Assembly: GCA_903832055.1 (NCBI GenBank)
Contig: CAILAC010000016.1
Coordinates: 682,001-746,000 of the forward strand
DNA: 64,000 bases
Direction of reading: 5' to 3'
Source of the DNA: an uncultured Acidobacteriota bacterium
Lineage (GTDB): Bacteria > Acidobacteriota > Terriglobia > Terriglobales > Acidobacteriaceae
Each line of letters starts with the position of its first letter. Position 1 is the stretch's first letter. Position numbers and translations under genes: made by a program. Shown here piece by piece: positions 1 to 64,000 of the stretch. The notes under the pieces were generated by a model. It saw nothing but the letters and a program-made list of their open reading frames with translations. It was not told the DNA's origin and did no database searches.

Positions 1-1
1 G

Positions 2-127
2 TGGGAAGCAGAGTCTCTCGGCGAGGTCCGCCAGGCCATACACTCCCTGCCGATTTTCAAGTCGGGCTTGCTCGAAATCGTCGCTCTCGTCCCGCTCGAG
101 CCCTACCCCGGCTTTGGCCCCGCCTGA
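2..127 (+). CDS. C-terminal end of a YCII / muconolactone-isomerase-like protein (5' partial)
   Basis: An open frame enters from the left edge and ends at the TGA at 125-127, giving the last 41 residues. The peptide has a helix around 'SLGEVRQAIHSLP' followed by 'KSGLLEIVALVPLEPYPGF'. This pattern (helix, SLP, K-x-GL, beta strand, PL-x-P-P) is the usual end of small dimeric ferredoxin-fold proteins of the YCII/muconolactone delta-isomerase type. The catalytic half lies outside the window, so no reaction can be assigned. Family assignment is inference from a short tail. A gap of about 200 bases without a clear gene separates it from gcvH. Confidence 0.5.
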   Translation, partial: WEAESLGEVRQAIHSLPIFKSGLLEIVALVPLEPYPGFGPA

Positions 128-323
128 GCAAATCGAATGCAAGGACTCGTCATTCTGAATGCGGCGAAGATACTACTTTTCTGATTGACGACCGCCCCTT
201 GCGCGAGCCACCCGATTTCACCGGGCAAATCCAGTTTTCATCCGCATTTCCGCAGCCACTTCCGCTACCCTTACACTAGAGTTTCACGCTCGAAGACTCG
301 CGTTCTGAAAGGACCTCGCTCCG

Positions 324-716
324 ATGCCTTATCCGACCCAATACAAATACACCAAAGAGCATGAATGGCTTGACCTCACTGGCGGCGACGGCAGTACTGG
401 CGTCATCGGCATTACCGACTATGCGCAGAGCACGCTGGGCGACATCGTCTACGTTGAACTGCCCAAGGTTGGCGACTCCGTCACCGGCGGCCAGGTCTTC
501 GGGTCGGTCGAAAGCGTCAAGGCTGTCAGCGACCTCTATTCGCCTGTCAGCGGCACCGTCACCGAGATCAACGAGGCCCTCAACAGCTCGCCCGACGCCA
601 TCAACGAAGATGCCCACACCGCCTGGATCATCAAGGTCACCCTCTCTGACCCAGCACAGGTCGCCGCTCTTCTCGACGCCGCAGCCTACGAGGCTTTCAT
701 CGCCGAAGTTGGCTAG
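324..716 (+). CDS. gcvH: Glycine cleavage system H protein
   Basis: GcvH (130 residues) carries the lipoyl arm that shuttles the aminomethyl group between the P, T and L proteins of the cytoplasmic glycine cleavage complex. The N-terminal YTKEHEWL motif and the lipoyl-lysine context VESVKAVSDL (Lys66) are intact, and the length is normal for the family. An AAAGGA ribosome-binding site lies about ten bases before the ATG. It starts the run gcvH-gcvPA-gcvPB. No gcvT lies beside it in the window, so the T protein must be further upstream or elsewhere. I looked for a glycine riboswitch in the leader and did not see one. Confidence 0.96.
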   Translation: MPYPTQYKYTKEHEWLDLTGGDGSTGVIGITDYAQSTLGDIVYVELPKVGDSVTGGQVFGSVESVKAVSDLYSPVSGTVTEINEALNSSPDAINEDAHTAWIIKVTLSDPAQVAALLDAAAYEAFIAEVG

Positions 717-804
717 GAGCAGCCGCCAGCTCATCACGGGCAAACGCGGCATGGTTCCAAACTGCCAGTGACCGCATCCAATTCGTATCACGCTCATCAG
801 GAAG

Positions 805-840
805 GCTTTTAGCCAGAGGCTAGAAGCTCGAGGCTAAAGC
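805..840 (+). promoter_or_regulatory. Hairpin in the gcvH-gcvPA gap, over the gcvPA ribosome-binding site
   Basis: TTTAGCC (808-814) and GGCTAAA (832-838) form an inverted repeat just ahead of the gcvPA start. The only Shine-Dalgarno-like bases (GAGG, 830-833) sit in its right arm and its loop contains a second GAGGCTA. If it folds in RNA it would partly hide the ribosome-binding site. Function is inference. It could also be a fragment of a dispersed intergenic repeat. Confidence 0.4.
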
Positions 841-845
841 TAACC

Positions 846-2198
846 ATGCGTTACCTGCCCAAATCCCCCTCTGAACGCGTCGAGATGCTCGATCAAGTCG
901 GCGCTGCGTCCATCGACGACCTCTTCAAAGTCATTCCCGCCGAATACCGCCTTGAACGCGACCTTGAAATCCCGCGCCAGCACGGCGAGAGCGAGATCAT
1001 CGACTTCTTCAAGGCCGCTGCCGCCAAAAACGGCCTCGTCGGCTATGCCAGCTTCCTCGGAGCAGGCTGTTACCGCCACTACAAGCCGGTGGTCATTGAC
1101 TCGCTCGTACAGCGCGGCGAATTCCTCACCAGCTACACCCCATACCAGGCCGAAATCACGCAGGGGACGCTCCAAGCCATCTTCGAATTCCAGACCATGA
1201 TCTGCGAACTCACCGGCATGGACATCGCCAACGCCAGCATGTACGAGGGCTCGACCGGCGCGGCGGAATCAATCATGATGGCTGCCCGCGTGACAGGTCG
1301 GCACAAGGCCGTCGTCGCCTCAACCGTCCACCCTGAGTACCGCGAAGTCATCGCCACCTACACCCAGCATCAGGGCCTGCCGACGACGGTCGTGGGCTAC
1401 AACGCCGAGACCGGCCGGGTCGACCTCGACGCACTGGCAGCCCAGATTACCGAAGAAACTGCCTGCGTCCTCGTCCAGAGCCCCAACTTCTTCGGCGTCA
1501 TTGAAGACATCCCGGCCATCGCCGAGCTTGCCCACGCCAAAGGGGCTCTGCTCGTCGTCTCCATCGCCGAGGCCATCTCGCTCGGCATCGTCAAGCCCCC
1601 GGTCGAGGCCGACATCGTTTCGCTCGAAGCGCAGTCCTTCGGAGTCGCGATCAGCTACGGAGGCCCCTTCTGCGGCGTCATCGCCACCAAGGAAAAGTAC
1701 CTCCGCCAGATGCCTGGCCGCCTCGCCGGCCAGACCACCGACGCCGACGGCAACCGAGGCTTCGTCCTCACGCTCTCGACGCGCGAGCAGCACATCCGCC
1801 GCGAAAAAGCCACGAGCAATATCTGCACCAACCAGGCGCTCGTCGCCTTGATGGCCACCATCTTCCTCACCGTCTACGGCAAAGAGGGCGTCCGCGACCT
1901 GGCCATCCACAACCTGGCCAAGGCCGACTTCGCGGCGAAAACCTTTGCGGCCCAGCCCGGCGTCAAGCAGCTATTCAGCGGCAGCCCACGCTTCAACGAA
2001 TTCGTCCTCCAGACCACCGAAACCCCAGCCGACCTGAACGCCCGCCTCCTCGACCAGAAAATCATCGGCGGCGTAGACCTCGCGCGCTGGTACCCGGAAT
2101 TGGGCAATGCCACCCTGTGGTGCGCCACCGAACTTAACACCCGCACTCAAATCGAATCCGCGGCTTCCGTCATCGCCGCCACCGCCGTCTTGGCCTGA
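846..2198 (+). CDS. gcvPA: Glycine dehydrogenase (decarboxylating) subunit 1
   Basis: This 450-residue protein is the N-terminal half of the split, PLP-dependent glycine decarboxylase (P protein). It pairs with GcvPB to decarboxylate glycine and load the aminomethyl group onto GcvH. It opens with [15 protein letters not shown] and holds the conserved [12 protein letters not shown] and [14 protein letters not shown] segments. Length matches stand-alone GcvPA proteins (about 450). The fold is aminotransferase-like, but the PLP lysine is on GcvPB. It ends eight bases before gcvPB, so the two are cotranscribed. The ATG at 846 is favoured because it gives the canonical N terminus, although the ribosome-binding site is weak. 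Confidence 0.95.
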
Positions 2199-2206
2199 GG
2201 ACAATC

Positions 2207-3751
2207 ATGGCAACCATCGAAGCAATTCCCGTAGCAACCAATCCGACCGGCCCGACCAAGCGCATCACCACCGGTAAAGTCCGCGCCCACCAGGTCCAGA
2301 ACGAAGGCCTGATCTTCGAAAAATCCTCCCCCGGCAAGCGCGCCTACAAGCTGCCCCCGCTCGACGTGCCTGAAGTCGACCCCGCAGCCCTGCTCGGCGA
2401 CCTCGTGCGCGACAATACCGGCAACATGCCTGAATTGTCGGAAATCGAGATCATCCGCCACTTCACGCGCCTCTCCACCTGGAACTACGCCATCGACCTC
2501 GGCATGTATCCACTCGGCTCCTGCACGATGAAGTACAACCCGCGCGTCAACGAACTGGTCGCCCGCATTGAGGGCCTCGCCGAAGCGCACCCCTACCAGC
2601 CCGAATCGCTGTCGCAAGGGTCACTCCAAATCGTCGAACTGCTCCAGCAGTGCCTCATCGAAATCACCGGCATGGACGCCATCACCCTGCAGCCCGCCGC
2701 TGGAGCGCATGGCGAGTTCACCGGCATCCTGCTTGTCCGCGCCTACCACGAGTCCAAAGGGAATGCCCGCCGCAAAATCCTCGTGCCCGACTCCGCCCAC
2801 GGAACCAACCCGGCCACAGCGGCCCTTTGCGGCTACGAAGTCCAGAACCTCAAGTCCAACGCACTCGGCATGGTCGATCTGGAAGAACTCGCGAAAGCTG
2901 TTGACGAAGACACCGCCGCGCTGATGCTCACCAACCCCTCGACCATCGGCGTCTTCGAGAGCGAAATCCACAAGATCGCCGACATCCTCCATGCCAAAGG
3001 CGCCCTGCTCTACATGGATGGCGCCAACATGAACGCCCTCGTCGGCAAGGCCCGCCCAGGCGACTTTGGCGTCGACGTGATGCACCTCAACCTGCACAAG
3101 ACCTTCTCCACGCCGCACGGCGGTGGCGGCCCCGGCTCCGGGCCGGTTGCGTGCAAAGCCATCCTCGAACCTTTCCTGCCCACGCCGATTCTCGTGCGCC
3201 GAGACGACAAGACGCTGGGCTGGAATTTCGACCGGCCCCAGACCGTCGGCCGCGTCCGCGCCAGCTACGGCAACTACGGCATGTTCATCCGCGCTTTGGC
3301 CTACATCCTCGCCAACGGCCCCGACGGCCTGCGCCAGACCACTGAAGACGCCGTCCTCAACGCCAACTACATCCGTGCCGGCCTCCAGGACTTCTTTGAC
3401 CTGCCCTACACCACGGCATCGATGCATGAGGTTGTCTTCTCAGACCGCCGCCAGGCCGCCAAGGGCATCAAGACAGGCGACATGGCCAAGCGCCTGATCG
3501 ACTACGGCTTCCACCCCTACACGGTCAGCTTCCCGATGATCGTCTCTGGTGCGCTGATGATCGAGCCTACCGAGAGCGAATCCCGAGAAGAACTCGACCT
3601 CTTCATCGCCGCCATGCGTGCCATCGCCCAGGAAGTCGAAGAGACTCCCGAGCTGATCAAGAACGCACCCCACTCCACTCGCGTCAGCCGCCTGGACGAA
3701 ACCACCGCCGCCCGCAAGCCCATCCTGCGCTGGAAGCCAAAGGCAGAATAG
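2207..3751 (+). CDS. gcvPB: Glycine dehydrogenase (decarboxylating) subunit 2
   Basis: This 514-residue protein is the PLP-binding half of the split glycine decarboxylase. The PLP lysine is Lys298 in HLNLHKTFSTPHGGGGPG, followed by the glycine-rich loop typical of P proteins. Other landmarks are YPLGSCTMKYNP and PAAGAHGEFTG in the N-terminal third. The first roughly 45 residues are a family-variable extension. GAGGACAATC precedes the ATG and serves as ribosome-binding site. It follows gcvPA by eight bases. A small unknown gene begins two bases after its stop, suggesting one transcript of at least four genes. Confidence 0.95.
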   Translation: MATIEAIPVATNPTGPTKRITTGKVRAHQVQNEGLIFEKSSPGKRAYKLPPLDVPEVDPAALLGDLVRDNTGNMPELSEIEIIRHFTRLSTWNYAIDLGMYPLGSCTMKYNPRVNELVARIEGLAEAHPYQPESLSQGSLQIVELLQQCLIEITGMDAITLQPAAGAHGEFTGILLVRAYHESKGNARRKILVPDSAHGTNPATAALCGYEVQNLKSNALGMVDLEELAKAVDEDTAALMLTNPSTIGVFESEIHKIADILHAKGALLYMDGANMNALVGKARPGDFGVDVMHLNLHKTFSTPHGGGGPGSGPVACKAILEPFLPTPILVRRDDKTLGWNFDRPQTVGRVRASYGNYGMFIRALAYILANGPDGLRQTTEDAVLNANYIRAGLQDFFDLPYTTASMHEVVFSDRRQAAKGIKTGDMAKRLIDYGFHPYTVSFPMIVSGALMIEPTESESREELDLFIAAMRAIAQEVEETPELIKNAPHSTRVSRLDETTAARKPILRWKPKAE

Positions 3752-3753
3752 CG

Positions 3754-4026
3754 ATGACCATCTTCGACGAACGCCGCGCCGAGCTTGAGCGCTATGAATT
3801 CATGATGGGCCCGGAGCGCGGTCGTCTCGCCGTCGCCCTCGACGTGCTCACCGACGCGCTCATCCTCACCGGCCAACATGGCGTCTACTGCGTCTCCAAC
3901 AGAAATCCCAGCCAGCCCCGCCTCGACTTGCAGGCAGTGCTGGCCGGGATTAGCGGCGCAAAGGAACTGATTCAATCGGTGATGGAAGAGCTTCGCCAGC
4001 AGCGCGAAACTACTTTGCCGCAGTGA
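3754..4026 (+). CDS. Small unknown protein coupled to gcvPB
   Basis: I do not recognise this 90-residue protein. Its ATG lies two bases after the gcvPB stop, so it is probably translated by coupling. The sequence is soluble-looking and predicted mostly helical: an acidic/basic N terminus (FDERRAELERYEF), a hydrophobic helix (LAVALDVLTDALILTG) and a charged C-terminal helix ending in MEELRQQRE. It has one cysteine and no recognisable cofactor motif. Its 3' end overlaps the convergent DUF2911 gene by 17 bases. A role linked to glycine decarboxylase is suggested only by position. Confidence 0.7.
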   Translation: MTIFDERRAELERYEFMMGPERGRLAVALDVLTDALILTGQHGVYCVSNRNPSQPRLDLQAVLAGISGAKELIQSVMEELRQQRETTLPQ

Positions 4027-4594
4027 CCGAAACTGACGCGTCCACGCCCGCCCACTTCAGGTGCAGCTCGGTCGCGGAACCCATCGTCTTTTCAAAATCG
4101 ATGACAAATGTCTCCAGCGGTCCAGCCGTGGCTCCAACCATCATCTTCACCCGGCCCAGATCCTGCGCCTCGTCGTAGACCGTGCCCCACTGGCCAGTCT
4201 GCTTATTGACGATCAGGCTCCATCCGCCAGCAGTCGGCAGAGTGTAAAGGGTGTACGTTCCGGCGGGCACTTTGAGGGCGCCGATCTGCAGGTCAGCTGA
4301 AGTCTTCAGCGTAGTCGCTGCATTGGCACCCGTACGCCACACCTTGTCATAGGGCACCAGTGCTCCAAAGATCGCCCGGCCGCGCATCGATGGGGCGCTG
4401 TAATCGATTGAAACTGCCGCTCCACCCAGAGTCACTTCAGCCTTGGCGGGCGGGCTCATTGGCTTCTTGGGGGCATCCATCTGCATCGGCATGGCCGGGG
4501 CAGCGGCCTGGGCCAGCATCTGATTGGTTCCGCAAATTCCTGCCGCGATGGTGGCTACACTACAAAGCGCACTTGCAATTCGGTTTAACTTCAT
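4010..4594 (-). CDS. DUF2911 domain secreted protein
   Basis: A 194-residue exported protein with an N-terminal signal peptide (MKLNRIASALCSVATIAAG, cleavage near MLAQAAA). It carries a DUF2911 core: SIDYSAPSMRGRAIFG, VPYDKVWRTGANAAT and VPAGTYTLYTLP are the hallmark segments. DUF2911 proteins are beta-rich envelope proteins of unknown function, common in Acidobacteriota and Bacteroidota. The ATG at 4594 is chosen over an upstream in-frame ATG because GAGGTG lies five bases before it and it starts exactly at the signal peptide. Convergent with the gene before it. Confidence 0.85.
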   Translation of the reverse strand: MKLNRIASALCSVATIAAGICGTNQMLAQAAAPAMPMQMDAPKKPMSPPAKAEVTLGGAAVSIDYSAPSMRGRAIFGALVPYDKVWRTGANAATTLKTSADLQIGALKVPAGTYTLYTLPTAGGWSLIVNKQTGQWGTVYDEAQDLGRVKMMVGATAGPLETFVIDFEKTMGSATELHLKWAGVDASVSVTAAK

Positions 4595-4728
4595 TTGACA
4601 CCTCACTCTCGCACGAGTGTAGCAAACAGCACTCATGGCATTTGTTCACTTGAGAACAAACTTTGCGCGACATCAAGCTTGCACGAGGTTGCGCGAATTC
4701 AAGAGAAAATGGAGTATCCTAATAGAGC

Positions 4729-4805
4729 GCACCCGTAGCTCAGCTGGATAGAGCGAACGCCTCCGAAGCGTTAGGTCACAAGTTCGAATCTTGTCGGGTG
4801 CACCA
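4729..4805 (+). tRNA. tRNA-Arg (anticodon CCG), CCA encoded
   Basis: A full cloverleaf can be drawn. The acceptor stem GCACCCG pairs with CGGGTGC, and the D stem GCTC pairs with GAGC. The anticodon stem AACGC/GCGTT surrounds the loop CTCCGAA, with anticodon CCG at 4763-4765. The T stem ACAAG/CTTGT holds the loop TTCGAAT. The discriminator is A and the CCA tail is genomically encoded (4803-4805). It decodes the arginine codon CGG. A -10-like TATCCT lies eight bases before the 5' end. Confidence 0.97.
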
Positions 4806-4829
4806 TCCCCTTTCCTAAAACCTCCTGCT

Positions 4830-6161
4830 CTACTTTGCCGGGTCCACCAGCGCGCCGTAAACTGCCGCGCGGCTCATGTACTGCAAGTTCGGTTTGGCGT
4901 TGCCCATGTGCTGAATCATCCCAATGAAAACCACATCGTTGGTCGGGTCGATCCAGAACCAGGTGCCCGCTGCGCCATCCCAGAAAAACGTCCCCTTGCC
5001 TTCCGGCAGATTCGCCTCGGCCGGATCATAGACGACCGCGCAGTTATAGCCATAGCCAAAACCAGGCCGCATGATCTGCGCTCCGATGCCGTATTCGCCA
5101 GTCAACAGGTTCAATGGAACGTGGTTGCTGCTCATCAGCTTGACTGACGCAGGGGACAGGATGCGCACGCCATTCAGCGCACCGCCATGCGCCAGCATCT
5201 CAGCAAAACGGAAGTAGTCTTCTGCGGTAGAAACCATGCCGCCGCCGCCCGAGGCAAACGTCGGTTGCTCGCTGTATGGACGAATCCTGCCGCCCACCGG
5301 GACCTCGGTCAGCTTGCCCTCTGCGTCATTGGTGTAATTGCTGGCAAACCGCGACCACTTTGACTGGGGAACATAGAAACCGGCATCCTTCATGCCCAGG
5401 GGACCCAAAATGTTCTTCGCGAAGAACTCCGGCAGCGACTGGCCGGAGAGCTTCTCAATAATGTAGCCCTCAATATCCATGGAAACGCTATAGGTCCACC
5501 CCTTGCCCGGCTGATACAGCAGCGGGATCTTGGACAGCTTGTCAATCATCTCCTGCAAGTTCGCTGATTGCAGCGGTTTGGACTCCATGTACATGGCATC
5601 AACCGGGGTATTGCCAAAATAGCCATAGGTAAACCCGGCTGTATGCGTCATCAGCTCGCGCATGGTCGGTGCATGATCCGGATCAGCCAGGATCATTTTC
5701 CCATCCGCGTCCATGCCTTTGAAGACCTTGAGATGCGCAAACTCTGGAATGTACTTGGAGATAGGGTCGGAAGGCAGCCACTTGCCCTGTTCATAAAGCA
5801 TCATCATTGCGACCCCCGTGACCGGCTTGGTCATGGAATAGTCGCGAAAGATGGCGTCTTTCGTCATGGGCGCGCCAGTGGCGAGGTCGCGCTGGCCGTA
5901 GGTTCGATAGTCCACCACCTTGCCGTGGCGGGCGAGGATGGTTACGATGCCGGCAATCTTCTTCTCGTCCACGGCCTTCTGCATGATTGCATGCAGATGC
6001 TCCAGCCGCTCCGATGAGAATCCCACGGATTCGGGCTTGACCAGGCTGAGATCGATTGTTTTCCTGAGGGGCGACGGGGCGGCAGGCTGAACTGGAGGCT
6101 GAGCAATCAGTACGCTCCCAGCAAGCGCGATGAACGCCATCAAAACCAGAGATTTTCTCAT
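4830..6161 (-). CDS. Class C beta-lactamase-family serine hydrolase (exported)
   Basis: A 443-residue protein with a signal peptide (MRKSLVLMAFIALAGSVLIAQ) and a penicillin-binding/esterase fold. The nucleophile motif is S109-M-T-K112 in RDYSMTKPVTG. The second catalytic motif is the Tyr in GWTYSVSMD, and the third is the WDGAAGTWFW block that replaces KTG in EstB-like esterases. Such enzymes are usually periplasmic esterases or D-amino-peptidases rather than true beta-lactamases. Length fits. It is transcribed toward the tRNA, and a divergent gap of about 100 bases separates it from the alpha-galactosidase. Confidence 0.88.
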   Translation of the reverse strand: MRKSLVLMAFIALAGSVLIAQPPVQPAAPSPLRKTIDLSLVKPESVGFSSERLEHLHAIMQKAVDEKKIAGIVTILARHGKVVDYRTYGQRDLATGAPMTKDAIFRDYSMTKPVTGVAMMMLYEQGKWLPSDPISKYIPEFAHLKVFKGMDADGKMILADPDHAPTMRELMTHTAGFTYGYFGNTPVDAMYMESKPLQSANLQEMIDKLSKIPLLYQPGKGWTYSVSMDIEGYIIEKLSGQSLPEFFAKNILGPLGMKDAGFYVPQSKWSRFASNYTNDAEGKLTEVPVGGRIRPYSEQPTFASGGGGMVSTAEDYFRFAEMLAHGGALNGVRILSPASVKLMSSNHVPLNLLTGEYGIGAQIMRPGFGYGYNCAVVYDPAEANLPEGKGTFFWDGAAGTWFWIDPTNDVVFIGMIQHMGNAKPNLQYMSRAAVYGALVDPAK

Positions 6162-6264
6162 GCAGGAAGTTCTACAGCGCGATTGCCACTACTGTAAAGC
6201 GCCGACGTCCACATGCAGGTAGATCGCTGTACACTTCATGGGCATATCAAAGAGGTTCCGTTCC

Positions 6265-7872
6265 ATGTATAAACCAGTTCGATGGCCCATGCTTTCCCTT
6301 CTGCTCTGCGCGGCGCTTGCCGGGTCTGCGTTGAACGCGGCCCAGCCCACCCTTATCCCTGTTCCGCCGCCGCCCATGGGCTGGTCTTCGTGGAATGCCT
6401 TTTCGAACACCATCAATTCTGAAATCACCCTAGCCCAGGCTAAAGCGATGGCCACCAACGGCATGCAAAGGGCAGGCTACCAGTACATCAATATCGACGA
6501 GGGCTGGTGGCTCGGCGCGCGCGACAAGGATGGCAACATCATCGTTGACCCCAACGCCTGGCCGGCCATTGCCGCAGGCGAGCGCGCTGGCGACATGGCC
6601 AACATCGTCCGATCTATCCACAGCCTCGGCCTGAAAGCGGGCATTTACACCGATGCCGGCCGGGATGGCTGCAGCACCGTGGGCCCTGACCTAGGCCCCT
6701 CCTACCCCAACACCGGCAGTGAAGGCCACTACGAGCAGGACTTTCTGCAGTTTGCCAGGTGGGGTTTCGACTACGTCAAGGTTGACTGGTGCGGAGGCGA
6801 CAAGGAGAATCTGGATCCGGCAATCCAATACGCCGAAATTGCCCGCGCCATTGCCCACGCCGAGGCGGCTACCGGCCACCGCCTCTACTACTCCATCTGC
6901 AACTGGGGCAAGCACAGCCCCTTTACCTGGGCCCCGAACGTTGGCGGCGTGGCTGCTGATATCTGGCGAACCGGCGGAGATATCGTCGCGCCGATCGTTG
7001 CCAATTCGAAAAATGCCGACCGCAAGGCGGAGTTCAAGGAAGTGCTGCGCGAGTTTGACCAGGCGCAGCACCCCCAGGCGCAACACACCGGCTATTACAA
7101 CGATCCTGACATGATGGTGGTCGGCATGCCCGGTCTCACGGAGCAGCAAAACCGCGCTCACATGAGCCTCTGGGCCATCTCTGGCGGGCCGCTGCTGGTT
7201 GGGGCAGATCTGACCGGGCTGAGCGCCACAGACCTCGCAACCCTGACGAATTCAGAGGTTTTGCGCATCGATCAGGACTCTCTCGGCTTGCAGTCCGTAC
7301 TTGCCGCCGAGCCCGCGCCGGGCCTGCAGGTGTGGAGCAAGCCCCTCTCGAAGACGGGTGAGCGTGCCGCCCTGCTGCTCAATCGAACTGCCGCCGCAGC
7401 CTCCATCACCGTTCACTGGAGCGACCTGGATCTGCGCGATGATTCGTCCGCCGAAGTCCGCGATGTTTGGGCAGGCAGCGACCGCGGTAAGTTTCCTGGT
7501 TCCTACACGGCCACCGTTCCGGCAGGCGACCTGATATTGCTCCTCATTCGAGGCAGCGAGAGCCCAACCACTACCCATCGACCTGAAGTGCAAAGAACTG
7601 GCGAGCTGGCTTTTGCAAATGTCCTCTCCAGATTCCCTGTCGCACGCGTGGATATCCAATACGTCAATTCTGGCAAAACACTCCGCTTTGCTGAGTTGCG
7701 AGTAAATGGTCAGGTGGCCACGAAAATTGCCTTTCCGCCAACAGGAAGCGGGGCCGCACCGGGTACAGTCTCCCTTGAAGTAATGATGGATAGCAGCAGC
7801 GGGAAAAACCAGCTGACGTTCGCCCTGCCAGTCGGCAGCCGAACCGCGATTCAGTCGATCGCTGTTCACTAG
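6265..7872 (+). CDS. GH27 alpha-galactosidase (exported)
   Basis: A 535-residue glycoside hydrolase family 27 enzyme that releases terminal alpha-galactose from plant or microbial saccharides. It has a signal peptide ending near LNAAQP, then the GH27 barrel opening PPMGWSSWNAF. The nucleophile is Asp174 in YVKVDWCGG and the acid/base is Asp239 in WRTGGDI. After the barrel comes the all-beta C-terminal domain, then about 100 extra residues that may be an added beta module. The ATG at 6265 is preferred to one nine codons upstream because AAAGAGG lies nine bases before it. It stands alone on the plus strand. Confidence 0.92.
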   Translation: MYKPVRWPMLSLLLCAALAGSALNAAQPTLIPVPPPPMGWSSWNAFSNTINSEITLAQAKAMATNGMQRAGYQYINIDEGWWLGARDKDGNIIVDPNAWPAIAAGERAGDMANIVRSIHSLGLKAGIYTDAGRDGCSTVGPDLGPSYPNTGSEGHYEQDFLQFARWGFDYVKVDWCGGDKENLDPAIQYAEIARAIAHAEAATGHRLYYSICNWGKHSPFTWAPNVGGVAADIWRTGGDIVAPIVANSKNADRKAEFKEVLREFDQAQHPQAQHTGYYNDPDMMVVGMPGLTEQQNRAHMSLWAISGGPLLVGADLTGLSATDLATLTNSEVLRIDQDSLGLQSVLAAEPAPGLQVWSKPLSKTGERAALLLNRTAAAASITVHWSDLDLRDDSSAEVRDVWAGSDRGKFPGSYTATVPAGDLILLLIRGSESPTTTHRPEVQRTGELAFANVLSRFPVARVDIQYVNSGKTLRFAELRVNGQVATKIAFPPTGSGAAPGTVSLEVMMDSSSGKNQLTFALPVGSRTAIQSIAVH

Positions 7873-8014
7873 CACGCGAGTTCTGCTCCGATACAGCGGG
7901 TGGATGCAAGGATCGCGCAGGGGAGGCAGGCAATCGGTGAAGGCCAACCGCTACACTGAAGGGAGCGGGGCCAGTGGCTGGCGGCCACTTCTGCCTCGTC
8001 TCTGAAGGAAGTGC

Positions 8015-8854
8015 ATGCATCTTACGATTGAACAGATTCTCTGGGCGCTGGTTGTTGCCGGCCACCTTGTCCTGCTGATTGTGCTTCTGGGCCGCGACCG
8101 CGCCGCTCATTTTCCCTGGTTCACGACAGCCATCGCCGTCTCGGCGGCCAGGCTCATCGCCGACCACCTGCTGCAAGGCAAGCTGACCACCATCGCCTTT
8201 CACTGGCAAACCTACGTCTCACTGACGCTCGACGACCTCATCTGCTTCATGGTGCTGCTTGAACTACTGCGCCGCGTGTTTTCCAGCGGCAAGGCCGGAT
8301 TGATTCTCAAACCAAAAGGCTGGATCGGCGGCGCATTCGTTACCCTGGCCGTCGCGGCCGGCGCAGTCTGGCTATGGGGTCCCTGGCCATCCACGGCGGC
8401 CATTAAGGCTGATCCAGCCCAATTGCCGCTGCTGCTGGTTGCGCTCACTGCCACCAAGGGCCAAATCTTCATCGCTTTGTTGACCGTCCAGGTAGCCTTG
8501 CTGCTGTTGGTTGCGGGGCGACGCTTCGGTTTTGAATGGCGCACGCATCCGCAGCAGATTGCGCTGGGGCTTTCTACGAATGCTCTCGGCTTCCTCGCAG
8601 TCCAGGGTATTGCTGACTCGATCAAACGCACGGTCCACCTTACCAGCCGGGAGCAGTACGAGCGAGTCGTCCACCTCTTCACAAATCTCGACAATACCCG
8701 TTCCGCCCTCTGGATTCTGGTCCTGCTGTGGTGGATCACTTGGCTGTGGCGCGATGAGCAAGGAACCACTCCCTCGCTCGTCGCAACTGCGGAGGCGGAA
8801 ACCATCGTAGACGCAACCACTCACGAAGCCGGGCAGCCAGAATCAGCTGAATAA
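8015..8854 (+). CDS. Unknown multi-spanning membrane protein
   Basis: I do not recognise this 279-residue protein. It has about six hydrophobic segments: residues 9-26, 38-55, a long amphipathic stretch with LDDLICFMVLLELL, 103-120, 152-170 and 224-243. The C-terminal tail of about 35 residues is acidic and soluble. GAAGGAAG lies just before the ATG. There is no catalytic motif. It is probably an inner-membrane protein of a kind common in Acidobacteriota. It precedes a regulated operon but is separated from it by its own promoter region. Confidence 0.75.
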   Translation: MHLTIEQILWALVVAGHLVLLIVLLGRDRAAHFPWFTTAIAVSAARLIADHLLQGKLTTIAFHWQTYVSLTLDDLICFMVLLELLRRVFSSGKAGLILKPKGWIGGAFVTLAVAAGAVWLWGPWPSTAAIKADPAQLPLLLVALTATKGQIFIALLTVQVALLLLVAGRRFGFEWRTHPQQIALGLSTNALGFLAVQGIADSIKRTVHLTSREQYERVVHLFTNLDNTRSALWILVLLWWITWLWRDEQGTTPSLVATAEAETIVDATTHEAGQPESAE

Positions 8855-8888
8855 TTCCGCATGTGTGCAGAAAAAATCAAAAATATTC

Positions 8889-8917
8889 TCGACATAGACT
8901 GCTCTACTTTATAGAGT
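8889..8917 (+). promoter_or_regulatory. Promoter with inverted-repeat operator for the winged-helix regulator operon
   Basis: TCGACA (8889-8894) and TAGAGT (8912-8917) are 17 bases apart and read as -35 and -10 boxes. The -10 region lies inside an exact inverted repeat, CTCTA-N5-TAGAG (8902-8916). The second downstream gene encodes a small winged-helix regulator, so autorepression is a reasonable inference. No binding data. Confidence 0.5.
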
Positions 8918-8972
8918 ACTCTTCATGGGCGCGGGCTCCGCACTGATCGCCAGCCTTCAGAGGAGATTAAAC

Positions 8973-9584
8973 ATGATTGCAGGATCGCAGGAACAGGAAT
9001 TGAAAGATCGCCTTAACCTCATCGAATCGATGATTGCCGAGGGGCGCAAATCTACTGAGAGCTGGGGCTGGTGCTTTGTCTTGTGGGGCGTGGCGTACTA
9101 CATTGCGATTGCCTGGTCCACTCTCGGCAATGCCAACCTGGCATGGCCGGTGTGCATGATCGGAACCTCCGTGCTCACCGGAATCATCTCCGGCCGGCAA
9201 CGGGACCGCCAGCCAGGGACAACCGTCGCGCGGGCCATGGGCTCGATCTGGGCGGCGGTCGGGATTTCGCTATTCGTGCTGCTCTTTACCGCCAACCTTG
9301 CCGGACACTCTGAGCAGCACATCTTCGTTGCGATCATCGCATCGATGCTGGCCACGGCAAACGCGGCATCGAGCTTCATCTTGAAATGGCGTGCGCAGTT
9401 TGCCTGTGCACTCATGTGGTGGGCTGCTGCCATCGCCTCTCTGTTTGGCACAATGACCCAAAGTTCAGTCGTGTTCCTGGTTGCCATCTTCCTCGGACAA
9501 ATCGTTTTTGGCTCCTACATGATGGTGTGCGAAGCGCGAGAGCGCAAGGGGCAGCAAGCCGCGACTGGGGCTTCTCATGCCTGA
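8973..9584 (+). CDS. Unknown membrane protein, first gene of a regulator operon
   Basis: A 203-residue protein with a soluble N-terminal helix (KDRLNLIESMIAEGRKSTES) and five to six membrane segments with many small and aromatic residues. I do not recognise a catalytic family. The ATG at 8973 is preferred over one 16 codons earlier because AGAGGAG lies nine bases upstream. Its 3' end overlaps the regulator gene by eight bases, so the two are translationally coupled. Proteins of this layout often sit next to HTH_34-type regulators in Acidobacteriota, suggesting a shared envelope-response role (inference). Confidence 0.75.
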   Translation: MIAGSQEQELKDRLNLIESMIAEGRKSTESWGWCFVLWGVAYYIAIAWSTLGNANLAWPVCMIGTSVLTGIISGRQRDRQPGTTVARAMGSIWAAVGISLFVLLFTANLAGHSEQHIFVAIIASMLATANAASSFILKWRAQFACALMWWAAAIASLFGTMTQSSVVFLVAIFLGQIVFGSYMMVCEARERKGQQAATGASHA

Positions 9585-9909
9585 ACCTGTCCTCGTTCCC
9601 GACCCTGCCATTGACTTGCCAGAGTTGAATCCCGTGATTCATGGGAAGCTCCGACTCGCACTGCTCAGCCTGCTCTCAACCGTCGATGAGGCGGAGTTTA
9701 CCTGGCTCCGCTCAAAGACCGGCTCAACCGACGGCAACCTCGGCGCGCAACTGCTCAAGCTTGAGGAAGCGGGTTACGTCGAAGTCGAGAAGAAGTTCGT
9801 TCTGCGCAAGCCGCAGACGCTCTACCGCATGACCCAACCCGGACGCGCGGCGCTCACGCAATATGTGCAGGCGCTCAAGCAACTGCTCGGCGCAGCGATC
9901 AACGCCTAG
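9577..9909 (+). CDS. Small winged-helix transcriptional regulator (HTH_34-like)
   Basis: A 110-residue single-domain winged-helix protein of the MarR-related HTH_34 type. HGKLRLALLSLLS forms helix 1, FTWLRSKTGSTDGNLGAQLLKLEEAGYV the helix-turn-helix, and VEKKFVLRKPQTLYRMT the wing. The C-terminal helix (LTQYVQALKQLLGAA) probably dimerises. It overlaps the preceding membrane-protein gene by eight bases and is followed 30 bases later by another membrane-protein gene. The inverted repeat at 8902-8916 in the operon promoter is its likely operator. No ligand-binding domain is present. Confidence 0.88.
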   Translation: MPEPVLVPDPAIDLPELNPVIHGKLRLALLSLLSTVDEAEFTWLRSKTGSTDGNLGAQLLKLEEAGYVEVEKKFVLRKPQTLYRMTQPGRAALTQYVQALKQLLGAAINA

Positions 9910-9939
9910 CCCAATCCAGCATCCAAAAGGAGATTCCCC

Positions 9940-10524
9940 ATGCCAACGTCCCCTTCCGCCAACGAAATCACCGGCCGCGCAATCGGGGCCCTCTTCTTTG
10001 CCGGCTTTGGCACCATCTGGATCATCCTGGCGCTCTACGTCAGGCAGATGATGACGACAGCTAACCTCTCCGTTGTGGTGGCTGATCTCGCACTACTGCT
10101 GGTAACCGCACTGTGGTTGATGCGGAAGTCAAAGCTCTACCCGCGCGTGGATGAAGACCCGGCTCAGGCCAAGGCATTCAACCGAATCAACGGCATCCAG
10201 TGGATTGCGGTCGCAGTGGTCGCGTTCAGCTTTGCGCGGCTGCACTTGGACCCATATGTGCTGTCTGCGATCACTCTCATCGTCGGGCTGCACATGTTTC
10301 CTCTGGCCCGACTTTTCAGCTACCGGATGCACTACGCCACAGGCGCTGCACTGGTGATTTGGGCGGTCGCCAGTGTCCTTCTTGCTCCGGTGGAACAACT
10401 GCAAGGCACAACGGCTTTGGGGACTGGCATTCTGCTGTGGGCAAGCGCCTGGGTTACGCTGGCATTGGCCATCCGGGCCGCCCGGCCTGCTGGTTCAGCG
10501 CGGGCCGAGCGACAAGTGATCTAG
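9940..10524 (+). CDS. Unknown membrane protein, third gene of the regulator operon
   Basis: A 194-residue protein with six predicted membrane helices in three pairs (residues 14-33, 45-62, 87-104, 108-125, 136-152, 159-178). It has a short basic loop (RKSKLYPRVDEDPAQ) after the second helix. No known domain is recognised. AAAGGAGA lies about nine bases before its ATG. It follows the winged-helix regulator and probably shares its promoter. Its stop codon abuts the convergent msrA stop with no spacer. Confidence 0.75.
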   Translation: MPTSPSANEITGRAIGALFFAGFGTIWIILALYVRQMMTTANLSVVVADLALLLVTALWLMRKSKLYPRVDEDPAQAKAFNRINGIQWIAVAVVAFSFARLHLDPYVLSAITLIVGLHMFPLARLFSYRMHYATGAALVIWAVASVLLAPVEQLQGTTALGTGILLWASAWVTLALAIRAARPAGSARAERQVI

Positions 10525-10998
10525 CTAAATATGGCAGCTCGCCATCCCGCGCTTTTCCAGGTACTTCTGGTGATAGTCCTCTGCGCGCCAGAAGGTCTGT
10601 GCCGGCTCGATTTTGGTAACGATTTTCTTCGGCGCAAATGTGCCCGCAGCAGTAAGTTCAGCAATTTTGGCCTCCGCCTCGGCTCGTTGCTGCTCTGAAT
10701 GAAAGAAGATCGCCGAACGATACTGTGTGCCCCAGTCCGGACCCTGCCGGTTCATCTGGGTTGGGTCATGCAGAGCGAAAAAAGCGTCAAGCAACGCCCC
10801 AAAGCTCACCCGCTGCGGGTCAAAATCCACCTCAACCACCTCGGCATGACCCGTCGAATCGGTGCAAACCTGCCGATACGTCGGGGCCTCGGTCTTGCCG
10901 CCCTCATAGCCCACCGCCGTTGCTGTCACCCCGGGAATGTTCGCGAACGCGACTTCCACTCCCCAGAAACACCCCGCACCAAATGTTGCCTTTTCCAT
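10525..10998 (-). CDS. msrA: Peptide-methionine (S)-S-oxide reductase
   Basis: MsrA repairs the S-epimer of oxidised methionine in proteins using thioredoxin as reductant. The 157-residue product carries the catalytic motif GAGCFWGVE (Cys10), then GYEGG, and [21 protein letters not shown], all diagnostic. A C-terminal Cys (SCHI end) may act as resolving residue. The ATG at 10998 is chosen because GGGAG sits about seven bases upstream; longer in-frame starts add an unconserved N terminus. Monocistronic on the minus strand and converging with the plus-strand operon. Confidence 0.95.
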
Positions 10999-11062
10999 CG
11001 TTTGATCTCCCATTGATTCGATGGTACCCCGAGTGCTTTGGTTACATTTGTCGCAAATGAGC

Positions 11063-11096
11063 CAGGGCCGCTGGAGTTTGATCTCCAACGGCCCTG
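11063..11096 (-). terminator. Terminator-like hairpin after the pseudouridine synthase gene
   Basis: CAGGGCCG (11063-11070) and CGGCCCTG (11089-11096) pair, extended by CTCCA/TGGAG, around a six-base loop. The one imperfect position becomes a G-U pair only in the minus-strand transcript, so it likely ends the rlu gene. The following T-run is weak. Confidence 0.5.
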
Positions 11097-11115
11097 TTTG
11101 CTCTTGCTTCAGAAA

Positions 11116-13800
11116 CTACTCGCCATTCGGCTTTGGCTTGGGGCGGCCTTTGTTCTTGCCGGTGAAAGAGTTGCGCCACCGCTCTTTGATACGCGGTTCA
11201 CCATCGGGGCCAGTTCTGGGTGCACCCGGTTTAGCCGGGCCAGATTTAGCCGGGCCCGACTTGCGGGGACCAGCCGCGGACGGCCTGGAGCTGGCAAACT
11301 TCTTTGGCGCACCGGAACGTGATTCGGGACGCGATTCACGGGGACGATCATCGCCCGCCGGCCGGAATGGTCTGCTGCCTGATCGCTCAGTGGAACCGGT
11401 CCCAAAACCCGCACCCGCCGGACGCGCAGGTCGAGAACTACCCCGGTCACGGTCGCCGAATGACTTGAAACCACTTGCCGGACGGCCAGCGTTCCGATTG
11501 AAAGTGTTGCCGCCTTCACGCGATCCTGAGGCTGGCCGCGAACTGCGACCTTCTGAAGAGGGTCCATCCTCGCGGGGACGGAAGGGACGGCCACCCGCAG
11601 CGGGGCGTGCACCGGCGGGACGGAAGGGACGCGCCGGACCAGAGGCAGGACCTGTACGATCAAAGCTTCTTGGGCCACTGCTGCGTGGCCGCTCGGCGCG
11701 GGGCTTCTCTTCTACCGGCTCAATCTTGAATCCCGGCGTCTTCGTCGGCACCCAGTCATCATCGTCCATGGGACGCGAAGCGGCGGCGGGACGGAAGGGC
11801 TTTCCGGCGCCAAATCGTTTGGGTGGACCGTCGAAAGAACGCTCCGCGGGTCGGCTGGGGCGAGCACCCGCAGGCTTGTCGCCAGTGCGGAAACCCGGCT
11901 TGTAGTCAGGATTAAAAGCACCCTTCTGCGGCGTTGCATCGTCATCGAGTTCAGGACGAGGCTTGCGCGGAGGCAACACATAATCAGTTACAGGCGGCTC
12001 GGGACGGCGTGCACGCGGAGCAGCACTGCCCGGCCCAGCGCTGCGACCTGCAAAATCCCGACGTGGTGCTGAACTGGGACCAGAGCCGAAGCGTGCGCCC
12101 GGCGCCGGTCGCGTACCAGGTCTCGCATCCGGACCCGCACCAAATCCTGAACCCACGCCCGCATTCGGCCGCGCATCTGAACGGCTATCAGGCCGGGCAT
12201 CTGACTTGAAGCTTGGCTTCGGCCGCGGCTTGAAATCACCCTTGAAATCAGCCTTGCCCTGCGCCCGGAATTCCGGCTTTGATCCAGCCTGTAAACGAGG
12301 TCCCGACTCTGTTTTGAATGACGGTTTGCGATCCGGCTTGAAGCCGGGTTTGAATGCAGCCTTGAATACAGGCTTGTCACCGTCGTGAAATTCAGACTTG
12401 GGAATCCGTTTGAACTCAGCTCTGGGTTCAGCAGGGCTCTCCACCTGAAACTCGGGACGTACGGCGGGCTTCAGAAACGGTCGGGCAGCGGGCTTGAATT
12501 CCGATCTGGCATCCGGTCGTGTCCGTGGCTCGTAGCCGGGCTTGCCATCAGCCTTCTTGTAGCGCACCGTCTTGCCGGCAACGGTCGGCAGTTGGGCCTC
12601 CTTCGGTCCGCGGCGGCGGCGCAATTTCAGCTTGCCCTCTGAGGCCAGCCGCAGTTGCTGTACTTCTTCAGCCTCAAGCTCGCGCAGTTTGCCCGGCTCA
12701 AGATCAAGCACCAGCGGGCCATAGCCGATGCGGCGAATCTTTTCAACGTGATGACCGATCTCCTCAAACATCTTGCGCAATTCGCGGTTGCGGCCCTCGA
12801 TGATGATGACTTCATACCAGGGATTGTCGCCTTCGCGGACCTGGCGAATCTTGGCCGGGGCGGTGCGTACGCGACCCTCGAATGTGCCGGGACGGCCCTT
12901 TTCAATGACCACGCCAGCGCGCAACAAGTCCAGCATGTCTTCGGTCGGCTGTCCGGCAACCTTGACCAGGTATGTTTTTTCAACGCCCGAGGCAGCTTTG
13001 GTGAGCTTGTTGGCGAGTTCGCCATCGTTGGTTACCAGCAGCAGGCCTTCGCTCAGGTAGTCAAGGCGGCCAACAGGGTACAGTCGCTCGCGCTCTGCCG
13101 AGAAGAACTGCATCACCGTGGGGCGTCCCTCAGGATCGCTCACCGTGGTCACAAAGCCCTTCGGCTTGTTCAAAACGAAATAGCGGATGCGCTCCGGCCC
13201 TTGCAGTAGCTTGCCATCGACACGAACGTGGTCGCGCGCGGGATCTGCCTTGGTGCCGAGTTCCGTGACGACTTTGCCGTTGATCTGGACCTGCCCACCA
13301 AGAATCAGCTCCTCAGCCTTACGTCGCGAAGAAATGCCCGCCTTGGCGAGGATCTTTTGCAGACGCTCCAGCTTTGGCTCTGGACCACTCGCGCCAGCTT
13401 CCTCAACCTCCGGCGCTGCTGCGGCAGCTTTCTTTGCTCTCTTTGCCTTTTTCTCAACCGGCATCTCAGGCTCTGCCGTCACTTCCGCAACCACTTCTGG
13501 CTCGGAAAGCTCGATGGCCGCCACAATGGACGCGCTGGCAGGCTCGGCTGTCTTGGTTTTTTTCGCCCGCTTGGCTGCGGGTTCCGCCGCTTCTACGGCA
13601 ACTGCTTCTGCCGCTGGCTCAATGACTTCAGCCTTCACTTTCCTGGCTGCCTTCTTTGCTGGCTTGGCCTTTTCCGGTTCTGCGGCTACGACGACTTCGG
13701 GGGCGGCTTCGGGTTCTGCAACCTTCTTTTTGCGGGCCTTGGGCTTGGTTACGGCTGCTTCCTGCTCGGTGGCGGGAGTTCCTTCTGGTTCTGCTATCAC
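11116..13800 (-). CDS. rluB: RluB-type pseudouridine synthase with very long disordered tails
   Basis: An 894-residue protein whose core (about 143-395) is an RsuA/RluB/RluE-type enzyme making pseudouridine in rRNA. The S4 domain starts ERLQKILAKAGISSRRKAEE and the catalytic Asp247 is in GRLDYLSEGLLL. The core is flanked by about 140 residues of Lys/Ala/Glu/Pro N-terminal sequence and about 500 C-terminal residues rich in Arg, Pro, Gly, Ser and Lys, with recurrent FKP, RPFRPA and DARP units. Both flanks look disordered and nucleic-acid binding. Normal RluB is about 250-320 residues. The GTG start overlaps the scpB stop (GTGA), so it is coupled to scpB. The exact target (23S U2605 class) is inferred from the family. 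Confidence 0.9.
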   Translation of the reverse strand: MIAEPEGTPATEQEAAVTKPKARKKKVAEPEAAPEVVVAAEPEKAKPAKKAARKVKAEVIEPAAEAVAVEAAEPAAKRAKKTKTAEPASASIVAAIELSEPEVVAEVTAEPEMPVEKKAKRAKKAAAAAPEVEEAGASGPEPKLERLQKILAKAGISSRRKAEELILGGQVQINGKVVTELGTKADPARDHVRVDGKLLQGPERIRYFVLNKPKGFVTTVSDPEGRPTVMQFFSAERERLYPVGRLDYLSEGLLLVTNDGELANKLTKAASGVEKTYLVKVAGQPTEDMLDLLRAGVVIEKGRPGTFEGRVRTAPAKIRQVREGDNPWYEVIIIEGRNRELRKMFEEIGHHVEKIRRIGYGPLVLDLEPGKLRELEAEEVQQLRLASEGKLKLRRRRGPKEAQLPTVAGKTVRYKKADGKPGYEPRTRPDARSEFKPAARPFLKPAVRPEFQVESPAEPRAEFKRIPKSEFHDGDKPVFKAAFKPGFKPDRKPSFKTESGPRLQAGSKPEFRAQGKADFKGDFKPRPKPSFKSDARPDSRSDARPNAGVGSGFGAGPDARPGTRPAPGARFGSGPSSAPRRDFAGRSAGPGSAAPRARRPEPPVTDYVLPPRKPRPELDDDATPQKGAFNPDYKPGFRTGDKPAGARPSRPAERSFDGPPKRFGAGKPFRPAAASRPMDDDDWVPTKTPGFKIEPVEEKPRAERPRSSGPRSFDRTGPASGPARPFRPAGARPAAGGRPFRPREDGPSSEGRSSRPASGSREGGNTFNRNAGRPASGFKSFGDRDRGSSRPARPAGAGFGTGSTERSGSRPFRPAGDDRPRESRPESRSGAPKKFASSRPSAAGPRKSGPAKSGPAKPGAPRTGPDGEPRIKERWRNSFTGKNKGRPKPKPNGE

Positions 13801-14822
13801 GATGAAACCTCAACTTCTTCTGCGTTCAGTCTCTCGACGAGCGCTTCTGCTTCCGCTGCCTCTTGCGAGGTCTCTGCGGTAGGAATGGATACTTCTTCAT
13901 TCACCTGGGCCATTGGTTCAGGCGCGCTCACAGGCGGGCCAGCTTCCGGGGCTGGTTCCGAGGCAGTTTCGGCCTCGGCAAAGAGCTCTCCGGTGAGTTC
14001 AGCGCCGTTCAAAGACGGCTCAGACTCGCCATCCTCAACGTCGCTTAGCTCCATTGCTGCCATCTTCTCGAACTCTTCCATCGAGGGCAGCTCATTCAAA
14101 TCCTTCAGACCAAAGCGCAGCAAGAATTCCTTGGTCGTCTTGTACAACATCGGGCGGCCGATCACCTGCTTGCGGCCTGCCGTGGCAATCAGCTTGCGGC
14201 TCATCAGAGAGCCCAGCACACCGGCTGAATCAACCCCGCGAATTTCGCCCACCTCCGGTGCCGTCACCGGCTGCTTGTAGGCAATCACGGCAAGCGTCTC
14301 AAGCGCGGGCAGTGAAAGCTTGAGCGCCGGCTTGAGGCTCTTTACAAAGGCGCGGACCGCGTCATGCATCTCCGGCTTGGTGGCCATGCGAAATCCGCCG
14401 GCAATCTCCCGGATTTCGATTCCCCGCGTGTCCGATGCATAGTCGGCAATCAGTTCGTCCAGAATGCCGCGGAGCACTTCGCGAGCCTCGCGGTCGCGGC
14501 GGCGCTCCTGGCGGCGCGCCTCCAGCTCGGCGTTTTCTGCCGCAGCCACCGCCGCGTCAGAATCAGTCGATACCTGGTTTGATGACTCGTTCGATGCCTC
14601 GGATGCGTCGATTGCAGTCTCAGCCGGGGCAATGTCTTCCACCGGCAACGAAACCAGATCAAGCGCTCCCGGCCCCTCTTCAAGAGCGACTTCAGCAGTC
14701 AGCGCCGCCTGCGCGGCTTTCCACGTCAAGGCCTCTTCGGCAAACAACAGGGCTAGCTGCGCGAGGGTTACGGGCTCCTCGGCAGCATAAATTACGGCTT
14801 CAAGCTTGGCTTTCAGACTCAT
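13797..14822 (-). CDS. scpB: SMC-ScpA-ScpB condensin complex subunit ScpB
   Basis: ScpB is the winged-helix dimer that joins SMC and the kleisin ScpA to condense and segregate chromosomes. The 341-residue product begins MSLKAKLEAVIYAAEEPVTL, and the second winged helix is clear in LPALETLAVIAYKQPVTAPEVGEIRGVDS. An acidic/Ala-rich insertion (about residues 41-115) splits the first winged helix, and a roughly 95-residue acidic tail follows residue 245. Typical ScpB proteins are near 200 residues. The start at 14822 gives the canonical N terminus. Its usual partner scpA lies 3.9 kb away, across an accessory block. Confidence 0.93.
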   Translation of the reverse strand: MSLKAKLEAVIYAAEEPVTLAQLALLFAEEALTWKAAQAALTAEVALEEGPGALDLVSLPVEDIAPAETAIDASEASNESSNQVSTDSDAAVAAAENAELEARRQERRRDREAREVLRGILDELIADYASDTRGIEIREIAGGFRMATKPEMHDAVRAFVKSLKPALKLSLPALETLAVIAYKQPVTAPEVGEIRGVDSAGVLGSLMSRKLIATAGRKQVIGRPMLYKTTKEFLLRFGLKDLNELPSMEEFEKMAAMELSDVEDGESEPSLNGAELTGELFAEAETASEPAPEAGPPVSAPEPMAQVNEEVSIPTAETSQEAAEAEALVERLNAEEVEVSS

Positions 14823-14913
14823 TTTCTTAAACAGGCACCTTAGGTATGGTACCGGAATGCCGGATTCCATGCGGATTCATGAGCCTGAAACAATGAAAAC
14901 AATCGCTGTGCGA

Positions 14914-16815
14914 CTACGCTTGGGTCACTTCGGGAGTGTGCCCACCCGCCACGGGCACGTGAAAGTCGCTCATCCTGCCCACCGGCAAGATCATCCGCAG
15001 GCTGTTCAGAATCGAAAGCAGGTCAATTACCTCCTGCCCCAGCGCCCCTTGAATGGGCGTAATCAGCCCCAGCGAGGCCGCCGCCATCCCCAGCACACTC
15101 AGCCCCATGCCGCCAATGGCGCTCGTCAGCGCAATCATCCGCATGCGTCGGCCAATGTGCAGCAACTCATCCACGCTCTGCAGCGAAGACTGCAATATCA
15201 CCGCGCCCGCCGCCTCGCTGGTGATGTCGCTGTTCACGCCCAGTGCAATGCCGGCCGTCGCCGCCATCATCGCCGGAGCATCGTTGATACCGTCGCCAAG
15301 ATAGAGGGTCCGGGCCCGGGCAGTCCTTTCCCGCACAAACTCCACTTTCTCTTCCGGACTCATGCCCCCATAAGCCGACGCGATGCCCATGCCTTTGGCA
15401 AATGCCGTCACCTCTGCTGGACGATCGCCGGAAAGCAGAATTACTTCATCAATTGCGTGTTTGGGCCCAAGGTGGTGCAGAAAGGATTTGCTCTCATTGC
15501 GCGGCTGGTCTTCAAAGTGAAGAATTCCAGCCAACGCGTCATCGAGCAGGAAAACGCACTCCAGCCCCGGCGCAACTTCGGGCAGTTGATCCGCCAAATC
15601 TGCAGGCAGCTTTCCACGACCCGTCACTCTGACCTGATGGCCGTCAATATGCCCCAACAGCCCGGTGCCCGGTGCCTCGGTTACATCGACTACGTCCAGC
15701 AAAGGCAGATGCTCGGCCTCTGCCGCGGCCAGCACAGCCCCCGCCAACGGGTGCTTTGAATAGCGCTCAAGGCTGGCAACATACTGCAATGCCTGCTGAC
15801 GCGGGATCTCACTTAGGCTCAGCACTTCGGTCAGGTAGGGCTTGCCGTACGTCAGCGTGCCCGTCTTGTCGACAATCAGGACGCGGCAGGTCTCCATCTT
15901 TTCCAAAATCGAAGGATCTTTGATGATGATCCCCAGCTTGGCCCCAACCGAGATCGCCCCAATAATCGCCACTGGAATTGAAATCAGCAGCGGGCAGGGC
16001 GTGGCAATCACCAGGACAGCCAGAAATCGCTCTGCGTGACCGCTCACCAGCCAGCTGGCAAGCGCAATACCCACCGCAACCGGCGTGTACCAGGAGCCAA
16101 GCCGGTCACCCAGACGCTGAATCTGCGGCCTGTTTTCCTCCGAGGCATGGAGCACCTGGACGATCTTGGCATAGCGCGAATCGATGGCCAGTTTCGTCGC
16201 GCGAATTGTCAGCGCGGCATTGCCGTTGATCGATCCAGAGAGCACCGCAACACCCGGTGCCTTGTCGATCTGGAATGGCTCGCCCGTCAGATAGGACTCG
16301 TCCATGCTGCCCTGCCCCGAAACCACTTCTCCGTCAACCGGGCAAATCTCATGGGGATAGATCAGAAGTTCGTCGCCCACCTTGATCGAATCAATCGATA
16401 TATCGGTCACCGCCTCGCCAGCCCGATGCGCCGTCTGCGGCATCCGCTTCGCCAGAGCATTCAAAACAGAGGAGGCGCGAGCCGTCGCAAAGCCCTCCAG
16501 CGCTTGCCCTCCCGACAGCATCAGCACCACGATCGCCGCCACCCACGGCTGGCCCAGTACAAGCGAAGTGACAATCGACATCAGCGCCAGCAAATCCACG
16601 CTGAAATTGCCCCGCATCACCTGCTCCCCCAGCGAAATAAGCAAAGGCAGGCTCGCGCCGACAATCCCCACCCAGAGGGCACCGCTCTCGATACGTGGCT
16701 GGTGCAGCAGCAGCTTCGCAACCAGAGCAACTACCATCCCGGCAGAGATATAGGCAGCTGTCGCGATGTGCGCCTGTGGGCTGTCAAGCCATTTCAATAC
16801 CCTGTTACTCTGCAT
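14914..16815 (-). CDS. P1B-type heavy-metal-transporting ATPase without a heavy-metal-binding domain
   Basis: A 633-residue P-type ATPase. Motifs in order: actuator SYLTGEPF, membrane metal site TPCPLLIS, phosphorylation DKTGTLT, nucleotide-domain SKHPLAGAV and hinge GDGINDAPA. Two hydrophobic pairs precede the actuator, as in P1B pumps, but there is no N-terminal CxxC metal-binding domain. The membrane motif is Cys-Pro-Leu rather than Cys-Pro-Cys, so the metal cannot be named. The ATG at 16815 has a GAGGT ribosome-binding site; upstream in-frame ATGs at 16854 and 16902 lack one. It lies in the block separating scpB from scpA and diverges from the permease gene. Confidence 0.9.
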   Translation of the reverse strand: MQSNRVLKWLDSPQAHIATAAYISAGMVVALVAKLLLHQPRIESGALWVGIVGASLPLLISLGEQVMRGNFSVDLLALMSIVTSLVLGQPWVAAIVVLMLSGGQALEGFATARASSVLNALAKRMPQTAHRAGEAVTDISIDSIKVGDELLIYPHEICPVDGEVVSGQGSMDESYLTGEPFQIDKAPGVAVLSGSINGNAALTIRATKLAIDSRYAKIVQVLHASEENRPQIQRLGDRLGSWYTPVAVGIALASWLVSGHAERFLAVLVIATPCPLLISIPVAIIGAISVGAKLGIIIKDPSILEKMETCRVLIVDKTGTLTYGKPYLTEVLSLSEIPRQQALQYVASLERYSKHPLAGAVLAAAEAEHLPLLDVVDVTEAPGTGLLGHIDGHQVRVTGRGKLPADLADQLPEVAPGLECVFLLDDALAGILHFEDQPRNESKSFLHHLGPKHAIDEVILLSGDRPAEVTAFAKGMGIASAYGGMSPEEKVEFVRERTARARTLYLGDGINDAPAMMAATAGIALGVNSDITSEAAGAVILQSSLQSVDELLHIGRRMRMIALTSAIGGMGLSVLGMAAASLGLITPIQGALGQEVIDLLSILNSLRMILPVGRMSDFHVPVAGGHTPEVTQA

Positions 16816-16917
16816 GGGCCAATACCTCGTCTCTTGTAGGCTAGCTTTGTTCATTGAACGATATGTGTGCCAGCCGACACAGGCGAGAGTCTGTAAAGGC
16901 ACCTAAACTCAAGTTGC

Positions 16918-17988
16918 ATGGTCACCCCCGTCTCAAACTCGGCAAACCGTGTATCTGTCAACTCGCCTGCGGCGGTCGTGGTCCTAACCATCGGGCTTCT
17001 ATTGGCACTTCTGCTCCTGTGGGTGGGCCGGGTCATCTTCATGCTGCTGTTTGCCGCGATTGTACTGGCCGTCTTGCTGACGGCAGTCATCGACTGGCTG
17101 ACAAACCGCTTTCGCCTGCGGCGCGGACTCGCCTTTGCATTGATCCTGGGGGGCGCTTCAACTGCCGCCGTCCTCGCCATCTGGATCATCGGGCCGCGGG
17201 TGATTGACCAGTTTGTTGACCTGCAGACTGACCTGCCCCGCGCGGCTAACCAACTCATCGCACGGCTCAATAGTTACAGCTGGGGCAGTTGGCTGCTGGA
17301 TCAGTTGTCAGGTTACGCCCAGCCCGCCGACAGCATTCGCTATGCCGTCACACGCATCGGCGGCTTTGTCGTAAGCACCGCAACCATGCTTGCCGGGCTG
17401 GTTCTGGTGGCTTTTCTGGGCTTCTACATGGCCGCCGAGCCTGAACTCTACCTCTCCTTCATCCGCCGGGCTATCCCCCGCCGTCATCGTGAAAAAGTCG
17501 AGGCCTGCGCCGCAAATGCCGTCATCACCCTGCGCTGGTGGTTGCTCTCGCAGATGCTTTCCATGGCTTCCGTCGGGGCCACCGTCACCATCGGACTCTG
17601 GCTCCTGGGCGTTCCTCTCGCCATAACCCTTGGCATCATCGCCGCGCTCCTGACCTTCATTCCCAATATCGGGCCGATTGTCTCCGTCGTGCCAGCCGCG
17701 CTGCTGGCTTTTGCCATTTCGCCTCTGAAAGGACTGCTGGCCATCTTCCTCTTCATGCTCGTGCATTTTCTCGAGGGCAACATCATCACGCCATTGCTCG
17801 AACGCCGCATCGTAAGCCTGCCGCCCGCCGTCGTGATGACCGCACAGTTGCTGCTCGCCGTCATTGCCGGCCCACTCGGCGTCGCCCTGGCCGCCCCGCT
17901 GACAGCAGTCAGCCTCGGTGTGCTGCACGTCCTGCTGCCAGTGGAAGATACAAGATCCGGAGTTCCTTTATCCCCACCAGCCAAATGA
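16918..17988 (+). CDS. AI-2E family transporter (PerM/UPF0118)
   Basis: A 356-residue integral membrane protein of the AI-2E exporter-like family. It has two N-terminal helices (VVVLTIGLLLALLLLWV and a second), a central amphipathic region, and the conserved C-terminal bundle containing LGIIAALLTFIPNIGPIVSVVPA and EGNIITPLLERRIV. Members export small molecules or ions (autoinducer-2, Na+/H+ exchange); the substrate here is unknown. It diverges from the metal ATPase across about 100 bases and converges with the Doc toxin gene 12 bases away. Confidence 0.9.
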   Translation: MVTPVSNSANRVSVNSPAAVVVLTIGLLLALLLLWVGRVIFMLLFAAIVLAVLLTAVIDWLTNRFRLRRGLAFALILGGASTAAVLAIWIIGPRVIDQFVDLQTDLPRAANQLIARLNSYSWGSWLLDQLSGYAQPADSIRYAVTRIGGFVVSTATMLAGLVLVAFLGFYMAAEPELYLSFIRRAIPRRHREKVEACAANAVITLRWWLLSQMLSMASVGATVTIGLWLLGVPLAITLGIIAALLTFIPNIGPIVSVVPAALLAFAISPLKGLLAIFLFMLVHFLEGNIITPLLERRIVSLPPAVVMTAQLLLAVIAGPLGVALAAPLTAVSLGVLHVLLPVEDTRSGVPLSPPAK

Positions 17989-18000
17989 GAAATATTCGCC

Positions 18001-18396
18001 TCAACCAGCCAGCGGCGCGGTGTTTCGGTCAAACCATTCAGCCAGTTGCACTTCAGTGATTTCCCCCGCCGCCAGGCGGTAGAAGGTCAAATAGCAGTCA
18101 GCCTTTTCGGCCAAAACCTTTACCCCATTGAGCTTTAAGAACGTCATGGAAGTAATTAACGCGGTGCGCTTGTTGCCATCGACGAACGGATGATTGGCCG
18201 TAATGCCAAACGCATAGGCTGCCGCCATCTGCTGCAAATTAGGTGCAACCTCAGAATAGGCATAAAGATTTTTAGGCCGGGCCAGCGCTGACTCAAGCAG
18301 CCCCAAATCACGAATGCCAGAGGGACCTCCATGCTCGGCAAGGCACTCTTCATGCGCGGCAATGACCACGCGCTGTTGAATCCAGATAGGTTCCAT
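18001..18396 (-). CDS. doc: Doc-type Fic-fold toxin
   Basis: A 131-residue death-on-curing toxin. Phage P1 Doc phosphorylates EF-Tu to halt translation. The active-site motif HPFVDGNKRTA is intact (His69, Asp73, Lys76, Arg77). The Lys at position 76 in place of Gly is the Doc signature that separates it from AMPylating Fic proteins. The ATG at 18396 follows GGGGAAG; a GTG five codons upstream overlaps the antitoxin stop by one base and is the alternative start. The partner upstream is an AbrB-type protein instead of Phd, a known alternative pairing. Target is inferred from the family. Confidence 0.9.
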   Translation of the reverse strand: MEPIWIQQRVVIAAHEECLAEHGGPSGIRDLGLLESALARPKNLYAYSEVAPNLQQMAAAYAFGITANHPFVDGNKRTALITSMTFLKLNGVKVLAEKADCYLTFYRLAAGEITEVQLAEWFDRNTAPLAG

Positions 18397-18410
18397 CGAT
18401 TGCTTCCCCA

Positions 18411-18638
18411 CTACTCGGCCAGTTTGCGCAGCACATCGCGGTTCTCGCGCATTACTTCTCGTGCTGCTTCCATTTGAAGCGCAAATTCCTCATCGTAGGG
18501 AACGAGATGGATACCGTCGCGGGATTGCGTAACGTACAAGCTGTCACCCTTTTGTACGTTCATGTGCGATAGCACTTCCTTGGGCAGCACAATCCCGGCA
18601 GAATTCCCAACCGTAGTAATTTTGACCGTAGTCGCCAT
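18411..18638 (-). CDS. AbrB/MazE-type antitoxin for Doc
   Basis: A 75-residue protein with an N-terminal SpoVT/AbrB swapped-hairpin DNA-binding domain (VKITTVGNSAGIVLPKEVLSHMNVQKGDSLYV) and a helical acidic C terminus that should neutralise the toxin. It immediately precedes the Doc gene, within 0-15 bases depending on the toxin start. This is the usual antitoxin-first order, implying autoregulated cotranscription. A GAGGTGAGG ribosome-binding site lies before the ATG and a TATAAT box a little further upstream. Confidence 0.9.
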   Translation of the reverse strand: MATTVKITTVGNSAGIVLPKEVLSHMNVQKGDSLYVTQSRDGIHLVPYDEEFALQMEAAREVMRENRDVLRKLAE

Positions 18639-18657
18639 GACCTCACCTCACGGCTCC

Positions 18658-18677
18658 ATTATAACGAATGTATATAC
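18658..18677 (-). promoter_or_regulatory. Promoter and small palindrome upstream of the AbrB-Doc pair
   Basis: On the minus strand a perfect TATAAT (-10) lies at 18663-18658. The eight-base palindrome GTATATAC (18670-18677) sits in the -10/-35 spacer. No good -35 is visible. The palindrome is a candidate AbrB-type operator (inference). Confidence 0.4.
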
Positions 18678-18697
18678 GGAAAGGAAGTGGCCTCTGC

Positions 18698-19663
18698 CTA
18701 CCGCCAGTCATCCTGCGTCCGGCTCGCCGCTTCGTTAATCACGTTTTCAAACTCCGAGTGCTTTTTGATGAAGATTTCGCTGAAGTTCCGATCCTGATGC
18801 AGCAGAATCGCCTGCAGACGCACCAGCTCCAGCAGCGCCAGAAACATTGCCACCAGCGCCCGCTGCGATCGCGTATTCCCCAGCAGACGTTGCAGCGAAA
18901 CCGGTCTGTCCTCCATCGTCAGCCGCCGACCGAGATACTGAATCATCTGCCCCACGGTTACGGTGTCTTCCTCGACGTTGAGCACCGGGCGGTTGCGCAG
19001 CCGCTCCATGATCGTGCTGAAGACGCGCGCCAGATCGCCCGTATCGGCTGCAATCTCCGCATCCGCATCCACATCGTCCTTGAATTCCCGGATGCCCGGA
19101 TTCGTCCACGAAGCGGCCTCAAGCATCTGCTTCTGCTGCAGCATCTGAGCCGCATTCTTAAAGCGCTCGTGCTCCAGCAGCCGCTCCACCAGCTCCCGCC
19201 GCGGATCCTCGACAGCGGTATCATCCGGGCCGGTCGCCATCCGCGGCAACAGCATCTTGCTCTTGATGTGAATCAGCAGCGAGGCCATGTAAATAAACTC
19301 CCCCGCCACATCCACATCGGTCGACTTCAGCTTCTCCACATACCCCAGAAACTGCGCCGTAATCCGCGCAATCGGAATGTCGTAAATATCAATATCCTGC
19401 TTGCGAATCAGGTCCAGCAGCAGGTCCATCGGCCCGTCGTACACCTGGCTCACCATCACCGAAAACGGAAAAGCCTGCGCATCTTCCTGCACGCCCTTCT
19501 TTGGAGCAGCCTTCTCCGCAGGCGGATGAAATGGATCAAACTTGGGCGGCGGCACCGGCTTCGGCGTCAGCACCAGCACCGGCGCAGCTTCCTGCACTGC
19601 CGCGTGCTCGTGTGCCTGAACTTCCGGGTTGGTAGATTCTTCAGTCAATTTCGCATCTTTCAC
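18698..19663 (-). CDS. scpA: SMC-ScpA-ScpB condensin complex kleisin ScpA
   Basis: ScpA is the kleisin that bridges SMC heads in bacterial condensin. After a non-conserved 65-residue Pro/Ala/Lys N-terminal extension the family signature begins: VYDGPMDLLLDLIRKQDIDIYDIPIARIT, then EFIYMASLLIHIKSKMLLPR. The C-terminal winged helix follows, near VAMFLALLELVRLQAI. Total 321 residues, against about 250 for most ScpA. It starts 11 bases after the trpS stop, so trpS-scpA is one transcription unit. In many relatives scpB follows directly; here Doc/AbrB, a permease and a metal pump intervene. Confidence 0.94.
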   Translation of the reverse strand: MKDAKLTEESTNPEVQAHEHAAVQEAAPVLVLTPKPVPPPKFDPFHPPAEKAAPKKGVQEDAQAFPFSVMVSQVYDGPMDLLLDLIRKQDIDIYDIPIARITAQFLGYVEKLKSTDVDVAGEFIYMASLLIHIKSKMLLPRMATGPDDTAVEDPRRELVERLLEHERFKNAAQMLQQKQMLEAASWTNPGIREFKDDVDADAEIAADTGDLARVFSTIMERLRNRPVLNVEEDTVTVGQMIQYLGRRLTMEDRPVSLQRLLGNTRSQRALVAMFLALLELVRLQAILLHQDRNFSEIFIKKHSEFENVINEAASRTQDDWR

Positions 19664-19674
19664 TTGCGCTCTGC

Positions 19675-20682
19675 CTAGCCAATCGGCATCTGCATGGCGG
19701 CATCTACTTCGCGCATGGTCTGCGCTGCTCGCTGCTGGGCGCGGACTGACCCAGCCTCAATGATCTCTAGCGCCTGCTTGGCCGTATATCCCGCGCGGCG
19801 CCCCTGAATCGGTCCGAGAATCTGCACTAGCGAATCCGCCGCCCAGCCCTTGCACTGAATACATCCAATGCCCGCCGACCGGCAGCCCGCGTATACCTCA
19901 TCGAGCTTTTCCGGCGTGGAAAAGACCTTGTGCAGATCGCCGACTGGGCACTTGTCCGGGTCCCCGGCATCCGTCCGCCGCACGCGCGCTGGGTCCGTCA
20001 CCATCGTCTTCAGCTTCTGCCGAACCTCTGTCTCCGTGTCGGTCAGCATGATCGTATTGCCGTAACTCTTCGACATCTTGCGGCCATCTGTCCCCGGCAG
20101 CTTGGGAGAAGGCGTCAGCAATACCTTGGGCTCGGGCAGAACTTCATTGCCACCGATCTTGTAGAACTGGTTAAACCGCCGCGCGATCTCCCGCGTCAGT
20201 TCCACATGCACCACCTGGTCCTGCCCCACCGGCACAAATTGCGGCTGGTATAGCAGAATATCCGCTGCCTGCAACAGCGGATACCCGAGGAAACCGTAGG
20301 TCGTCAGGTCCTTGCCCGTCAGGTTCTCCTGCTGCTCCTTGTACGTCGGCACCCGCTCCAGCCAACTGATAGGCGTAATCATGCTGAAGAGCAGATGCAG
20401 CTTGGCGTGCTCCAAAACCTTGCTTTGCAGAAAGAGTATGCACTTCTCTGGATCAAGTCCTGCACCGAGCCAGTCCAGTGCGACTTCCCCTATATTCGCT
20501 TTGACCTGCGAAGTATCTGCGTAATCCGTCGTCAGAGCGTGCCAGTCCGCGATGAAAAAGTAGCACTCATAGTCGTCCTGCAGCTTCACCCAGTTGGCTA
20601 GCGCACCCATGTAGTTGCCCAGATGCAGCTTGCCGGTGGGGCGCATCCCACTCAATACACTCGGTCGAGAAATATTCGTCAT
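19675..20682 (-). CDS. trpS: Tryptophanyl-tRNA synthetase
   Basis: A 335-residue class I synthetase that charges tRNA-Trp. The HIGH-like motif is in RPTGKLHLGNYMGAL and the KMSKS loop is DGRKMSKSYGN, both intact. Rossmann-fold residues YFFIADWHALTT and the tail with IGCIQCKGWAADSL match bacterial TrpRS, and the length is normal. It is upstream of scpA on the minus strand and 73 bases downstream of trpD, so tryptophan synthesis and charging genes are adjacent. No trp leader peptide or T-box was seen. Confidence 0.96.
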   Translation of the reverse strand: MTNISRPSVLSGMRPTGKLHLGNYMGALANWVKLQDDYECYFFIADWHALTTDYADTSQVKANIGEVALDWLGAGLDPEKCILFLQSKVLEHAKLHLLFSMITPISWLERVPTYKEQQENLTGKDLTTYGFLGYPLLQAADILLYQPQFVPVGQDQVVHVELTREIARRFNQFYKIGGNEVLPEPKVLLTPSPKLPGTDGRKMSKSYGNTIMLTDTETEVRQKLKTMVTDPARVRRTDAGDPDKCPVGDLHKVFSTPEKLDEVYAGCRSAGIGCIQCKGWAADSLVQILGPIQGRRAGYTAKQALEIIEAGSVRAQQRAAQTMREVDAAMQMPIG

Positions 20683-20755
20683 CAGCTGTCAGCTCTCGGG
20701 GAATCCTGAAGTTGTCTCGTCCCTATTGTATCGGGCTGGGTCTGTCTGGGTCGGC

Positions 20756-21838
20756 TCAGGCATACCGCGCCCCAAACTGCCTCAGCCGCGCCAGCGTCGC
20801 CGCCGCCTCGCCAGAATCAATCGCCTCTGCCCCGCGCATCACGCCCTCACGCAGATCCCCCGCAATTCCCGAGGCCACCAGCGCTGCAGCTGCGTTCAGC
20901 AGCACAATCTCCCGCCGCGCCCCGGGGATACCGGTAACGATGTCGTACAAAATCGCCGCATTATCTCCCGCATCGCCGCCCGAGAGATCAGCCAGCGTCG
21001 CGCGCTCCACCCCAGCCATCTCAGGAGTAATGCGAGCCGCCTTCATCGCTGGCTCCGTACCCGGCTCCACGCGCACCACGATCGATTCCCCCGTCGTCGA
21101 AAGCTCGTCCATTCCGTCGATCCCATGCACCACAAAGGCCCGCCGGGTCGTCTTCAGCTCAATCAATGTCCGCGCCACCAGCAGCGTCCGGCTCGGTGCC
21201 AGCACCCCAATCACCTGCGTCCGCGCTCCTGCGGGATTGGTTAGCGGCCCGCAAAGATTAAAAATCGTTCGGAAGCCCAGCGCCCGACGCAGCGGAGCCA
21301 CTGCCTTCATCGCCGGATGCAGCATGGGCGCAAACAGAAACACAAAGCCCGTCTCGCGCAAACACTCCGCCGCCAACTCCGGCGAAAGCGTTATCGGCAC
21401 TCCCAGCGACTCCAGCACATCCGCTGACCCACATCGCGAGGTCACCGCGCGGTTGCCATGTTTGGCAACTTTTGCCCCTGCCGCAGCCGCCACCAGCGCC
21501 GCCCCTGTCGAAATATTGAACGTCGCCGGACCGCCGCCCCCGGTGCCGCAGGTGTCCACAAGCTCCTGCCGCTCCTCTTCCGTCAGCGGAATCGGCGTAG
21601 CCCGCGCCCGCATCTCCTCCACAAATCCAGCAAGCTCAGGTGCCAGCTCACCGCGAGTCGCCAACGCCGTCAGCAACGAGGCAGTCTCTACCTCTGGCAC
21701 ACTCCCCGATAGAATCTCCACTAGTGCTTCACGCGCATCTTCCCGGCTCAGCGCCGCGCCGTCCTCGGCCAGTGGCCGCAACAGTTCCCTTACCTTCGAC
21801 AACCTGACACCTCGTAATTTTTCCGAATGACCAGCCAC
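20756..21838 (-). CDS. trpD: Anthranilate phosphoribosyltransferase
   Basis: TrpD joins anthranilate and PRPP in the second committed step of tryptophan synthesis. Family motifs are present: DTCGTGGGGPATFNIST (PRPP-binding loop, with a Gly where many have Asp), KHGNRAVTSRCGSADVLE, and GPLTNPAGA. Length 360 residues is slightly above the usual 340-345. The start is a GTG at 21838 with a GGGACGGA ribosome-binding site. An inverted repeat CTCCG-N9-CGGAG overlaps this start. It diverges from sucC, and no other trp genes are adjacent. Confidence 0.95.
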   Translation of the reverse strand: MAGHSEKLRGVRLSKVRELLRPLAEDGAALSREDAREALVEILSGSVPEVETASLLTALATRGELAPELAGFVEEMRARATPIPLTEEERQELVDTCGTGGGGPATFNISTGAALVAAAAGAKVAKHGNRAVTSRCGSADVLESLGVPITLSPELAAECLRETGFVFLFAPMLHPAMKAVAPLRRALGFRTIFNLCGPLTNPAGARTQVIGVLAPSRTLLVARTLIELKTTRRAFVVHGIDGMDELSTTGESIVVRVEPGTEPAMKAARITPEMAGVERATLADLSGGDAGDNAAILYDIVTGIPGARREIVLLNAAAALVASGIAGDLREGVMRGAEAIDSGEAAATLARLRQFGARYA

Positions 21839-21893
21839 TCCGTCCCATTTCCGGAGCAGGTTCCTTCTATATGGTACTGGGCGCGCTACGGGT

Positions 21894-21923
21894 TTGCCGC
21901 TTGTTTGCCGGGTCCGATACTAT
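21894..21923 (+). promoter_or_regulatory. Candidate sigma70 promoter for sucCD
   Basis: TTGCCG (21894-21899) and TACTAT (21918-21923) are 18 bases apart and resemble -35 and -10 boxes. They would give an untranslated leader of roughly 70 bases before the sucC start. Confidence 0.35.
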
Positions 21924-21999
21924 CGGTGTGTTCAGTAGACGGCCCTTTTTCCAAATTTCGATTGATGTTGAACCGCACCAAAGCCCCGGAGACCACGCT

Positions 22000-23178
22000 T
22001 TGAAAATCCACGAGTATCAAGCAAAAACCATCCTGGCCAAATACGGCGTCCCCGTGCCCAGGGGCGAGGTAGCAAATACGCTGCCAGAGGCCGCCGATGC
22101 GGCCCGCAACTTGCTCGCAAACGGTGCCACCGGCGTCGTCGTCAAGGCTCAGATTCACGCCGGAGGCCGCGGTAAAGGCGGCGGCGTCAAGGTCACCTTC
22201 AACCAGGCCGACGCCGAATCTGCCGCAGCCAAAATCCTCGGCATGCAGCTCGTCACCCACCAGACCGGACCCACCGGGCAAAAAGTGCAGCGCCTGCTCA
22301 TCGAAGAGACCGCCGCCATCGATCGCGAACTCTACCTCGGCATCGTCCTTGACCGCGCCACCGGCAAGCTCGTCTTCATGGCCTCTCAGGCCGGCGGCAT
22401 GGAGATTGAAGAAGTCGCTGCCAAAGACCCCACCGCCATCATCAAGGAAGAAATCGACCCCGCCATCGGCCTCGCCGGTTATCAGGGCCGCAAGCTCGCC
22501 TTTGCCCTCGGCCTCAAGCCCAGCATGGTCAACCAGGCGGTAGTCTTCTTCCAGTCGCTTTACAAGGCATTTGTTGAAACCGACGCCTCCCTGCTCGAGA
22601 TCAACCCCTTCATCACGACCAAGGACGACAAGCTCTTCGCCCTTGATGCCAAGATGACCTTTGACGACAACGCCCTCTTCCGCCACGCGGAAGTCAAAGC
22701 TCTCCGGGATGTTGCTGAAGAAGACCCCCTCGAAGTCGAAGCCAGCAAGTACGCCCTCAACTACATCAAGCTCGACGGCTCCATCGCCTGCATGGTCAAC
22801 GGCGCAGGCCTCGCCATGGCCACCATGGACATCATCCAGTACGCCGGCGGCAGCCCCGCCAACTTCCTCGACGTGGGCGGCGGTGCCACCCAGGAGCAGA
22901 TCGAACACGCTTTTGAAATCCTGCTCTCCGACAAAAACGTCAAGGCCATCTTCATCAACATCTTCGGCGGCATCCTCCGCGTAGACCGTCTCGCAACAGG
23001 CGTCGTCGCAGCAGCCCGCAACCTCAACGTCACCGTGCCCATCGTCCTCCGTCTCGAAGGCACCAATGTCGAAGAGGGCCGCCAGATTCTCAAGGATTCC
23101 GGCCTCAATTTCCAGGTAGGCGCAACGATGAAAGAAGCTGCCGATCTCGTAGTCGCCGCAGCGAAAGTGGGGGCATAA
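22000..23178 (+). CDS. sucC: Succinyl-CoA synthetase (ADP-forming) beta subunit
   Basis: SucC forms succinate and ATP from succinyl-CoA in the TCA cycle, together with SucD. The product begins with the canonical [22 protein letters not shown]-grasp start. [16 protein letters not shown], a nucleotide-binding segment, is intact, and [12 protein letters not shown] lies near the end. The TTG at 22000 is chosen as start: it gives 392 residues, the normal length, and GGAG lies about nine bases upstream. The open frame extends 43 codons further but that part is unconserved leader. sucD follows with no gap. Confidence 0.95.
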
Positions 23179-24051
23179 ATGTCTGTCTTAGTCGATAAAA
23201 ACACCCGTCTGATTGTGCAGGGCATCACCGGCAAGGAAGGCACCTTCCACGCCAAGGGCGCTGCAGAATACGGCACCCAGGTAGTCGGCGGCGTCACCCC
23301 CGGCAAAGGCGGCACCATCCACGAGGGCTGGCCCGTCTTCAACACCGTCGCTGAAGCAGTCGACGCCACCGGCGCCAACGCCACCGTCATCTTCGTCCCG
23401 CCACCGTTCGCGGCTGACGCCATTCTCGAAGCTGAGGACGCCGGGCTGCCCCTCATCGTCTGCATCACCGAGGGCATCCCAACCATCGACATGGTCAAGG
23501 TCTGGTCCAAGATCAAGCACTCCTCCTCGCGTCTGATCGGCCCCAACTGCCCCGGCGTCATCTCCCCCGGCAAGGCGAAGATCGGCATCATGCCGGCGCG
23601 TATCCATCTCGAAGGCTCGATCGGCATCGTCTCCAAATCCGGTACGCTCACCTACGAGGCCGTACACCAACTCACCCAGCGCGGCATCGGCCAGTCGACA
23701 GCCATCGGTATCGGCGGCGACCCCATCATCGGGACAACCCACATCGATGCGCTCCGCCTGCTCAATGACGACCCTGACACCGAGGCCATCATCATGATTG
23801 GCGAAATCGGCGGCGCCGCAGAAGAAGCAGCTGCAGCCTTCGTCAAGGAATTTGTCCGCAAGCCCGTCGTCGGCTTCATCGCCGGCCAAACCGCGCCCCC
23901 AGGCCGGCGCATGGGCCACGCCGGGGCCATCATCTCCGGAGGCCAGGGCACCGCTGCCGAAAAGATGAAAGCCATGGCCGACGCCGGCATCCACGTCGTC
24001 GTTTCACCGGCTGACATCGGGGCAAAACTCGCTGAAGTGATCGGACGGTAG
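23179..24051 (+). CDS. sucD: Succinyl-CoA synthetase (ADP-forming) alpha subunit
   Basis: The 290-residue alpha subunit binds CoA and carries the phosphohistidine intermediate. The CoA-binding Rossmann motif is [20 protein letters not shown] and the active His247 lies in [27 protein letters not shown] is also diagnostic. Its ATG directly follows the sucC stop codon, so the pair is coupled and expressed in equal amounts. A strong terminator lies 23 bases after its stop. Length and motifs are normal. Confidence 0.97.
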
Positions 24052-24073
24052 TTACTCTTCCATGAAACAGAGA

Positions 24074-24100
24074 AAAGGCCCGCTGCAATGGCGGGCCTTT
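24074..24100. terminator. Bidirectional terminator between sucD and the AAA/DUF4143 gene
   Basis: AAAGGCCCGC (24074-24083) and GCGGGCCTTT (24091-24100) form a ten-base-pair perfect stem with a seven-base loop, flanked by an A-run and a T-rich tail. It sits between two convergent genes and can serve both. Confidence 0.9.
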
Positions 24101-24110
24101 CTGCTGCTTT

Positions 24111-25283
24111 TTATCCATTGATCAATTCCGAAAACTGCTCAACCGGCATCGCCTCAACCCCCGGCGCGACGGTTGTCATCGGCGGTTGATTCCGCGATTT
24201 GCGATGGACAATCAGCGCCCGGCTGACCCGCTCTGTCTCCGCGTTCGCAGCCTTTTTCAGTGCCAGCAGCGGATGCGCCATTGCAGACTGCACAGTCCGG
24301 CCGGCTTTCGCCTCCACCAGCCAGAACTGCGCATTCGCCTGCGGCACAAGAAAATCCACCTCCAGCCCCTGCCGGTCGCGGAAGCAATAGAGTTCCTTGC
24401 GTTGGCCTTGGTTAATCTGGCTCTTGAGTATCTCTGCTGCGACAAAGCCCTCAAAGATTGGCCCCAGAAACGGTGACCGCTCCAACTCCGCCTGCGTCTG
24501 AATACCCAGCAAATGGCAAGCCATCCCTGAGTCTCCCCAATAGACCTTGGGCGTCTTCACCAATCGCTTGCCAAAGTTTTCAAAGTACGGCTGCACCAGG
24601 ATGATCTGCCCCGTCACTTCCAGCACATACATCCACTCTGTAATCGTCGGCACACTCACGCCCAGCGGCGCAGCTAGGTCGGTCTTGTTCAAAAACTGCC
24701 CATGACGGCTCGCCAGCAGCGACAGAAATCGCCGAAACGCTGGCAGATCGCGCACCTGCGTAATCGCGCGCACATCCCGTTCGATATACGTTTGCAGATA
24801 CGATGCGTACCAGAGCGTGCGGCTGGCCGGATGCATCACCGGCTCCGGAAAACCGCCTCGCAGCATGTCTACCCGGGGCGATTCGGCGAGGCTGAAAGGC
24901 AGTAATTGCAGCACCGCCGCACGGCCAGCCATCGACTCCGTAATCCCCTGCATCAACGGTGCTTCCTGGGATCCGGTAAAGAGCCACTGCCCCATCCGCC
25001 GTGGGTGCGCATCAATCATCGTACGCGCATAGTCGAGCAGTCGCGGCGTATTCTGTATCTCATCAAGAATGGCTGGCAGTCGCAGGCTTTCGAGAAATGA
25101 TCGCGGGTCGCTGCGCACACGGTCCTGGATGTCCGGGTCTTCAAGCAGCACATATTGCGCCTTGGGCATTGACTGGCGCAACAGCGTGGTTTTGCCCGCG
25201 CGACGGGGCCCGGTGATGACCAGCGCTGGAAACTGACGCAGCGCTTTTTGCACCATTCCTGCGAGTTTTCGGGCCACAACCAT
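24111..25283 (-). CDS. Solitary AAA ATPase with DUF4143 (AAA_14 - winged helix - PD-(D/E)XK)
   Basis: A 390-residue protein. An AAA_14 domain has Walker A GPRRAGKTT (Lys31) and Walker B ILDEIQN. A helix-turn-helix-like middle (FLNKTDLAAPLGVSVPTITEWMY) follows. The DUF4143 C terminus keeps a nuclease-like D-x14-ExK pattern (Asp310, Glu324, Lys326 in FWLVEAKAG). Such genes are common, mobile and functionally obscure. The ATG at 25283 begins seven bases after a -10 box, so the mRNA may be leaderless. An in-frame TTG at 25319 lies inside the palindrome and is the alternative start. The gene is isolated, with a palindromic, AT-rich upstream region unlike its neighbours. Confidence 0.88.
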   Translation of the reverse strand: MVVARKLAGMVQKALRQFPALVITGPRRAGKTTLLRQSMPKAQYVLLEDPDIQDRVRSDPRSFLESLRLPAILDEIQNTPRLLDYARTMIDAHPRRMGQWLFTGSQEAPLMQGITESMAGRAAVLQLLPFSLAESPRVDMLRGGFPEPVMHPASRTLWYASYLQTYIERDVRAITQVRDLPAFRRFLSLLASRHGQFLNKTDLAAPLGVSVPTITEWMYVLEVTGQIILVQPYFENFGKRLVKTPKVYWGDSGMACHLLGIQTQAELERSPFLGPIFEGFVAAEILKSQINQGQRKELYCFRDRQGLEVDFLVPQANAQFWLVEAKAGRTVQSAMAHPLLALKKAANAETERVSRALIVHRKSRNQPPMTTVAPGVEAMPVEQFSELING

Positions 25284-25320
25284 GTTGACAAATCTAAGAT
25301 TCAATCTTAGATTTGTCAAC
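25284..25320. promoter_or_regulatory. Perfect 37-bp palindrome doubling as a symmetric promoter at the AAA/DUF4143 start codon
   Basis: The left arm GTTGACAAATCTAAGATT (18 bases) is exactly complementary to the right arm around one central base. Each strand reads TTGACA, 17 bases, TAGATT, which is a near-consensus sigma70 promoter. On the minus strand the -10 is followed by seven bases and then the ATG at 25283. That places transcription start at the start codon. A protein bound here would block both directions. Confidence 0.8.
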
Positions 25321-25396
25321 TTTAGTCAGGAAGCATAAGAGACTAAAGAGACTCAACTGCAAGCAGGTAACTGCACCACAACCGCGCTCTTGAAAT

Positions 25397-25433
25397 CATG
25401 ACAAATCTAAAGTATCACTTTAGATTTGTCATG
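25397..25433. promoter_or_regulatory. Second perfect 37-bp palindrome upstream of the AAA/DUF4143 gene
   Basis: The 17-base arms (CATGACAAATCTAAAGT) around a three-base centre share the core TGACAAATCTAA with the first palindrome, whose centre is 113 bases away. It has the same built-in layout: ATGACA, 17 bases, TAGATT on each strand. The surrounding intergenic DNA (25321-25569) is visibly AT-rich and no gene is seen in it. Confidence 0.75.
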
Positions 25434-25569
25434 TTCGATATCGGCGTATATTCATGCACTTTTGATTGACATTACCCCTTTATTTACTGCCAATTAAGCA
25501 TATTTGCCTCGTACATTTTTATGCATTTAAACGCGCAACCAACAAGGAATGCGTGTGAAGTGATGCCGA

Positions 25570-27636
25570 CTACCACACCCTACACGGCGCAGCCGCCACC
25601 ATCTTCGCAGACTTCTTGCAACTGAAGCTCTTCGCAAACTCCGGCAGGTCCTGCAGAATCGCGTTTGTCCGGTGCTCGTCCGGCGCATGCGGATCAGTCA
25701 ACGCTGCCGCCCGCAGAGCCTCAGGACGCGTCTGCGTACACCACTGCTGCGCGTAAGCAATCCAGAATCGCTGCTCCGGCGTGTACCCATCCGTCTTCGC
25801 GGCCATATCGACGTGCGCCTCGCGAGCCTTGTCGAGCCACGCCAGCCATGCCAGCCACGTACCGCCCAGGTCAGCCAGGTTCTCCCCAAGCGTCAGCTTG
25901 CCGTTCAGGTGAACGCCCGGCACTGACTCAATGGCGTCATACTGCTTCACCATGCAGTCGGCCCGCTCGCCAAACTTCTTCTCGTCCTCGCCCGTCCACC
26001 AGTTCTTGAGGTTGCCGGTCGCGTCAAACTGGCGGCCCTCATCGTCAAAGCCGTGCGTCAGCTCATGCCCTATCGTCGAACCCATATCGCCATAGTTGGC
26101 CGCGTCATCTTCCTTGCCGCTGAAAAATGGCGGCTGCAAATACCCCGCCGGAAAATTCACATTATTTTGCTGCGGATCGTAATACGCATTGACCGTCGGC
26201 GGAGACATGTACCACTCGCCCTTGTCCACCGGCTTGCCAATCTTCGCCAGGTCGCGCGCGTGGTTGAAGGCCCGCACCCGCATCTGGTTGCCCACCGCAT
26301 CGCCGCGCACAATGGTAAGCGGCGTGTAATCCCGCCACTTGTCCGGATACCCAACCTTGTTCATCACCCCATGCAGCTTTTCCTTGGCCTGGAGCTTGGT
26401 CGCCGGGCTCATCCAGTCCAGCGAATCGATGTCCGACTCCATCGCCTTCTCAATCGCCACCGTCATATCCACCGCGCGCTGCTTGTCGCCTGGCGCAAAG
26501 TACCGCGCCACGTACACCTGCCCCAGCGCCTCGCCCATCTCGCGGTCAATCCGGCTGGTGCAGCGCTTCCAGCGGTCTTGTTGCTTTTCAGCGCCGCGCA
26601 GGATATGGGAGTAGAAGTTCCAATCTTCCTGCTCAAAGCTCTCCGGCAGGCTGGTTCCAGCAAAGGCGGTGAGCAGATGCCAGCGCAGATAGGTCTGAAT
26701 CTGTTCAAGCGGGGTTGCCGCGACCAGCGCATTAAACGCTGCCATGAACTTCGGCTCAGAATCATTCGCCTTGCCCATCGCCGGTGCCCGGTCGGCAACC
26801 ACATAGTCCGACAATGAAAAATTCGTCAATTCCCGGCCCAAAGCCGCCACGTCTGTCGGATGGTTCAGATTCTGCGGATCGCGCTGCTCGGTCACCGTCA
26901 GCGAAGCCTTGGCGAGAGACGTTTCAATTTCGAGCACCACCTGCGCGTCCTTGGCCGCCTGCGCCTCTGGCTCCCCGGCCAGCACCAGCATCTTCGCCAC
27001 ATGCTCCACGTACTGCTTCCGCTGCTCCACCGATTTCGCGTCAGTCCGCGTGTAGTAATCCCGCTCCGGCAGGCCGAGACCGCCAGCACCGTAGCCGGAG
27101 ATCACCGACGAAGCATCCGCAAAATCCGGCTCCGATCCCATCCGGAAAAAAGCATTTACCCCAATTGTGTGCAGGTGAGCCACCAGCGCAGGTAACTCCG
27201 CCTTGCTCGTGAGCCCAGAAATCGCGTCCAACTCCGCTTTGAGCGGCGCTAGTCCCGCTTTGTTAATCGCCGCAACATCCATGCAACTGGCAAACTCGTC
27301 GCCTGTCTTTTGCTCGTTCGGCGTGCGCGTCGCACTGGCTGCCGAAACTTCCTCTAAGATCTGTCGCAGGTGCGCGCGGTTCAGTTCGGAAAGTTCAGTA
27401 AAACGCCCATACGAAGTCTCATCTGCAGGCAGCGGATTGCGATCAAACCACTTCTTGCACGAAAACTGATAGAAGTTGTCGCAAGGGTCCACCGAAGTAT
27501 CAATCAGCGAACGGTCAAATACCTTCAGCTCTGAGGCGGCCGAAGCCGTTTGCCCCCACACAGGAGACAGCAGAAAGACAAGCGTAAAGGCAAAGCCGAG
27601 GCCGACGCGGAGCAGGTGTTTCAAATTCCAGGACAT
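25570..27636 (-). CDS. pepO: M13-family zinc metalloendopeptidase (PepO/neprilysin type), exported
   Basis: A 688-residue exported zinc endopeptidase that cleaves short peptides. It has a signal peptide ending near VWGQTASAA, then the family N terminus FDRSLIDTSVDPCDNFYQFSCKKW. The zinc motif is GHELTHGFDDEGRQFD, with the third ligand Glu in TLGENLADLGG. The substrate-binding NAYYDPQQNNVNFPAG also precedes it, and the C terminus ends CRVW as in neprilysins. The ATG at 27636 gives the signal peptide; a GTG nine codons upstream is possible. Monocistronic, divergent from ndk. Confidence 0.93.
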   Translation of the reverse strand: MSWNLKHLLRVGLGFAFTLVFLLSPVWGQTASAASELKVFDRSLIDTSVDPCDNFYQFSCKKWFDRNPLPADETSYGRFTELSELNRAHLRQILEEVSAASATRTPNEQKTGDEFASCMDVAAINKAGLAPLKAELDAISGLTSKAELPALVAHLHTIGVNAFFRMGSEPDFADASSVISGYGAGGLGLPERDYYTRTDAKSVEQRKQYVEHVAKMLVLAGEPEAQAAKDAQVVLEIETSLAKASLTVTEQRDPQNLNHPTDVAALGRELTNFSLSDYVVADRAPAMGKANDSEPKFMAAFNALVAATPLEQIQTYLRWHLLTAFAGTSLPESFEQEDWNFYSHILRGAEKQQDRWKRCTSRIDREMGEALGQVYVARYFAPGDKQRAVDMTVAIEKAMESDIDSLDWMSPATKLQAKEKLHGVMNKVGYPDKWRDYTPLTIVRGDAVGNQMRVRAFNHARDLAKIGKPVDKGEWYMSPPTVNAYYDPQQNNVNFPAGYLQPPFFSGKEDDAANYGDMGSTIGHELTHGFDDEGRQFDATGNLKNWWTGEDEKKFGERADCMVKQYDAIESVPGVHLNGKLTLGENLADLGGTWLAWLAWLDKAREAHVDMAAKTDGYTPEQRFWIAYAQQWCTQTRPEALRAAALTDPHAPDEHRTNAILQDLPEFAKSFSCKKSAKMVAAAPCRVW

Positions 27637-27761
27637 GCTCAAAACTCTACCAGATGCCCTCACCCTGTCACGCCTCGAATACTGGCCCGTTACAATCAGA
27701 GTGAAACGACCTTTTGTCGCCGAACCTCAAAACTCAGAACTTCAAGCCAAGGAGCAATTCC

Positions 27762-28178
27762 GTGTCCCAGCGTACTTTCAGCATCATCAAGCCAGACGCC
27801 GTCCGCAAAGGCTACACCGCCGCCATTCTCGCCGAGATCCAAAAGGCCGGCTTCCAGATCGTCTCCATCAAAAAGCAATCCATCTCCAAGACCCAGGCCG
27901 AGGGCTTCTACGCCGTCCACAGCGCGCGTCCCTTCTTTGACTCGCTTACCTCTTTCATGTCCTCCGGCCCGATCGTCCTGATGGTCCTTGAAAAGGAAAA
28001 CGCCATCCTCGATCTGCGCAAGCTCATGGGCGCCACCAACCCCGCCAATGCCGAAGAAGGCACCATCCGCAAGCAATTCGCCGGCTCCATTGAAGAAAAC
28101 GCCATCCACGGCTCCGACGCTCCCGAAACCGCAGCCTTCGAAATCGGCTACTGGTTCGCCGGCTACGAACTCGTCTAG
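27762..28178 (+). CDS. ndk: Nucleoside diphosphate kinase
   Basis: Ndk balances nucleoside triphosphate pools by phosphate transfer through a histidine. The 138-residue product begins [16 protein letters not shown], and the active His116 is in the conserved [10 protein letters not shown]. The start is a GTG at 27762, because AAGGAG lies eight bases upstream and it produces the family N terminus; an ATG 16 codons earlier has no support. Length is normal. It stands alone between the M13 peptidase and a convergent glycosyltransferase-like gene. Confidence 0.96.
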
Positions 28179-28235
28179 GAATCCGCCCAGCGGACTGCGC
28201 AGTGAAGGGCTCTGCCTTCAACCTTCAGGGATAAG

Positions 28236-29345
28236 TCACCCCTTCACAGCCGCCCGTGCAATCTGCTCCGCACACCGCACCACCGACTGCGAACGCAGAT
28301 ACCACCCATGCGCCGCATCCGCAATCGCCTGGATGCGCTCATCAGAAGCCACACCTGAAGCCAACTGCGCCACGCCCTCCTGCGAAATATAAGGCAGAAA
28401 GTCCGGCTTCGGAATCATCCGCTTCTCCACCTCCACCATAATCGGCACCAGCCCATGCGCCATGTACGCCGCAATCACCCCCGACTTTGACCACACATCC
28501 GGCCAATAGCCAATAATGCCAGCGATGCTGTCGGCCATCAGGTCGCTTAAAGCCTGCTCTTCCATAAAGCCCGCACGCGTCACGGCCGCGCCCTCAATAT
28601 CCAACGGAATGAACTCGCTCGTCCCCGACCCCACATCCGTAATCGATTCAATCCGCAGCTTTCGGCACACCTCTTCCAGTGTCGCGCGGCAATTCCTGTA
28701 CAGGCGTACCCGCGTATTCAGCTGCCCAAAGACGATTAGCCGCCGCGTCCTCTCCCGCAGCGGGCGTAGCAACTCCGGCTCACCGATATTTGAGAAAATG
28801 GGAATCTGGAGTATCTCGCGCCCGGTCGGATTGTATGGCTGCACCTGCCAGTGGTACTTCGCGCTTGAAGTAAACGCAACATCCGCCACCCCCAGCAGCG
28901 CCTGCACACACCGCCGCTGCTCTCCCCGCGTCCACCGCGCCCGCTGCCACAGATGCCCATTCGAAAAAATCTCGTGAAAGAACACCAATAGCCGCGTCTC
29001 CCGCGCCAACTCCTCCATCACCCGCGTAAACTCCGCCGGCCGCCCATTCGGAGAATAAGCATAGGGCCCATAATGCAACAGCACGCTCTCAAACCTGTGC
29101 TCACTGCGCAGAGCTGCAAGCGCCTCCCGCAGCGCCACGGGCGTTGGTTCGCCGACGTAGCTGATCGTGTTGGGAGCGATTTCAGCCGCGTCAAACGGCG
29201 TCTTCGGCTGCTTGTACACCAGAAAGTGGCTGCGGATACTGTGTTTCTCAAAAAGCGCCGCCCCAAGCCGCCGGGCAAAGTCGCCCATCCCGTCCACGCT
29301 CGGCTTGAAGCCAGAAACTATTTGCAGTATCGCTTTGCTTTCCAT
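28236..29345 (-). CDS. Glycosyltransferase-like protein (GT-B fold suspected)
   Basis: A 369-residue protein with a GT-B-like layout. It opens with an N-terminal ILQIVSGFKPSVDGMGDFARRLG loop of the kind that binds donor or acceptor in family 4-type glycosyltransferases. A second Rossmann-like half begins near RRLIVFGQLNTRVRLY. It ends with a region (IAGIIGYWPDVWSKSGVIAAYMAHGLVPI) that resembles the sugar-nucleotide site. The usual EX7E motif is not clear, so activity is uncertain. The ATG at 29345 is preceded directly by GGAGGAG; the open frame extends 72 unconserved codons upstream. No sugar-pathway genes are adjacent. Confidence 0.65.
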   Translation of the reverse strand: MESKAILQIVSGFKPSVDGMGDFARRLGAALFEKHSIRSHFLVYKQPKTPFDAAEIAPNTISYVGEPTPVALREALAALRSEHRFESVLLHYGPYAYSPNGRPAEFTRVMEELARETRLLVFFHEIFSNGHLWQRARWTRGEQRRCVQALLGVADVAFTSSAKYHWQVQPYNPTGREILQIPIFSNIGEPELLRPLRERTRRLIVFGQLNTRVRLYRNCRATLEEVCRKLRIESITDVGSGTSEFIPLDIEGAAVTRAGFMEEQALSDLMADSIAGIIGYWPDVWSKSGVIAAYMAHGLVPIMVEVEKRMIPKPDFLPYISQEGVAQLASGVASDERIQAIADAAHGWYLRSQSVVRCAEQIARAAVKG

Positions 29346-29454
29346 CTCCTCCGATTGTAAGGGAATGCCTGTATGTGACTGTCTGCTCGCAAACGGCCCT
29401 GACCTGCCCCCCGCTCCCTCCCATGTGATACAAACAGCTCGGATGGAGTTCCTC

Positions 29455-30393
29455 ATGAATCGCGCATCTCTATTGCTTTTCCCGGCTCTGGCTCTCGTCA
29501 GCCTGCTGCAGCAGCCTGCCTCGGCGCAAACCCCTCTGGCCCGCCCCGCAATCACCGGCATCTCTCACGTAACACTCTTTGCCGACGATATTGCCAGGTC
29601 CCGGCAGTTCTACACCGCCACCCTCGGCTGGAGCGCCGTACCCGCCCAGGGCACCCATCCCGGCATCCGCTTCTACGCCAACCACGCCCAATACGTAGAA
29701 TTGGTCTCCCCGCCCAGCCCCGGTCTCGCCAACCGCCTCGACTCCGTCGCCTTCCTCACCGCCGACGCCGAAGGCCTCCGCCGCTACCTCGCCACCCAGG
29801 CCGTCCAGGTACCCGCCGCAGTTTCCATCGAAAAGGACGGCAGCCGCACCTTCCAGGTCCGCGATCCGGAGGGCAACAAAGTTGCGTTTGTCCAGGCTGG
29901 CCGCCCCCTCAGGCAGCCGGCCAATGCGTCGCATAGCGTCAGCAACCACATCATGCACGCCGGCTACGAGGTGCATAACCGCGCTGCGCTCGACCACTTC
30001 TATAAGGACATCCTCGGCTTCCACCTCTACTGGCAGGGCGGCAACCCAAGCACCCGCGTCGACTGGGTCATGATGCAGGTGCCCAACGGCTCTGACTGGA
30101 TCGAGTACATGCTCTACCTCGGCGACCACCCCACCCGCGCCGCCCTCGGCAGCGCCAACCACCTCGCCCCCGGCGTCACCAGCGTTGCCGCGCTCCAAAA
30201 GCAACTCGAACAACACGGCTGGACCCCCACCCCCGGCTCCAACCCCCAGGTCCTAGGCGTAGACGGCAAAATGCAGCTCGACCTCACCGACCCCGACGGC
30301 ACCCGCGTTGAATTCATGGAGTTCAAACCAGTAAAAGAAGCCTGCTGCTCCCCCTACACCGGCCAACAACCCGAGCCCACTTCAGCCTGGTAA
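29455..30393 (+). CDS. Exported double VOC (glyoxalase-fold) protein
   Basis: A 312-residue protein with a signal peptide (LLLFPALALVSLLQQPASAQ) and two vicinal-oxygen-chelate domains. The first starts ITGISHVTLFADDIARSRQFY and ends in RDPEGNKVAFVQ. The second starts SNHIMHAGYEVHNRAALDHFYKD and ends in TDPDGTRVEFMEF. Metal-ligand positions (His in SHVTLF, His in IMHAGY, Glu in VEFME) look kept. VOC folds include dioxygenases, glyoxalases and resistance proteins, so the substrate is open. The ATG at 29455 has GGAG six bases upstream. A terminator follows. Confidence 0.82.
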   Translation: MNRASLLLFPALALVSLLQQPASAQTPLARPAITGISHVTLFADDIARSRQFYTATLGWSAVPAQGTHPGIRFYANHAQYVELVSPPSPGLANRLDSVAFLTADAEGLRRYLATQAVQVPAAVSIEKDGSRTFQVRDPEGNKVAFVQAGRPLRQPANASHSVSNHIMHAGYEVHNRAALDHFYKDILGFHLYWQGGNPSTRVDWVMMQVPNGSDWIEYMLYLGDHPTRAALGSANHLAPGVTSVAALQKQLEQHGWTPTPGSNPQVLGVDGKMQLDLTDPDGTRVEFMEFKPVKEACCSPYTGQQPEPTSAW

Positions 30394-30421
30394 TCCCGTT
30401 CAAGTCACCAAAAATGGGTGC

Positions 30422-30453
30422 CCCCGGTCTCGACTTTGAGACCGGGGTTTCTT
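30422..30453 (+). terminator. Terminator after the VOC gene
   Basis: CCCCGGTCTC (30422-30431) and GAGACCGGGG (30438-30447) form a perfect ten-base-pair stem with a six-base loop, followed by TTTCTT. The rest of this 384-base gap (30454-30777) has no gene that I can support. It has a run of A/C-rich sequence and a short AT-rich patch near 30650-30690. Confidence 0.85.
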
Positions 30454-30777
30454 CCATCTCTGAATATCCCACCAGAAACCACCACTTCCTTGCCGACAAT
30501 TAACCACCGGTCAGGCACCATGCAACCAGGCTCGCAAAAACGCTCAACCCGCACCCACCAGCCCCAATCGCCCATCCACAGCAAATCCAAGGCAAATCCG
30601 CTGCAAAAAGCGCACCCTTATGCCGCCCTAAATGCATCCTGGATCCCTTAAAAATCCAACAAGATCAATATAATCAACGCTTTATCAGAATGAAAATGGC
30701 GTGCACGCCGGTAGTATTCTCTTTCCGCGCGCAGCCGTATTCCTCACCTTGCAGTCCCATGCGCTATGCTTGCCGCG

Positions 30778-31767
30778 ATGGAATTCACACAAATCTCCGG
30801 CAAACAAGTCTCCCGCATCGGCCTCGGCACCTGGGCCATCGGCGGCCTCGACTGGGGCGCAGTGTCCGATTCAGACGCCGTCGCCACCCTGCTCAGCGCA
30901 GTCGACCGCGGCATCAACCTCATCGACACCGCGCCCATCTACGGCCGCGGCCGCGCCGAAGAGCTCCTCGGCAAAGCCATCCGCGCCCACGGCCACCGCG
31001 AAGCCTTCTACATCGCCACCAAAGCCGGCCTCGACTGGAACACCGGCCGCGAAGGCGTCTTCGCCGACTCCACCGCCCCGCGCCTCCGCCAGGAGCTCGA
31101 ACACAGCCTCCGCCGCCTCAACACCGACTTCATTGACCTCTACCAGGTCCACTGGCCCGACACCCTCGTTCCCATCGAAGAAACCGCAGCCCTGCTCGCA
31201 GAATTTGTCCGCGAAGGCAAAGTCGGCGCCCTCGGCGTCAGCAACTACTCGGTCGCCCAGATGCAGGCCTTTCGCTCCGTCGCGCCGCTCGCCTCAAACC
31301 AGCCGCCGTACAACCTCTTCGAGCGCCAAATCGACCACGAAACGCTGCCCTGGTGCGCCGCCAACCACGTCGCCGTGCTCACCTACAGCTCGCTCTGCCG
31401 CAGCCTGCTCGCCGGCCGCCTCACCCACGGCATGACCTTCCCCGCAGGCGACATCCGCGCCGTCGACCCCAAATTCCAGCAACCGCGCTTTACCCAGTAC
31501 CTCAACGCAGTCGAACGACTCGCAGCGTTCGCCCAGGCGCACTTTGGCAAGACCGTCCTCTCGCTCGCCGCCCGCTGGGTCCTCGACCGCCCCGGCATCT
31601 CCGTCGCCCTCTGGGGAGCCAAGCGCCCCGACCAACTCGACGCCGTTGCCGGAGTGCTCGGCTGGAAGCTCAGCGACTCAGCCATGGCCGAGATCGACCA
31701 GATTGTCGCGGAATGTGTCACCGACCCAGTCGGCCCCGAATACCTGACTCCAAAAGTCAGGGAATAG
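30778..31767 (+). CDS. Aldo/keto reductase
   Basis: A 329-residue NADPH-dependent oxidoreductase of the AKR superfamily ((beta/alpha)8 barrel). The catalytic tetrad is visible: Asp in NLIDTAPIYG, Tyr in the same motif, Lys in YIATKAGLDW and His in YQVHWPD. The C-terminal cofactor site (SVALWGAKRPDQLD) replaces the more usual 'IPG' block. The closest-looking members act on sugars or small aldehydes; the substrate is unknown. The start at 30778 gives the canonical EFTQISGKQVSRIGLGTW, with an ATG four codons upstream as alternative. Neither has a clear ribosome-binding site. Confidence 0.9.
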   Translation: MEFTQISGKQVSRIGLGTWAIGGLDWGAVSDSDAVATLLSAVDRGINLIDTAPIYGRGRAEELLGKAIRAHGHREAFYIATKAGLDWNTGREGVFADSTAPRLRQELEHSLRRLNTDFIDLYQVHWPDTLVPIEETAALLAEFVREGKVGALGVSNYSVAQMQAFRSVAPLASNQPPYNLFERQIDHETLPWCAANHVAVLTYSSLCRSLLAGRLTHGMTFPAGDIRAVDPKFQQPRFTQYLNAVERLAAFAQAHFGKTVLSLAARWVLDRPGISVALWGAKRPDQLDAVAGVLGWKLSDSAMAEIDQIVAECVTDPVGPEYLTPKVRE

Positions 31768-31778
31768 GCAAAGAAAAA

Positions 31779-31808
31779 GGGGAACAGGCGCATCGTGCCC
31801 TGTTCCCC
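31779..31808. terminator. Bidirectional terminator between aldo/keto reductase and outer-membrane gene
   Basis: GGGGAACAGG (31779-31788) pairs with CCTGTTCCCC (31799-31808) around a ten-base loop. It is preceded by AAAAA and followed by a T-rich stretch, between two convergent genes. Confidence 0.88.
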
Positions 31809-31833
31809 CTCGGATTTTCAAGTCGCTGGAGTA

Positions 31834-32568
31834 CTACCGCTTCTTCTTGAACTTGTATTCGGCGCCCACCGAAATGCCAAAGTTCCACTGCGTATGCGGA
31901 TACAGGCTGGTGCCGTCGTAGCCGGTCATCAGAGCATCCGGGGTAATCCGGAAGACCCAGTTCGGCGAGCGGTTCAGATCGATGTGGCCACCAAAAGCTC
32001 CGCCATAGGTCATCTGGTTGTCATAGAAAGCAGCCGGTCCGGTCGGCCCGGGCTTGTTGTTGCGCAGGTCGGTGTTGAAGTCGCCATAGACTCCGCCCAC
32101 CAGCGCATGCAGCATGATCGCTGCGTGCTTGTTGTGCGGCCCCAGATACTCCGGCCCAGCCAGAAACATGTACTGGCTCACAAAAAGGCCAGCCAGATTC
32201 ACCGAGTTTGGCGCAACGCCGCTGGTACCAAGGTAGCCGCGTCCGCTGCCCTCAACGGCCCAGTGCTTGGTTAGCCAATAGGAACCCGACAGGTCAAGGC
32301 CACCGAGATTCGCGCCTTCGCGCAGGTTCGGCCCAGCGTGGATGTGCCCGTAGGCCATGCCTACCGAAACATCCCACTTGTTGTCGTATTTGACGTTTGC
32401 CAGCGGGTCAGAGGCGATGTAAACACCATTCGCTGGTTGACCCTGAGGGGTGGTCTGCGAGGTTTGAGCCTGCATAGGGCTGGCGAAGACAGCTGCCATG
32501 GCAGCGGCGATCAACACTGAGGCGAACACACGAATGGGCATACGAGCGGCAGAATTCACAAAAAGCAT
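31834..32568 (-). CDS. Outer-membrane beta-barrel-like protein
   Basis: A 244-residue exported protein. A signal peptide (FASVLIAAAMAAVFASPMQAQ) is followed by alternating hydrophobic and polar strands typical of an eight- to ten-stranded barrel: WDVSVGMAYGHIH, LSGSYWLTKHWAVEGSGRGYLG and WNFGISVGAEYKF at the C terminus. The barrel closes with an aromatic-residue strand but ends KFKKKR, basic residues after the usual terminal Phe. AGGAG directly precedes the ATG at 32568, which is chosen over an ATG 24 codons upstream. A specific function cannot be named. Confidence 0.72.
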   Translation of the reverse strand: MLFVNSAARMPIRVFASVLIAAAMAAVFASPMQAQTSQTTPQGQPANGVYIASDPLANVKYDNKWDVSVGMAYGHIHAGPNLREGANLGGLDLSGSYWLTKHWAVEGSGRGYLGTSGVAPNSVNLAGLFVSQYMFLAGPEYLGPHNKHAAIMLHALVGGVYGDFNTDLRNNKPGPTGPAAFYDNQMTYGGAFGGHIDLNRSPNWVFRITPDALMTGYDGTSLYPHTQWNFGISVGAEYKFKKKR

Positions 32569-32703
32569 CACTCCTGAATGGTAAATGGCGAAAGTGCGAT
32601 GAAACAACGCCACAGCGAAGGTAATGCAACTTAGACGCATTCGAATGCATTCTGCGGGCTGCGAAGGCTCAGTTTTGTGCCCTTCAAAGGGTGCGAATCG
32701 CCA

Positions 32704-33384
32704 TCATGGAGTGCAATTCTCCGTCCAGCGGGTCCAGACCAGGTAGCGGGCGGTCTTGACGGTCTCAACCAGGGACGCCGCACTACTGTAGAAGTTGGAC
32801 GTCAGCGTACCGGGAGCCGCGTGCATGCGCCATTCCAGCTTTTCGCCCGACACATTCGCAAAAATCATCGCCGCGCGCGGCAAATGCGACGCGCTCGAAA
32901 CGACCTCTACCGAATGCCAGCCGTGCTGCTTCATGATCCTGGCTGAAAAGCAGGCATTCTGGATTGTGTCGAGCGCCTGCGGCTCAGGAAAAATCACCGA
33001 AGCCGGAACGCCCTGCGCCTCAGCCACGCGCTCCATCACTTCAGCCTCAACGAAGCGGTTATGCGCGGCCGCACCGGTCACAATCAACCGCGGCGCCACA
33101 CCTCGCTCATATTCGTGAACGCCCTCGGTCATGCGATCAAGCAGCTCGGGCGTGGGATTGCCGTCGTCATCAGCCGGTGTGCCAAGCACAACAATCGCGT
33201 CAAAGCTGGCACGATCGGTATTGGCCGTGGGTGCAAAGCTGCGCGCAATGATCGCCCAGACGAACAGCCCAGCCAACAAGCCGCAGACCGTGAGAACTCC
33301 GCCCATTAGGGGCGAGAAGCCACTCGACCTGCGGCGAGCGCTGCCTCTGCGCGAGACTGATTTGCGGGAATGCTGCGTGGCCAA
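32704..33384 (-). CDS. YdcF/SanA-family (DUF218) membrane-anchored protein
   Basis: A 226-residue protein: an Arg/Ser-rich cytoplasmic start, one membrane helix (VLTVCGLLAGLFVWAIIA), then a DUF218 domain facing outward. DUF218 marks are FDAIVVLGTP, PRLIVTGAAAHNR, EPQALDTIQNACFSARIM and VVSSASHLPRAAMIF. Proteins of this family (ElyC, SanA, YdcF) affect envelope and peptidoglycan precursor metabolism; biochemical activity is unresolved. Length is normal. It precedes no obvious operon partner; the nitroreductase gene lies 56 bases upstream on the same strand. Confidence 0.85.
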   Translation of the reverse strand: MATQHSRKSVSRRGSARRRSSGFSPLMGGVLTVCGLLAGLFVWAIIARSFAPTANTDRASFDAIVVLGTPADDDGNPTPELLDRMTEGVHEYERGVAPRLIVTGAAAHNRFVEAEVMERVAEAQGVPASVIFPEPQALDTIQNACFSARIMKQHGWHSVEVVSSASHLPRAAMIFANVSGEKLEWRMHAAPGTLTSNFYSSAASLVETVKTARYLVWTRWTENCTP

Positions 33385-33440
33385 CTTCGCCTCCAGCTTT
33401 CACTTTAACGTGGCGGCCAGAGGCGAACTCAGACCGCGTT

Positions 33441-34055
33441 TCAGATTTCGAGCGGAGTATCCAGAGCAGTAAGGGCAATCTCACTGAGCGGCTTGCGCTC
33501 GCGGGCAGCCACTTCACGCGCCTGCATCTGCGCGTCGGCCAGGGCACCGGGCGCCGCCTGATGGCCGAGTGCAATCACCGCGCCAAGGCCATAGTCTTCG
33601 CTCAGGCCAAAGGCTTTGCGAGCGGCGTCAGCATCAAATCCGCCCATGGAGTGCGTCACCAAACCCAATGCCGCAGCCTGCGCGGTGAGCTGCGAAACGG
33701 CCTGGCCCAAATCATAGAGCGCATAGCGGTTAGCCCGGCCATTGGCATCGCGCTCAATTCCCAGACCAAGAATCAGTACAGCCGCATTCGCCGCCCACGC
33801 CTGATTAAACGGCACCAGCGTGGCGAAAATTTTGTCCCACGCCTCCGTACCCTTCACACCAACCAGGAAGCGCCACGGCTGCACGTTCCCCGAGGAAGCA
33901 GCCCAACGTGCCGCCTCAAGCACCGTCTTGAGCTCGCCAGCCGCAACCGGCTGATCCTTGAAAGAACGCGGGCTCCAGCGATGCGCGAGAGCGGGAAGAA
34001 GTCCCTCGACGGGGACCACTTTCGTTTCATTGAGTTCTGCGACGGAAAGCGACAT
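33441..34055 (-). CDS. Nitroreductase-family flavoprotein
   Basis: A 204-residue FMN-dependent oxidoreductase of the nitroreductase family. The N-terminal FMN phosphate motif is HRWSPRSFKDQPV, followed by AARWAASSGNVQPWRFLV, another FMN contact. The C-terminal half has QLTAQAAALGLVTHSMGGFD and GAVIALGHQA. Substrates (quinones, nitroaromatics, flavin) cannot be inferred. The ATG at 34055 has GGAG ten bases upstream and gives the family N terminus; a longer frame is unconserved. It follows the AAA ATPase gene on the same strand by 85 bases. Confidence 0.9.
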   Translation of the reverse strand: MSLSVAELNETKVVPVEGLLPALAHRWSPRSFKDQPVAAGELKTVLEAARWAASSGNVQPWRFLVGVKGTEAWDKIFATLVPFNQAWAANAAVLILGLGIERDANGRANRYALYDLGQAVSQLTAQAAALGLVTHSMGGFDADAARKAFGLSEDYGLGAVIALGHQAAPGALADAQMQAREVAARERKPLSEIALTALDTPLEI

Positions 34056-34140
34056 GAGAGATAACTCCAGGAAATGATTTTCCTTTGAATGGATGAGTAG
34101 CAGAGCGGGAACGATTCGCGCACATCGGGCAAATCTGGTG

Positions 34141-35073
34141 CTAGCCGATAACCACGCGGGCAATCGCTGTATCGAGGATTTCGCGGGTAAAGATCAACCC
34201 ACTCACGCGCCCTGTGCGCCGACGAAACAGCGCAGCAGTTTCGCAGAGCACGACAATGTCCTCGACCTCAGCCGGATTCATGGCTTCGGCGAGGATAAGG
34301 TCACAAAACTCGATTTCAGTCATATTCTGCACATGAAAACCGCGCCGCTGCGCCTCGGCCAGATAGAAGCGGGCGACCTCAGCCATCATCGGCTTGACCT
34401 CGTCGGGAGTCTCGCGACGATTGACGCCGATTACCTCTGCACCAGGCAGCGCAAGCTTGATTCCAAAGAGGTTATCGAGGTCACTGTCAGGCTCAAAGCT
34501 GACCGCTGTGGCAACGACCAGAACATTCTGGCGTTCCGAGGTGCTTTCAATGAGTGCGTCCAGCTCAGTCAGCACTTCCGGATCGCTCTCCTTGTACGCC
34601 AGATCAATACGCGGCAGCAGCAGCATCACTTTTTTACGCTTGTAACTGCGCACGAGGCTCTTGGCCTTGGCCAGCGCGTCGGAGTCGCGAGGGTTGTAGA
34701 CAGTGACCAGGCGCTCCATGCCGGTGGCCTTGGCGATGGTCTGGGCCAGAGACTTCTTTCCGCTCTGGCTGGGGCCGATGATCAGCACTTCGTTGCCGAT
34801 TTTGAGTTCCTGATAGGCCTGCGGAAAGCGGGCGCGGTCCACCAGATCTTCAATCGAGCGCAACAAATCGTCCATGCCTGCGAGGCGGGGATGCAGTTGG
34901 TCTACGGCCTCATCTTCAAGAGAAAGGTCGATGCGTTCCCGTCGCTTGCGGACGCCGGAAATAAATTCAATAAAGCTCGGCAGTGCTGCGACCGAGCCAA
35001 TAATCGTCGCCAGCACCAGCACCTGCTCGGTAAAGAGAAGCGCGGTGTCGCTGGCTGCAGCCGGGTCGTACAT
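34141..35073 (-). CDS. Membrane-anchored AAA-type ATPase of unknown role
   Basis: A 310-residue protein with one N-terminal membrane helix (about 12-38, VLVLATIIGSVAALPSFI), a basic junction (VRKRRERIDL), and an AAA domain. Walker A is GPSQSGKKS (100-108) and the Walker B-like strand is VMLLLPRID. FtsH-like placement of the helix before AAA is seen, but there is no protease domain (no HExxH). The ATG at 35073 is chosen as it places the helix at the start; the frame continues upstream without conserved features. It lies divergently next to the octaheme cytochrome gene. I do not recognise a named family. Confidence 0.7.
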   Translation of the reverse strand: MYDPAAASDTALLFTEQVLVLATIIGSVAALPSFIEFISGVRKRRERIDLSLEDEAVDQLHPRLAGMDDLLRSIEDLVDRARFPQAYQELKIGNEVLIIGPSQSGKKSLAQTIAKATGMERLVTVYNPRDSDALAKAKSLVRSYKRKKVMLLLPRIDLAYKESDPEVLTELDALIESTSERQNVLVVATAVSFEPDSDLDNLFGIKLALPGAEVIGVNRRETPDEVKPMMAEVARFYLAEAQRRGFHVQNMTEIEFCDLILAEAMNPAEVEDIVVLCETAALFRRRTGRVSGLIFTREILDTAIARVVIG

Positions 35074-35227
35074 GCGTCCAGCATAACAGGGGTTGATTTT
35101 CGGAGCCTGCATTTTGCGGGTGCCAGCCGCCGGTGCTGGCCACCTCTGCCAGAAGCGGAATAATTCATTTCTCAGCCGTTGCGCCCCGCCCTTGTAGCGG
35201 ATACCATCAGCCAGCGGAGGCAACATC

Positions 35228-36487
35228 GTGCGGTCCAGAGCGATCCGTTTGCCCAGGAAAATTCGGATATTTGCAATGGGCAGCCTGCTGCTTGCGAGCC
35301 TGGCCTGCAGTCTTTGGTCTGCATCGGCGCAGACACCGGCGACCGCTGCACAATTTGCCGGGTCTGAAAGCTGCAAGGGCTGCCACGCTGAGGCGTATGC
35401 GGGATGGAAACAAACCCGCATGGCCAACATCGTCCGCGACCCCAAGGCCCATCCTGAAGCAGTTCTCGGCGATTTCGCCCATCCCGACCCATTGCGCACC
35501 TTTTCGCTGGAAGATGTCGCGTTTACCTACGGCAGCCGTTGGAAGCAGCGCTACTTCACCAAGCGGGGCGACGAATATTACCCGCTACCCGCTCAGTGGG
35601 ACGTGAAAAAAGGCCGCTGGCTGCCCTACCACGTCGAGAATGGCACCGACTGGTGGACCCCGTTTTATGGCCCCACGAACATGGAGCGTCCAACCGGACC
35701 GACCTGCGACGGCTGCCACAGCGTGAACTACAACATTGAAACCAAACAAGTTACCGAGTGGAACGTAGGCTGCGAAAAATGCCACGGACCAGGCAGCCTT
35801 CACAACGCCCATCCAACCAAAACCAACATCGTCAATCCTGAAACGCTGGACGCCGTCAGCGGCACTGACACCTGCATTCAATGCCACAGCCAGGGCCGTC
35901 CACTCGACAAATCAGTGGCTACGCCGACCCAGGGCCATGCTTATGACTGGCCGGTTGGCTACATTCCCGGCAAGCGCCTGGCCGACTACTGGAAGCTCGA
36001 AGAGCTGAAGCCCGGCGTGACCAATTTTTACCAATTCGCCGACATGACGGGCCATAAAAACCGCATGCAGGGCAACGACTTTGTCCAGAGCAACATGTAC
36101 CACCGCGAGATCCGCTGCTTTGATTGCCACCAGGTACACAGCAACCAGAACACGGCCAACCTGATCGCCGTCGGCAATGCGCTCTGCCTGCAATGCCATA
36201 CGAAGAAGAACCCTGCCGGGCTTCACGGCACAGTCAGCGAACACACCCATCATGCGGCTGGCAGCGCAGGCAGCCAGTGCCTGGCCTGCCACATGCCAAA
36301 GATTGAGCAGACCATCAAGGAAAACTTCGTCAGCGCGCACACCTTCCGGTTCATTACCCCGGCGCAGACTGAACAATCGGGCATCCCCAACCCCTGCACC
36401 AGTTGCCACAAAGACAAGTCCAACCAGTGGGCCACCGATGAGTTGAAGTCCTGGACGACTACCTCGCCTTGGCGGGTGGGGCAGTAG
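35228..36487 (+). CDS. Octaheme c-type cytochrome (exported)
   Basis: A 419-residue protein with a basic N terminus, a signal segment (FAMGSLLLASLACSLWSASAQ) and eight CXXCH haem-binding motifs: CKGCH, CDGCH, CEKCH, CIQCH, CFDCH, CLQCH, CLACH and CTSCH. Histidines such as EHTHHAAG between the sixth and seventh motifs are likely distal ligands. The arrangement resembles the cytochrome c554 / octaheme reductase superfamily, but no lysine-type CXXCK catalytic haem is present, so electron transfer is more likely than nitrite reduction. Periplasmic. No maturation genes are nearby. Confidence 0.9.
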   Translation: MRSRAIRLPRKIRIFAMGSLLLASLACSLWSASAQTPATAAQFAGSESCKGCHAEAYAGWKQTRMANIVRDPKAHPEAVLGDFAHPDPLRTFSLEDVAFTYGSRWKQRYFTKRGDEYYPLPAQWDVKKGRWLPYHVENGTDWWTPFYGPTNMERPTGPTCDGCHSVNYNIETKQVTEWNVGCEKCHGPGSLHNAHPTKTNIVNPETLDAVSGTDTCIQCHSQGRPLDKSVATPTQGHAYDWPVGYIPGKRLADYWKLEELKPGVTNFYQFADMTGHKNRMQGNDFVQSNMYHREIRCFDCHQVHSNQNTANLIAVGNALCLQCHTKKNPAGLHGTVSEHTHHAAGSAGSQCLACHMPKIEQTIKENFVSAHTFRFITPAQTEQSGIPNPCTSCHKDKSNQWATDELKSWTTTSPWRVGQ

Positions 36488-36590
36488 TTTCCAGCCAGGC
36501 TCTCCGGCTGGCCTCCGAGACTCTTCGCTTCCGTTGCAAGACCCGATGATTCTGGTATCGTTCAGTTTCTACTTCAACCGAAACAGCGAC

Positions 36591-36648
36591 TATTCCAATA
36601 TTTGTGTTATTTTGGATTAACAAATATTTTGCTCCACGAATTGGAATA
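36591..36648. promoter_or_regulatory. Nested AT-rich inverted repeats upstream of the first Fic gene
   Basis: TATTCCAAT (36591-36599) is complementary to ATTGGAATA (36640-36648). Inside it AATATTTGT (36597-36605) is complementary to ACAAATATT (36620-36628). TTGTGT (36602-36607) and TATTTT (36625-36630) are 17 bases apart and could be -35/-10. The block ends just before the TTG start favoured for the Fic gene and is far more AT-rich than its surroundings. It is a candidate autoregulatory operator. Confidence 0.55.
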
Positions 36649-36654
36649 AGTACT

Positions 36655-37815
36655 TTGGCAATTCGGCGCATCACCGGTGAATTTCGAACATCCACGACCA
36701 CCGGAGAAACCGTACGTGCGTACGTTCCATTCCCCTTGCCGCCGGACCCAGTCGTCGATTTGTCTAGCCTCTACCTGAGCCTGGACAAAGCAAATCAGGC
36801 TTTGGGCCGGTTGGATGGCTCGATCGCGGTGCTACCCGACGCCAGCCTCTTTCTCTACTTCTATCTTCGAAAGGAAGCTGTGGTCTCTTCGCAGATTGAA
36901 GGGACGCAGTCGACGCTGTCTCAACTGTTGCTCTTCGAAAAGGGACTGGGCACGAGCACATCCATGGATGATCTGGTCGAGACATCCAACTATGTTGCAG
37001 CAATGGAATACGGATTGAAACGCCTCAAGGAGGGCTTTCCGATTTCACTGCGTCTGCTGCGGGAAATTCATGGCGTACTGCTGAGCGGTGGACGTGGTGC
37101 TGAAAAAACGCCGGGTGAGTTTCGCCGCAGCCAGAACTGGATTGGCGGCACGCGCCCTGGCAATGCGCTCTTTGTGCCGCCTCCACCCGAGGCGTTGATG
37201 GAGTGCCTCGATCCTCTGGAGAAATTTCTCTACGATGAGACCCTTCCGTTGCTGGTCAAGTTAGGACTGGCGCATGTGCAGTTTGAGACAATTCACCCAT
37301 TTTTGGATGGCAACGGCCGCCTGGGGCGATTGTTGTTGACTCTCATGCTCTGCGATAGTGGAGTGCTTCGCGAACCGATGCTGTACTTGAGCTTGTATCT
37401 AAAAGTCAACCGAGATCGATATTACGAACTGCTCCAAAAGGTTCGAGTCGAGGGAGTCTGGGAAGAATGGCTGACGTTCTTTATCGATGGCGTAACCCAG
37501 ACCGCCAACCAGGCGTGCGAAGCTGCGCTCGGCTTGATGCAGCTTTTCCGCGAGGACAGCATGAAGATCCGTACCCTTGGAACACAGGCTGGATCAGCCA
37601 CCCAGGTGCACCTGTACCTTCAATCCAATCCGATAAGTTCCATTGGATCGATTTCGAGCACCATTGCAAAGACCGAGACCACGGTCATGACAGCACTCAA
37701 GAATTTACAAACACTTGGCATCGTACGCGAAGGAACTGGGCGCAAGAGAAATCGAATCTTCTTCTACCAGAAGTGCCTGGACCTGATTGGTACGGGTACA
37801 GAACCGCTTCCTTAG
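36655..37815 (+). CDS. Class II Fic protein with C-terminal winged helix (first copy)
   Basis: A 386-residue protein with Fic_N (AYVPFPLPPDP), the Fic core HPFLDGNGRLGR (His214), and a C-terminal winged-helix segment (ISSTIAKTETTVMTALKNLQTLGIV). Fic enzymes transfer AMP or other groups to target proteins. The inhibitory motif S-x-x-x-E-G is present as SSQIEG before the core, marking class II. The TTG at 36655 is favoured (GGAATAAG upstream, family-like N terminus); a GTG at 36604 inside the repeat block is the alternative. Codon and base use look more AT-rich than neighbouring genes, consistent with transfer. No partner gene. Confidence 0.88.
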   Translation: MAIRRITGEFRTSTTTGETVRAYVPFPLPPDPVVDLSSLYLSLDKANQALGRLDGSIAVLPDASLFLYFYLRKEAVVSSQIEGTQSTLSQLLLFEKGLGTSTSMDDLVETSNYVAAMEYGLKRLKEGFPISLRLLREIHGVLLSGGRGAEKTPGEFRRSQNWIGGTRPGNALFVPPPPEALMECLDPLEKFLYDETLPLLVKLGLAHVQFETIHPFLDGNGRLGRLLLTLMLCDSGVLREPMLYLSLYLKVNRDRYYELLQKVRVEGVWEEWLTFFIDGVTQTANQACEAALGLMQLFREDSMKIRTLGTQAGSATQVHLYLQSNPISSIGSISSTIAKTETTVMTALKNLQTLGIVREGTGRKRNRIFFYQKCLDLIGTGTEPLP

Positions 37816-37824
37816 CCGTTCGAT

Positions 37825-39015
37825 CTACCGGTTGTACTTTTTCAGCACCTGTTGCAACTTGTCGTGAGGCAGGGCGTTGACCGTGTGGCCGTCGACGCCG
37901 ACCATGGTTTCCGCGCCGACCATGGCGTTGACGATGGCCTCTTCCGTTGCCTCGACGGTTGCGGTAAAGAGCGGGCTTATCCGCTCGTTTGACACCGTGA
38001 GCACCGCATTCGGACCAGGAACCTTGTCTGCACCAGTGTTGGCCGTGGAGAAGGCGAGGAAGATGTCTCCCGAGCCATTGCCGGAGGTGGAGCCGGTGCG
38101 GGCCAGGCCAAGGGTGGCGCGGTGGGCGAGGCGCTTGAGTTGATGCGGCAAGAGCGGCGCATCGGTCGCGACGACAATGATGATCGAGCCGACGTCGCCA
38201 CTGACTTCATCGCCGGGCGGCGACAGCGAGGGTTTGGCCATCGCGTAGGGAACGCCCTCGGGCAGCTCTTTGCCCACGGGCACTCCGGCGACTGTAAGCT
38301 GCGGTCGGCGGCCACAGTTGCACTGCACCAGAACGCCGACGGTGTAGCCGCCAAGTTCCTTGCTAAGCACGCGAGAGGCTGTTCCGGTACCGCCCTTGAA
38401 GCCGTAGCAGACCATGCCGGTGCCGCCGCCGACATTGCCCTCTGGAACTGCGCCGCCATGCGCTCCGTCGAGCGCCGAGAATACGTGCTCGGGCTTCACG
38501 TGAAAGCCGTTGATGTCGTTGAGAAAGCCGTCAAAGGTTTCCGCGACAACGGGCAGCGACCAGGCCTGTTTTGACGCGCCGTGCTTGAGACCCCAGGCGA
38601 TGAAGGAGTCGCGCACCGTGCCGACGCTGTGGGTGTTGGTGATGCCGACCGGGCCTTCGAGGAAGCCGCCCTCGTCCACCCACGTCGTGCCGGTCATCTC
38701 GCCATTGCCGTTGAGGCTGAACCAGGCGGCGTAGACCGGCTCGGTCTCGGCCTTGCCGCGAGGCAGAACGACGGTGACGCCGGTCCGGACCGGGCCTTCG
38801 CCGACCCTGAGCGCGCCTTCGCCAGTGATGAGGGTGGTTGAACCGACTTCAACTCCTGCGACATCGGTGATTGCGTTAAGCCGGCCGGGAGTTCCATCAA
38901 AAGGGACGCCAAGGTCACGGGCGCGAGGCTTTGCCTCAGCCGACGTTGGAGTTTGAGCGAGGCAGGCGCATGGAGCAAGCAGGGAGAGCAGCAGGCAGGC
39001 AAGACGTAAACGCAT
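37825..39015 (-). CDS. P1-family (DmpA/BapA type) aminopeptidase, exported
   Basis: A 396-residue protein with a signal peptide (LLLSLLAPCACLAQ). It is an S58/P1 N-terminal nucleophile hydrolase that self-cleaves into two chains, like DmpA and beta-peptidyl aminopeptidases. The start RDLGVPFDGTPGRLNAITDVAGVEVG is diagnostic. The cleavage region is GGGTGMVCYGFKGGTGTASR, where DmpA places its Gly-Ser junction; here the residues around the cut are Thr/Ala-Ser. DNGS-like TGSTSGNGSGD follows. It converges with the Fic gene, stops nine bases apart. Confidence 0.88.
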   Translation of the reverse strand: MRLRLACLLLSLLAPCACLAQTPTSAEAKPRARDLGVPFDGTPGRLNAITDVAGVEVGSTTLITGEGALRVGEGPVRTGVTVVLPRGKAETEPVYAAWFSLNGNGEMTGTTWVDEGGFLEGPVGITNTHSVGTVRDSFIAWGLKHGASKQAWSLPVVAETFDGFLNDINGFHVKPEHVFSALDGAHGGAVPEGNVGGGTGMVCYGFKGGTGTASRVLSKELGGYTVGVLVQCNCGRRPQLTVAGVPVGKELPEGVPYAMAKPSLSPPGDEVSGDVGSIIIVVATDAPLLPHQLKRLAHRATLGLARTGSTSGNGSGDIFLAFSTANTGADKVPGPNAVLTVSNERISPLFTATVEATEEAIVNAMVGAETMVGVDGHTVNALPHDKLQQVLKKYNR

Positions 39016-39075
39016 ACGAAACTCTATCCCAGCTTGCGGCCTGCGTGAACAACGAATGCGGAAACCTGCAAATTT

Positions 39076-41034
39076 CTAGCCCGCGAGTTCACCCACCTGC
39101 TGCTTGCCCTGGATTCGAATACTTACGTGCACCAGCCCGAGAGCAGCCGGGGTAACGCCGGGAATGCGGCTGGCCTGGCCAATGGTCTGCGGACGCACAC
39201 GGCCCAGCTTCTCCTGCATTTCTCGCGAAAGCCCGCTAATGGTCGTGTAGTTGAGCCACTCGGGAATAGGGACGCCTTCGGCTTCTTTCAGCTTGAGAAT
39301 GGCCTTCTTCTGCTGCTCAAGGTAGCCGGCAAACTTGATCTCGGTTTCGACTGCCCTTGCCTCGTTGCGTGGCACGGCGGTGAGACGTTCTCCGTCGGTT
39401 TCGGCAACGTAGTCGGCGAGCAGCGGGTCGTGGGCCAGTTGCGGGGCGAGGGCGCGCAGCACCTGTTCAATGCCGACCTCGGGGCGCTTGAGCAGTTGCG
39501 CCCAGGTCTGGCCGGTGATGGCGCTGAATTCAATCTCGTTAAACGTCGCAGACAGGCCAGCGGAATCCACCTTCTTTGCCGTGAGCAGCGCAGCGAGCGC
39601 GGCCATGCGGGCCTGCTTCTGCTCGTATTCTGCCCAGGCCTCGTCGCCGATCAGGCCAAGCTTCCGGCCATAGGGCGTGAGGCGGCGGTCGGCGTTGTCG
39701 ATGCGCAGGTGCAGGCGAAATTCGGCACGCGAGGTGAACATGCGGTAAGGCTCGTTGGTGCCCTTTGAAATGAGGTCGTCGATGAGAATGCCGGTGTAAC
39801 CTTCCGTCCGATCGAGGGTGAATGGCGGCTCCCCCTGGAGCTTGAGCGCGGCGTTGATGCCGGCCATGATGCCCTGGCAAGCTGCCTCTTCATAGCCGCT
39901 GGTGCCGTTGATCTGCCCGGCGAGGTAGAGGCCCTCCATCGACTTGACCTTGAGCGAACGGTCGAGCTCGGTGGCGTCGACTGAGTCGTATTCGATGGCG
40001 TAGCCGGGGCGCAGCATTTCGGCGTTTTCGAGGCCGGGAATGGAGCGCACGATCTGGAACTGCACCTCCATCGGCAGCGAAGTGCTCATGCCGTTGACGT
40101 AGACCTCGTGGGTGTTAAGCCCCTCTGGTTCCAGGAAGAACTGGTGCTGCGTCTTTTCGGGGAACTTGACGATCTTGTCTTCAATCGACGGGCAGTAGCG
40201 GGGGCCAATGCCCTCGATCTGCCCCGAATACATGGCCGAGCGCCCGACGTTGTCGCGGATAATCTGCAGCGTCTCAGGCGTGGTGAAGGCGATGTGGCAG
40301 CTGATCTGGCGCTGGACAATCCTCTTTGTTCTGAAGCTGAAGGGCGTAGGCTCGGGGTCGCCGGGCTGCTCTTCGAATGCGGCCCAGTTGATGGTCCGGC
40401 CATCAAGGCGCGGCGGCGTCCCGGTCTTGAGGCGGGAGGTACGCAGGCCAAGGCGGCGCAGTGCCTCGCCCAGGAGCACCGAGGCCGGCTCGCCGCTGCG
40501 GCCGGCGGGGTAGCGCTCTTCGCCGCAGTGGATGAGGCCGTTCAGAAAGGTGCCGGTCGTGATAATGGTCGCGCCGGCGAGTAGTTGGCGCCCGTCGCGA
40601 AGCTTGAGGCCCAGAACGCGGCGCTTTTCACCTTCCCCACTTTCGAGGACCAGATCGATGGCTTCGGCCTGCTTGATGTGCAGGTTGGGCTGGGCTTCGA
40701 GCACCTCGCGCATTTTTACGCGGTAGAGCTGCTTGTCGCACTGGGCGCGGGGGCTCCAGACGGCGGGGCCGCGGGAGGTATTGAGCAGGCGGAACTGGAT
40801 GCCGACAGCGTCGGCCACCTCTCCCATGACGCCGCCGAGCGCGTCCACTTCGCGGACCAGATGCCCTTTGGCGATGCCGCCGATGGCCGGATTGCAGCTC
40901 ATCTGGGCGATCAGGTCGAGGTTCATGGTGATGATCGCCGTCTTGAGGCCCATGCGCGCGGCGGCCATGGCGGCTTCGCAGCCAGCATGGCCCGCGCCGA
41001 CAACGGCGACGTCGAATTGTTCAGTAAAGCTCAT
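39076..41034 (-). CDS. mnmG: tRNA uridine-5-carboxymethylaminomethyl modification enzyme MnmG
   Basis: MnmG (GidA, 652 residues) is the FAD-dependent partner of MnmE that modifies U34 in several tRNAs. The FAD loop is [19 protein letters not shown] at the N terminus; [23 protein letters not shown] and the [11 protein letters not shown] segment are diagnostic. The C-terminal helical domain that contacts MnmE ends normally. Upstream on the minus strand, TAGAAT lies eight bases before the ATG and there is no Shine-Dalgarno, so the mRNA may be leaderless. The rsmG/parAB genes often found beside mnmG are absent here. Confidence 0.96.
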
Positions 41035-41385
41035 TGCTTTTTATTCTACGGATTTGCCGGTTTTTGCGCTGAAGCTTGCTTTGAGATACAGGAAAATCGC
41101 GTCCACTCAAAAGTCGCGAAAAGGGTATTCAATCCGAAAAAAGGGGGGGGGTAGGGTGTTTTTGCGATAAATTCAACGTAAACCTCTTTTAATGAATGGC
41201 TTACGAGGTGGTTACCAGGCGCATTTTGTGCGTTTTTTGCTGTCTTTTCTGAGCTCTACCGGTACAGGGGCGGTGAAAGCGTGGTGCAAAAGAGAGGGGT
41301 TTGACCCACCTTTTTCAGTGTATGCCGGGGGTGCGTAATTATCGGCAAATGAGTTGCCTGAGCCAAAGAAGCCATGCTTCAACAA
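41035..41385. other. Intergenic region upstream of mnmG with a nine-G tract
   Basis: About 350 bases without a supportable gene. It contains an A6-G9 homopolymer junction (G-run 41143-41151), several T- and A-rich runs and GC-rich islands. A promoter for mnmG (TAGAAT, minus strand) should lie at its left end. Nothing else is recognised. Confidence 0.5.
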
Positions 41386-41862
41386 TTACTTCCATGCCCC
41401 CAGTAATTGCCGCACCAGCACCAGTTGGCCGACATGGTAGGCATTGTGGTCGGCGATGAGCATCGCCTCGCGCAAAATGGTCTGGCCGGTGCCGTGCGGA
41501 ATGGGGGCGAAGAGATCTGTGGCATCATCCATGATCAGCGCGCACATCTCCTGCAAATCCTGGCGGTAGGCGGCGAGGCTGTCTTCCCAGGCGGTGTCGC
41601 TGGGCGGCGCGGGAGTTTCAGGCCAGTAGTCGGTCGGCCAGCGGCGCTCCTGATAATCCGGATTGCGTGAAAAGTCGAGGATGTCCCATTGCGCGATGCG
41701 GAGATGTTCGAGCAGTTCCCAGGGCGAATGGTCGGCTCCGGCAGGGCGCTGGCCGCGCAGGTTGGGGGGCAGACTCTTGACCGCCGCTTCAAAATCAGCA
41801 TGGGCCTCATTGGAATGGAGCAATTGAACGAGTTGCTGGCGCAGGGCGGCGTTGTGGGGCAT
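41386..41862 (-). CDS. DinB-superfamily four-helix metal protein
   Basis: A 158-residue DinB/YfiT-like protein, a four-helix bundle that usually holds one metal through three histidines. The ligands are visible: His in SPWELLEHLRIAQ and the pair in ADHNAYHVGQ. Proteins of this fold include bacillithiol transferases and hydrolases, and the substrate cannot be deduced. The ATG at 41862 has GGAG nine bases upstream and gives a typical start; the frame continues 30 unconserved codons further up. Isolated on the minus strand. Confidence 0.86.
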   Translation of the reverse strand: MPHNAALRQQLVQLLHSNEAHADFEAAVKSLPPNLRGQRPAGADHSPWELLEHLRIAQWDILDFSRNPDYQERRWPTDYWPETPAPPSDTAWEDSLAAYRQDLQEMCALIMDDATDLFAPIPHGTGQTILREAMLIADHNAYHVGQLVLVRQLLGAWK

Positions 41863-42024
41863 GGGTGAGGTCTCCGTTTCGAATCGAAACCGATTGTATC
41901 GGGAATGGGGTTGCGGTGTTGTTGTGAAAAGCGTAGCGCGAGGCAAACGCATGAATGAAAGTTGCGGCTTTTCGGAACCGATTGGTCGGGCCTTCAGCGC
42001 TCAAATCCATGATGCTCTCAGTGA

Positions 42025-42097
42025 CCCAGCCCGATGGGCTGGGCTGGTATAGCGGCGCGCCTTTGGCGCTTGGGTGAAGCAGATTCCCTGCGGGAAT
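42025..42097. repeat. Cluster of three perfect hairpins in the DinB / GloVer divergent region
   Basis: Three short perfect hairpins follow one another. CCCAGCCC-GAT-GGGCTGGG spans 42025-42043, GCGCC-TTT-GGCGC spans 42057-42069 and ATTCCC-TGC-GGGAAT spans 42083-42097. An A/G/C-rich tail runs to about 42140. No terminator is needed in a divergent gap, so a REP-like dispersed repeat is more likely. The rest of the 482-base gap (41863-42344) shows no gene; a minus-strand frame over it overlaps the DinB gene and is not accepted. Confidence 0.5.
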
Positions 42098-42344
42098 GAC
42101 AGAAAGAGAAGCAAGAACAAGGGCAAATGCAACGGCGGATACGGTGGTGGAGCGCGCTTGAAGAATTAACTTCATTCTGGCTGTAACGATTTCGCGAAGT
42201 CTGCCACATACCATGCAGAGCGCACAGGAAAGTTCCTGACCGAGTCTGGTTTGCGCGCCAACAATCGCAGCACCGCATTCCCCTTGCGCGAACCGAATCG
42301 TTTCCCCGCCAAGAGCCCGGAACTACCGAATCAGGAGAATTTCC

Positions 42345-44696
42345 ATGCGTTTCATCACTTCTGCAAAGCCACTGGTCGCGTCTGCGCTCACTTTGCTCTC
42401 TATCTTGTTGACGACTGCTGCCGCACATGCGACGACGGCGGCAGAGACCGTGATCTTCACCTTTGCCAACTCTGACTTTCCCTCGCAACTGATGCAGGCG
42501 AGCGATGGCAACCTCTACGGAACTAGTCCCTCGGGCGGGAGCGGGCATGGCTATGTTTTTCAACTGACACCGGGCGGAGCGCGGACGGTGATCTACAACT
42601 TTGCCAATGGAGCCGACGGCGGCGCGCCGATGGCCAGCCTGATCGAGGGCAACGACGGCAACCTTTACGGCGCCAACACGACTGGCGGGCTGGGCAATGG
42701 CATCCTCTTTAGAATGGCGCTGAGCGGCGCGATCACGCCGCTGCATTCCTTCACGGCGGCGACGGACGGAAGCAGCGCAGGGGCGCTGATCGAGAACAAT
42801 GCCGGCGATATTTTTGGCGCGGCGACGGTGGGTGGCGGCTCCAATGCTGGAACGGTGTTTGAATACACACACCTTGGCGTCTTCCAACTGGTGCATACCT
42901 TTACCGGAATCAGCCCGGATGGCTCGCTGCCGAACACGCAACTGCTGCAGGCGAGCGACGGGCTGATCTATGGAGTCACGCGGCGAGGCGGAGCCAGCGG
43001 CAACGGCGGCTCGATCTTCCGCTTTGACCCGGCCAGCTTTGCCTCCTTTGCGACGATTGGCTCCTTTCCCCCGACCGGCCAGTCTGACCCGAACTACAAC
43101 CCTGCGTATGGCCTCACCGAGGGCCAGGACGGCGCGCTCTATGGGCTGACGGCAGAAGGTGGTTTGGGCTATGGATCGATCTTCAAGGTCGTTCCCGGCG
43201 CGGTGCCGACTGTGACACTGGACCTCTACGACCTGCACAATTCTTCTGAAGGCGGGTTGCCTGCTTCGGGGCTCTTTCTGGGCGGAGATGGCAATTTCTA
43301 TGGCACGACGAGCTCGTATGGCCCGGGCTCGATTGTCCCGAGCGGGCCGCCGAACGGAACGTTTTTCCAGTTCATCCCCTCAGGTTCGGGGACGTTGACT
43401 ACCCTGGTTGGGTTTTCGCAGCCCAACGGCAATGCCAATGGAACACCGCTCGAAGCGGCTGACGGCAACTTCTACGGCCCGGCGCAGTGGCAGATGTTCA
43501 AGATGGTAGCCTCGCCCGGCGTTCCGGCACCGGTAACGCTGACGGCGACAGCGGCCACGATCACGCTCGGCCAGAGTTTTACGGTGGATTGGAACGTGAC
43601 CAACGCCTTTAGCCAGACGACACAGAACTGCTGGGCGCACGGTGGCTGGTCGGGCAGCAAGGCGCTCAGCGGCAGCCAACTGGTGACTCCGGCGGCGACG
43701 GGAACATTGAACTATGCGCTCACGTGCGGCGGTGTTGAGAGTGGATGGGTGATGGTGGTGGTCAATCCTGTACCCGTGACGCAGACGGCGACCCCGGTAA
43801 TCTCGCCGGCCGGTGGCACGTTTTATGGGCCGCACGACTATACGATTTCTGACGCGACGCCGGGTGCAACCATCTACTACACCACCAACGGTACGACGCC
43901 GACGACGGCCTCGCCGATCTGGAACGGGATTCCCAAGGTGATCGATGTAACCACGACCATCAAGGCGATTGCACTGGCCAGCCCGCTGACAGTGAGCAAC
44001 CAGGCTGCGGCGACACTGACCATCAGCAACGCCTATCGCACCTGCGCGATTACCTATATTGACGGCTTTCACGCGAACGCGAACCTGGTGCTCAACCATG
44101 GAGCGACGATTGTCGGCAATATTCTGGACCTGACCAACGGCACGCAAAACCAAAATACCAGCGCCTTTGCCCTGCCGAGGATTCCGGTAGCGGTCTTTAC
44201 GACCAGCTTCCGCTTCCGCTTTCTGAACGCCACGCCGACGTCGGCGGATGGCTTTACCTTTACCGTGCAGGCCAACAGCCCCAACGCTCTGGGAGCACCG
44301 GCAGGCGGCCTTGGCTACCAGGGAATTGCCCACAGCGCGGCGCTGAAATTTGACCTGCATAACAACGCAGGTGAGGGCAGTAACTCGGTGGGGGTCTACT
44401 TTGGCGGCGCGATTCCGACGCTGCCGTCGGTTGACATTACGTCGAGCGGGATCAACCTGCACAGTGGCGACATTCTGCTGGCGAACGTGACGTGGGATAG
44501 CAAGTTCATGACGCTGGACCTGACGGATACGGTGACTGCCAAGCACTTCAACCACACGTTCGCGCTGCCTGCGGCCAGCCCCTTTGGTGTGCCGACGGCG
44601 TATGCCGGGTTTACTGCGGGAACGGGGGCGCTGACCTCGACGGCGCAGATACTGCAGTGGACGCTCGAGAGTGCGGGTGCCTGCGGCACAAACTAG
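42345..44696 (+). CDS. Secreted GloVer-repeat protein with CHB_HEX_C and L-type lectin-like domains
   Basis: A 783-residue exported protein. After a signal peptide come many copies of the roughly 50-residue GloVer repeat (units such as SDGNLYGTSPSGG, NDGNLYGANTTGG, GGDGNFYGTTSSYG), predicted to form a propeller. Next is a chitobiase/hexosaminidase C-terminal-type module (TPVISPAGGTF with TPGATIYYTTNGTTPT). Last is a legume-lectin-like domain (FRFRFLNATPTSADGFTFTVQ, HSAALKFDLHNN). It probably binds polysaccharide outside the cell. AGGAG lies seven bases before the ATG. A terminator follows. Confidence 0.88.
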   Translation: MRFITSAKPLVASALTLLSILLTTAAAHATTAAETVIFTFANSDFPSQLMQASDGNLYGTSPSGGSGHGYVFQLTPGGARTVIYNFANGADGGAPMASLIEGNDGNLYGANTTGGLGNGILFRMALSGAITPLHSFTAATDGSSAGALIENNAGDIFGAATVGGGSNAGTVFEYTHLGVFQLVHTFTGISPDGSLPNTQLLQASDGLIYGVTRRGGASGNGGSIFRFDPASFASFATIGSFPPTGQSDPNYNPAYGLTEGQDGALYGLTAEGGLGYGSIFKVVPGAVPTVTLDLYDLHNSSEGGLPASGLFLGGDGNFYGTTSSYGPGSIVPSGPPNGTFFQFIPSGSGTLTTLVGFSQPNGNANGTPLEAADGNFYGPAQWQMFKMVASPGVPAPVTLTATAATITLGQSFTVDWNVTNAFSQTTQNCWAHGGWSGSKALSGSQLVTPAATGTLNYALTCGGVESGWVMVVVNPVPVTQTATPVISPAGGTFYGPHDYTISDATPGATIYYTTNGTTPTTASPIWNGIPKVIDVTTTIKAIALASPLTVSNQAAATLTISNAYRTCAITYIDGFHANANLVLNHGATIVGNILDLTNGTQNQNTSAFALPRIPVAVFTTSFRFRFLNATPTSADGFTFTVQANSPNALGAPAGGLGYQGIAHSAALKFDLHNNAGEGSNSVGVYFGGAIPTLPSVDITSSGINLHSGDILLANVTWDSKFMTLDLTDTVTAKHFNHTFALPAASPFGVPTAYAGFTAGTGALTSTAQILQWTLESAGACGTN

Positions 44697-44715
44697 TTGA
44701 TTTGCGGATTTCGTT

Positions 44716-44752
44716 GAGTCGCTCGCTTCCAGGGCCGGGCGACTCTTTTTTT
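44716..44752 (+). terminator. Terminator after the GloVer/lectin gene
   Basis: GAGTCGC (44716-44722) and GCGACTC (44739-44745) form the stem around a 16-base loop, followed directly by seven T residues. Confidence 0.82.
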
Positions 44753-44797
44753 CGCTTCGACAATCCGATTCACCCACCTGCGCGCGGAGGGTTTATC

Positions 44798-45706
44798 TTG
44801 GGTGCAGCTATGAGCGCAGAAATGATTGACCAGTTGAATGAGCGATTTGGGATTTCCGGAATGGCTGCCGTTGTGGCGGCTCGCGGCGGGTTGGCGGCTG
44901 TGCGGATTACTTCACCGCTTGCCTCGGCGGAGATTTACCTGCAAGGGGCGCAGGTGACTTCATGGCAGGCTACGGGTACTGCGGAAGTGATTTTCATGAG
45001 CGAGCAGTCGCGGTGGGAGCCGGGGAAGGCGATTCGCGGCGGCATTCCGATCTGCTTTCCGTGGTTCGGGCCCAAGGCGGATGACTCCAAAGCGCCGCAG
45101 CATGGGTTTGCGCGGACGGCGGAGTGGCAGCTTGAGACGATTGCGGCTCGAGGAGCGGAGGTTGTGGTGACTCTTGCGCTTGAGAGCAGCGCCGCGACGA
45201 GGGAGCTTTGGCCGCATGAGTTTCGCGCAGTTTACCGGGTTACCGTCGGGAGTGAACTAAAGCTGGAGCTGAGCGTGACAAACAGCGGTCAGACGCCCTT
45301 CAGCTTTGAAGAGGCGCTGCACACCTATCACGCGGTCAGCGATGTGCGGCAGGTGCGTATTACGGGGCTGGATGGACTGCGCTATCTCGACAAGCCGGAT
45401 GGCTACCAGGAAAAGAGCCAGCAGGGAGAGGTTGCCTTCACAACGCTGACTGACCGCGTGTACCTTGACGCTCTGGAGGATGCAACGATCGACGATGGAA
45501 GTCGACAGATCGTTGTTCACAAGGAGAATTCACACAATACGGTTGTTTGGAATCCGTGGATCGAGGGTGCCAGTTCGCTTGCCGATATGGGGTATGAAGA
45601 ATGGCGGGAGTTTGTCTGCGTGGAAGCATGTAACTGCCGGGACGCAGCGATTACCCTCGCCCCCGGCGCGGAGCATACGATGACGGTGGCGATCCGAGTT
45701 GGGTAG
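44798..45706 (+). CDS. D-hexose-6-phosphate mutarotase
   Basis: A 302-residue aldose-1-epimerase-like enzyme of the YeaD type, which interconverts alpha and beta anomers of glucose-6-phosphate-like sugars. Motifs include GIPICFPWFGP, QHGFAR (catalytic His) and the Glu-bearing FSFEEALHTYHAVSD. The likely catalytic Glu is in DTVVWNPW-like HNTVVWNPWIEG. A TTG at 44798 has GGAGG seven bases upstream and is favoured over the ATG four codons later, which lacks a site. Length is normal. Preceded by a terminator, so it has its own promoter. Confidence 0.9.
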   Translation: MGAAMSAEMIDQLNERFGISGMAAVVAARGGLAAVRITSPLASAEIYLQGAQVTSWQATGTAEVIFMSEQSRWEPGKAIRGGIPICFPWFGPKADDSKAPQHGFARTAEWQLETIAARGAEVVVTLALESSAATRELWPHEFRAVYRVTVGSELKLELSVTNSGQTPFSFEEALHTYHAVSDVRQVRITGLDGLRYLDKPDGYQEKSQQGEVAFTTLTDRVYLDALEDATIDDGSRQIVVHKENSHNTVVWNPWIEGASSLADMGYEEWREFVCVEACNCRDAAITLAPGAEHTMTVAIRVG

Positions 45707-45805
45707 TTTTTAGAAGACCTTGAGATAACGAAGAAAATCTCACTCTGCGTTGTATACTTCCCCTGAATTCCTTTACCGTAGCGCCTCATATTCACAGGAG
45801 AGCCC

Positions 45806-46561
45806 ATGCAATCTCGTATCGTTGGCACCACCATGCCCGTCCTTGAATTTCTTCTCCAGCCCAATGACTGTGTCATTTCCGAGGCAGGCGAACTCTCCTG
45901 GATGAGCCAGTCAATCAACATGACGACGCACACGCAGATGATGGGTGGCGGCGGCTTTTTTGGCGCGCTCAAGCGTGTAGCTGGCGGCGGCAGCCTGTTC
46001 ATGACCGAGTACCGGGCCTGGGGGGCGGCTGGTGAAGTGGCCTTTGCGACGCGCGTACCTGGCCATATTTTGCCGGTTGAGGTGCAGCCGGGGCATGAGT
46101 ATTTCATCCATCGGCATGGCTTTTTGTGCGCGACGGAGCAGATTCAGCTGGGTGTTGGGTTTCAGCAGTCGCTGGGCGCGGGCATCTTTGGCGGGGACGG
46201 TTTCCTGCTGCAGAAGGTCTCTGGGATTGGCACGGCGTGGCTTGAACTTTCCGGCGAAGTCGTCGTAAAAGACCTTGCTCCCGGCGAAACGCTGCGTGTA
46301 CATCCCGGCCATGTGGGAGCGTTTCAGGGCAGCGTGAGTTTTCAAATCACGGTGGTACGCGGGCTCAAGAACATGATTTTTGGCGGCGACGGCATCTTCC
46401 TGGCCGCTCTTACCGGGCCGGGACGCGTCTGGCTGCAGACCCTGCCCATCTCGCGCCTCGCCCACCAGTTGCAGCAGTACATGCCTTCGGCCGGCCGCGA
46501 ATCGACGCAGGGCGGTGTGGTTGGCGGCATTGTCGGATCGATTCTGGACGGGATGAAGTAG
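45806..46561 (+). CDS. TIGR00266/AIM24-family protein
   Basis: A 251-residue soluble beta-rich protein of the AIM24/TIGR00266 family. Family marks are VLEFLLQPNDCVISEAGELSWM near the start, GGGSLFMTEYRA in the middle, and LGAGIFGGDGFLLQKVSG plus VRGLKNMIFGGDGIFLAALTGPGRVWLQTLP toward the end. These proteins form trimeric TRAP-like folds of unclear function (mitochondrial AIM24 affects membrane organisation). AGGAG lies six bases before the ATG. It is followed 55 bases later by tspO. Confidence 0.88.
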   Translation: MQSRIVGTTMPVLEFLLQPNDCVISEAGELSWMSQSINMTTHTQMMGGGGFFGALKRVAGGGSLFMTEYRAWGAAGEVAFATRVPGHILPVEVQPGHEYFIHRHGFLCATEQIQLGVGFQQSLGAGIFGGDGFLLQKVSGIGTAWLELSGEVVVKDLAPGETLRVHPGHVGAFQGSVSFQITVVRGLKNMIFGGDGIFLAALTGPGRVWLQTLPISRLAHQLQQYMPSAGRESTQGGVVGGIVGSILDGMK

Positions 46562-46616
46562 TGCCAGCGGAAATTGGCCTGTGCACGAGCGCTCAATCGC
46601 GCCGGGGCAGGCGGCG

Positions 46617-47120
46617 ATGAATTCATTGACCTGGACGAGTGGGATTTGGCTCGCGGTTTGGCTTTTGCTGTGCTTTGCCGTGGCTGGCGTCAGCGGGGGC
46701 TTTACCGCGCGCGAGGTGCGCGGCTGGTATCGCACCCTGCACCGGCCCGCCTTTGCGCCGCCCAACTGGGTGTTTGGCCCGGTCTGGACGCTGCTTTACA
46801 CGATGATGGCGGTGGCCGCGTGGCTGGTTTGGACGAGCCCGACGGCAACGGCCTCAGGTAGCGGAAAGAGCCTGGCGATTGCCCTGTTTCTGATCCAGCT
46901 GGCGCTCAACTTTGCCTGGAGCTGGCTCTTCTTTGCGCAGCACCGCATTGGCTGGGCGCTGGTGGAGATTGTCGCGCTGTGGGTAGCTATTCTGGCAACA
47001 GTACTGGCATTTCGTGGGATTTCGCCGATGGCTGCCGCGCTGCTGCTGCCCTACCTGGCCTGGGTTACCTTTGCCACAGCGCTCAACGCCGGTTACTGGC
47101 AAAGCAATCGCTATTCATAG
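46617..47120 (+). CDS. tspO: TspO/MBR-family tryptophan-rich sensory protein
   Basis: A 167-residue five-helix membrane protein that binds porphyrins and sterol-like ligands. The conserved loop WYRTLHRPAFAPPNWVFGPVWTLLYTMMA is intact, as are the Trp-rich helix NFAWSWLFFAQHRIG and the fifth helix LPYLAWVTFATALNAGYW. Length is normal for TspO. The ATG at 46617 is preferred over an upstream GTG because it puts the first helix at the N terminus. Its 3' end overlaps the convergent queD by ten bases. Confidence 0.92.
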   Translation: MNSLTWTSGIWLAVWLLLCFAVAGVSGGFTAREVRGWYRTLHRPAFAPPNWVFGPVWTLLYTMMAVAAWLVWTSPTATASGSGKSLAIALFLIQLALNFAWSWLFFAQHRIGWALVEIVALWVAILATVLAFRGISPMAAALLLPYLAWVTFATALNAGYWQSNRYS

Positions 47121-47488
47121 TAGGTAGCTGTGGTGGTGTCTGTTTCCCAGATGGTGCAGTCTTTCACGCGTACGCGGCCCTCGGTCATCTCGGCTAGTTG
47201 CTGGCTGGTTTCGTCGTAGAAATAGCGAGCGAGGTTCTCCGCCGAGGGATTCAGCACCGTGAAAGGCTCAAGATCGTTGAGCATCTGATGGTCGATGCGG
47301 TCGATGACCGGCCGCATCACGTGCTTGAGCAGCTTGAAATCCAGCAAAAGACCCGTGGCGTCGAGTTCTCGACCAATCAGGGTCACGCGAACCTTGTAGT
47401 TGTGTCCGTGGGGATTTTCGCACTTGCCCCGATAATTTCGCAGGTAGTGCCCCGAAGAGAAACCCGCATCGACCGTTACTTCATACAT
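47111..47488 (-). CDS. queD: 6-carboxytetrahydropterin synthase (QueD)
   Basis: QueD converts dihydroneopterin triphosphate to 6-carboxy-5,6,7,8-tetrahydropterin in queuosine synthesis. In the 125-residue product the zinc ligands His14, His27 and His29 (FSSGHYL, NPHGHNY) and catalytic Cys23 are visible. The HQMLNDL and NPSAENLARYF motifs follow. Length is normal. It overlaps the tspO end by ten bases in convergent orientation. Other queuosine genes (queC, queE, queF) are not in the window. The next minus-strand gene upstream is a small membrane protein. Confidence 0.93.
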   Translation of the reverse strand: MYEVTVDAGFSSGHYLRNYRGKCENPHGHNYKVRVTLIGRELDATGLLLDFKLLKHVMRPVIDRIDHQMLNDLEPFTVLNPSAENLARYFYDETSQQLAEMTEGRVRVKDCTIWETDTTTATYYE

Positions 47489-47548
47489 GATGTACAGCTC
47501 TTTTCTGAATTTGAATTGGCTCCGCGCCCTGCCGGGATGACGAAGCCG

Positions 47549-47809
47549 TTACAGGCCCTTTTGGCGTCGCTTGCGTTCTGATTGCCGCCGCGCTTCGGTG
47601 CGCCGATCGACCTGCTCAAAGAGGTTGGACATCGACCCCACCAGCATCGAAATGAGGCCGCCAAGGAGGAGAAACAGCGCCAGCGTCTTCCACAAGGACG
47701 CATTGGCGGGGAGCCCGGGCTGAAAGCTCGAAGGCACGAACGTCATCGCGCCGGAAACCAGCGAGAGCAGCACCAACGTTCCAGCCAACACATAGAAATT
47801 CCGCGACAT
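47549..47809 (-). CDS. Small two-helix membrane protein
   Basis: An 86-residue protein with two membrane helices (YVLAGTLVLLSLVSGAMTFV and LWKTLALFLLLGGLISMLVG), and a strongly basic cytoplasmic tail (RRTEARRQSERKRRQKG). No family is recognised. The start at 47809 is chosen because it begins right at the first helix. A longer frame to 47896 overlaps the end of the helicase gene by eight bases and its extra residues do not look like a membrane protein start. No clear ribosome-binding site. Confidence 0.6.
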   Translation of the reverse strand: MSRNFYVLAGTLVLLSLVSGAMTFVPSSFQPGLPANASLWKTLALFLLLGGLISMLVGSMSNLFEQVDRRTEARRQSERKRRQKGL

Positions 47810-47888
47810 AAAGAGAACCAACCCGCCAGCTTTGATTTTACCGCCCGCCGTCGTTTCTCCTCGAGGCCCCGCCAAGTCCAGTGCGACC

Positions 47889-49907
47889 TTACTCAAAAAA
47901 CAGCCCTACGTCGGTAATCGACGTCGTCACCCGGTAAGGCGGCAGGCTTTCGAGGAAGGCGCGGCCGTAGCTCTTTTGCCGGATGCGCGGGTCAAGCAGC
48001 ACCAGCACGCCGCGGTCCTCGAGCGAACGGATCAGCCGGCCAAAGCCCTGCTTGAGCGCGATCACCGCTGAGGGCACCTGGTATTCATAGAACGGCTTGC
48101 CGCCCGCATCTTCAATGAACCGCATACGCGCAGCGACGACCGGGTCGTTGGGCACGGCAAAGGGCAGCTTGTCGATGATGACGCAACTGAGCGCCTCGCC
48201 CTGCACATCGACGCCCTGCCAGAAGCTGGCGGTGCCAAACAGCACGGCGTTGGGCGTTTCGCGAAACTGCTCGAGAAGCACGTTTCTCGGCGCAGAGCCG
48301 TGCAGCAGAATCGGGTAATCGAGCACCGGCAGCAGGCGCTCGTACAAGTCGCGCATCTGGTTGTAGCTGGTGAAGAGGCAAAAGGCCCGGCCCCTGGTGA
48401 TGCCCAGCACCTGTTGAATGCACCGTGCGGCAACCTCGGCAAAGTCAGGAGCCCGCGGGTCAGGCATCTCTGGCGGCAGGTAGAGCAACGCCTGGGTGTC
48501 GTATTTGAAGTGGGACGGAACGACCAGTTCGCGCGCCGCACCGTTGCCTGACCCGCCGCCATCGGCGAGGCCGAGCCGCCCGCGGATGTGCTCGAAACTC
48601 CCTTGAACGGTCAGCGTAGCCGAGGTCATCACCACCGTCGGGAAGGTCTGGAACAACTGCGCATCCAGAATGCCCGAAACATCAATCGGCGTTGCCTGCA
48701 GAAACGTCACCCGCGACTGCTTTTGCAATCCGCCCGACATGCGCCGCTCAAGCCAGTAAACTGTGTTGCTGGAGTTTGACTCCATCAGGAATTCAAGCTC
48801 GGTGCGCAGATTGCCGACGCGCTTGCGCAGGCCCGGAGCCTCATCGACCCCGCGCAACTGGTCCAGCTCAGCCTCAAGGCGGATGAGCGTGTTTTTGACG
48901 CCGAGGTACAGGTCGCCGCGCATCTCCAGGAACTCTTCGCGGCCATCAAAGGGCTGACGGCCGTCCCCGGCGATGGGCAACTGGGCAAAGAACATCCGTG
49001 CGCGGTCGCGCAACTGCTGCCCGGAGACGAGCACGGCGGTATTCGGGCCGCTCGCATACCCATCTCCCTTCTTGAGCATCGCTTCAGAATCGCGGACGAG
49101 GTCTTCAAAGCGCAGGTTGCTGACGGAAATGCCGAAGTAGCTGCTGGCTACCTCTTCGAGCTCATGGGCCTCGTCAAAGATGACCGCGCCCGCCTCTGGC
49201 AGCACTCCGGCATCAGGCGCGCCCCCGGCCTGCTGGCGTACGGCGAGGTCGGCAAAGAAGAGGTGATGATTGACGATGACGATGTCCGCCTCCTGCGCGC
49301 GGCGGCGCATCTCGGTCACGAAGCAGCGGCCATAATCCGGGCACGTCGAACCAAGGCAGGCCTCGCTGCGAGCGTCAAGCTTGGCCCAGAGCTGGCTTAC
49401 CTCAGGCAGACCTGAGAGCTCAGAGCGATCGCCGGTTTCAGTCGTCTTTTCCCACTCGGCGATCTGGTGATACTGGTCAATTTCCTCAAGGCCAGACAGG
49501 ATTGGATGTGCAGTCAGGGTGATCAGTTTGTGGCGGCAGAGATAGTTGGCGCGCCCTTTCATGTAGCAGACCCGGAGCGGACCGAGCAGTGACTCAAGAA
49601 AGGGCACGTCGCGGAAGAAAAGCTGGTCCTGCAGCGCCTTGGTGCCGGTCGAAATGATAACCCGCCGCCCGGTCTCAAACGCAGTTCGCAGCGCCGGCAG
49701 CAGGTAGGCGAGGGTCTTGCCCGTCCCCGTGCCTGCCTCGACGATCAGATGCCGCTTCTCGTCGAGGGCGCGCTCGACGGCCCGCGCCATCTCCAACTGC
49801 CCCGGCCGGTACTCGTAGGGCAGGGGCGAGTTGGCGAGAATCCCCCCCGGCGCAAAAAACGCGTGCAGGGTGGGCAGGTCGCGAGCTGTGGTTTCGGAGG
49901 TGGGCAT
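47889..49907 (-). CDS. dinG: DinG/Rad3-family ATP-dependent DNA helicase
   Basis: A 672-residue superfamily 2 helicase related to DinG, YoaA and XPD, which unwinds DNA 5' to 3' and resolves R-loops. Walker A is EAGTGTGKTLAYLLP and the DEAH box is VIFDEAHELEE. An iron-sulfur cluster is suggested by Cys residues in VCYMKGRANYLC and CLGSTCPDYGRCF between them. Motif VI-like QGFGRLIRS and motif V SFWQGVDVQG are intact. Length is normal for YoaA/DinG. A Fic gene follows upstream, in the same orientation, 33 bases away. Confidence 0.93.
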   Translation of the reverse strand: MPTSETTARDLPTLHAFFAPGGILANSPLPYEYRPGQLEMARAVERALDEKRHLIVEAGTGTGKTLAYLLPALRTAFETGRRVIISTGTKALQDQLFFRDVPFLESLLGPLRVCYMKGRANYLCRHKLITLTAHPILSGLEEIDQYHQIAEWEKTTETGDRSELSGLPEVSQLWAKLDARSEACLGSTCPDYGRCFVTEMRRRAQEADIVIVNHHLFFADLAVRQQAGGAPDAGVLPEAGAVIFDEAHELEEVASSYFGISVSNLRFEDLVRDSEAMLKKGDGYASGPNTAVLVSGQQLRDRARMFFAQLPIAGDGRQPFDGREEFLEMRGDLYLGVKNTLIRLEAELDQLRGVDEAPGLRKRVGNLRTELEFLMESNSSNTVYWLERRMSGGLQKQSRVTFLQATPIDVSGILDAQLFQTFPTVVMTSATLTVQGSFEHIRGRLGLADGGGSGNGAARELVVPSHFKYDTQALLYLPPEMPDPRAPDFAEVAARCIQQVLGITRGRAFCLFTSYNQMRDLYERLLPVLDYPILLHGSAPRNVLLEQFRETPNAVLFGTASFWQGVDVQGEALSCVIIDKLPFAVPNDPVVAARMRFIEDAGGKPFYEYQVPSAVIALKQGFGRLIRSLEDRGVLVLLDPRIRQKSYGRAFLESLPPYRVTTSITDVGLFFE

Positions 49908-49940
49908 TCGGCTGGGCTGCTCACTCCATCATAGTGATTG

Positions 49941-51119
49941 TCAGCGAAACCCATCGGAGTCCATCCGGCCAATTGCGATGGGAGTGGGAGTCAACCGCGC
50001 TGGCTCTTCCAAAATCCCCATCAGCTCCCTCGCACAATACACCCGTCCACGCTTGGCATCGCCCACCTGGCGGACAATTCCGCTCTTCTCCAGCCGCTCA
50101 ATCGCCCGCTGCGCCGTCGTGAACGCGATCTTCAACTCCGCCGCAACCCCATTCGTCGTGAGAAACGGATTCGCCGCCAGCATTTCCACCACCCGCAGCG
50201 GCACCTTGGTCGACGCGCCCGCCATCTCCCCGCGCCACTTCATCAACAGGTCGTTGATCCGCGTCACACGCCGCAGCGCATCCTCTGACATGCGCGCCAC
50301 GCCCAGCAGAAAATACTCGATCCACCCCTCCCAGTCGCCCCGCTCACTCACCGCGCGCAAGCCGGCATAATACTCCGTCCTCGAAGCCTCAAAAAAGGCT
50401 GAAAGATACAGCAACGGGGTCGGCAGGATGGCCTTTTCGATCAGAAAGAGCGTAATCAAGAGCCGTCCCACGCGCCCGTTGCCGTCTAGAAACGGGTGAA
50501 TGGCCTCGAACTGGTAATGCGCCAGAGCAATGGTCACCAGCGGCGGCAGTTCCGACTCATGGAGAAATCGCTCCCATGCAGCCAGGCACGGCCCTATTTC
50601 GCCGGGCGGAGGCGGTACATACGTCGCGCTGGCCAGCGTGCTGCCCGGCCTGCCTATCCAGTTCTGAATCGTTCGAAACTCGCCTGGTGCAGCCGTGTTC
50701 CCGCGCACGCCGGTCATCAGCGTGTTGTGCAGTTCTTTGATTACGCGGACGCTCAGCGGCAGCTCGTGCAGCATGGTCATGCCACGCTCCAGCGCGGTCA
50801 CATAGTTGGCCACTTCGCGCAGGTCGTCAGGAGCTTGCTCGACTACGGCGCCTGCCTCTGCCGCCAATAGCTCGCCCAGCGTCGCCTGAGTCCCCTCAAT
50901 CCGGCTTGAAAGTACCGCCTCCTGGCGTACAAACGGCCGCATCAAGATGTGCGGATTGGGCAGCCTTCGCCCCTCCCCCGCCAGCCTGCCCAGCAAGCTG
51001 TCAGCATCTGAGAGCAAGCGCACCAGACGCGCTGTCCAGGCAATCTTTGGCGGCAAGGTTGCAGGCACAAACGCTGTGTACCCACCCATCCGCACCGGCT
51101 TGCCAGGAACCTTCCCCAT
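49941..51119 (-). CDS. Class II Fic protein with C-terminal winged helix (second copy)
   Basis: A 392-residue protein with the same layout as the first Fic gene: Fic_N start (YTAFVPATLPPK), inhibitory motif SSRIEG (Ser71, Glu75, Gly76), catalytic HPFLDGNGRVGR (His208), and a C-terminal winged helix (TNGVAAELKIAFTTAQRAIERLEKSGIV). Likely an auto-inhibited AMP-transferring Fic enzyme; targets are unknown. GAGGAA lies five bases before the ATG. Upstream is a four-fold palindrome array that the winged helix may bind. The protein is far diverged from the first copy, so they are not a recent duplication. Confidence 0.92.
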   Translation of the reverse strand: MGKVPGKPVRMGGYTAFVPATLPPKIAWTARLVRLLSDADSLLGRLAGEGRRLPNPHILMRPFVRQEAVLSSRIEGTQATLGELLAAEAGAVVEQAPDDLREVANYVTALERGMTMLHELPLSVRVIKELHNTLMTGVRGNTAAPGEFRTIQNWIGRPGSTLASATYVPPPPGEIGPCLAAWERFLHESELPPLVTIALAHYQFEAIHPFLDGNGRVGRLLITLFLIEKAILPTPLLYLSAFFEASRTEYYAGLRAVSERGDWEGWIEYFLLGVARMSEDALRRVTRINDLLMKWRGEMAGASTKVPLRVVEMLAANPFLTTNGVAAELKIAFTTAQRAIERLEKSGIVRQVGDAKRGRVYCARELMGILEEPARLTPTPIAIGRMDSDGFR

Positions 51120-51138
51120 CCGCTTCCTCGATTCAAAC

Positions 51139-51276
51139 GAAAATAAGCCGTGTTTTTATTTTCGTTTTTAATGATAATCGAAAATAAGAGGCAGCGCTAT
51201 TTTCACTTTTGAAAATAAGGAATCTCGCTATTTTCGATTTTTACCGAAAGCGAAAATAAGGACGCGGCTTATTTTC
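51139..51276. promoter_or_regulatory. Four-fold array of identical-geometry palindromes upstream of the second Fic gene
   Basis: Four units of GAAAATA-N11-TATTTTC lie at 51139-51163, 51180-51204, 51211-51235 and 51252-51276. All eight cores are exact and the gap is always eleven bases. Unit starts are 41, 31 and 41 bases apart, close to whole helical turns, so all units face the same side of DNA. The first is 20 bases before the Fic ATG. It is the likely operator array for that gene, and the array is AT-rich in a GC-rich surrounding. Confidence 0.85.
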
Positions 51277-51305
51277 ATCTGAAGCGCCCTGGAACCGTCG
51301 AGCTA

Positions 51306-51731
51306 CTACTCCAGCATCTCCAAAGTCGCGGGATCGCCCTCGCCGTCAAAGTACTTCTGCAGCGCTTCCTGAAAGGCCGTCTCTTTCACCGTGACCTCGG
51401 CAAAGAGCGTCATCGACGAGCGAAACTTAAGGCTGTCGATTGCGCCGAAGATCTGCTCGGCAGTTCTTGACTTGACCGCCAGCATCAGGCGCGTACACTC
51501 CACCAGCCTGGGCCCAAGCAATGGGTGCTTGAGATAGGCTGCGGCTTCCTCCCGCGATGCGATTCCGTAGAACCGCGAAGTCTCGCTCATCCCCAGCCCC
51601 CGCAGTTGCGGGAAGACGAACCACATCCAGTGGCCGCGCTTGGCCCCGGCGCGCAGCTCTGCCCGGACTGTTTCCATCACCCGGCTCTGCGCTTCTACGA
51701 ACCGCTCCAGATCATATGGGTCATTCATCAT
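51306..51731 (-). CDS. DUF1810 family protein
   Basis: A 141-residue soluble protein of the DUF1810 family. Signature segments are DPYDLERFVEAQ, GHWMWFVFPQLRGLGMSETSRFYGI and HPLLGPRLVECT, plus the KFRSSMTLFAEV near the C terminus. DUF1810 is widespread and uncharacterised, with a helical fold. Length is normal. It has its own position between the Fic operator array and the Phd-type gene; no operon partner. Confidence 0.9.
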   Translation of the reverse strand: MMNDPYDLERFVEAQSRVMETVRAELRAGAKRGHWMWFVFPQLRGLGMSETSRFYGIASREEAAAYLKHPLLGPRLVECTRLMLAVKSRTAEQIFGAIDSLKFRSSMTLFAEVTVKETAFQEALQKYFDGEGDPATLEMLE

Positions 51732-51823
51732 GGCTCCTGAAAACTTAACCCTTCATCGTAACCATACGTCTTGAGAACCGCCGACTCGGAATAATCCCAA
51801 CCGGGGAAGTGCGCCGATTGCCG

Positions 51824-51838
51824 CGAACGATTTGTTCG
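51824..51838. promoter_or_regulatory. Inverted repeat upstream of the Phd-type gene
   Basis: CGAAC (51824-51828) and GTTCG (51834-51838) flank five bases, 34 bases ahead of the ATG. Phd antitoxins bind short palindromes in their own promoters, so this is a candidate operator. Confidence 0.35.
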
Positions 51839-51871
51839 GAATCCGATGAAACAAGACGAGAAGATATCGAT

Positions 51872-52051
51872 ATGCAATATTCAGTCACCTACGCTAAAAG
51901 CCACCTGTCGCAGCTCCTCCGGCGGGCGGAAGCAGGCGAAGAGGTGATCCTGAACCGGCGCGGTAAACCGGTCGCCAGGCTCGTCGCGCTCACGCCGACG
52001 GAAAAGCAAACGCTCCTCGCCAACTTAAATTCTGCAAACAGTGCAGAATAG
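51872..52051 (+). CDS. Phd/YefM-type antitoxin without an adjacent toxin
   Basis: A 59-residue antitoxin. It has the Phd/YefM N-terminal domain VTYAKSHLSQLLRRAEAGEEVILNRRGKPVARLVAL that binds DNA, then a short C-terminal tail. The ATG at 51872 is favoured over an in-frame ATG 21 codons upstream because it gives the canonical start (MQYSVTYAKSHLS). Normally a PIN, RelE or Doc toxin follows, but der begins 56 bases after the stop. The toxin is missing, so this is an orphan or a remnant. Confidence 0.85.
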   Translation: MQYSVTYAKSHLSQLLRRAEAGEEVILNRRGKPVARLVALTPTEKQTLLANLNSANSAE

Positions 52052-52107
52052 AAGGAGTGCCCGCTTTGCGGGGATGTCGCCCGACAGGTGCGGCACTGGA
52101 GTTTTTC

Positions 52108-53775
52108 GTGTCTAAGTACCACAAGTCCGTAGTCCCCTCCACCCCGGCGAGTTCGCAACTGCCGCTGGTGGCTATTGTCGGTCGCCCCAATGTGGGCAAG
52201 TCCACGCTGTTTAATCGGCTGACGCACTCGCGGCGCTCGATCGTTGGCGACGAGCCAGGCATTACGCGCGACCGCATCTATGGCGATGTCGAGTGGGATG
52301 GCCGCATCATTCGCCTGATTGATACGGGCGGCATTGTGACCGACGATAAAGAGTACATTCCCAGCGAAATCTATGCCCAGGCCAAGGTGGGCATTGAAGA
52401 AGCCGACCTGCTGCTGATGGTCGTTGACGCGCGCACCGAGCTTGCGTCGCCCGACTTCACTCTGGCCAAGATGCTCATTCGTGGCGGCAAGCCCGTCTAT
52501 CTGGTTGCCAACAAGGTTGAAAACCCTACCGTCGCTGCAGCGGCTGAGAATATGCGCCAGCTCGGCATTCCCGAGCTGTTTCCCGTCAGCTCAGAGCACG
52601 GCCTCGGCATTGGCGACCTGCTCGACGCCATCTTTGACCGCCTGCCCGCTCCCGCTGCTCCTGGCATCATGAGCAAAGGCTCTGACCCCTACGCTGAACC
52701 CCTCGACGCCGACGAAGCCGATATCGAAGACGAAATCGTCTTTGACGAGGACCAGGAAGACGAAGTCGCCGAAGACATGGGTCCGGAAATTGAAGAGGAT
52801 GAGGACGAGATTCCCGATTTCTCAGAATTTGGCCCAGAAGAAGACGTTGAGAGCGAAGAAGACGCCGAGGCGGAGCTGGTTAATCCCAAAACGGGCTCAG
52901 GAACCTCCACGGACGGCGATAAGCCTCTGCATCGCACCCACGGCGAGTTTGAGCAGCACGAAACCTCGGTCGCCATCATCGGCCGGCCCAACGTAGGCAA
53001 ATCAACACTGCTCAATGCGCTCACAGGCACCTCGCGCGCCATCGTTTCACCCATTGCAGGTACCACCCGCGACGCCGTCGATGAAGTGGTTGAATACGAC
53101 GGCCAACGCCTGCGCCTCATCGATACGGCAGGCATTCGCCGCAAGGGCAAGACGCACCTCATGGCCGAGAAACTCTCCGTCGTCATGGCCCGCCGCCATC
53201 TTGAATCCTGCGACGTAGCCCTGCTCATGATTGACGCCACCGAGGGCGTCACCGCGAGCGACGCTCACATTGGCGGCTATGCCCACGAGAGCGGCCGCTC
53301 AGTCATCATCGTCATCAACAAATGGGATCTGCTCACCACCGCACGCACCGACGGCAAGGCCCACGCCGACCGGGCCATTTATGAGGAACAGGTACGCCAC
53401 GCGCTCAAGTATCTGAACTACGCCACGGTGCTCTTTATCTCTGCGGCCGACGGCACCAACCTCAACAAGGTGATGCAGGAGATCAAGCGCATCTCAGCCC
53501 AGCGCCGCAAGCGTGTGACGACCGGGCAGATGAATCGCTTCCTCGACAGGATCGACTTCCAGCGCGCTCCGGTGCCGATGAACAAGCGCATCCGTATCTT
53601 TTACATGACGCAGGCAGCCGTTGCACCGCCTACGTTTGTGCTGTTTACCGATCGCAAGATTCAGCTGCACTTTGCCTTTCAGCGCTTCCTTGAAAATCAG
53701 ATTCGCGAGGCCTTTGGCTTTGAAGGCACGCCCATCTGGTTCAAGATACGCGCCCGGAACGCTGACAAGAAGTGA
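52108..53775 (+). CDS. der: Ribosome-assembly GTPase Der (EngA) with an acidic inter-domain linker
   Basis: A 555-residue double GTPase essential for 50S ribosome assembly. The first G1 motif is GRPNVGKST near residue 25 and the second GRPNVGKST at about 292. NKWD of the second domain and the C-terminal KH-like domain (QMNRFLDRIDFQRAPVPMNKRIRIFY) are intact. Between the G domains is an extremely acidic stretch (about residues 187-284), roughly three times the usual linker. A GTG at 52108 with GGAG six bases upstream is preferred; a GTG at 52057 is the alternative start. Confidence 0.94.
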   Translation: MSKYHKSVVPSTPASSQLPLVAIVGRPNVGKSTLFNRLTHSRRSIVGDEPGITRDRIYGDVEWDGRIIRLIDTGGIVTDDKEYIPSEIYAQAKVGIEEADLLLMVVDARTELASPDFTLAKMLIRGGKPVYLVANKVENPTVAAAAENMRQLGIPELFPVSSEHGLGIGDLLDAIFDRLPAPAAPGIMSKGSDPYAEPLDADEADIEDEIVFDEDQEDEVAEDMGPEIEEDEDEIPDFSEFGPEEDVESEEDAEAELVNPKTGSGTSTDGDKPLHRTHGEFEQHETSVAIIGRPNVGKSTLLNALTGTSRAIVSPIAGTTRDAVDEVVEYDGQRLRLIDTAGIRRKGKTHLMAEKLSVVMARRHLESCDVALLMIDATEGVTASDAHIGGYAHESGRSVIIVINKWDLLTTARTDGKAHADRAIYEEQVRHALKYLNYATVLFISAADGTNLNKVMQEIKRISAQRRKRVTTGQMNRFLDRIDFQRAPVPMNKRIRIFYMTQAAVAPPTFVLFTDRKIQLHFAFQRFLENQIREAFGFEGTPIWFKIRARNADKK

Positions 53776-53820
53776 AGGTGAAATAGAGACGCGGACGCCA
53801 GGGCGGAAGGAAGCCACCGC

Positions 53821-54885
53821 TCAAACGCCTTCAGAAGACTCTGGCGTAAACCCAGCCTCCAGCGGTGGAGGGGGAGGGATCGGCGCGGGCCACAGCACCG
53901 CCGCCAGCTCGGGATACCGGCCAGCATAGAAGAGTAGAGCGTAATTGCGTCGAAACGTTCCGATGCTGCCGCCCATGCCCATACCCGCCAGCAGGAACAG
54001 TGCAATGACCAGAATGGCGGCAGGCACACCGAGCAGGACGGCAACTGTCGTCGAAATGGCCTTCAAAATCAGGACAAGTACGACGGCGATGATGCCGAGG
54101 ATCACCAACGGAATCATCAATGCAATGACGGCGATGATGCTGGCAGCGAGCGACAACAGGACTTTCAGCAGCAAAAACAGCGCGAACTGCCCCGGCTCAA
54201 GCCGAACATTTCCCCATACCTCCGCAACTGCTTCGCCGATGGAGGCATCTTCAAGAGCCATATGCGGCAGCATAAAGCAGTTCATCGTTGTTTCCAGGAG
54301 ATACGCAACCAACCCGACCACCATCAAGAGTGGTAGCACGACCGCGATCAAGGGAAGAAAGTCAGTCCATACAGGCGGCTTATCCGACCCGATGGATTCA
54401 AAGAGGGGCCTGAATCTCTCATAAGTCTTCCACGCCGTCAGGATGAGCACTGCCCAGAATGCAATCCCGATGCACAGGCTCAGGCCCAGATAACGCATGG
54501 TCTGCCGGTGAAAGCGCGCCCAGGCGGGCGAGATACGATCCTGCAGCCGCAGAACGCAATCAAAATAGCTGAAACGAAGCCGGATGAGCAGATAGCTGAG
54601 CACGATTATCAGCGGAATGACGATGACCAGCACCGCAGCGACAATTGCAATGATGATGGGCAAGGCCGGCCAGTGCATGACAGGCATATGCATCGGAATA
54701 TGCAGCCCTTCGGTGCTGCCCGACCGCGTGCCGGAGTTGAAATTGCAGCTGGACATGCCTCCCTCAGTGAGCGAAGCCACCAGGGTGAGCTTGAGAAAAC
54801 GGCCCAGGCGAAACGGCTGGAGGAGGTATTGCTTTGTCCTCTCAATTGCCGGGCTGATGGCTTCAACTGCGGAAGGTTTGAGCAT
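53821..54885 (-). CDS. Unknown multi-spanning membrane protein
   Basis: A 354-residue integral membrane protein with six to seven helices. The N terminus is basic (RTKQYLLQPFRLGRFLK). The long hydrophobic stretches PIIIAIVAAVLVIVIPLIIV, LPLIAVVLPLLMVVGLVAY and LLKVLLSLAASIIAVIALMIPL can be seen. A conserved-looking loop is MLPHMALEDASIGEAVAEVW. The C terminus is Pro-rich and soluble. No transporter signature is recognised. It lies between der and a GT87-like gene, convergent with der. Confidence 0.75.
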   Translation of the reverse strand: MLKPSAVEAISPAIERTKQYLLQPFRLGRFLKLTLVASLTEGGMSSCNFNSGTRSGSTEGLHIPMHMPVMHWPALPIIIAIVAAVLVIVIPLIIVLSYLLIRLRFSYFDCVLRLQDRISPAWARFHRQTMRYLGLSLCIGIAFWAVLILTAWKTYERFRPLFESIGSDKPPVWTDFLPLIAVVLPLLMVVGLVAYLLETTMNCFMLPHMALEDASIGEAVAEVWGNVRLEPGQFALFLLLKVLLSLAASIIAVIALMIPLVILGIIAVVLVLILKAISTTVAVLLGVPAAILVIALFLLAGMGMGGSIGTFRRNYALLFYAGRYPELAAVLWPAPIPPPPPLEAGFTPESSEGV

Positions 54886-55039
54886 AACTTCTTGCGAAGA
54901 AGCCTAACATACAAAAGGATGGCGTATGGCTGCCCCTTCAAAAGCCGACGGAGTCTTTGTGGTATCGGCATGTGAACGATTGCCAGCGCTTCAGAATGGA
55001 AGCAGACTCGAAGGAATTTTGCGTCGCGCTCCTGGGCTG

Positions 55040-56320
55040 TTACGCGGCCGACGCGAGTGCCTGGTCTTTGCTGCCGCTGTCGCGCCACAGCCGCCAATAG
55101 CCCAGTCCGAAGCCGGTCAGCACTAAAAGCGTCTCATAAAGCCCATGCATATGCGGGTTGAGCACGACCAGCGGCACCACCAGCGAGGGCAGGAACAGCA
55201 CGACCATCAGCCCCAGCAAGCGCCTGGTCTGCAATCCGTAAACCCACAGGACAAACGCTGCAATGAGGGCAATGTCCACGTCATATTGCATTTCACGCGG
55301 GTTTGCCAGCACGATTGTGACGACGACCAGCGCCAGCCAGACTCCATTGGCAGAGAGGCTGCCCCAGCTCTCGAGGCCGCCGGCCAGTTCCAAACGGCGG
55401 CGCATGCGCAGCATGAGAACCCCGATTGTGGCCGCCATCAACAGGAATCCGGCATAGGGCAATACTCCCAAAGGCGTTCCTGGCCGGTGATGGTAGGTGG
55501 CCAGCATGCCAAAGACTCCATAGCCAAACTGCTGCTGCACCAGGATTCCCTGCTTCAGGGCCCATTGATACCCGTGGTAGAGCGAAGGGTTGCCCACGGC
55601 TTCGACGAGATTCATTCCCAATACCGCGCCAACGCACGCCAGCATGCCTTTCCACTGGCGCCGCCCGACGAGAAACGGCAGCAGTAGCAGGGCGAGAAAG
55701 GTGATCTTGATGATTGCCGCGAGGAAAACCGCCAGATAAAACCACTCCCAGCGATTGCGCCTGAGCCCCGGCACCGCCGCTATCAACGCGATGCAGTAGA
55801 GCGTCGAGGCTACGTTGAGTCCCCACAGGGCAAGCACCCCGGTGAATCGTGGTGAAGCAAAGAAAAGCTGCAGCGCAAACAGCGGTCCCAGCCAGGCCTG
55901 ACGGAAGAAATAACGCGCCAGCACCAGAGGCAAAGCCACCGTTGAGGCTACGTGGATGGCTAAATAGGTCTCTTCGCCCCAGTGCAGCGGAAGCACGAAA
56001 ACGACGAACTTTGCCAGATAGAGAAACGCCGGGGGGTACAGAAAGAAGAGCGGCGACAGCGAATTGTTGTAAGGATTGTTTCCTGCCAGCCAACACAGCA
56101 GCGAGTAGGAGTACACGTGCAGATCTTCCAGCCACCACTTCTGCCAGTCCCCGTGATGAACCAGCCAGAAGACAGCAGACGCCAGAATGAAAAGGATGAC
56201 CAGATAGATGGTTCGCGGAGCTACCGGCACGCCAGCCGCAGCGAGCGGCGAAGAGCTTGCCTTGGAACCAGTTCGTTCAGGCAGGGTGGCCTTACTGGTT
56301 GAATTGTCAGGCAACGGCAC
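55040..56320 (-). CDS. GT87/DUF2029-like polyprenol-sugar transferase
   Basis: A 426-residue membrane protein with about ten helices, resembling GT87 (DUF2029) glycosyltransferases that use lipid-linked sugars to build envelope glycans. The extracytoplasmic first loop holds the acidic DWQKWWLEDLHVYSY and GNNPYNNSLSPLFFLYPP, where these enzymes keep their catalytic Asp. Another mark is AAIIKITFLALLLLPFL. The acceptor is unknown. The 39-residue N-terminal cytoplasmic segment is low-complexity. It may form a pair with the preceding membrane protein on the same strand. Confidence 0.78.
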   Translation of the reverse strand: MPLPDNSTSKATLPERTGSKASSSPLAAAGVPVAPRTIYLVILFILASAVFWLVHHGDWQKWWLEDLHVYSYSLLCWLAGNNPYNNSLSPLFFLYPPAFLYLAKFVVFVLPLHWGEETYLAIHVASTVALPLVLARYFFRQAWLGPLFALQLFFASPRFTGVLALWGLNVASTLYCIALIAAVPGLRRNRWEWFYLAVFLAAIIKITFLALLLLPFLVGRRQWKGMLACVGAVLGMNLVEAVGNPSLYHGYQWALKQGILVQQQFGYGVFGMLATYHHRPGTPLGVLPYAGFLLMAATIGVLMLRMRRRLELAGGLESWGSLSANGVWLALVVVTIVLANPREMQYDVDIALIAAFVLWVYGLQTRRLLGLMVVLFLPSLVVPLVVLNPHMHGLYETLLVLTGFGLGYWRLWRDSGSKDQALASAA

Positions 56321-56431
56321 TCCGGAAAATGTGGGATTTGGAAAAAGTGTATCAACTGTTGCAGTCGTGGCAACAAGTTATTTTCGCCTGCCACCCCTGA
56401 TCGTGCCGTAGTGCAGGATGGGGTTACTCGC

Positions 56432-59141
<2,710 letters not shown>

Positions 59142-59144
59142 CTG

Positions 59145-59200
59145 CGCCAGCACCTTGCCCGCCATCACCATCTTGATGCCGCGTCCGGCCTGACGCGTCC
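59145..59200. repeat. Left copy of a 56-bp direct repeat flanking the ParDE pair
   Basis: This 56-base stretch matches 59879-59934, the 3' end of the aminotransferase gene, at 54 of 56 positions. On the minus strand it still encodes the last residues of that enzyme in frame ([12 protein letters not shown] without the stop at its normal place). It is therefore a duplicated gene end, located between ligA and the ParDE pair. Confidence 0.85.
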
Positions 59201-59215
59201 AGATACATGGGTCCT

Positions 59216-59262
59216 GATAACAAAAATTGACAAAGTTCGTTATCCAACCCATCATTTTGTCA
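59216..59262 (+). promoter_or_regulatory. ParDE promoter and operator candidate
   Basis: A consensus TTGACA (-35) is at 59227-59232. GATAAC (59216-59221) pairs with GTTATC (59239-59244) and TGACAAA (59228-59234) pairs with TTTGTCA (59256-59262), both overlapping the promoter. The -10 is weak. Autoregulation by the ParD-type protein is the usual arrangement. Confidence 0.5.
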
Positions 59263-59274
59263 GAGGTGGTTTCC

Positions 59275-59541
59275 GTGAATGTCTCTTTGACCATCGAGCT
59301 TGAAAAATTCGTCTCCGCCAAAGTCGAATCTGGCCGATACACCTCGGCCAGCGAAGTTGTGCGCGAGGCGCTCCGTCTTCTTGAAGAACACGACCGCGCC
59401 CGAAGCGCCCAACTCGCCGCGTTTAACCACGAACTCGGTCAACGACTCGCCTCACTGGATCGAGGCGAACACGTCGATCCTGAGACCGTCAGAATACGCC
59501 TCCGAGAGAAGTCGCGCCTACGCTCTGCTCGGGTCGCATGA
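59275..59541 (+). CDS. parD: ParD-type antitoxin
   Basis: An 88-residue antitoxin of the ParD/CC2985 type. It has an N-terminal ribbon-helix-helix (SLTIELEKFVSAKVESGRYTSASEVVREALRLLEE) that binds the promoter, then a charged C-terminal region to bind the toxin. The start is GTG at 59275 with GAGGTGG six bases upstream, giving the canonical N terminus. Its stop overlaps the toxin start by four bases (ATGA). It forms an inserted module between ligA and the aminotransferase gene, with a flanking duplication. Confidence 0.9.
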   Translation: MNVSLTIELEKFVSAKVESGRYTSASEVVREALRLLEEHDRARSAQLAAFNHELGQRLASLDRGEHVDPETVRIRLREKSRLRSARVA

Positions 59542-59843
59542 GCAGGTACGTCCTCAGCGACGACTGCGCCGCGGACTTGGACAACATCTGGGAATACATT
59601 GCCCGAGACAGCGTACAGCAATCAGACCGCTGGGTAGCCAGGCTCTTCAAAGCTTTTGAAACCATCGCGCTAAATCCCGGCTTGGGCCATCGGCGAGAAG
59701 ACCTGACGCAGCTTCCCGTCCTGTTTTGGCCCGTGGGCAAGTACCTGATTCTCTATCGAGTCCAACCCGAATACATCGAAATCGTCGCCGTCACCCAAGG
59801 CGCCAGAGATATTCCCACATTCCTGGGCCGGCGCAACCCATAA
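59538..59843 (+). CDS. parE: ParE/RelE-fold toxin
   Basis: A 101-residue toxin. The fold is clear from SDDCAADLDNIWEYIARDS, the helix-rich start, and the C-terminal beta sheet with WPVGKYLILYRVQPEYIEIVAVTQGARDI. ParE members poison DNA gyrase, while RelE members cut mRNA; the sequence fits ParE best. ATGA overlap with parD indicates coupling. The following aminotransferase gene converges on it 32 bases away. Confidence 0.88.
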   Translation: MSRYVLSDDCAADLDNIWEYIARDSVQQSDRWVARLFKAFETIALNPGLGHRREDLTQLPVLFWPVGKYLILYRVQPEYIEIVAVTQGARDIPTFLGRRNP

Positions 59844-59875
59844 GAGAAAGTTCGGGAAGGAAAGCTCGGGCACCC

Positions 59876-61066
59876 CTACGCCAGCACCTTGCCCGCCATC
59901 ACCATCTTGATGCCGCGTACGGCCTGCCGCGTCCGCTCTTCATTCTCGATCAGCGAAAAGCGCACATGGCCGTCGCCATACTCGCCAAAGCCAATGCCCG
60001 GACTGACCGCCACCTTGGCATCCGTCAGCAGCAGCTTGCTGAACTCCAGCGACCCCAGCGCGCGAAACTGCTCTGGAATCCGCGCCCACACAAACATCGT
60101 CGCCCTGGGCAGAGCTACCGGCCAGCCGGCGCGGTTCAGCCCCTCCACCAGCACGTCGCGGCGCTTGCGGTAGGTCTCGCAAATCTCGGCCACGCAGGCC
60201 TGCGGCCCCTCCAGCGCCTGAATGGACGCCACCTGGATCGGCGTAAATGTGCCGTAATCAAAGTAGCTCTTCAGCCGCCCCAGCGCGTTGACCAGCGTCG
60301 CGTTGCCCACCATGAAGCCAACCCGCCAGCCCGGCATGTTGTAGCTCTTTGAGAGCGTAAAAAACTCGACCGCCACATCCTTTGCCCCCGGCACCTGCAT
60401 CACACTCGGCGGCCGATAGCCGTCAAAGGCGATATCGGCATAGGCCAGATCGTGAATCAGATAAAAGCCAAACTCCCGCGCCATCTCCACCAGCCGCGCC
60501 AAAAACGGCAGCTCCACGCACTCCGTCGTCGGATTCGAGGGGAAGTTCACAATCAGCGCCTTGGGTCGCGGCATCATGCGCGGAATCAGATTCTCAAGCT
60601 CCGCCAAAAACTGGTCCTGATTGTGAATCGGCACACTCACCACATGGGCACCCGCAATTGCCGGCCCGTAGATATGGATTGGGTAGCTGGGATTTGGCAC
60701 CACCACCGTATCGTTTGAATCCAGAATCGCCAGGCACAGATGGGCAATGCCCTCCTTGGAGCCGATGGTGACAATCGCCTCGGTGGCCGGGTCGAGGTCT
60801 ACGTCGTAGCGCGTCTTGTACCAGTTACAGATGGCCTTGCGCAGCCGAGGCAGACCCTTTGAAACTGAGTAACGGTGCGTCACCGGCTTCTGCGCCGCCT
60901 CAATCATCTTGTCCAGAATGTGTTTGGGCGTCGCTCCATCAGGATTGCCCATCCCAAAATCAATAATGTCCTCGCCCCGGCGCCGGGCGGCGACCTTCAT
61001 TTCCCCCGTGATGTTGAAGACATACGGCGGCAGTCGTTTAATTCTAGAGAACTCGTCCATCTGCAT
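59876..61066 (-). CDS. alaC: AlaC-like class I/II aminotransferase
   Basis: A 396-residue PLP-dependent aminotransferase resembling AlaC, which makes alanine from pyruvate and glutamate. It opens [37 protein letters not shown], typical of AlaC. The PLP lysine is in [16 protein letters not shown] and the substrate-binding [10 protein letters not shown] is kept. [10 protein letters not shown] and the C-terminal Arg in [17 protein letters not shown] agree with the family. Length is normal. It converges on ParE; its end has been duplicated beside ligA. Confidence 0.92.
59879..59934. repeat. Right (original) copy of the 56-bp direct repeat
   Basis: This is the native copy within the aminotransferase 3' end, coding on the minus strand. 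It agrees at 54 of 56 positions with the copy at 59145-59200, with 678 bases between the copies. The pair brackets the ParDE module. Confidence 0.85.
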
Positions 61067-61134
61067 ATCTTACAAGTAACCTTGCGTCCAGGTCTGCCTC
61101 GATGCGTGCTGCCATGCGCCATTAGAATCAAGAT

Positions 61135-62016
61135 GTGGCCTTCCCCGCGACGCCAAAATCCGCATCGGGAAACCCGGGTGAAGCTGCAGCCCCGGCATAT
61201 TTGTTGAGAATTGCCCACCTCTGGCACCTGACCAGCCTCGACGCTCCCACGGTCGCGGTGGTCTGGCTGCTGGCATTTGCCTGGGCCGCAAATATCCTGT
61301 TGCCGCTGTGGCTGCCCTGCACCCTGGCCCTCGCCACCTGGGCTGTCTACATCGGAGACCGGTTGCTCGATGCGCGCCCAGCCCACTCGGCCGCATCTCC
61401 CCTGGCCTGCAATCTGCGCCCACGGCACTACTTTCATTGGCGATTCCGGCGCTTTTTCATCCCCGCAGCCGCCATCTCGGGCATCACAGCTATCCTTCTG
61501 GCGCGGCACTTCATGCTGCCCGACGCCCGCACTCGAAACACCCTGCTGGCCTGCGCCGCTCTCGCCTACTTCACATCGGTACACCACCCCAGCCGGCTGA
61601 TTTCCCGGTTCACTATTCCCAAGGAATTGCTCGTCGCAGTCCTCTTTACGCTCACCTGCATCGCCCCGACCTGGTTCAGAATGGCATCTGGACAACTCTG
61701 GTTGCTCGCCCCCGCACTGGCCTTCATCGCCCTGGCATGGCTCAACTGCCACGCGATTGAGGTGTGGGAGTCCCCGACATCCGGCTCCTCGTCTGAAATT
61801 CGACGCCTCGCTCTAACGGGCGCTGCACTTGGCCTGTTGGCTGCCGCGGCGAGCTTCAATCAGCCCCGCTCAGCGCTTCTGCTGGTCTCGGCGACGGCGA
61901 GTTCGCTGCTACTGGCTCTTCTCCAGGCCTGTCGAACACGGCTCGAGGCGACCACCCTCCGCGCCGCCGCCGATCTTGTCCTGCTCACGCCGCTGCTGCT
62001 GCTGGTGATGCGTTGA
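61135..62016 (+). CDS. Multi-spanning membrane protein, possibly UbiA-like
   Basis: A 293-residue protein with about eight hydrophobic segments. In the first third LATWAVYIGDRLLDARPA resembles the first aspartate-rich loop of UbiA prenyltransferases (DxxxD) but lacks the usual Asn. A second aspartate motif is not evident, so catalytic activity is doubtful. The start is a GTG at 61135. Its stop overlaps the following methyltransferase start by four bases (TTGA), so they are translated together. The function is unknown; lipid or quinone modification is a guess from the pair. Confidence 0.7.
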   Translation: MAFPATPKSASGNPGEAAAPAYLLRIAHLWHLTSLDAPTVAVVWLLAFAWAANILLPLWLPCTLALATWAVYIGDRLLDARPAHSAASPLACNLRPRHYFHWRFRRFFIPAAAISGITAILLARHFMLPDARTRNTLLACAALAYFTSVHHPSRLISRFTIPKELLVAVLFTLTCIAPTWFRMASGQLWLLAPALAFIALAWLNCHAIEVWESPTSGSSSEIRRLALTGAALGLLAAAASFNQPRSALLLVSATASSLLLALLQACRTRLEATTLRAAADLVLLTPLLLLVMR

Positions 62017-62672
62017 AGACCTCTGACCCGACAACTACGCCCAATTTTGATGCACTCGCCCGCCCCTATCGCTGGCTCGAATACCTCACCTTTGGCCCTT
62101 ACCTGCAACGCACCCGGACCTGCTTCCTCAGTGAACTCGAAACATGCCGCCGCGCGCTCGTCCTGGGCGATGGCGACGGACGATTCACCGCAGCGCTTCT
62201 CCGCGCCAACCCATCCATTCATGTGCACGCCATCGACGCCAGCCCGGCCATGCTGCGCGCCCTGCAAAAATCCGCCGGGCCGCACGCTGACCGCCTCACC
62301 ACCGAAGCAGCCGACCTGCGCCAGTGGAGTCCCCGCGCAGGGACCCACTACGACCTGGTAGCCACCCACTTTTTCCTCGATTGCCTTACCACCCCGGAAA
62401 TAGCAGTCCTTGCCGCGCGCCTAAGCCCCGCGCTCGCACCCCAGGCACGTTGGGTGGTGTCAGATTTCGCCATCCCGGCAACGAAATTCGGCGCACTCGT
62501 CGCCGCACCGCTCGTCGCAGCTCTCTATCGCGCCTTCAGCATCCTCACCCATCTCCGGGTGAGGCAACTCCCCAATCACCGCGCCGCCCTCGAATCCTCC
62601 GGCTGGGCGATGGAATCCGAAAAGAAGCACCTCGGCGGGCTGCTGCTCAGCCAACTCTGGCATCGGCGCTGA
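62013..62672 (+). CDS. Class I SAM-dependent methyltransferase
   Basis: A 219-residue Rossmann-fold methyltransferase. Motif I is ALVLGDGDGRFTAALL (a GDGDG variant), followed by the acidic VHAIDASPAML (motif post I). Further on are YDLVATHFFLDCL (motif II/III) and APQARWVVSDFAIP. The start is TTG at 62013, overlapping the previous stop by four bases. The C terminus has an aromatic/basic membrane-facing segment (LRVRQLPNHRAALESSGW). The substrate is unknown; coupling to the membrane protein suggests a lipid-like acceptor. A terminator follows. Confidence 0.85.
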   Translation: MKTSDPTTTPNFDALARPYRWLEYLTFGPYLQRTRTCFLSELETCRRALVLGDGDGRFTAALLRANPSIHVHAIDASPAMLRALQKSAGPHADRLTTEAADLRQWSPRAGTHYDLVATHFFLDCLTTPEIAVLAARLSPALAPQARWVVSDFAIPATKFGALVAAPLVAALYRAFSILTHLRVRQLPNHRAALESSGWAMESEKKHLGGLLLSQLWHRR

Positions 62673-62712
62673 AACGCAGCCAAGTCGTTTGGCACCCGGA
62701 CTCTCCCCAGAC

Positions 62713-62761
62713 AAAAAAGGCCAGCACCCGAGAGAACTTCTCCCCGGCACCAGCCTTTTTT
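62713..62761. terminator. Bidirectional terminator between the methyltransferase and flavoprotein genes
   Basis: AAAAAAGGC (62713-62721) pairs with GCCTTTTTT (62753-62761). Between them lies an inner imperfect stem with GAGAA/TTCTC. Six A and six T residues flank it, so it can act on both convergent genes. Confidence 0.8.
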
Positions 62762-62775
62762 CATCTCAGAAATCC

Positions 62776-64000
62776 CTACCGCGAAACCGTCTCCAGCTCC
62801 CGCTCAGGCTCCGGCGTATAACCGCCCGCAACCGTCAACTTGGGCTGCAAAGCCACCCGCTTCGGGTCGCGCTTTGCCACACGCCCCAGATGCGCGGAGA
62901 GCCGCTTCGCCGTAAACTTGGCCCCGCAGGCAAACCGGCACATCGGCCCAAAGTTGTTGGCCGAGGCCAGCCCGGTCATGTGCAGCCCCGGAACTGAAGA
63001 CTCGAAGTTTGAATCCAAATCAGGCGTCGCTGCCGCCGTGCGCACCTTGTCGGCAAGCTTCGCGTCGAGAAACTTCAGCGACTTGAGGAATGGCTGGAAG
63101 CCGGTACCCGCCACCACATGGTCCGTCAGCATCTCGCGCGTGGAACCGTTGGCGTCGGTATACCGCACCCGCACCTTCGACCCCGCTTCGGTGACTTCCT
63201 GCAGTTCGCAGCCCAGGTGTGGCGTCACGTGACCCTCAAAGCCGTCGCGCGAAAACCATCCCGGCGCAGGCCCCAGATGCCGCTTGACCACCCGGTGCCG
63301 CAGCTTTTCAGGCATTGCGTGAAACACCAGCGGCAAATCCACCGCCATCTTTGACCGCCAACCCAGCCCGATCACCGAGCGCGGGTTCGCAATCCTGTCC
63401 AGCAGGGGACGAAAATCCGGCGACCGGTCATGAAAGCTGATCTTGCTGGCGCGCGCCATCAGTTCCGTTTCGGCACCATCTTCATTCAGCGCGACCGACG
63501 CGTTGACCGCCGACGCACCGCCACCAATTACCAGTACATGCTTGCCTCGAAACTTGAGGAAGTCGCTATGGTGAAACGTGTGGCTCACCGCCTCACGAGA
63601 CAGCCCCGAAAGCACCTTGGGCAGATATGGAAAGTGGCTGATGCCGACCGCCAGCACAACCCGGCGAGCCTTTACCAGTTCGCCCTCAGCCGTCTCCAGC
63701 TCAAAGCCACCAGGAATCTGGCTGACCCGCACAATCATCGTCTGCTCAAGCTGCGGCACCAGGCGCCGCTGAAACTCCATCCCGTAGTCCACAAAAGTCG
63801 TTCGCTTCACCGGCGGACATACCGGCGCATACGGCACCCCGTACTCAGCACAGTAATCCTCAAGACGATAGCCATCACCCGGCGCATACAGATCAGAGGC
63901 AAAGCCATCCGACTTCAAAAACATGCGCGGCGGCATGTGCTTGTCCCAGGCCTCCATGCACGGACCAAAAACACGGAAATCAACTCCAAGAGGGTTGAGG
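62776..64000 (-). CDS. FAD/NAD(P)-dependent oxidoreductase, SidA/flavin-monooxygenase type (5' partial)
   Basis: At least 407 residues are encoded; the frame stays open to the window edge, and the N-terminal FAD loop (GxGxxG) is missing, so the gene begins outside. What remains fits a lysine/ornithine N-hydroxylase-like flavoprotein: FGPCMEAWDKHMPPRMFLKSDGFASDLYAP near the start, KHVLVIGGGASAVNASVAL as the NAD(P) loop, and VVAGTGFQPFLKSLKFL and SSVPGLHMTGLAS in the C-terminal FAD part. The substrate is unknown. Convergent with the methyltransferase gene. Confidence 0.85.
   Translation of the reverse strand, partial: LNPLGVDFRVFGPCMEAWDKHMPPRMFLKSDGFASDLYAPGDGYRLEDYCAEYGVPYAPVCPPVKRTTFVDYGMEFQRRLVPQLEQTMIVRVSQIPGGFELETAEGELVKARRVVLAVGISHFPYLPKVLSGLSREAVSHTFHHSDFLKFRGKHVLVIGGGASAVNASVALNEDGAETELMARASKISFHDRSPDFRPLLDRIANPRSVIGLGWRSKMAVDLPLVFHAMPEKLRHRVVKRHLGPAPGWFSRDGFEGHVTPHLGCELQEVTEAGSKVRVRYTDANGSTREMLTDHVVAGTGFQPFLKSLKFLDAKLADKVRTAAATPDLDSNFESSVPGLHMTGLASANNFGPMCRFACGAKFTAKRLSAHLGRVAKRDPKRVALQPKLTVAGGYTPEPERELETVSR

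Follow-up and report, generated by a model that had tools for sequence, protein, structure and literature searches.

The window, that is, the whole stretch of 64,000 nucleotides analysed here, comes from an uncultured member of the Acidobacteriaceae (Acidobacteriota). As in several relatives, a gene for a protein with the AAA_14 and DUF4143 domains lies between sucD and a gene for an M13-type peptidase (Table 1). Both domains score above the curated Pfam cut-offs (AAA_14, 82.3 bits with a cut-off of 27; DUF4143, 148.1 bits with a cut-off of 28.1), and no NCBIfam or PHROGs family was matched. All seven PADLOC models of PDC-S01 were matched by the window protein (E 5.7e-96 for the model PDLC04790) and by both other proteins scanned. 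By these models the protein belongs to the phage-defence candidate type PDC-S01. In the accessible parts of one paper, PDC-S01 is described as an AAA_14/DUF4143 ATPase fused to a PD-(D/E)XK domain, the same architecture as here, and is ranked fourth by frequency among prokaryotic defences, with 9,986 detections in archaea and 29,494 in bacteria; most PDC candidates still await validation, and those parts of the paper mention neither an operator nor self-control for PDC-S01 (PMC12988326). It is also given as the most frequent single locus in the available text of a rumen survey (PMC13356809).

Table 1. The AAA_14/DUF4143 gene, its parts and the upstream palindromes in the window
Feature	Position	Strand	Remark
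AAA_14 + DUF4143 gene, 390 aa, PADLOC PDC-S01	24111..25283	(-)	start ATG at 25283, set by homologues
AAA+ ATPase part, residues 1-135	24879..25283	(-)	Walker A around residues 25-33
Winged-helix part, residues 179-235, proposed DNA reader	24579..24749	(-)	predicted structure, pLDDT 95.3
PD-(D/E)XK-like nuclease part, residues 273-360	24204..24467	(-)	model and conserved residues
Palindrome 1, proposed operator that contains the core promoter	25284..25320	(-)	3' end adjoins ATG
-35-like hexamer TTGACA, outer half-site of palindrome 1	25314..25319	(-)	
-10-like hexamer TAGATT of palindrome 1	25291..25296	(-)	17-nt spacer; 7 nt before ATG
Palindrome 2, second copy	25397..25433	(-)	centre-to-centre 113 bp from palindrome 1

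In the predicted structure of the protein (pLDDT 95.3), the winged-helix part is made up of helices 180-192, 200-207 and 211-223 and a wing strand at 227-232. An alignment of 60 sequences (the window protein and 59 of the 104 prepared homologues) has E278, E308, D310 and K326 invariant and E324 in at least 90% of the rows, a residue pattern that I take to be the PD-(D/E)XK motif. The helix-turn-helix-like segment and the PD-(D/E)XK-like tail named in the initial annotation are supported by the predicted structure and the conserved residues. Foldseek returned AAA+ proteins, MalT, the Pyrococcus ATPase 2qen and the nucleases Cdn1 and Card1, all with TM below 0.5 (about 0.2 for the two nucleases). 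By single-sequence search no solved structure of the family was found; a profile search against structures gave matches of the ATPase region and weak ones, such as the MarR-like PA3341 regulator 2fbh (E 0.024).

Palindromes before the start codon

Palindrome 1 has 18-bp arms that are 100% complementary around one central base. Two perfect 37-bp palindromes had been reported in the initial annotation, which is true of palindrome 1; palindrome 2 is perfect in its 17-bp arms only (100% complementary), with three unpaired bases between them. The shared core was found to be 33 nt long at 79% identity, and TTGACA-17-TAGATT and ATGACA-17-TAGATT were located on both strands of the palindromes as described. 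These are the four promoter-like matches between 24000 and 26000, where 50 shuffles gave a mean of 0.9. On the minus strand the TAGATT of palindrome 1 is followed by TGTCAAC, the seven bases noted earlier, and then by the ATG. The reading frame is open further upstream, as far as a TTG at 25319. Since the elements of the homologues end within 2 nt of the codon corresponding to the ATG, this ATG was taken as the start. The 12-nt half-site TGACAAATCTAA occurs four times in the 4,568,361-base genome, each time in palindrome 1 or 2, and its reversed control pattern has no match there.

A homologue with 97% identity (L008) has kept both palindromes, and a degenerate copy of palindrome 2 can be seen by eye in L009/L181. 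Palindrome 2 too places ATGACA-17-TAGATT on both strands and is a candidate second promoter. Two other origins of the palindromes were considered and rejected. A chance palindrome is ruled out by the genome-wide count of the half-site together with the excess of dyads at family starts, and a dispersed repeat (REP/REPIN or other) should have many copies, whereas the half-site has none outside the locus.

Is a dyad also found at the start of close AAA_14/DUF4143 homologues, as the initial annotation had proposed to check? The close-homologue set comprised 22 loci, of which L025 begins inside the gene and was left out. In all 21 with upstream sequence there is a 35-nt dyad element, often imperfect, with a -35 and a -10 inside it, and it ends no more than 2 nt from the start codon. 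The element has the form TTGA-N5-[CT/A]TAA...TCA, and the start codon follows at -2 to +1. The dyad score reaches 8 in 9 of the 20 homologues scored; in L023 and L026 the best-scoring palindrome is a different, overlapping one. Two nearly identical hold-outs (L214 and L215, 61-62% identity) have TTGACAAATCTAAAGT...TCA directly before the ATG, with a score of 7.5.

Covariation was assessed in 22 aligned elements, namely both window palindromes and 20 others, after two near-identical ones had been left out. Pairing was found in 82.7% of the arm cells, compared with 77.5% in shuffles and 27-43% in slid controls, and the covariation score exceeds all 500 shuffles and all slid controls. Two further measures are weak: eight pairs have changed on both sides (35 of 500 shuffles are as high), and there are 13 further pair types (66 of 500). 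Part of the asymmetry between the arms may arise because one arm matches the -35 and the other the -10.

Dyads and direct repeats across the family

Of 60 Acidobacteriota genomes, 33 contain DUF4143, some with as many as 17 matches. In the survey set, in which the own gene L007 is counted twice (also as L039), 26 of the 89 genes score 9 or more for a dyad close to the start, as do 15 of 504 control windows. A larger set of 156 genes was drawn from the survey, the close homologues, plasmids and a Verrucomicrobia search, by applying rules on start, length and duplicates to 171 HMM matches. Of 112 rows, three had no recognised Walker motif and were dropped before counting, and L059 was not entered. 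In the larger set, 59 of the 156 homologues score 8 or more, versus 5 of 150 other genes at the same loci; after thinning to below 50% identity, 25 of 71 do. Homologues lacking any palindrome, which the initial annotation had named as evidence against its reading, do occur in part of the family: 97 of the 156 are below the threshold and many of them show nothing, while eight carry direct repeats and weaker dyads are visible to the eye in some. By this score the dyad trait is common but not universal in the family. From the closest to the farthest homologues by profile score, dyads or repeats were found in 19/36, 34/70, 9/23, 4/18 and 1/9. Viral contigs and phage records, held out as a separate set, have dyads in 7 of 27 cases, versus 3 of 155 control windows.

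The dyad score is highest in the 60-nt window whose centre lies 40 nt upstream of the start (22%); at the start it is 10% and elsewhere 1-7%, so that the peak is confined to the region of the start codon. A promoter match of at least 8 of 12 positions lies within 48% of 62 dyads, versus 16% of shuffled ones. An overlap of the dyad with the core promoter was thus found in the window, in the close homologues and in part of these 62 dyads. Flanks were compared for 153 of the 156 genes. In the 156 pairs with 65-80% protein identity, 27.5 of the 45 nt upstream of the start agree, compared with 15.5 and 15.3 in the two flanking controls, which is the level of unrelated pairs. Below 50% identity, operator similarity correlates with protein identity at r 0.18 (controls 0.015 and 0.035; permutation 0/500).

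Direct repeats form a second architecture. Upstream of the start, eight genes (L036, L046, L047, L068, L069, L141, L143 and L163) contain a TTKCAATCWGCCG-like word in two to four copies at a spacing of 22 or 23 bp. They come from Acidobacteriota, from plasmids of Alphaproteobacteria and from a genome of the Verrucomicrobia search. The word is found in one orientation only; two copies in the opposite orientation were found in none of 153 genes. Its strict form occurs, among all loci collected, at five of the eight genes only. In a 29-row tree, the repeat genes make up eight of the nine rows of one branch with a support of 94/95, L082 being the exception, and two changes suffice for the repeat type, versus 7.2 for shuffled labels.

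Two paralogues in the window genome, L006 and L007 (35-37% identical), have the dyads CCTTGCATTTCTTCCACG...CAAGG and CCATGCAATCATG...CATGG at their starts. Thus, three family genes of one genome have three different dyads. A pattern built from the dyads of L006 and L007 has only two matches in the genome, those two. A dyad of the class B type, CCTTGCA...TGCAAGG, recurs next to members of the family, both in Acidobacteriota and in plasmids of the genera Phaeobacter, Cereibacter, Mesorhizobium and Sphingobium. Two patterns were used for scanning sets of genomes; they are strict, and many family members are missed. The window-type pattern matched two places in 61 genomes, and its control pattern none. 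One place directly precedes an intact family gene, at a distance of 1 nt. The other (G139, L213 2637-2970) is a perfect palindrome, followed after 123 nt by a remnant that matches residues 222-280 only, at 73%. The CCTTGCA-type pattern, run over 297 genomes, matched the two paralogues from which it was partly built; its two new matches each lie 0-2 nt ahead of a family gene. All four new sites of the two scans are therefore at the family: three abut a gene and one lies beside the remnant.

On the Thermus plasmid pTT27, TGAATGA-CTA-TCATTCA lies right before the ATG of the homologue TT_RS11170 (L135); this case was set aside and was not equated with TT_P0211. The latter is an AAA_14/DUF4143 gene that, according to the available part of the report, is up 6.6-fold in plasmid-bearing cells with TtAgo (PMC4406477).

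Proposed self-control and alternative readings

The position, symmetry, embedded promoter, conservation and gene-family specificity of the elements, in two architectures, are features of the sequences themselves. They suggest that the gene product reads and controls its own promoter. Relatives from several bacterial phyla have their own versions of the dyad. I consider it probable that the dyad is a gene-specific operator, of which the product is the likely reader, binding as a dimer and repressing its own, probably leaderless, transcript. The protein on the dyad would compete with RNA polymerase, since the -35 and -10 hexamers are both in the dyad arms. The gene product itself, an AAA+ ATPase with a winged helix and a PD-(D/E)XK part, is indicated as the most likely ligand because the site accompanies the family from phylum to phylum and changes from paralogue to paralogue; the winged helix would be a natural DNA reader, and ATP may have a role. 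From its position alone, repression is more likely than activation. Palindrome 2, centred 113 bp further upstream, would serve as an auxiliary operator. The proteins of one related group may read the 22-23-bp direct repeats, about two helical turns apart, as a head-to-tail oligomer.

Binding of the sites by the protein or a partner, and self-control, had been proposed in the initial annotation. The site goes with the gene and not with the genome, as self-control predicts, and on the other side stand the 97 homologues without a scored dyad. For a leaderless transcript, the geometry of the -10 and the ATG fits and is fixed among the close homologues, but SD-like sequences do not separate the dyad genes: they occur in 23 of 94 homologues that lack a dyad and in 4 of 27 with an abutting one, and so are about equally rare in both. 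The idea that the nuclease-like tail acts on the palindromes found no support among the results. As to the part of the protein that would read the site, the domain test is mixed and only suggestive. Regression on operator similarity gave 0.63 for the winged helix, 0.74 for the nuclease and 0.13 for the AAA part, with relatedness still in the data; among the 40 best single columns, six are in the winged helix while 5.8 are expected, so that the winged helix is not favoured by them.

A conserved operator tells only that some protein reads the site, and autoregulation is not given by sequence. Another host regulator might bind the dyad, the gene being part of a wider regulon. However, the half-site has no other occurrence in the genome, the three family genes of that genome have three different dyads, and the class B dyad is shared by family genes of Acidobacteriota and of four plasmid genera, a spread for which a common host regulator is not likely. 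I hold this reading to be unlikely. A different kind of alternative is an RNA hairpin over the start codon that controls translation or ends transcription; the compensatory changes are equally compatible with such a stem and with a DNA dyad. With the -35 and -10 in its arms, though, the hairpin would be left mostly untranscribed, and of the 62 dyads 35 stop more than 6 nt short of the start. In L222 (score 7.5) and L148 (5.5), both below the threshold and judged by eye, the dyad is upstream of an SD-like leader. Moreover, Rfam had no match between 24000 and 26000, and the palindromes are absent from the list of terminator-like sequences. A hairpin is very improbable on these grounds.

The palindromes could also be substrates of the nuclease (a cruciform or a cut site) or the ends of a mobile element, as the PD-(D/E)XK residues look intact and members of the genus differ in having or lacking the gene at one site. 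Yet the site sits in the chromosome that makes the protein, the genome has no copy elsewhere, and the palindromes are on one side of the gene only; many dyads regarded as functional are imperfect, and one group has direct repeats in their place. This reading appears quite improbable, and both the RNA and the cut-site readings are less likely than self-control by the gene product.

Comparison with known systems and the sucD-peptidase slot

As a type of regulation, autogenous control by way of a dyad in the promoter is already known. Autoregulated toxin-antitoxin modules are compact units whose product sits on a dyad over their own promoter. The present gene is like them in its compactness, in a product that is thought to bind the dyad of its own promoter, in its patchy presence and in the toxin-antitoxin genes near some plasmid copies; in contrast, it is a single gene with no antitoxin partner seen, and it encodes an AAA+ ATPase with a nuclease. 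The message of lambda cI from PRM is leaderless, and the promoter is overlapped by cI's own operators. A probable leaderless message from a promoter overlapped by its own operators is the likeness here, although there is no homology and the activation by cI belongs to the lambda system. With iteron-binding replication initiators the family shares direct repeats of 22-23 bp that adjoin a gene encoding an ATPase or winged-helix protein; unlike in iteron systems, no origin or replication role is indicated here, and the repeats are limited to one group. In the literature searched on the family and its operator, mostly outside subscription journals, no such operator was found. What appears to be new relative to that literature is that so widespread a family would carry promoter dyad control, in two architectures.

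If PDC-S01 genes carry their own operators, each has a predicted DNA ligand and a reporter, which would make a first biochemical test easy. The protein would then be a DNA-reading regulator and not a nuclease alone, and the operator gives a sequence signature for locating starts and family members. A further idea, tentative and in my view rather doubtful, is that PDC-S01 is a self-guarding switch in one polypeptide. An invader signal would pull the AAA+ protein off the promoter, where it sits as a dimer on dyads or as a head-to-tail stack on 22-23-bp repeats, so that the gene is derepressed and the nuclease is freed. If so, each gene's operator would reveal the DNA that its protein reads.

Within the genus, the gene is absent from the site between sucD and the peptidase gene in nine of the 12 judgeable peptidase loci (L179, L180, L182 and L184-L189) and present in three (the own locus L177, L178 and L181); L183 and L191 end too soon to be judged. 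No operator motif is left in the nine gene-free gaps. A mobile island was considered and rejected: the presence varies between relatives, yet there is no sign of transposition. In L189 (3622-4319, minus strand) the slot holds a Gp49-like gene (PF05973, above the cut-off) and a second small gene, the latter with no family match. By analogy this pair resembles a HigB-type toxin-antitoxin pair, and the slot may be a hotspot. According to annotation, the plasmid copies L136, L142 and L144 of the family adjoin HipA-family, CopG/RelE-ParE and AbiEii-type genes.
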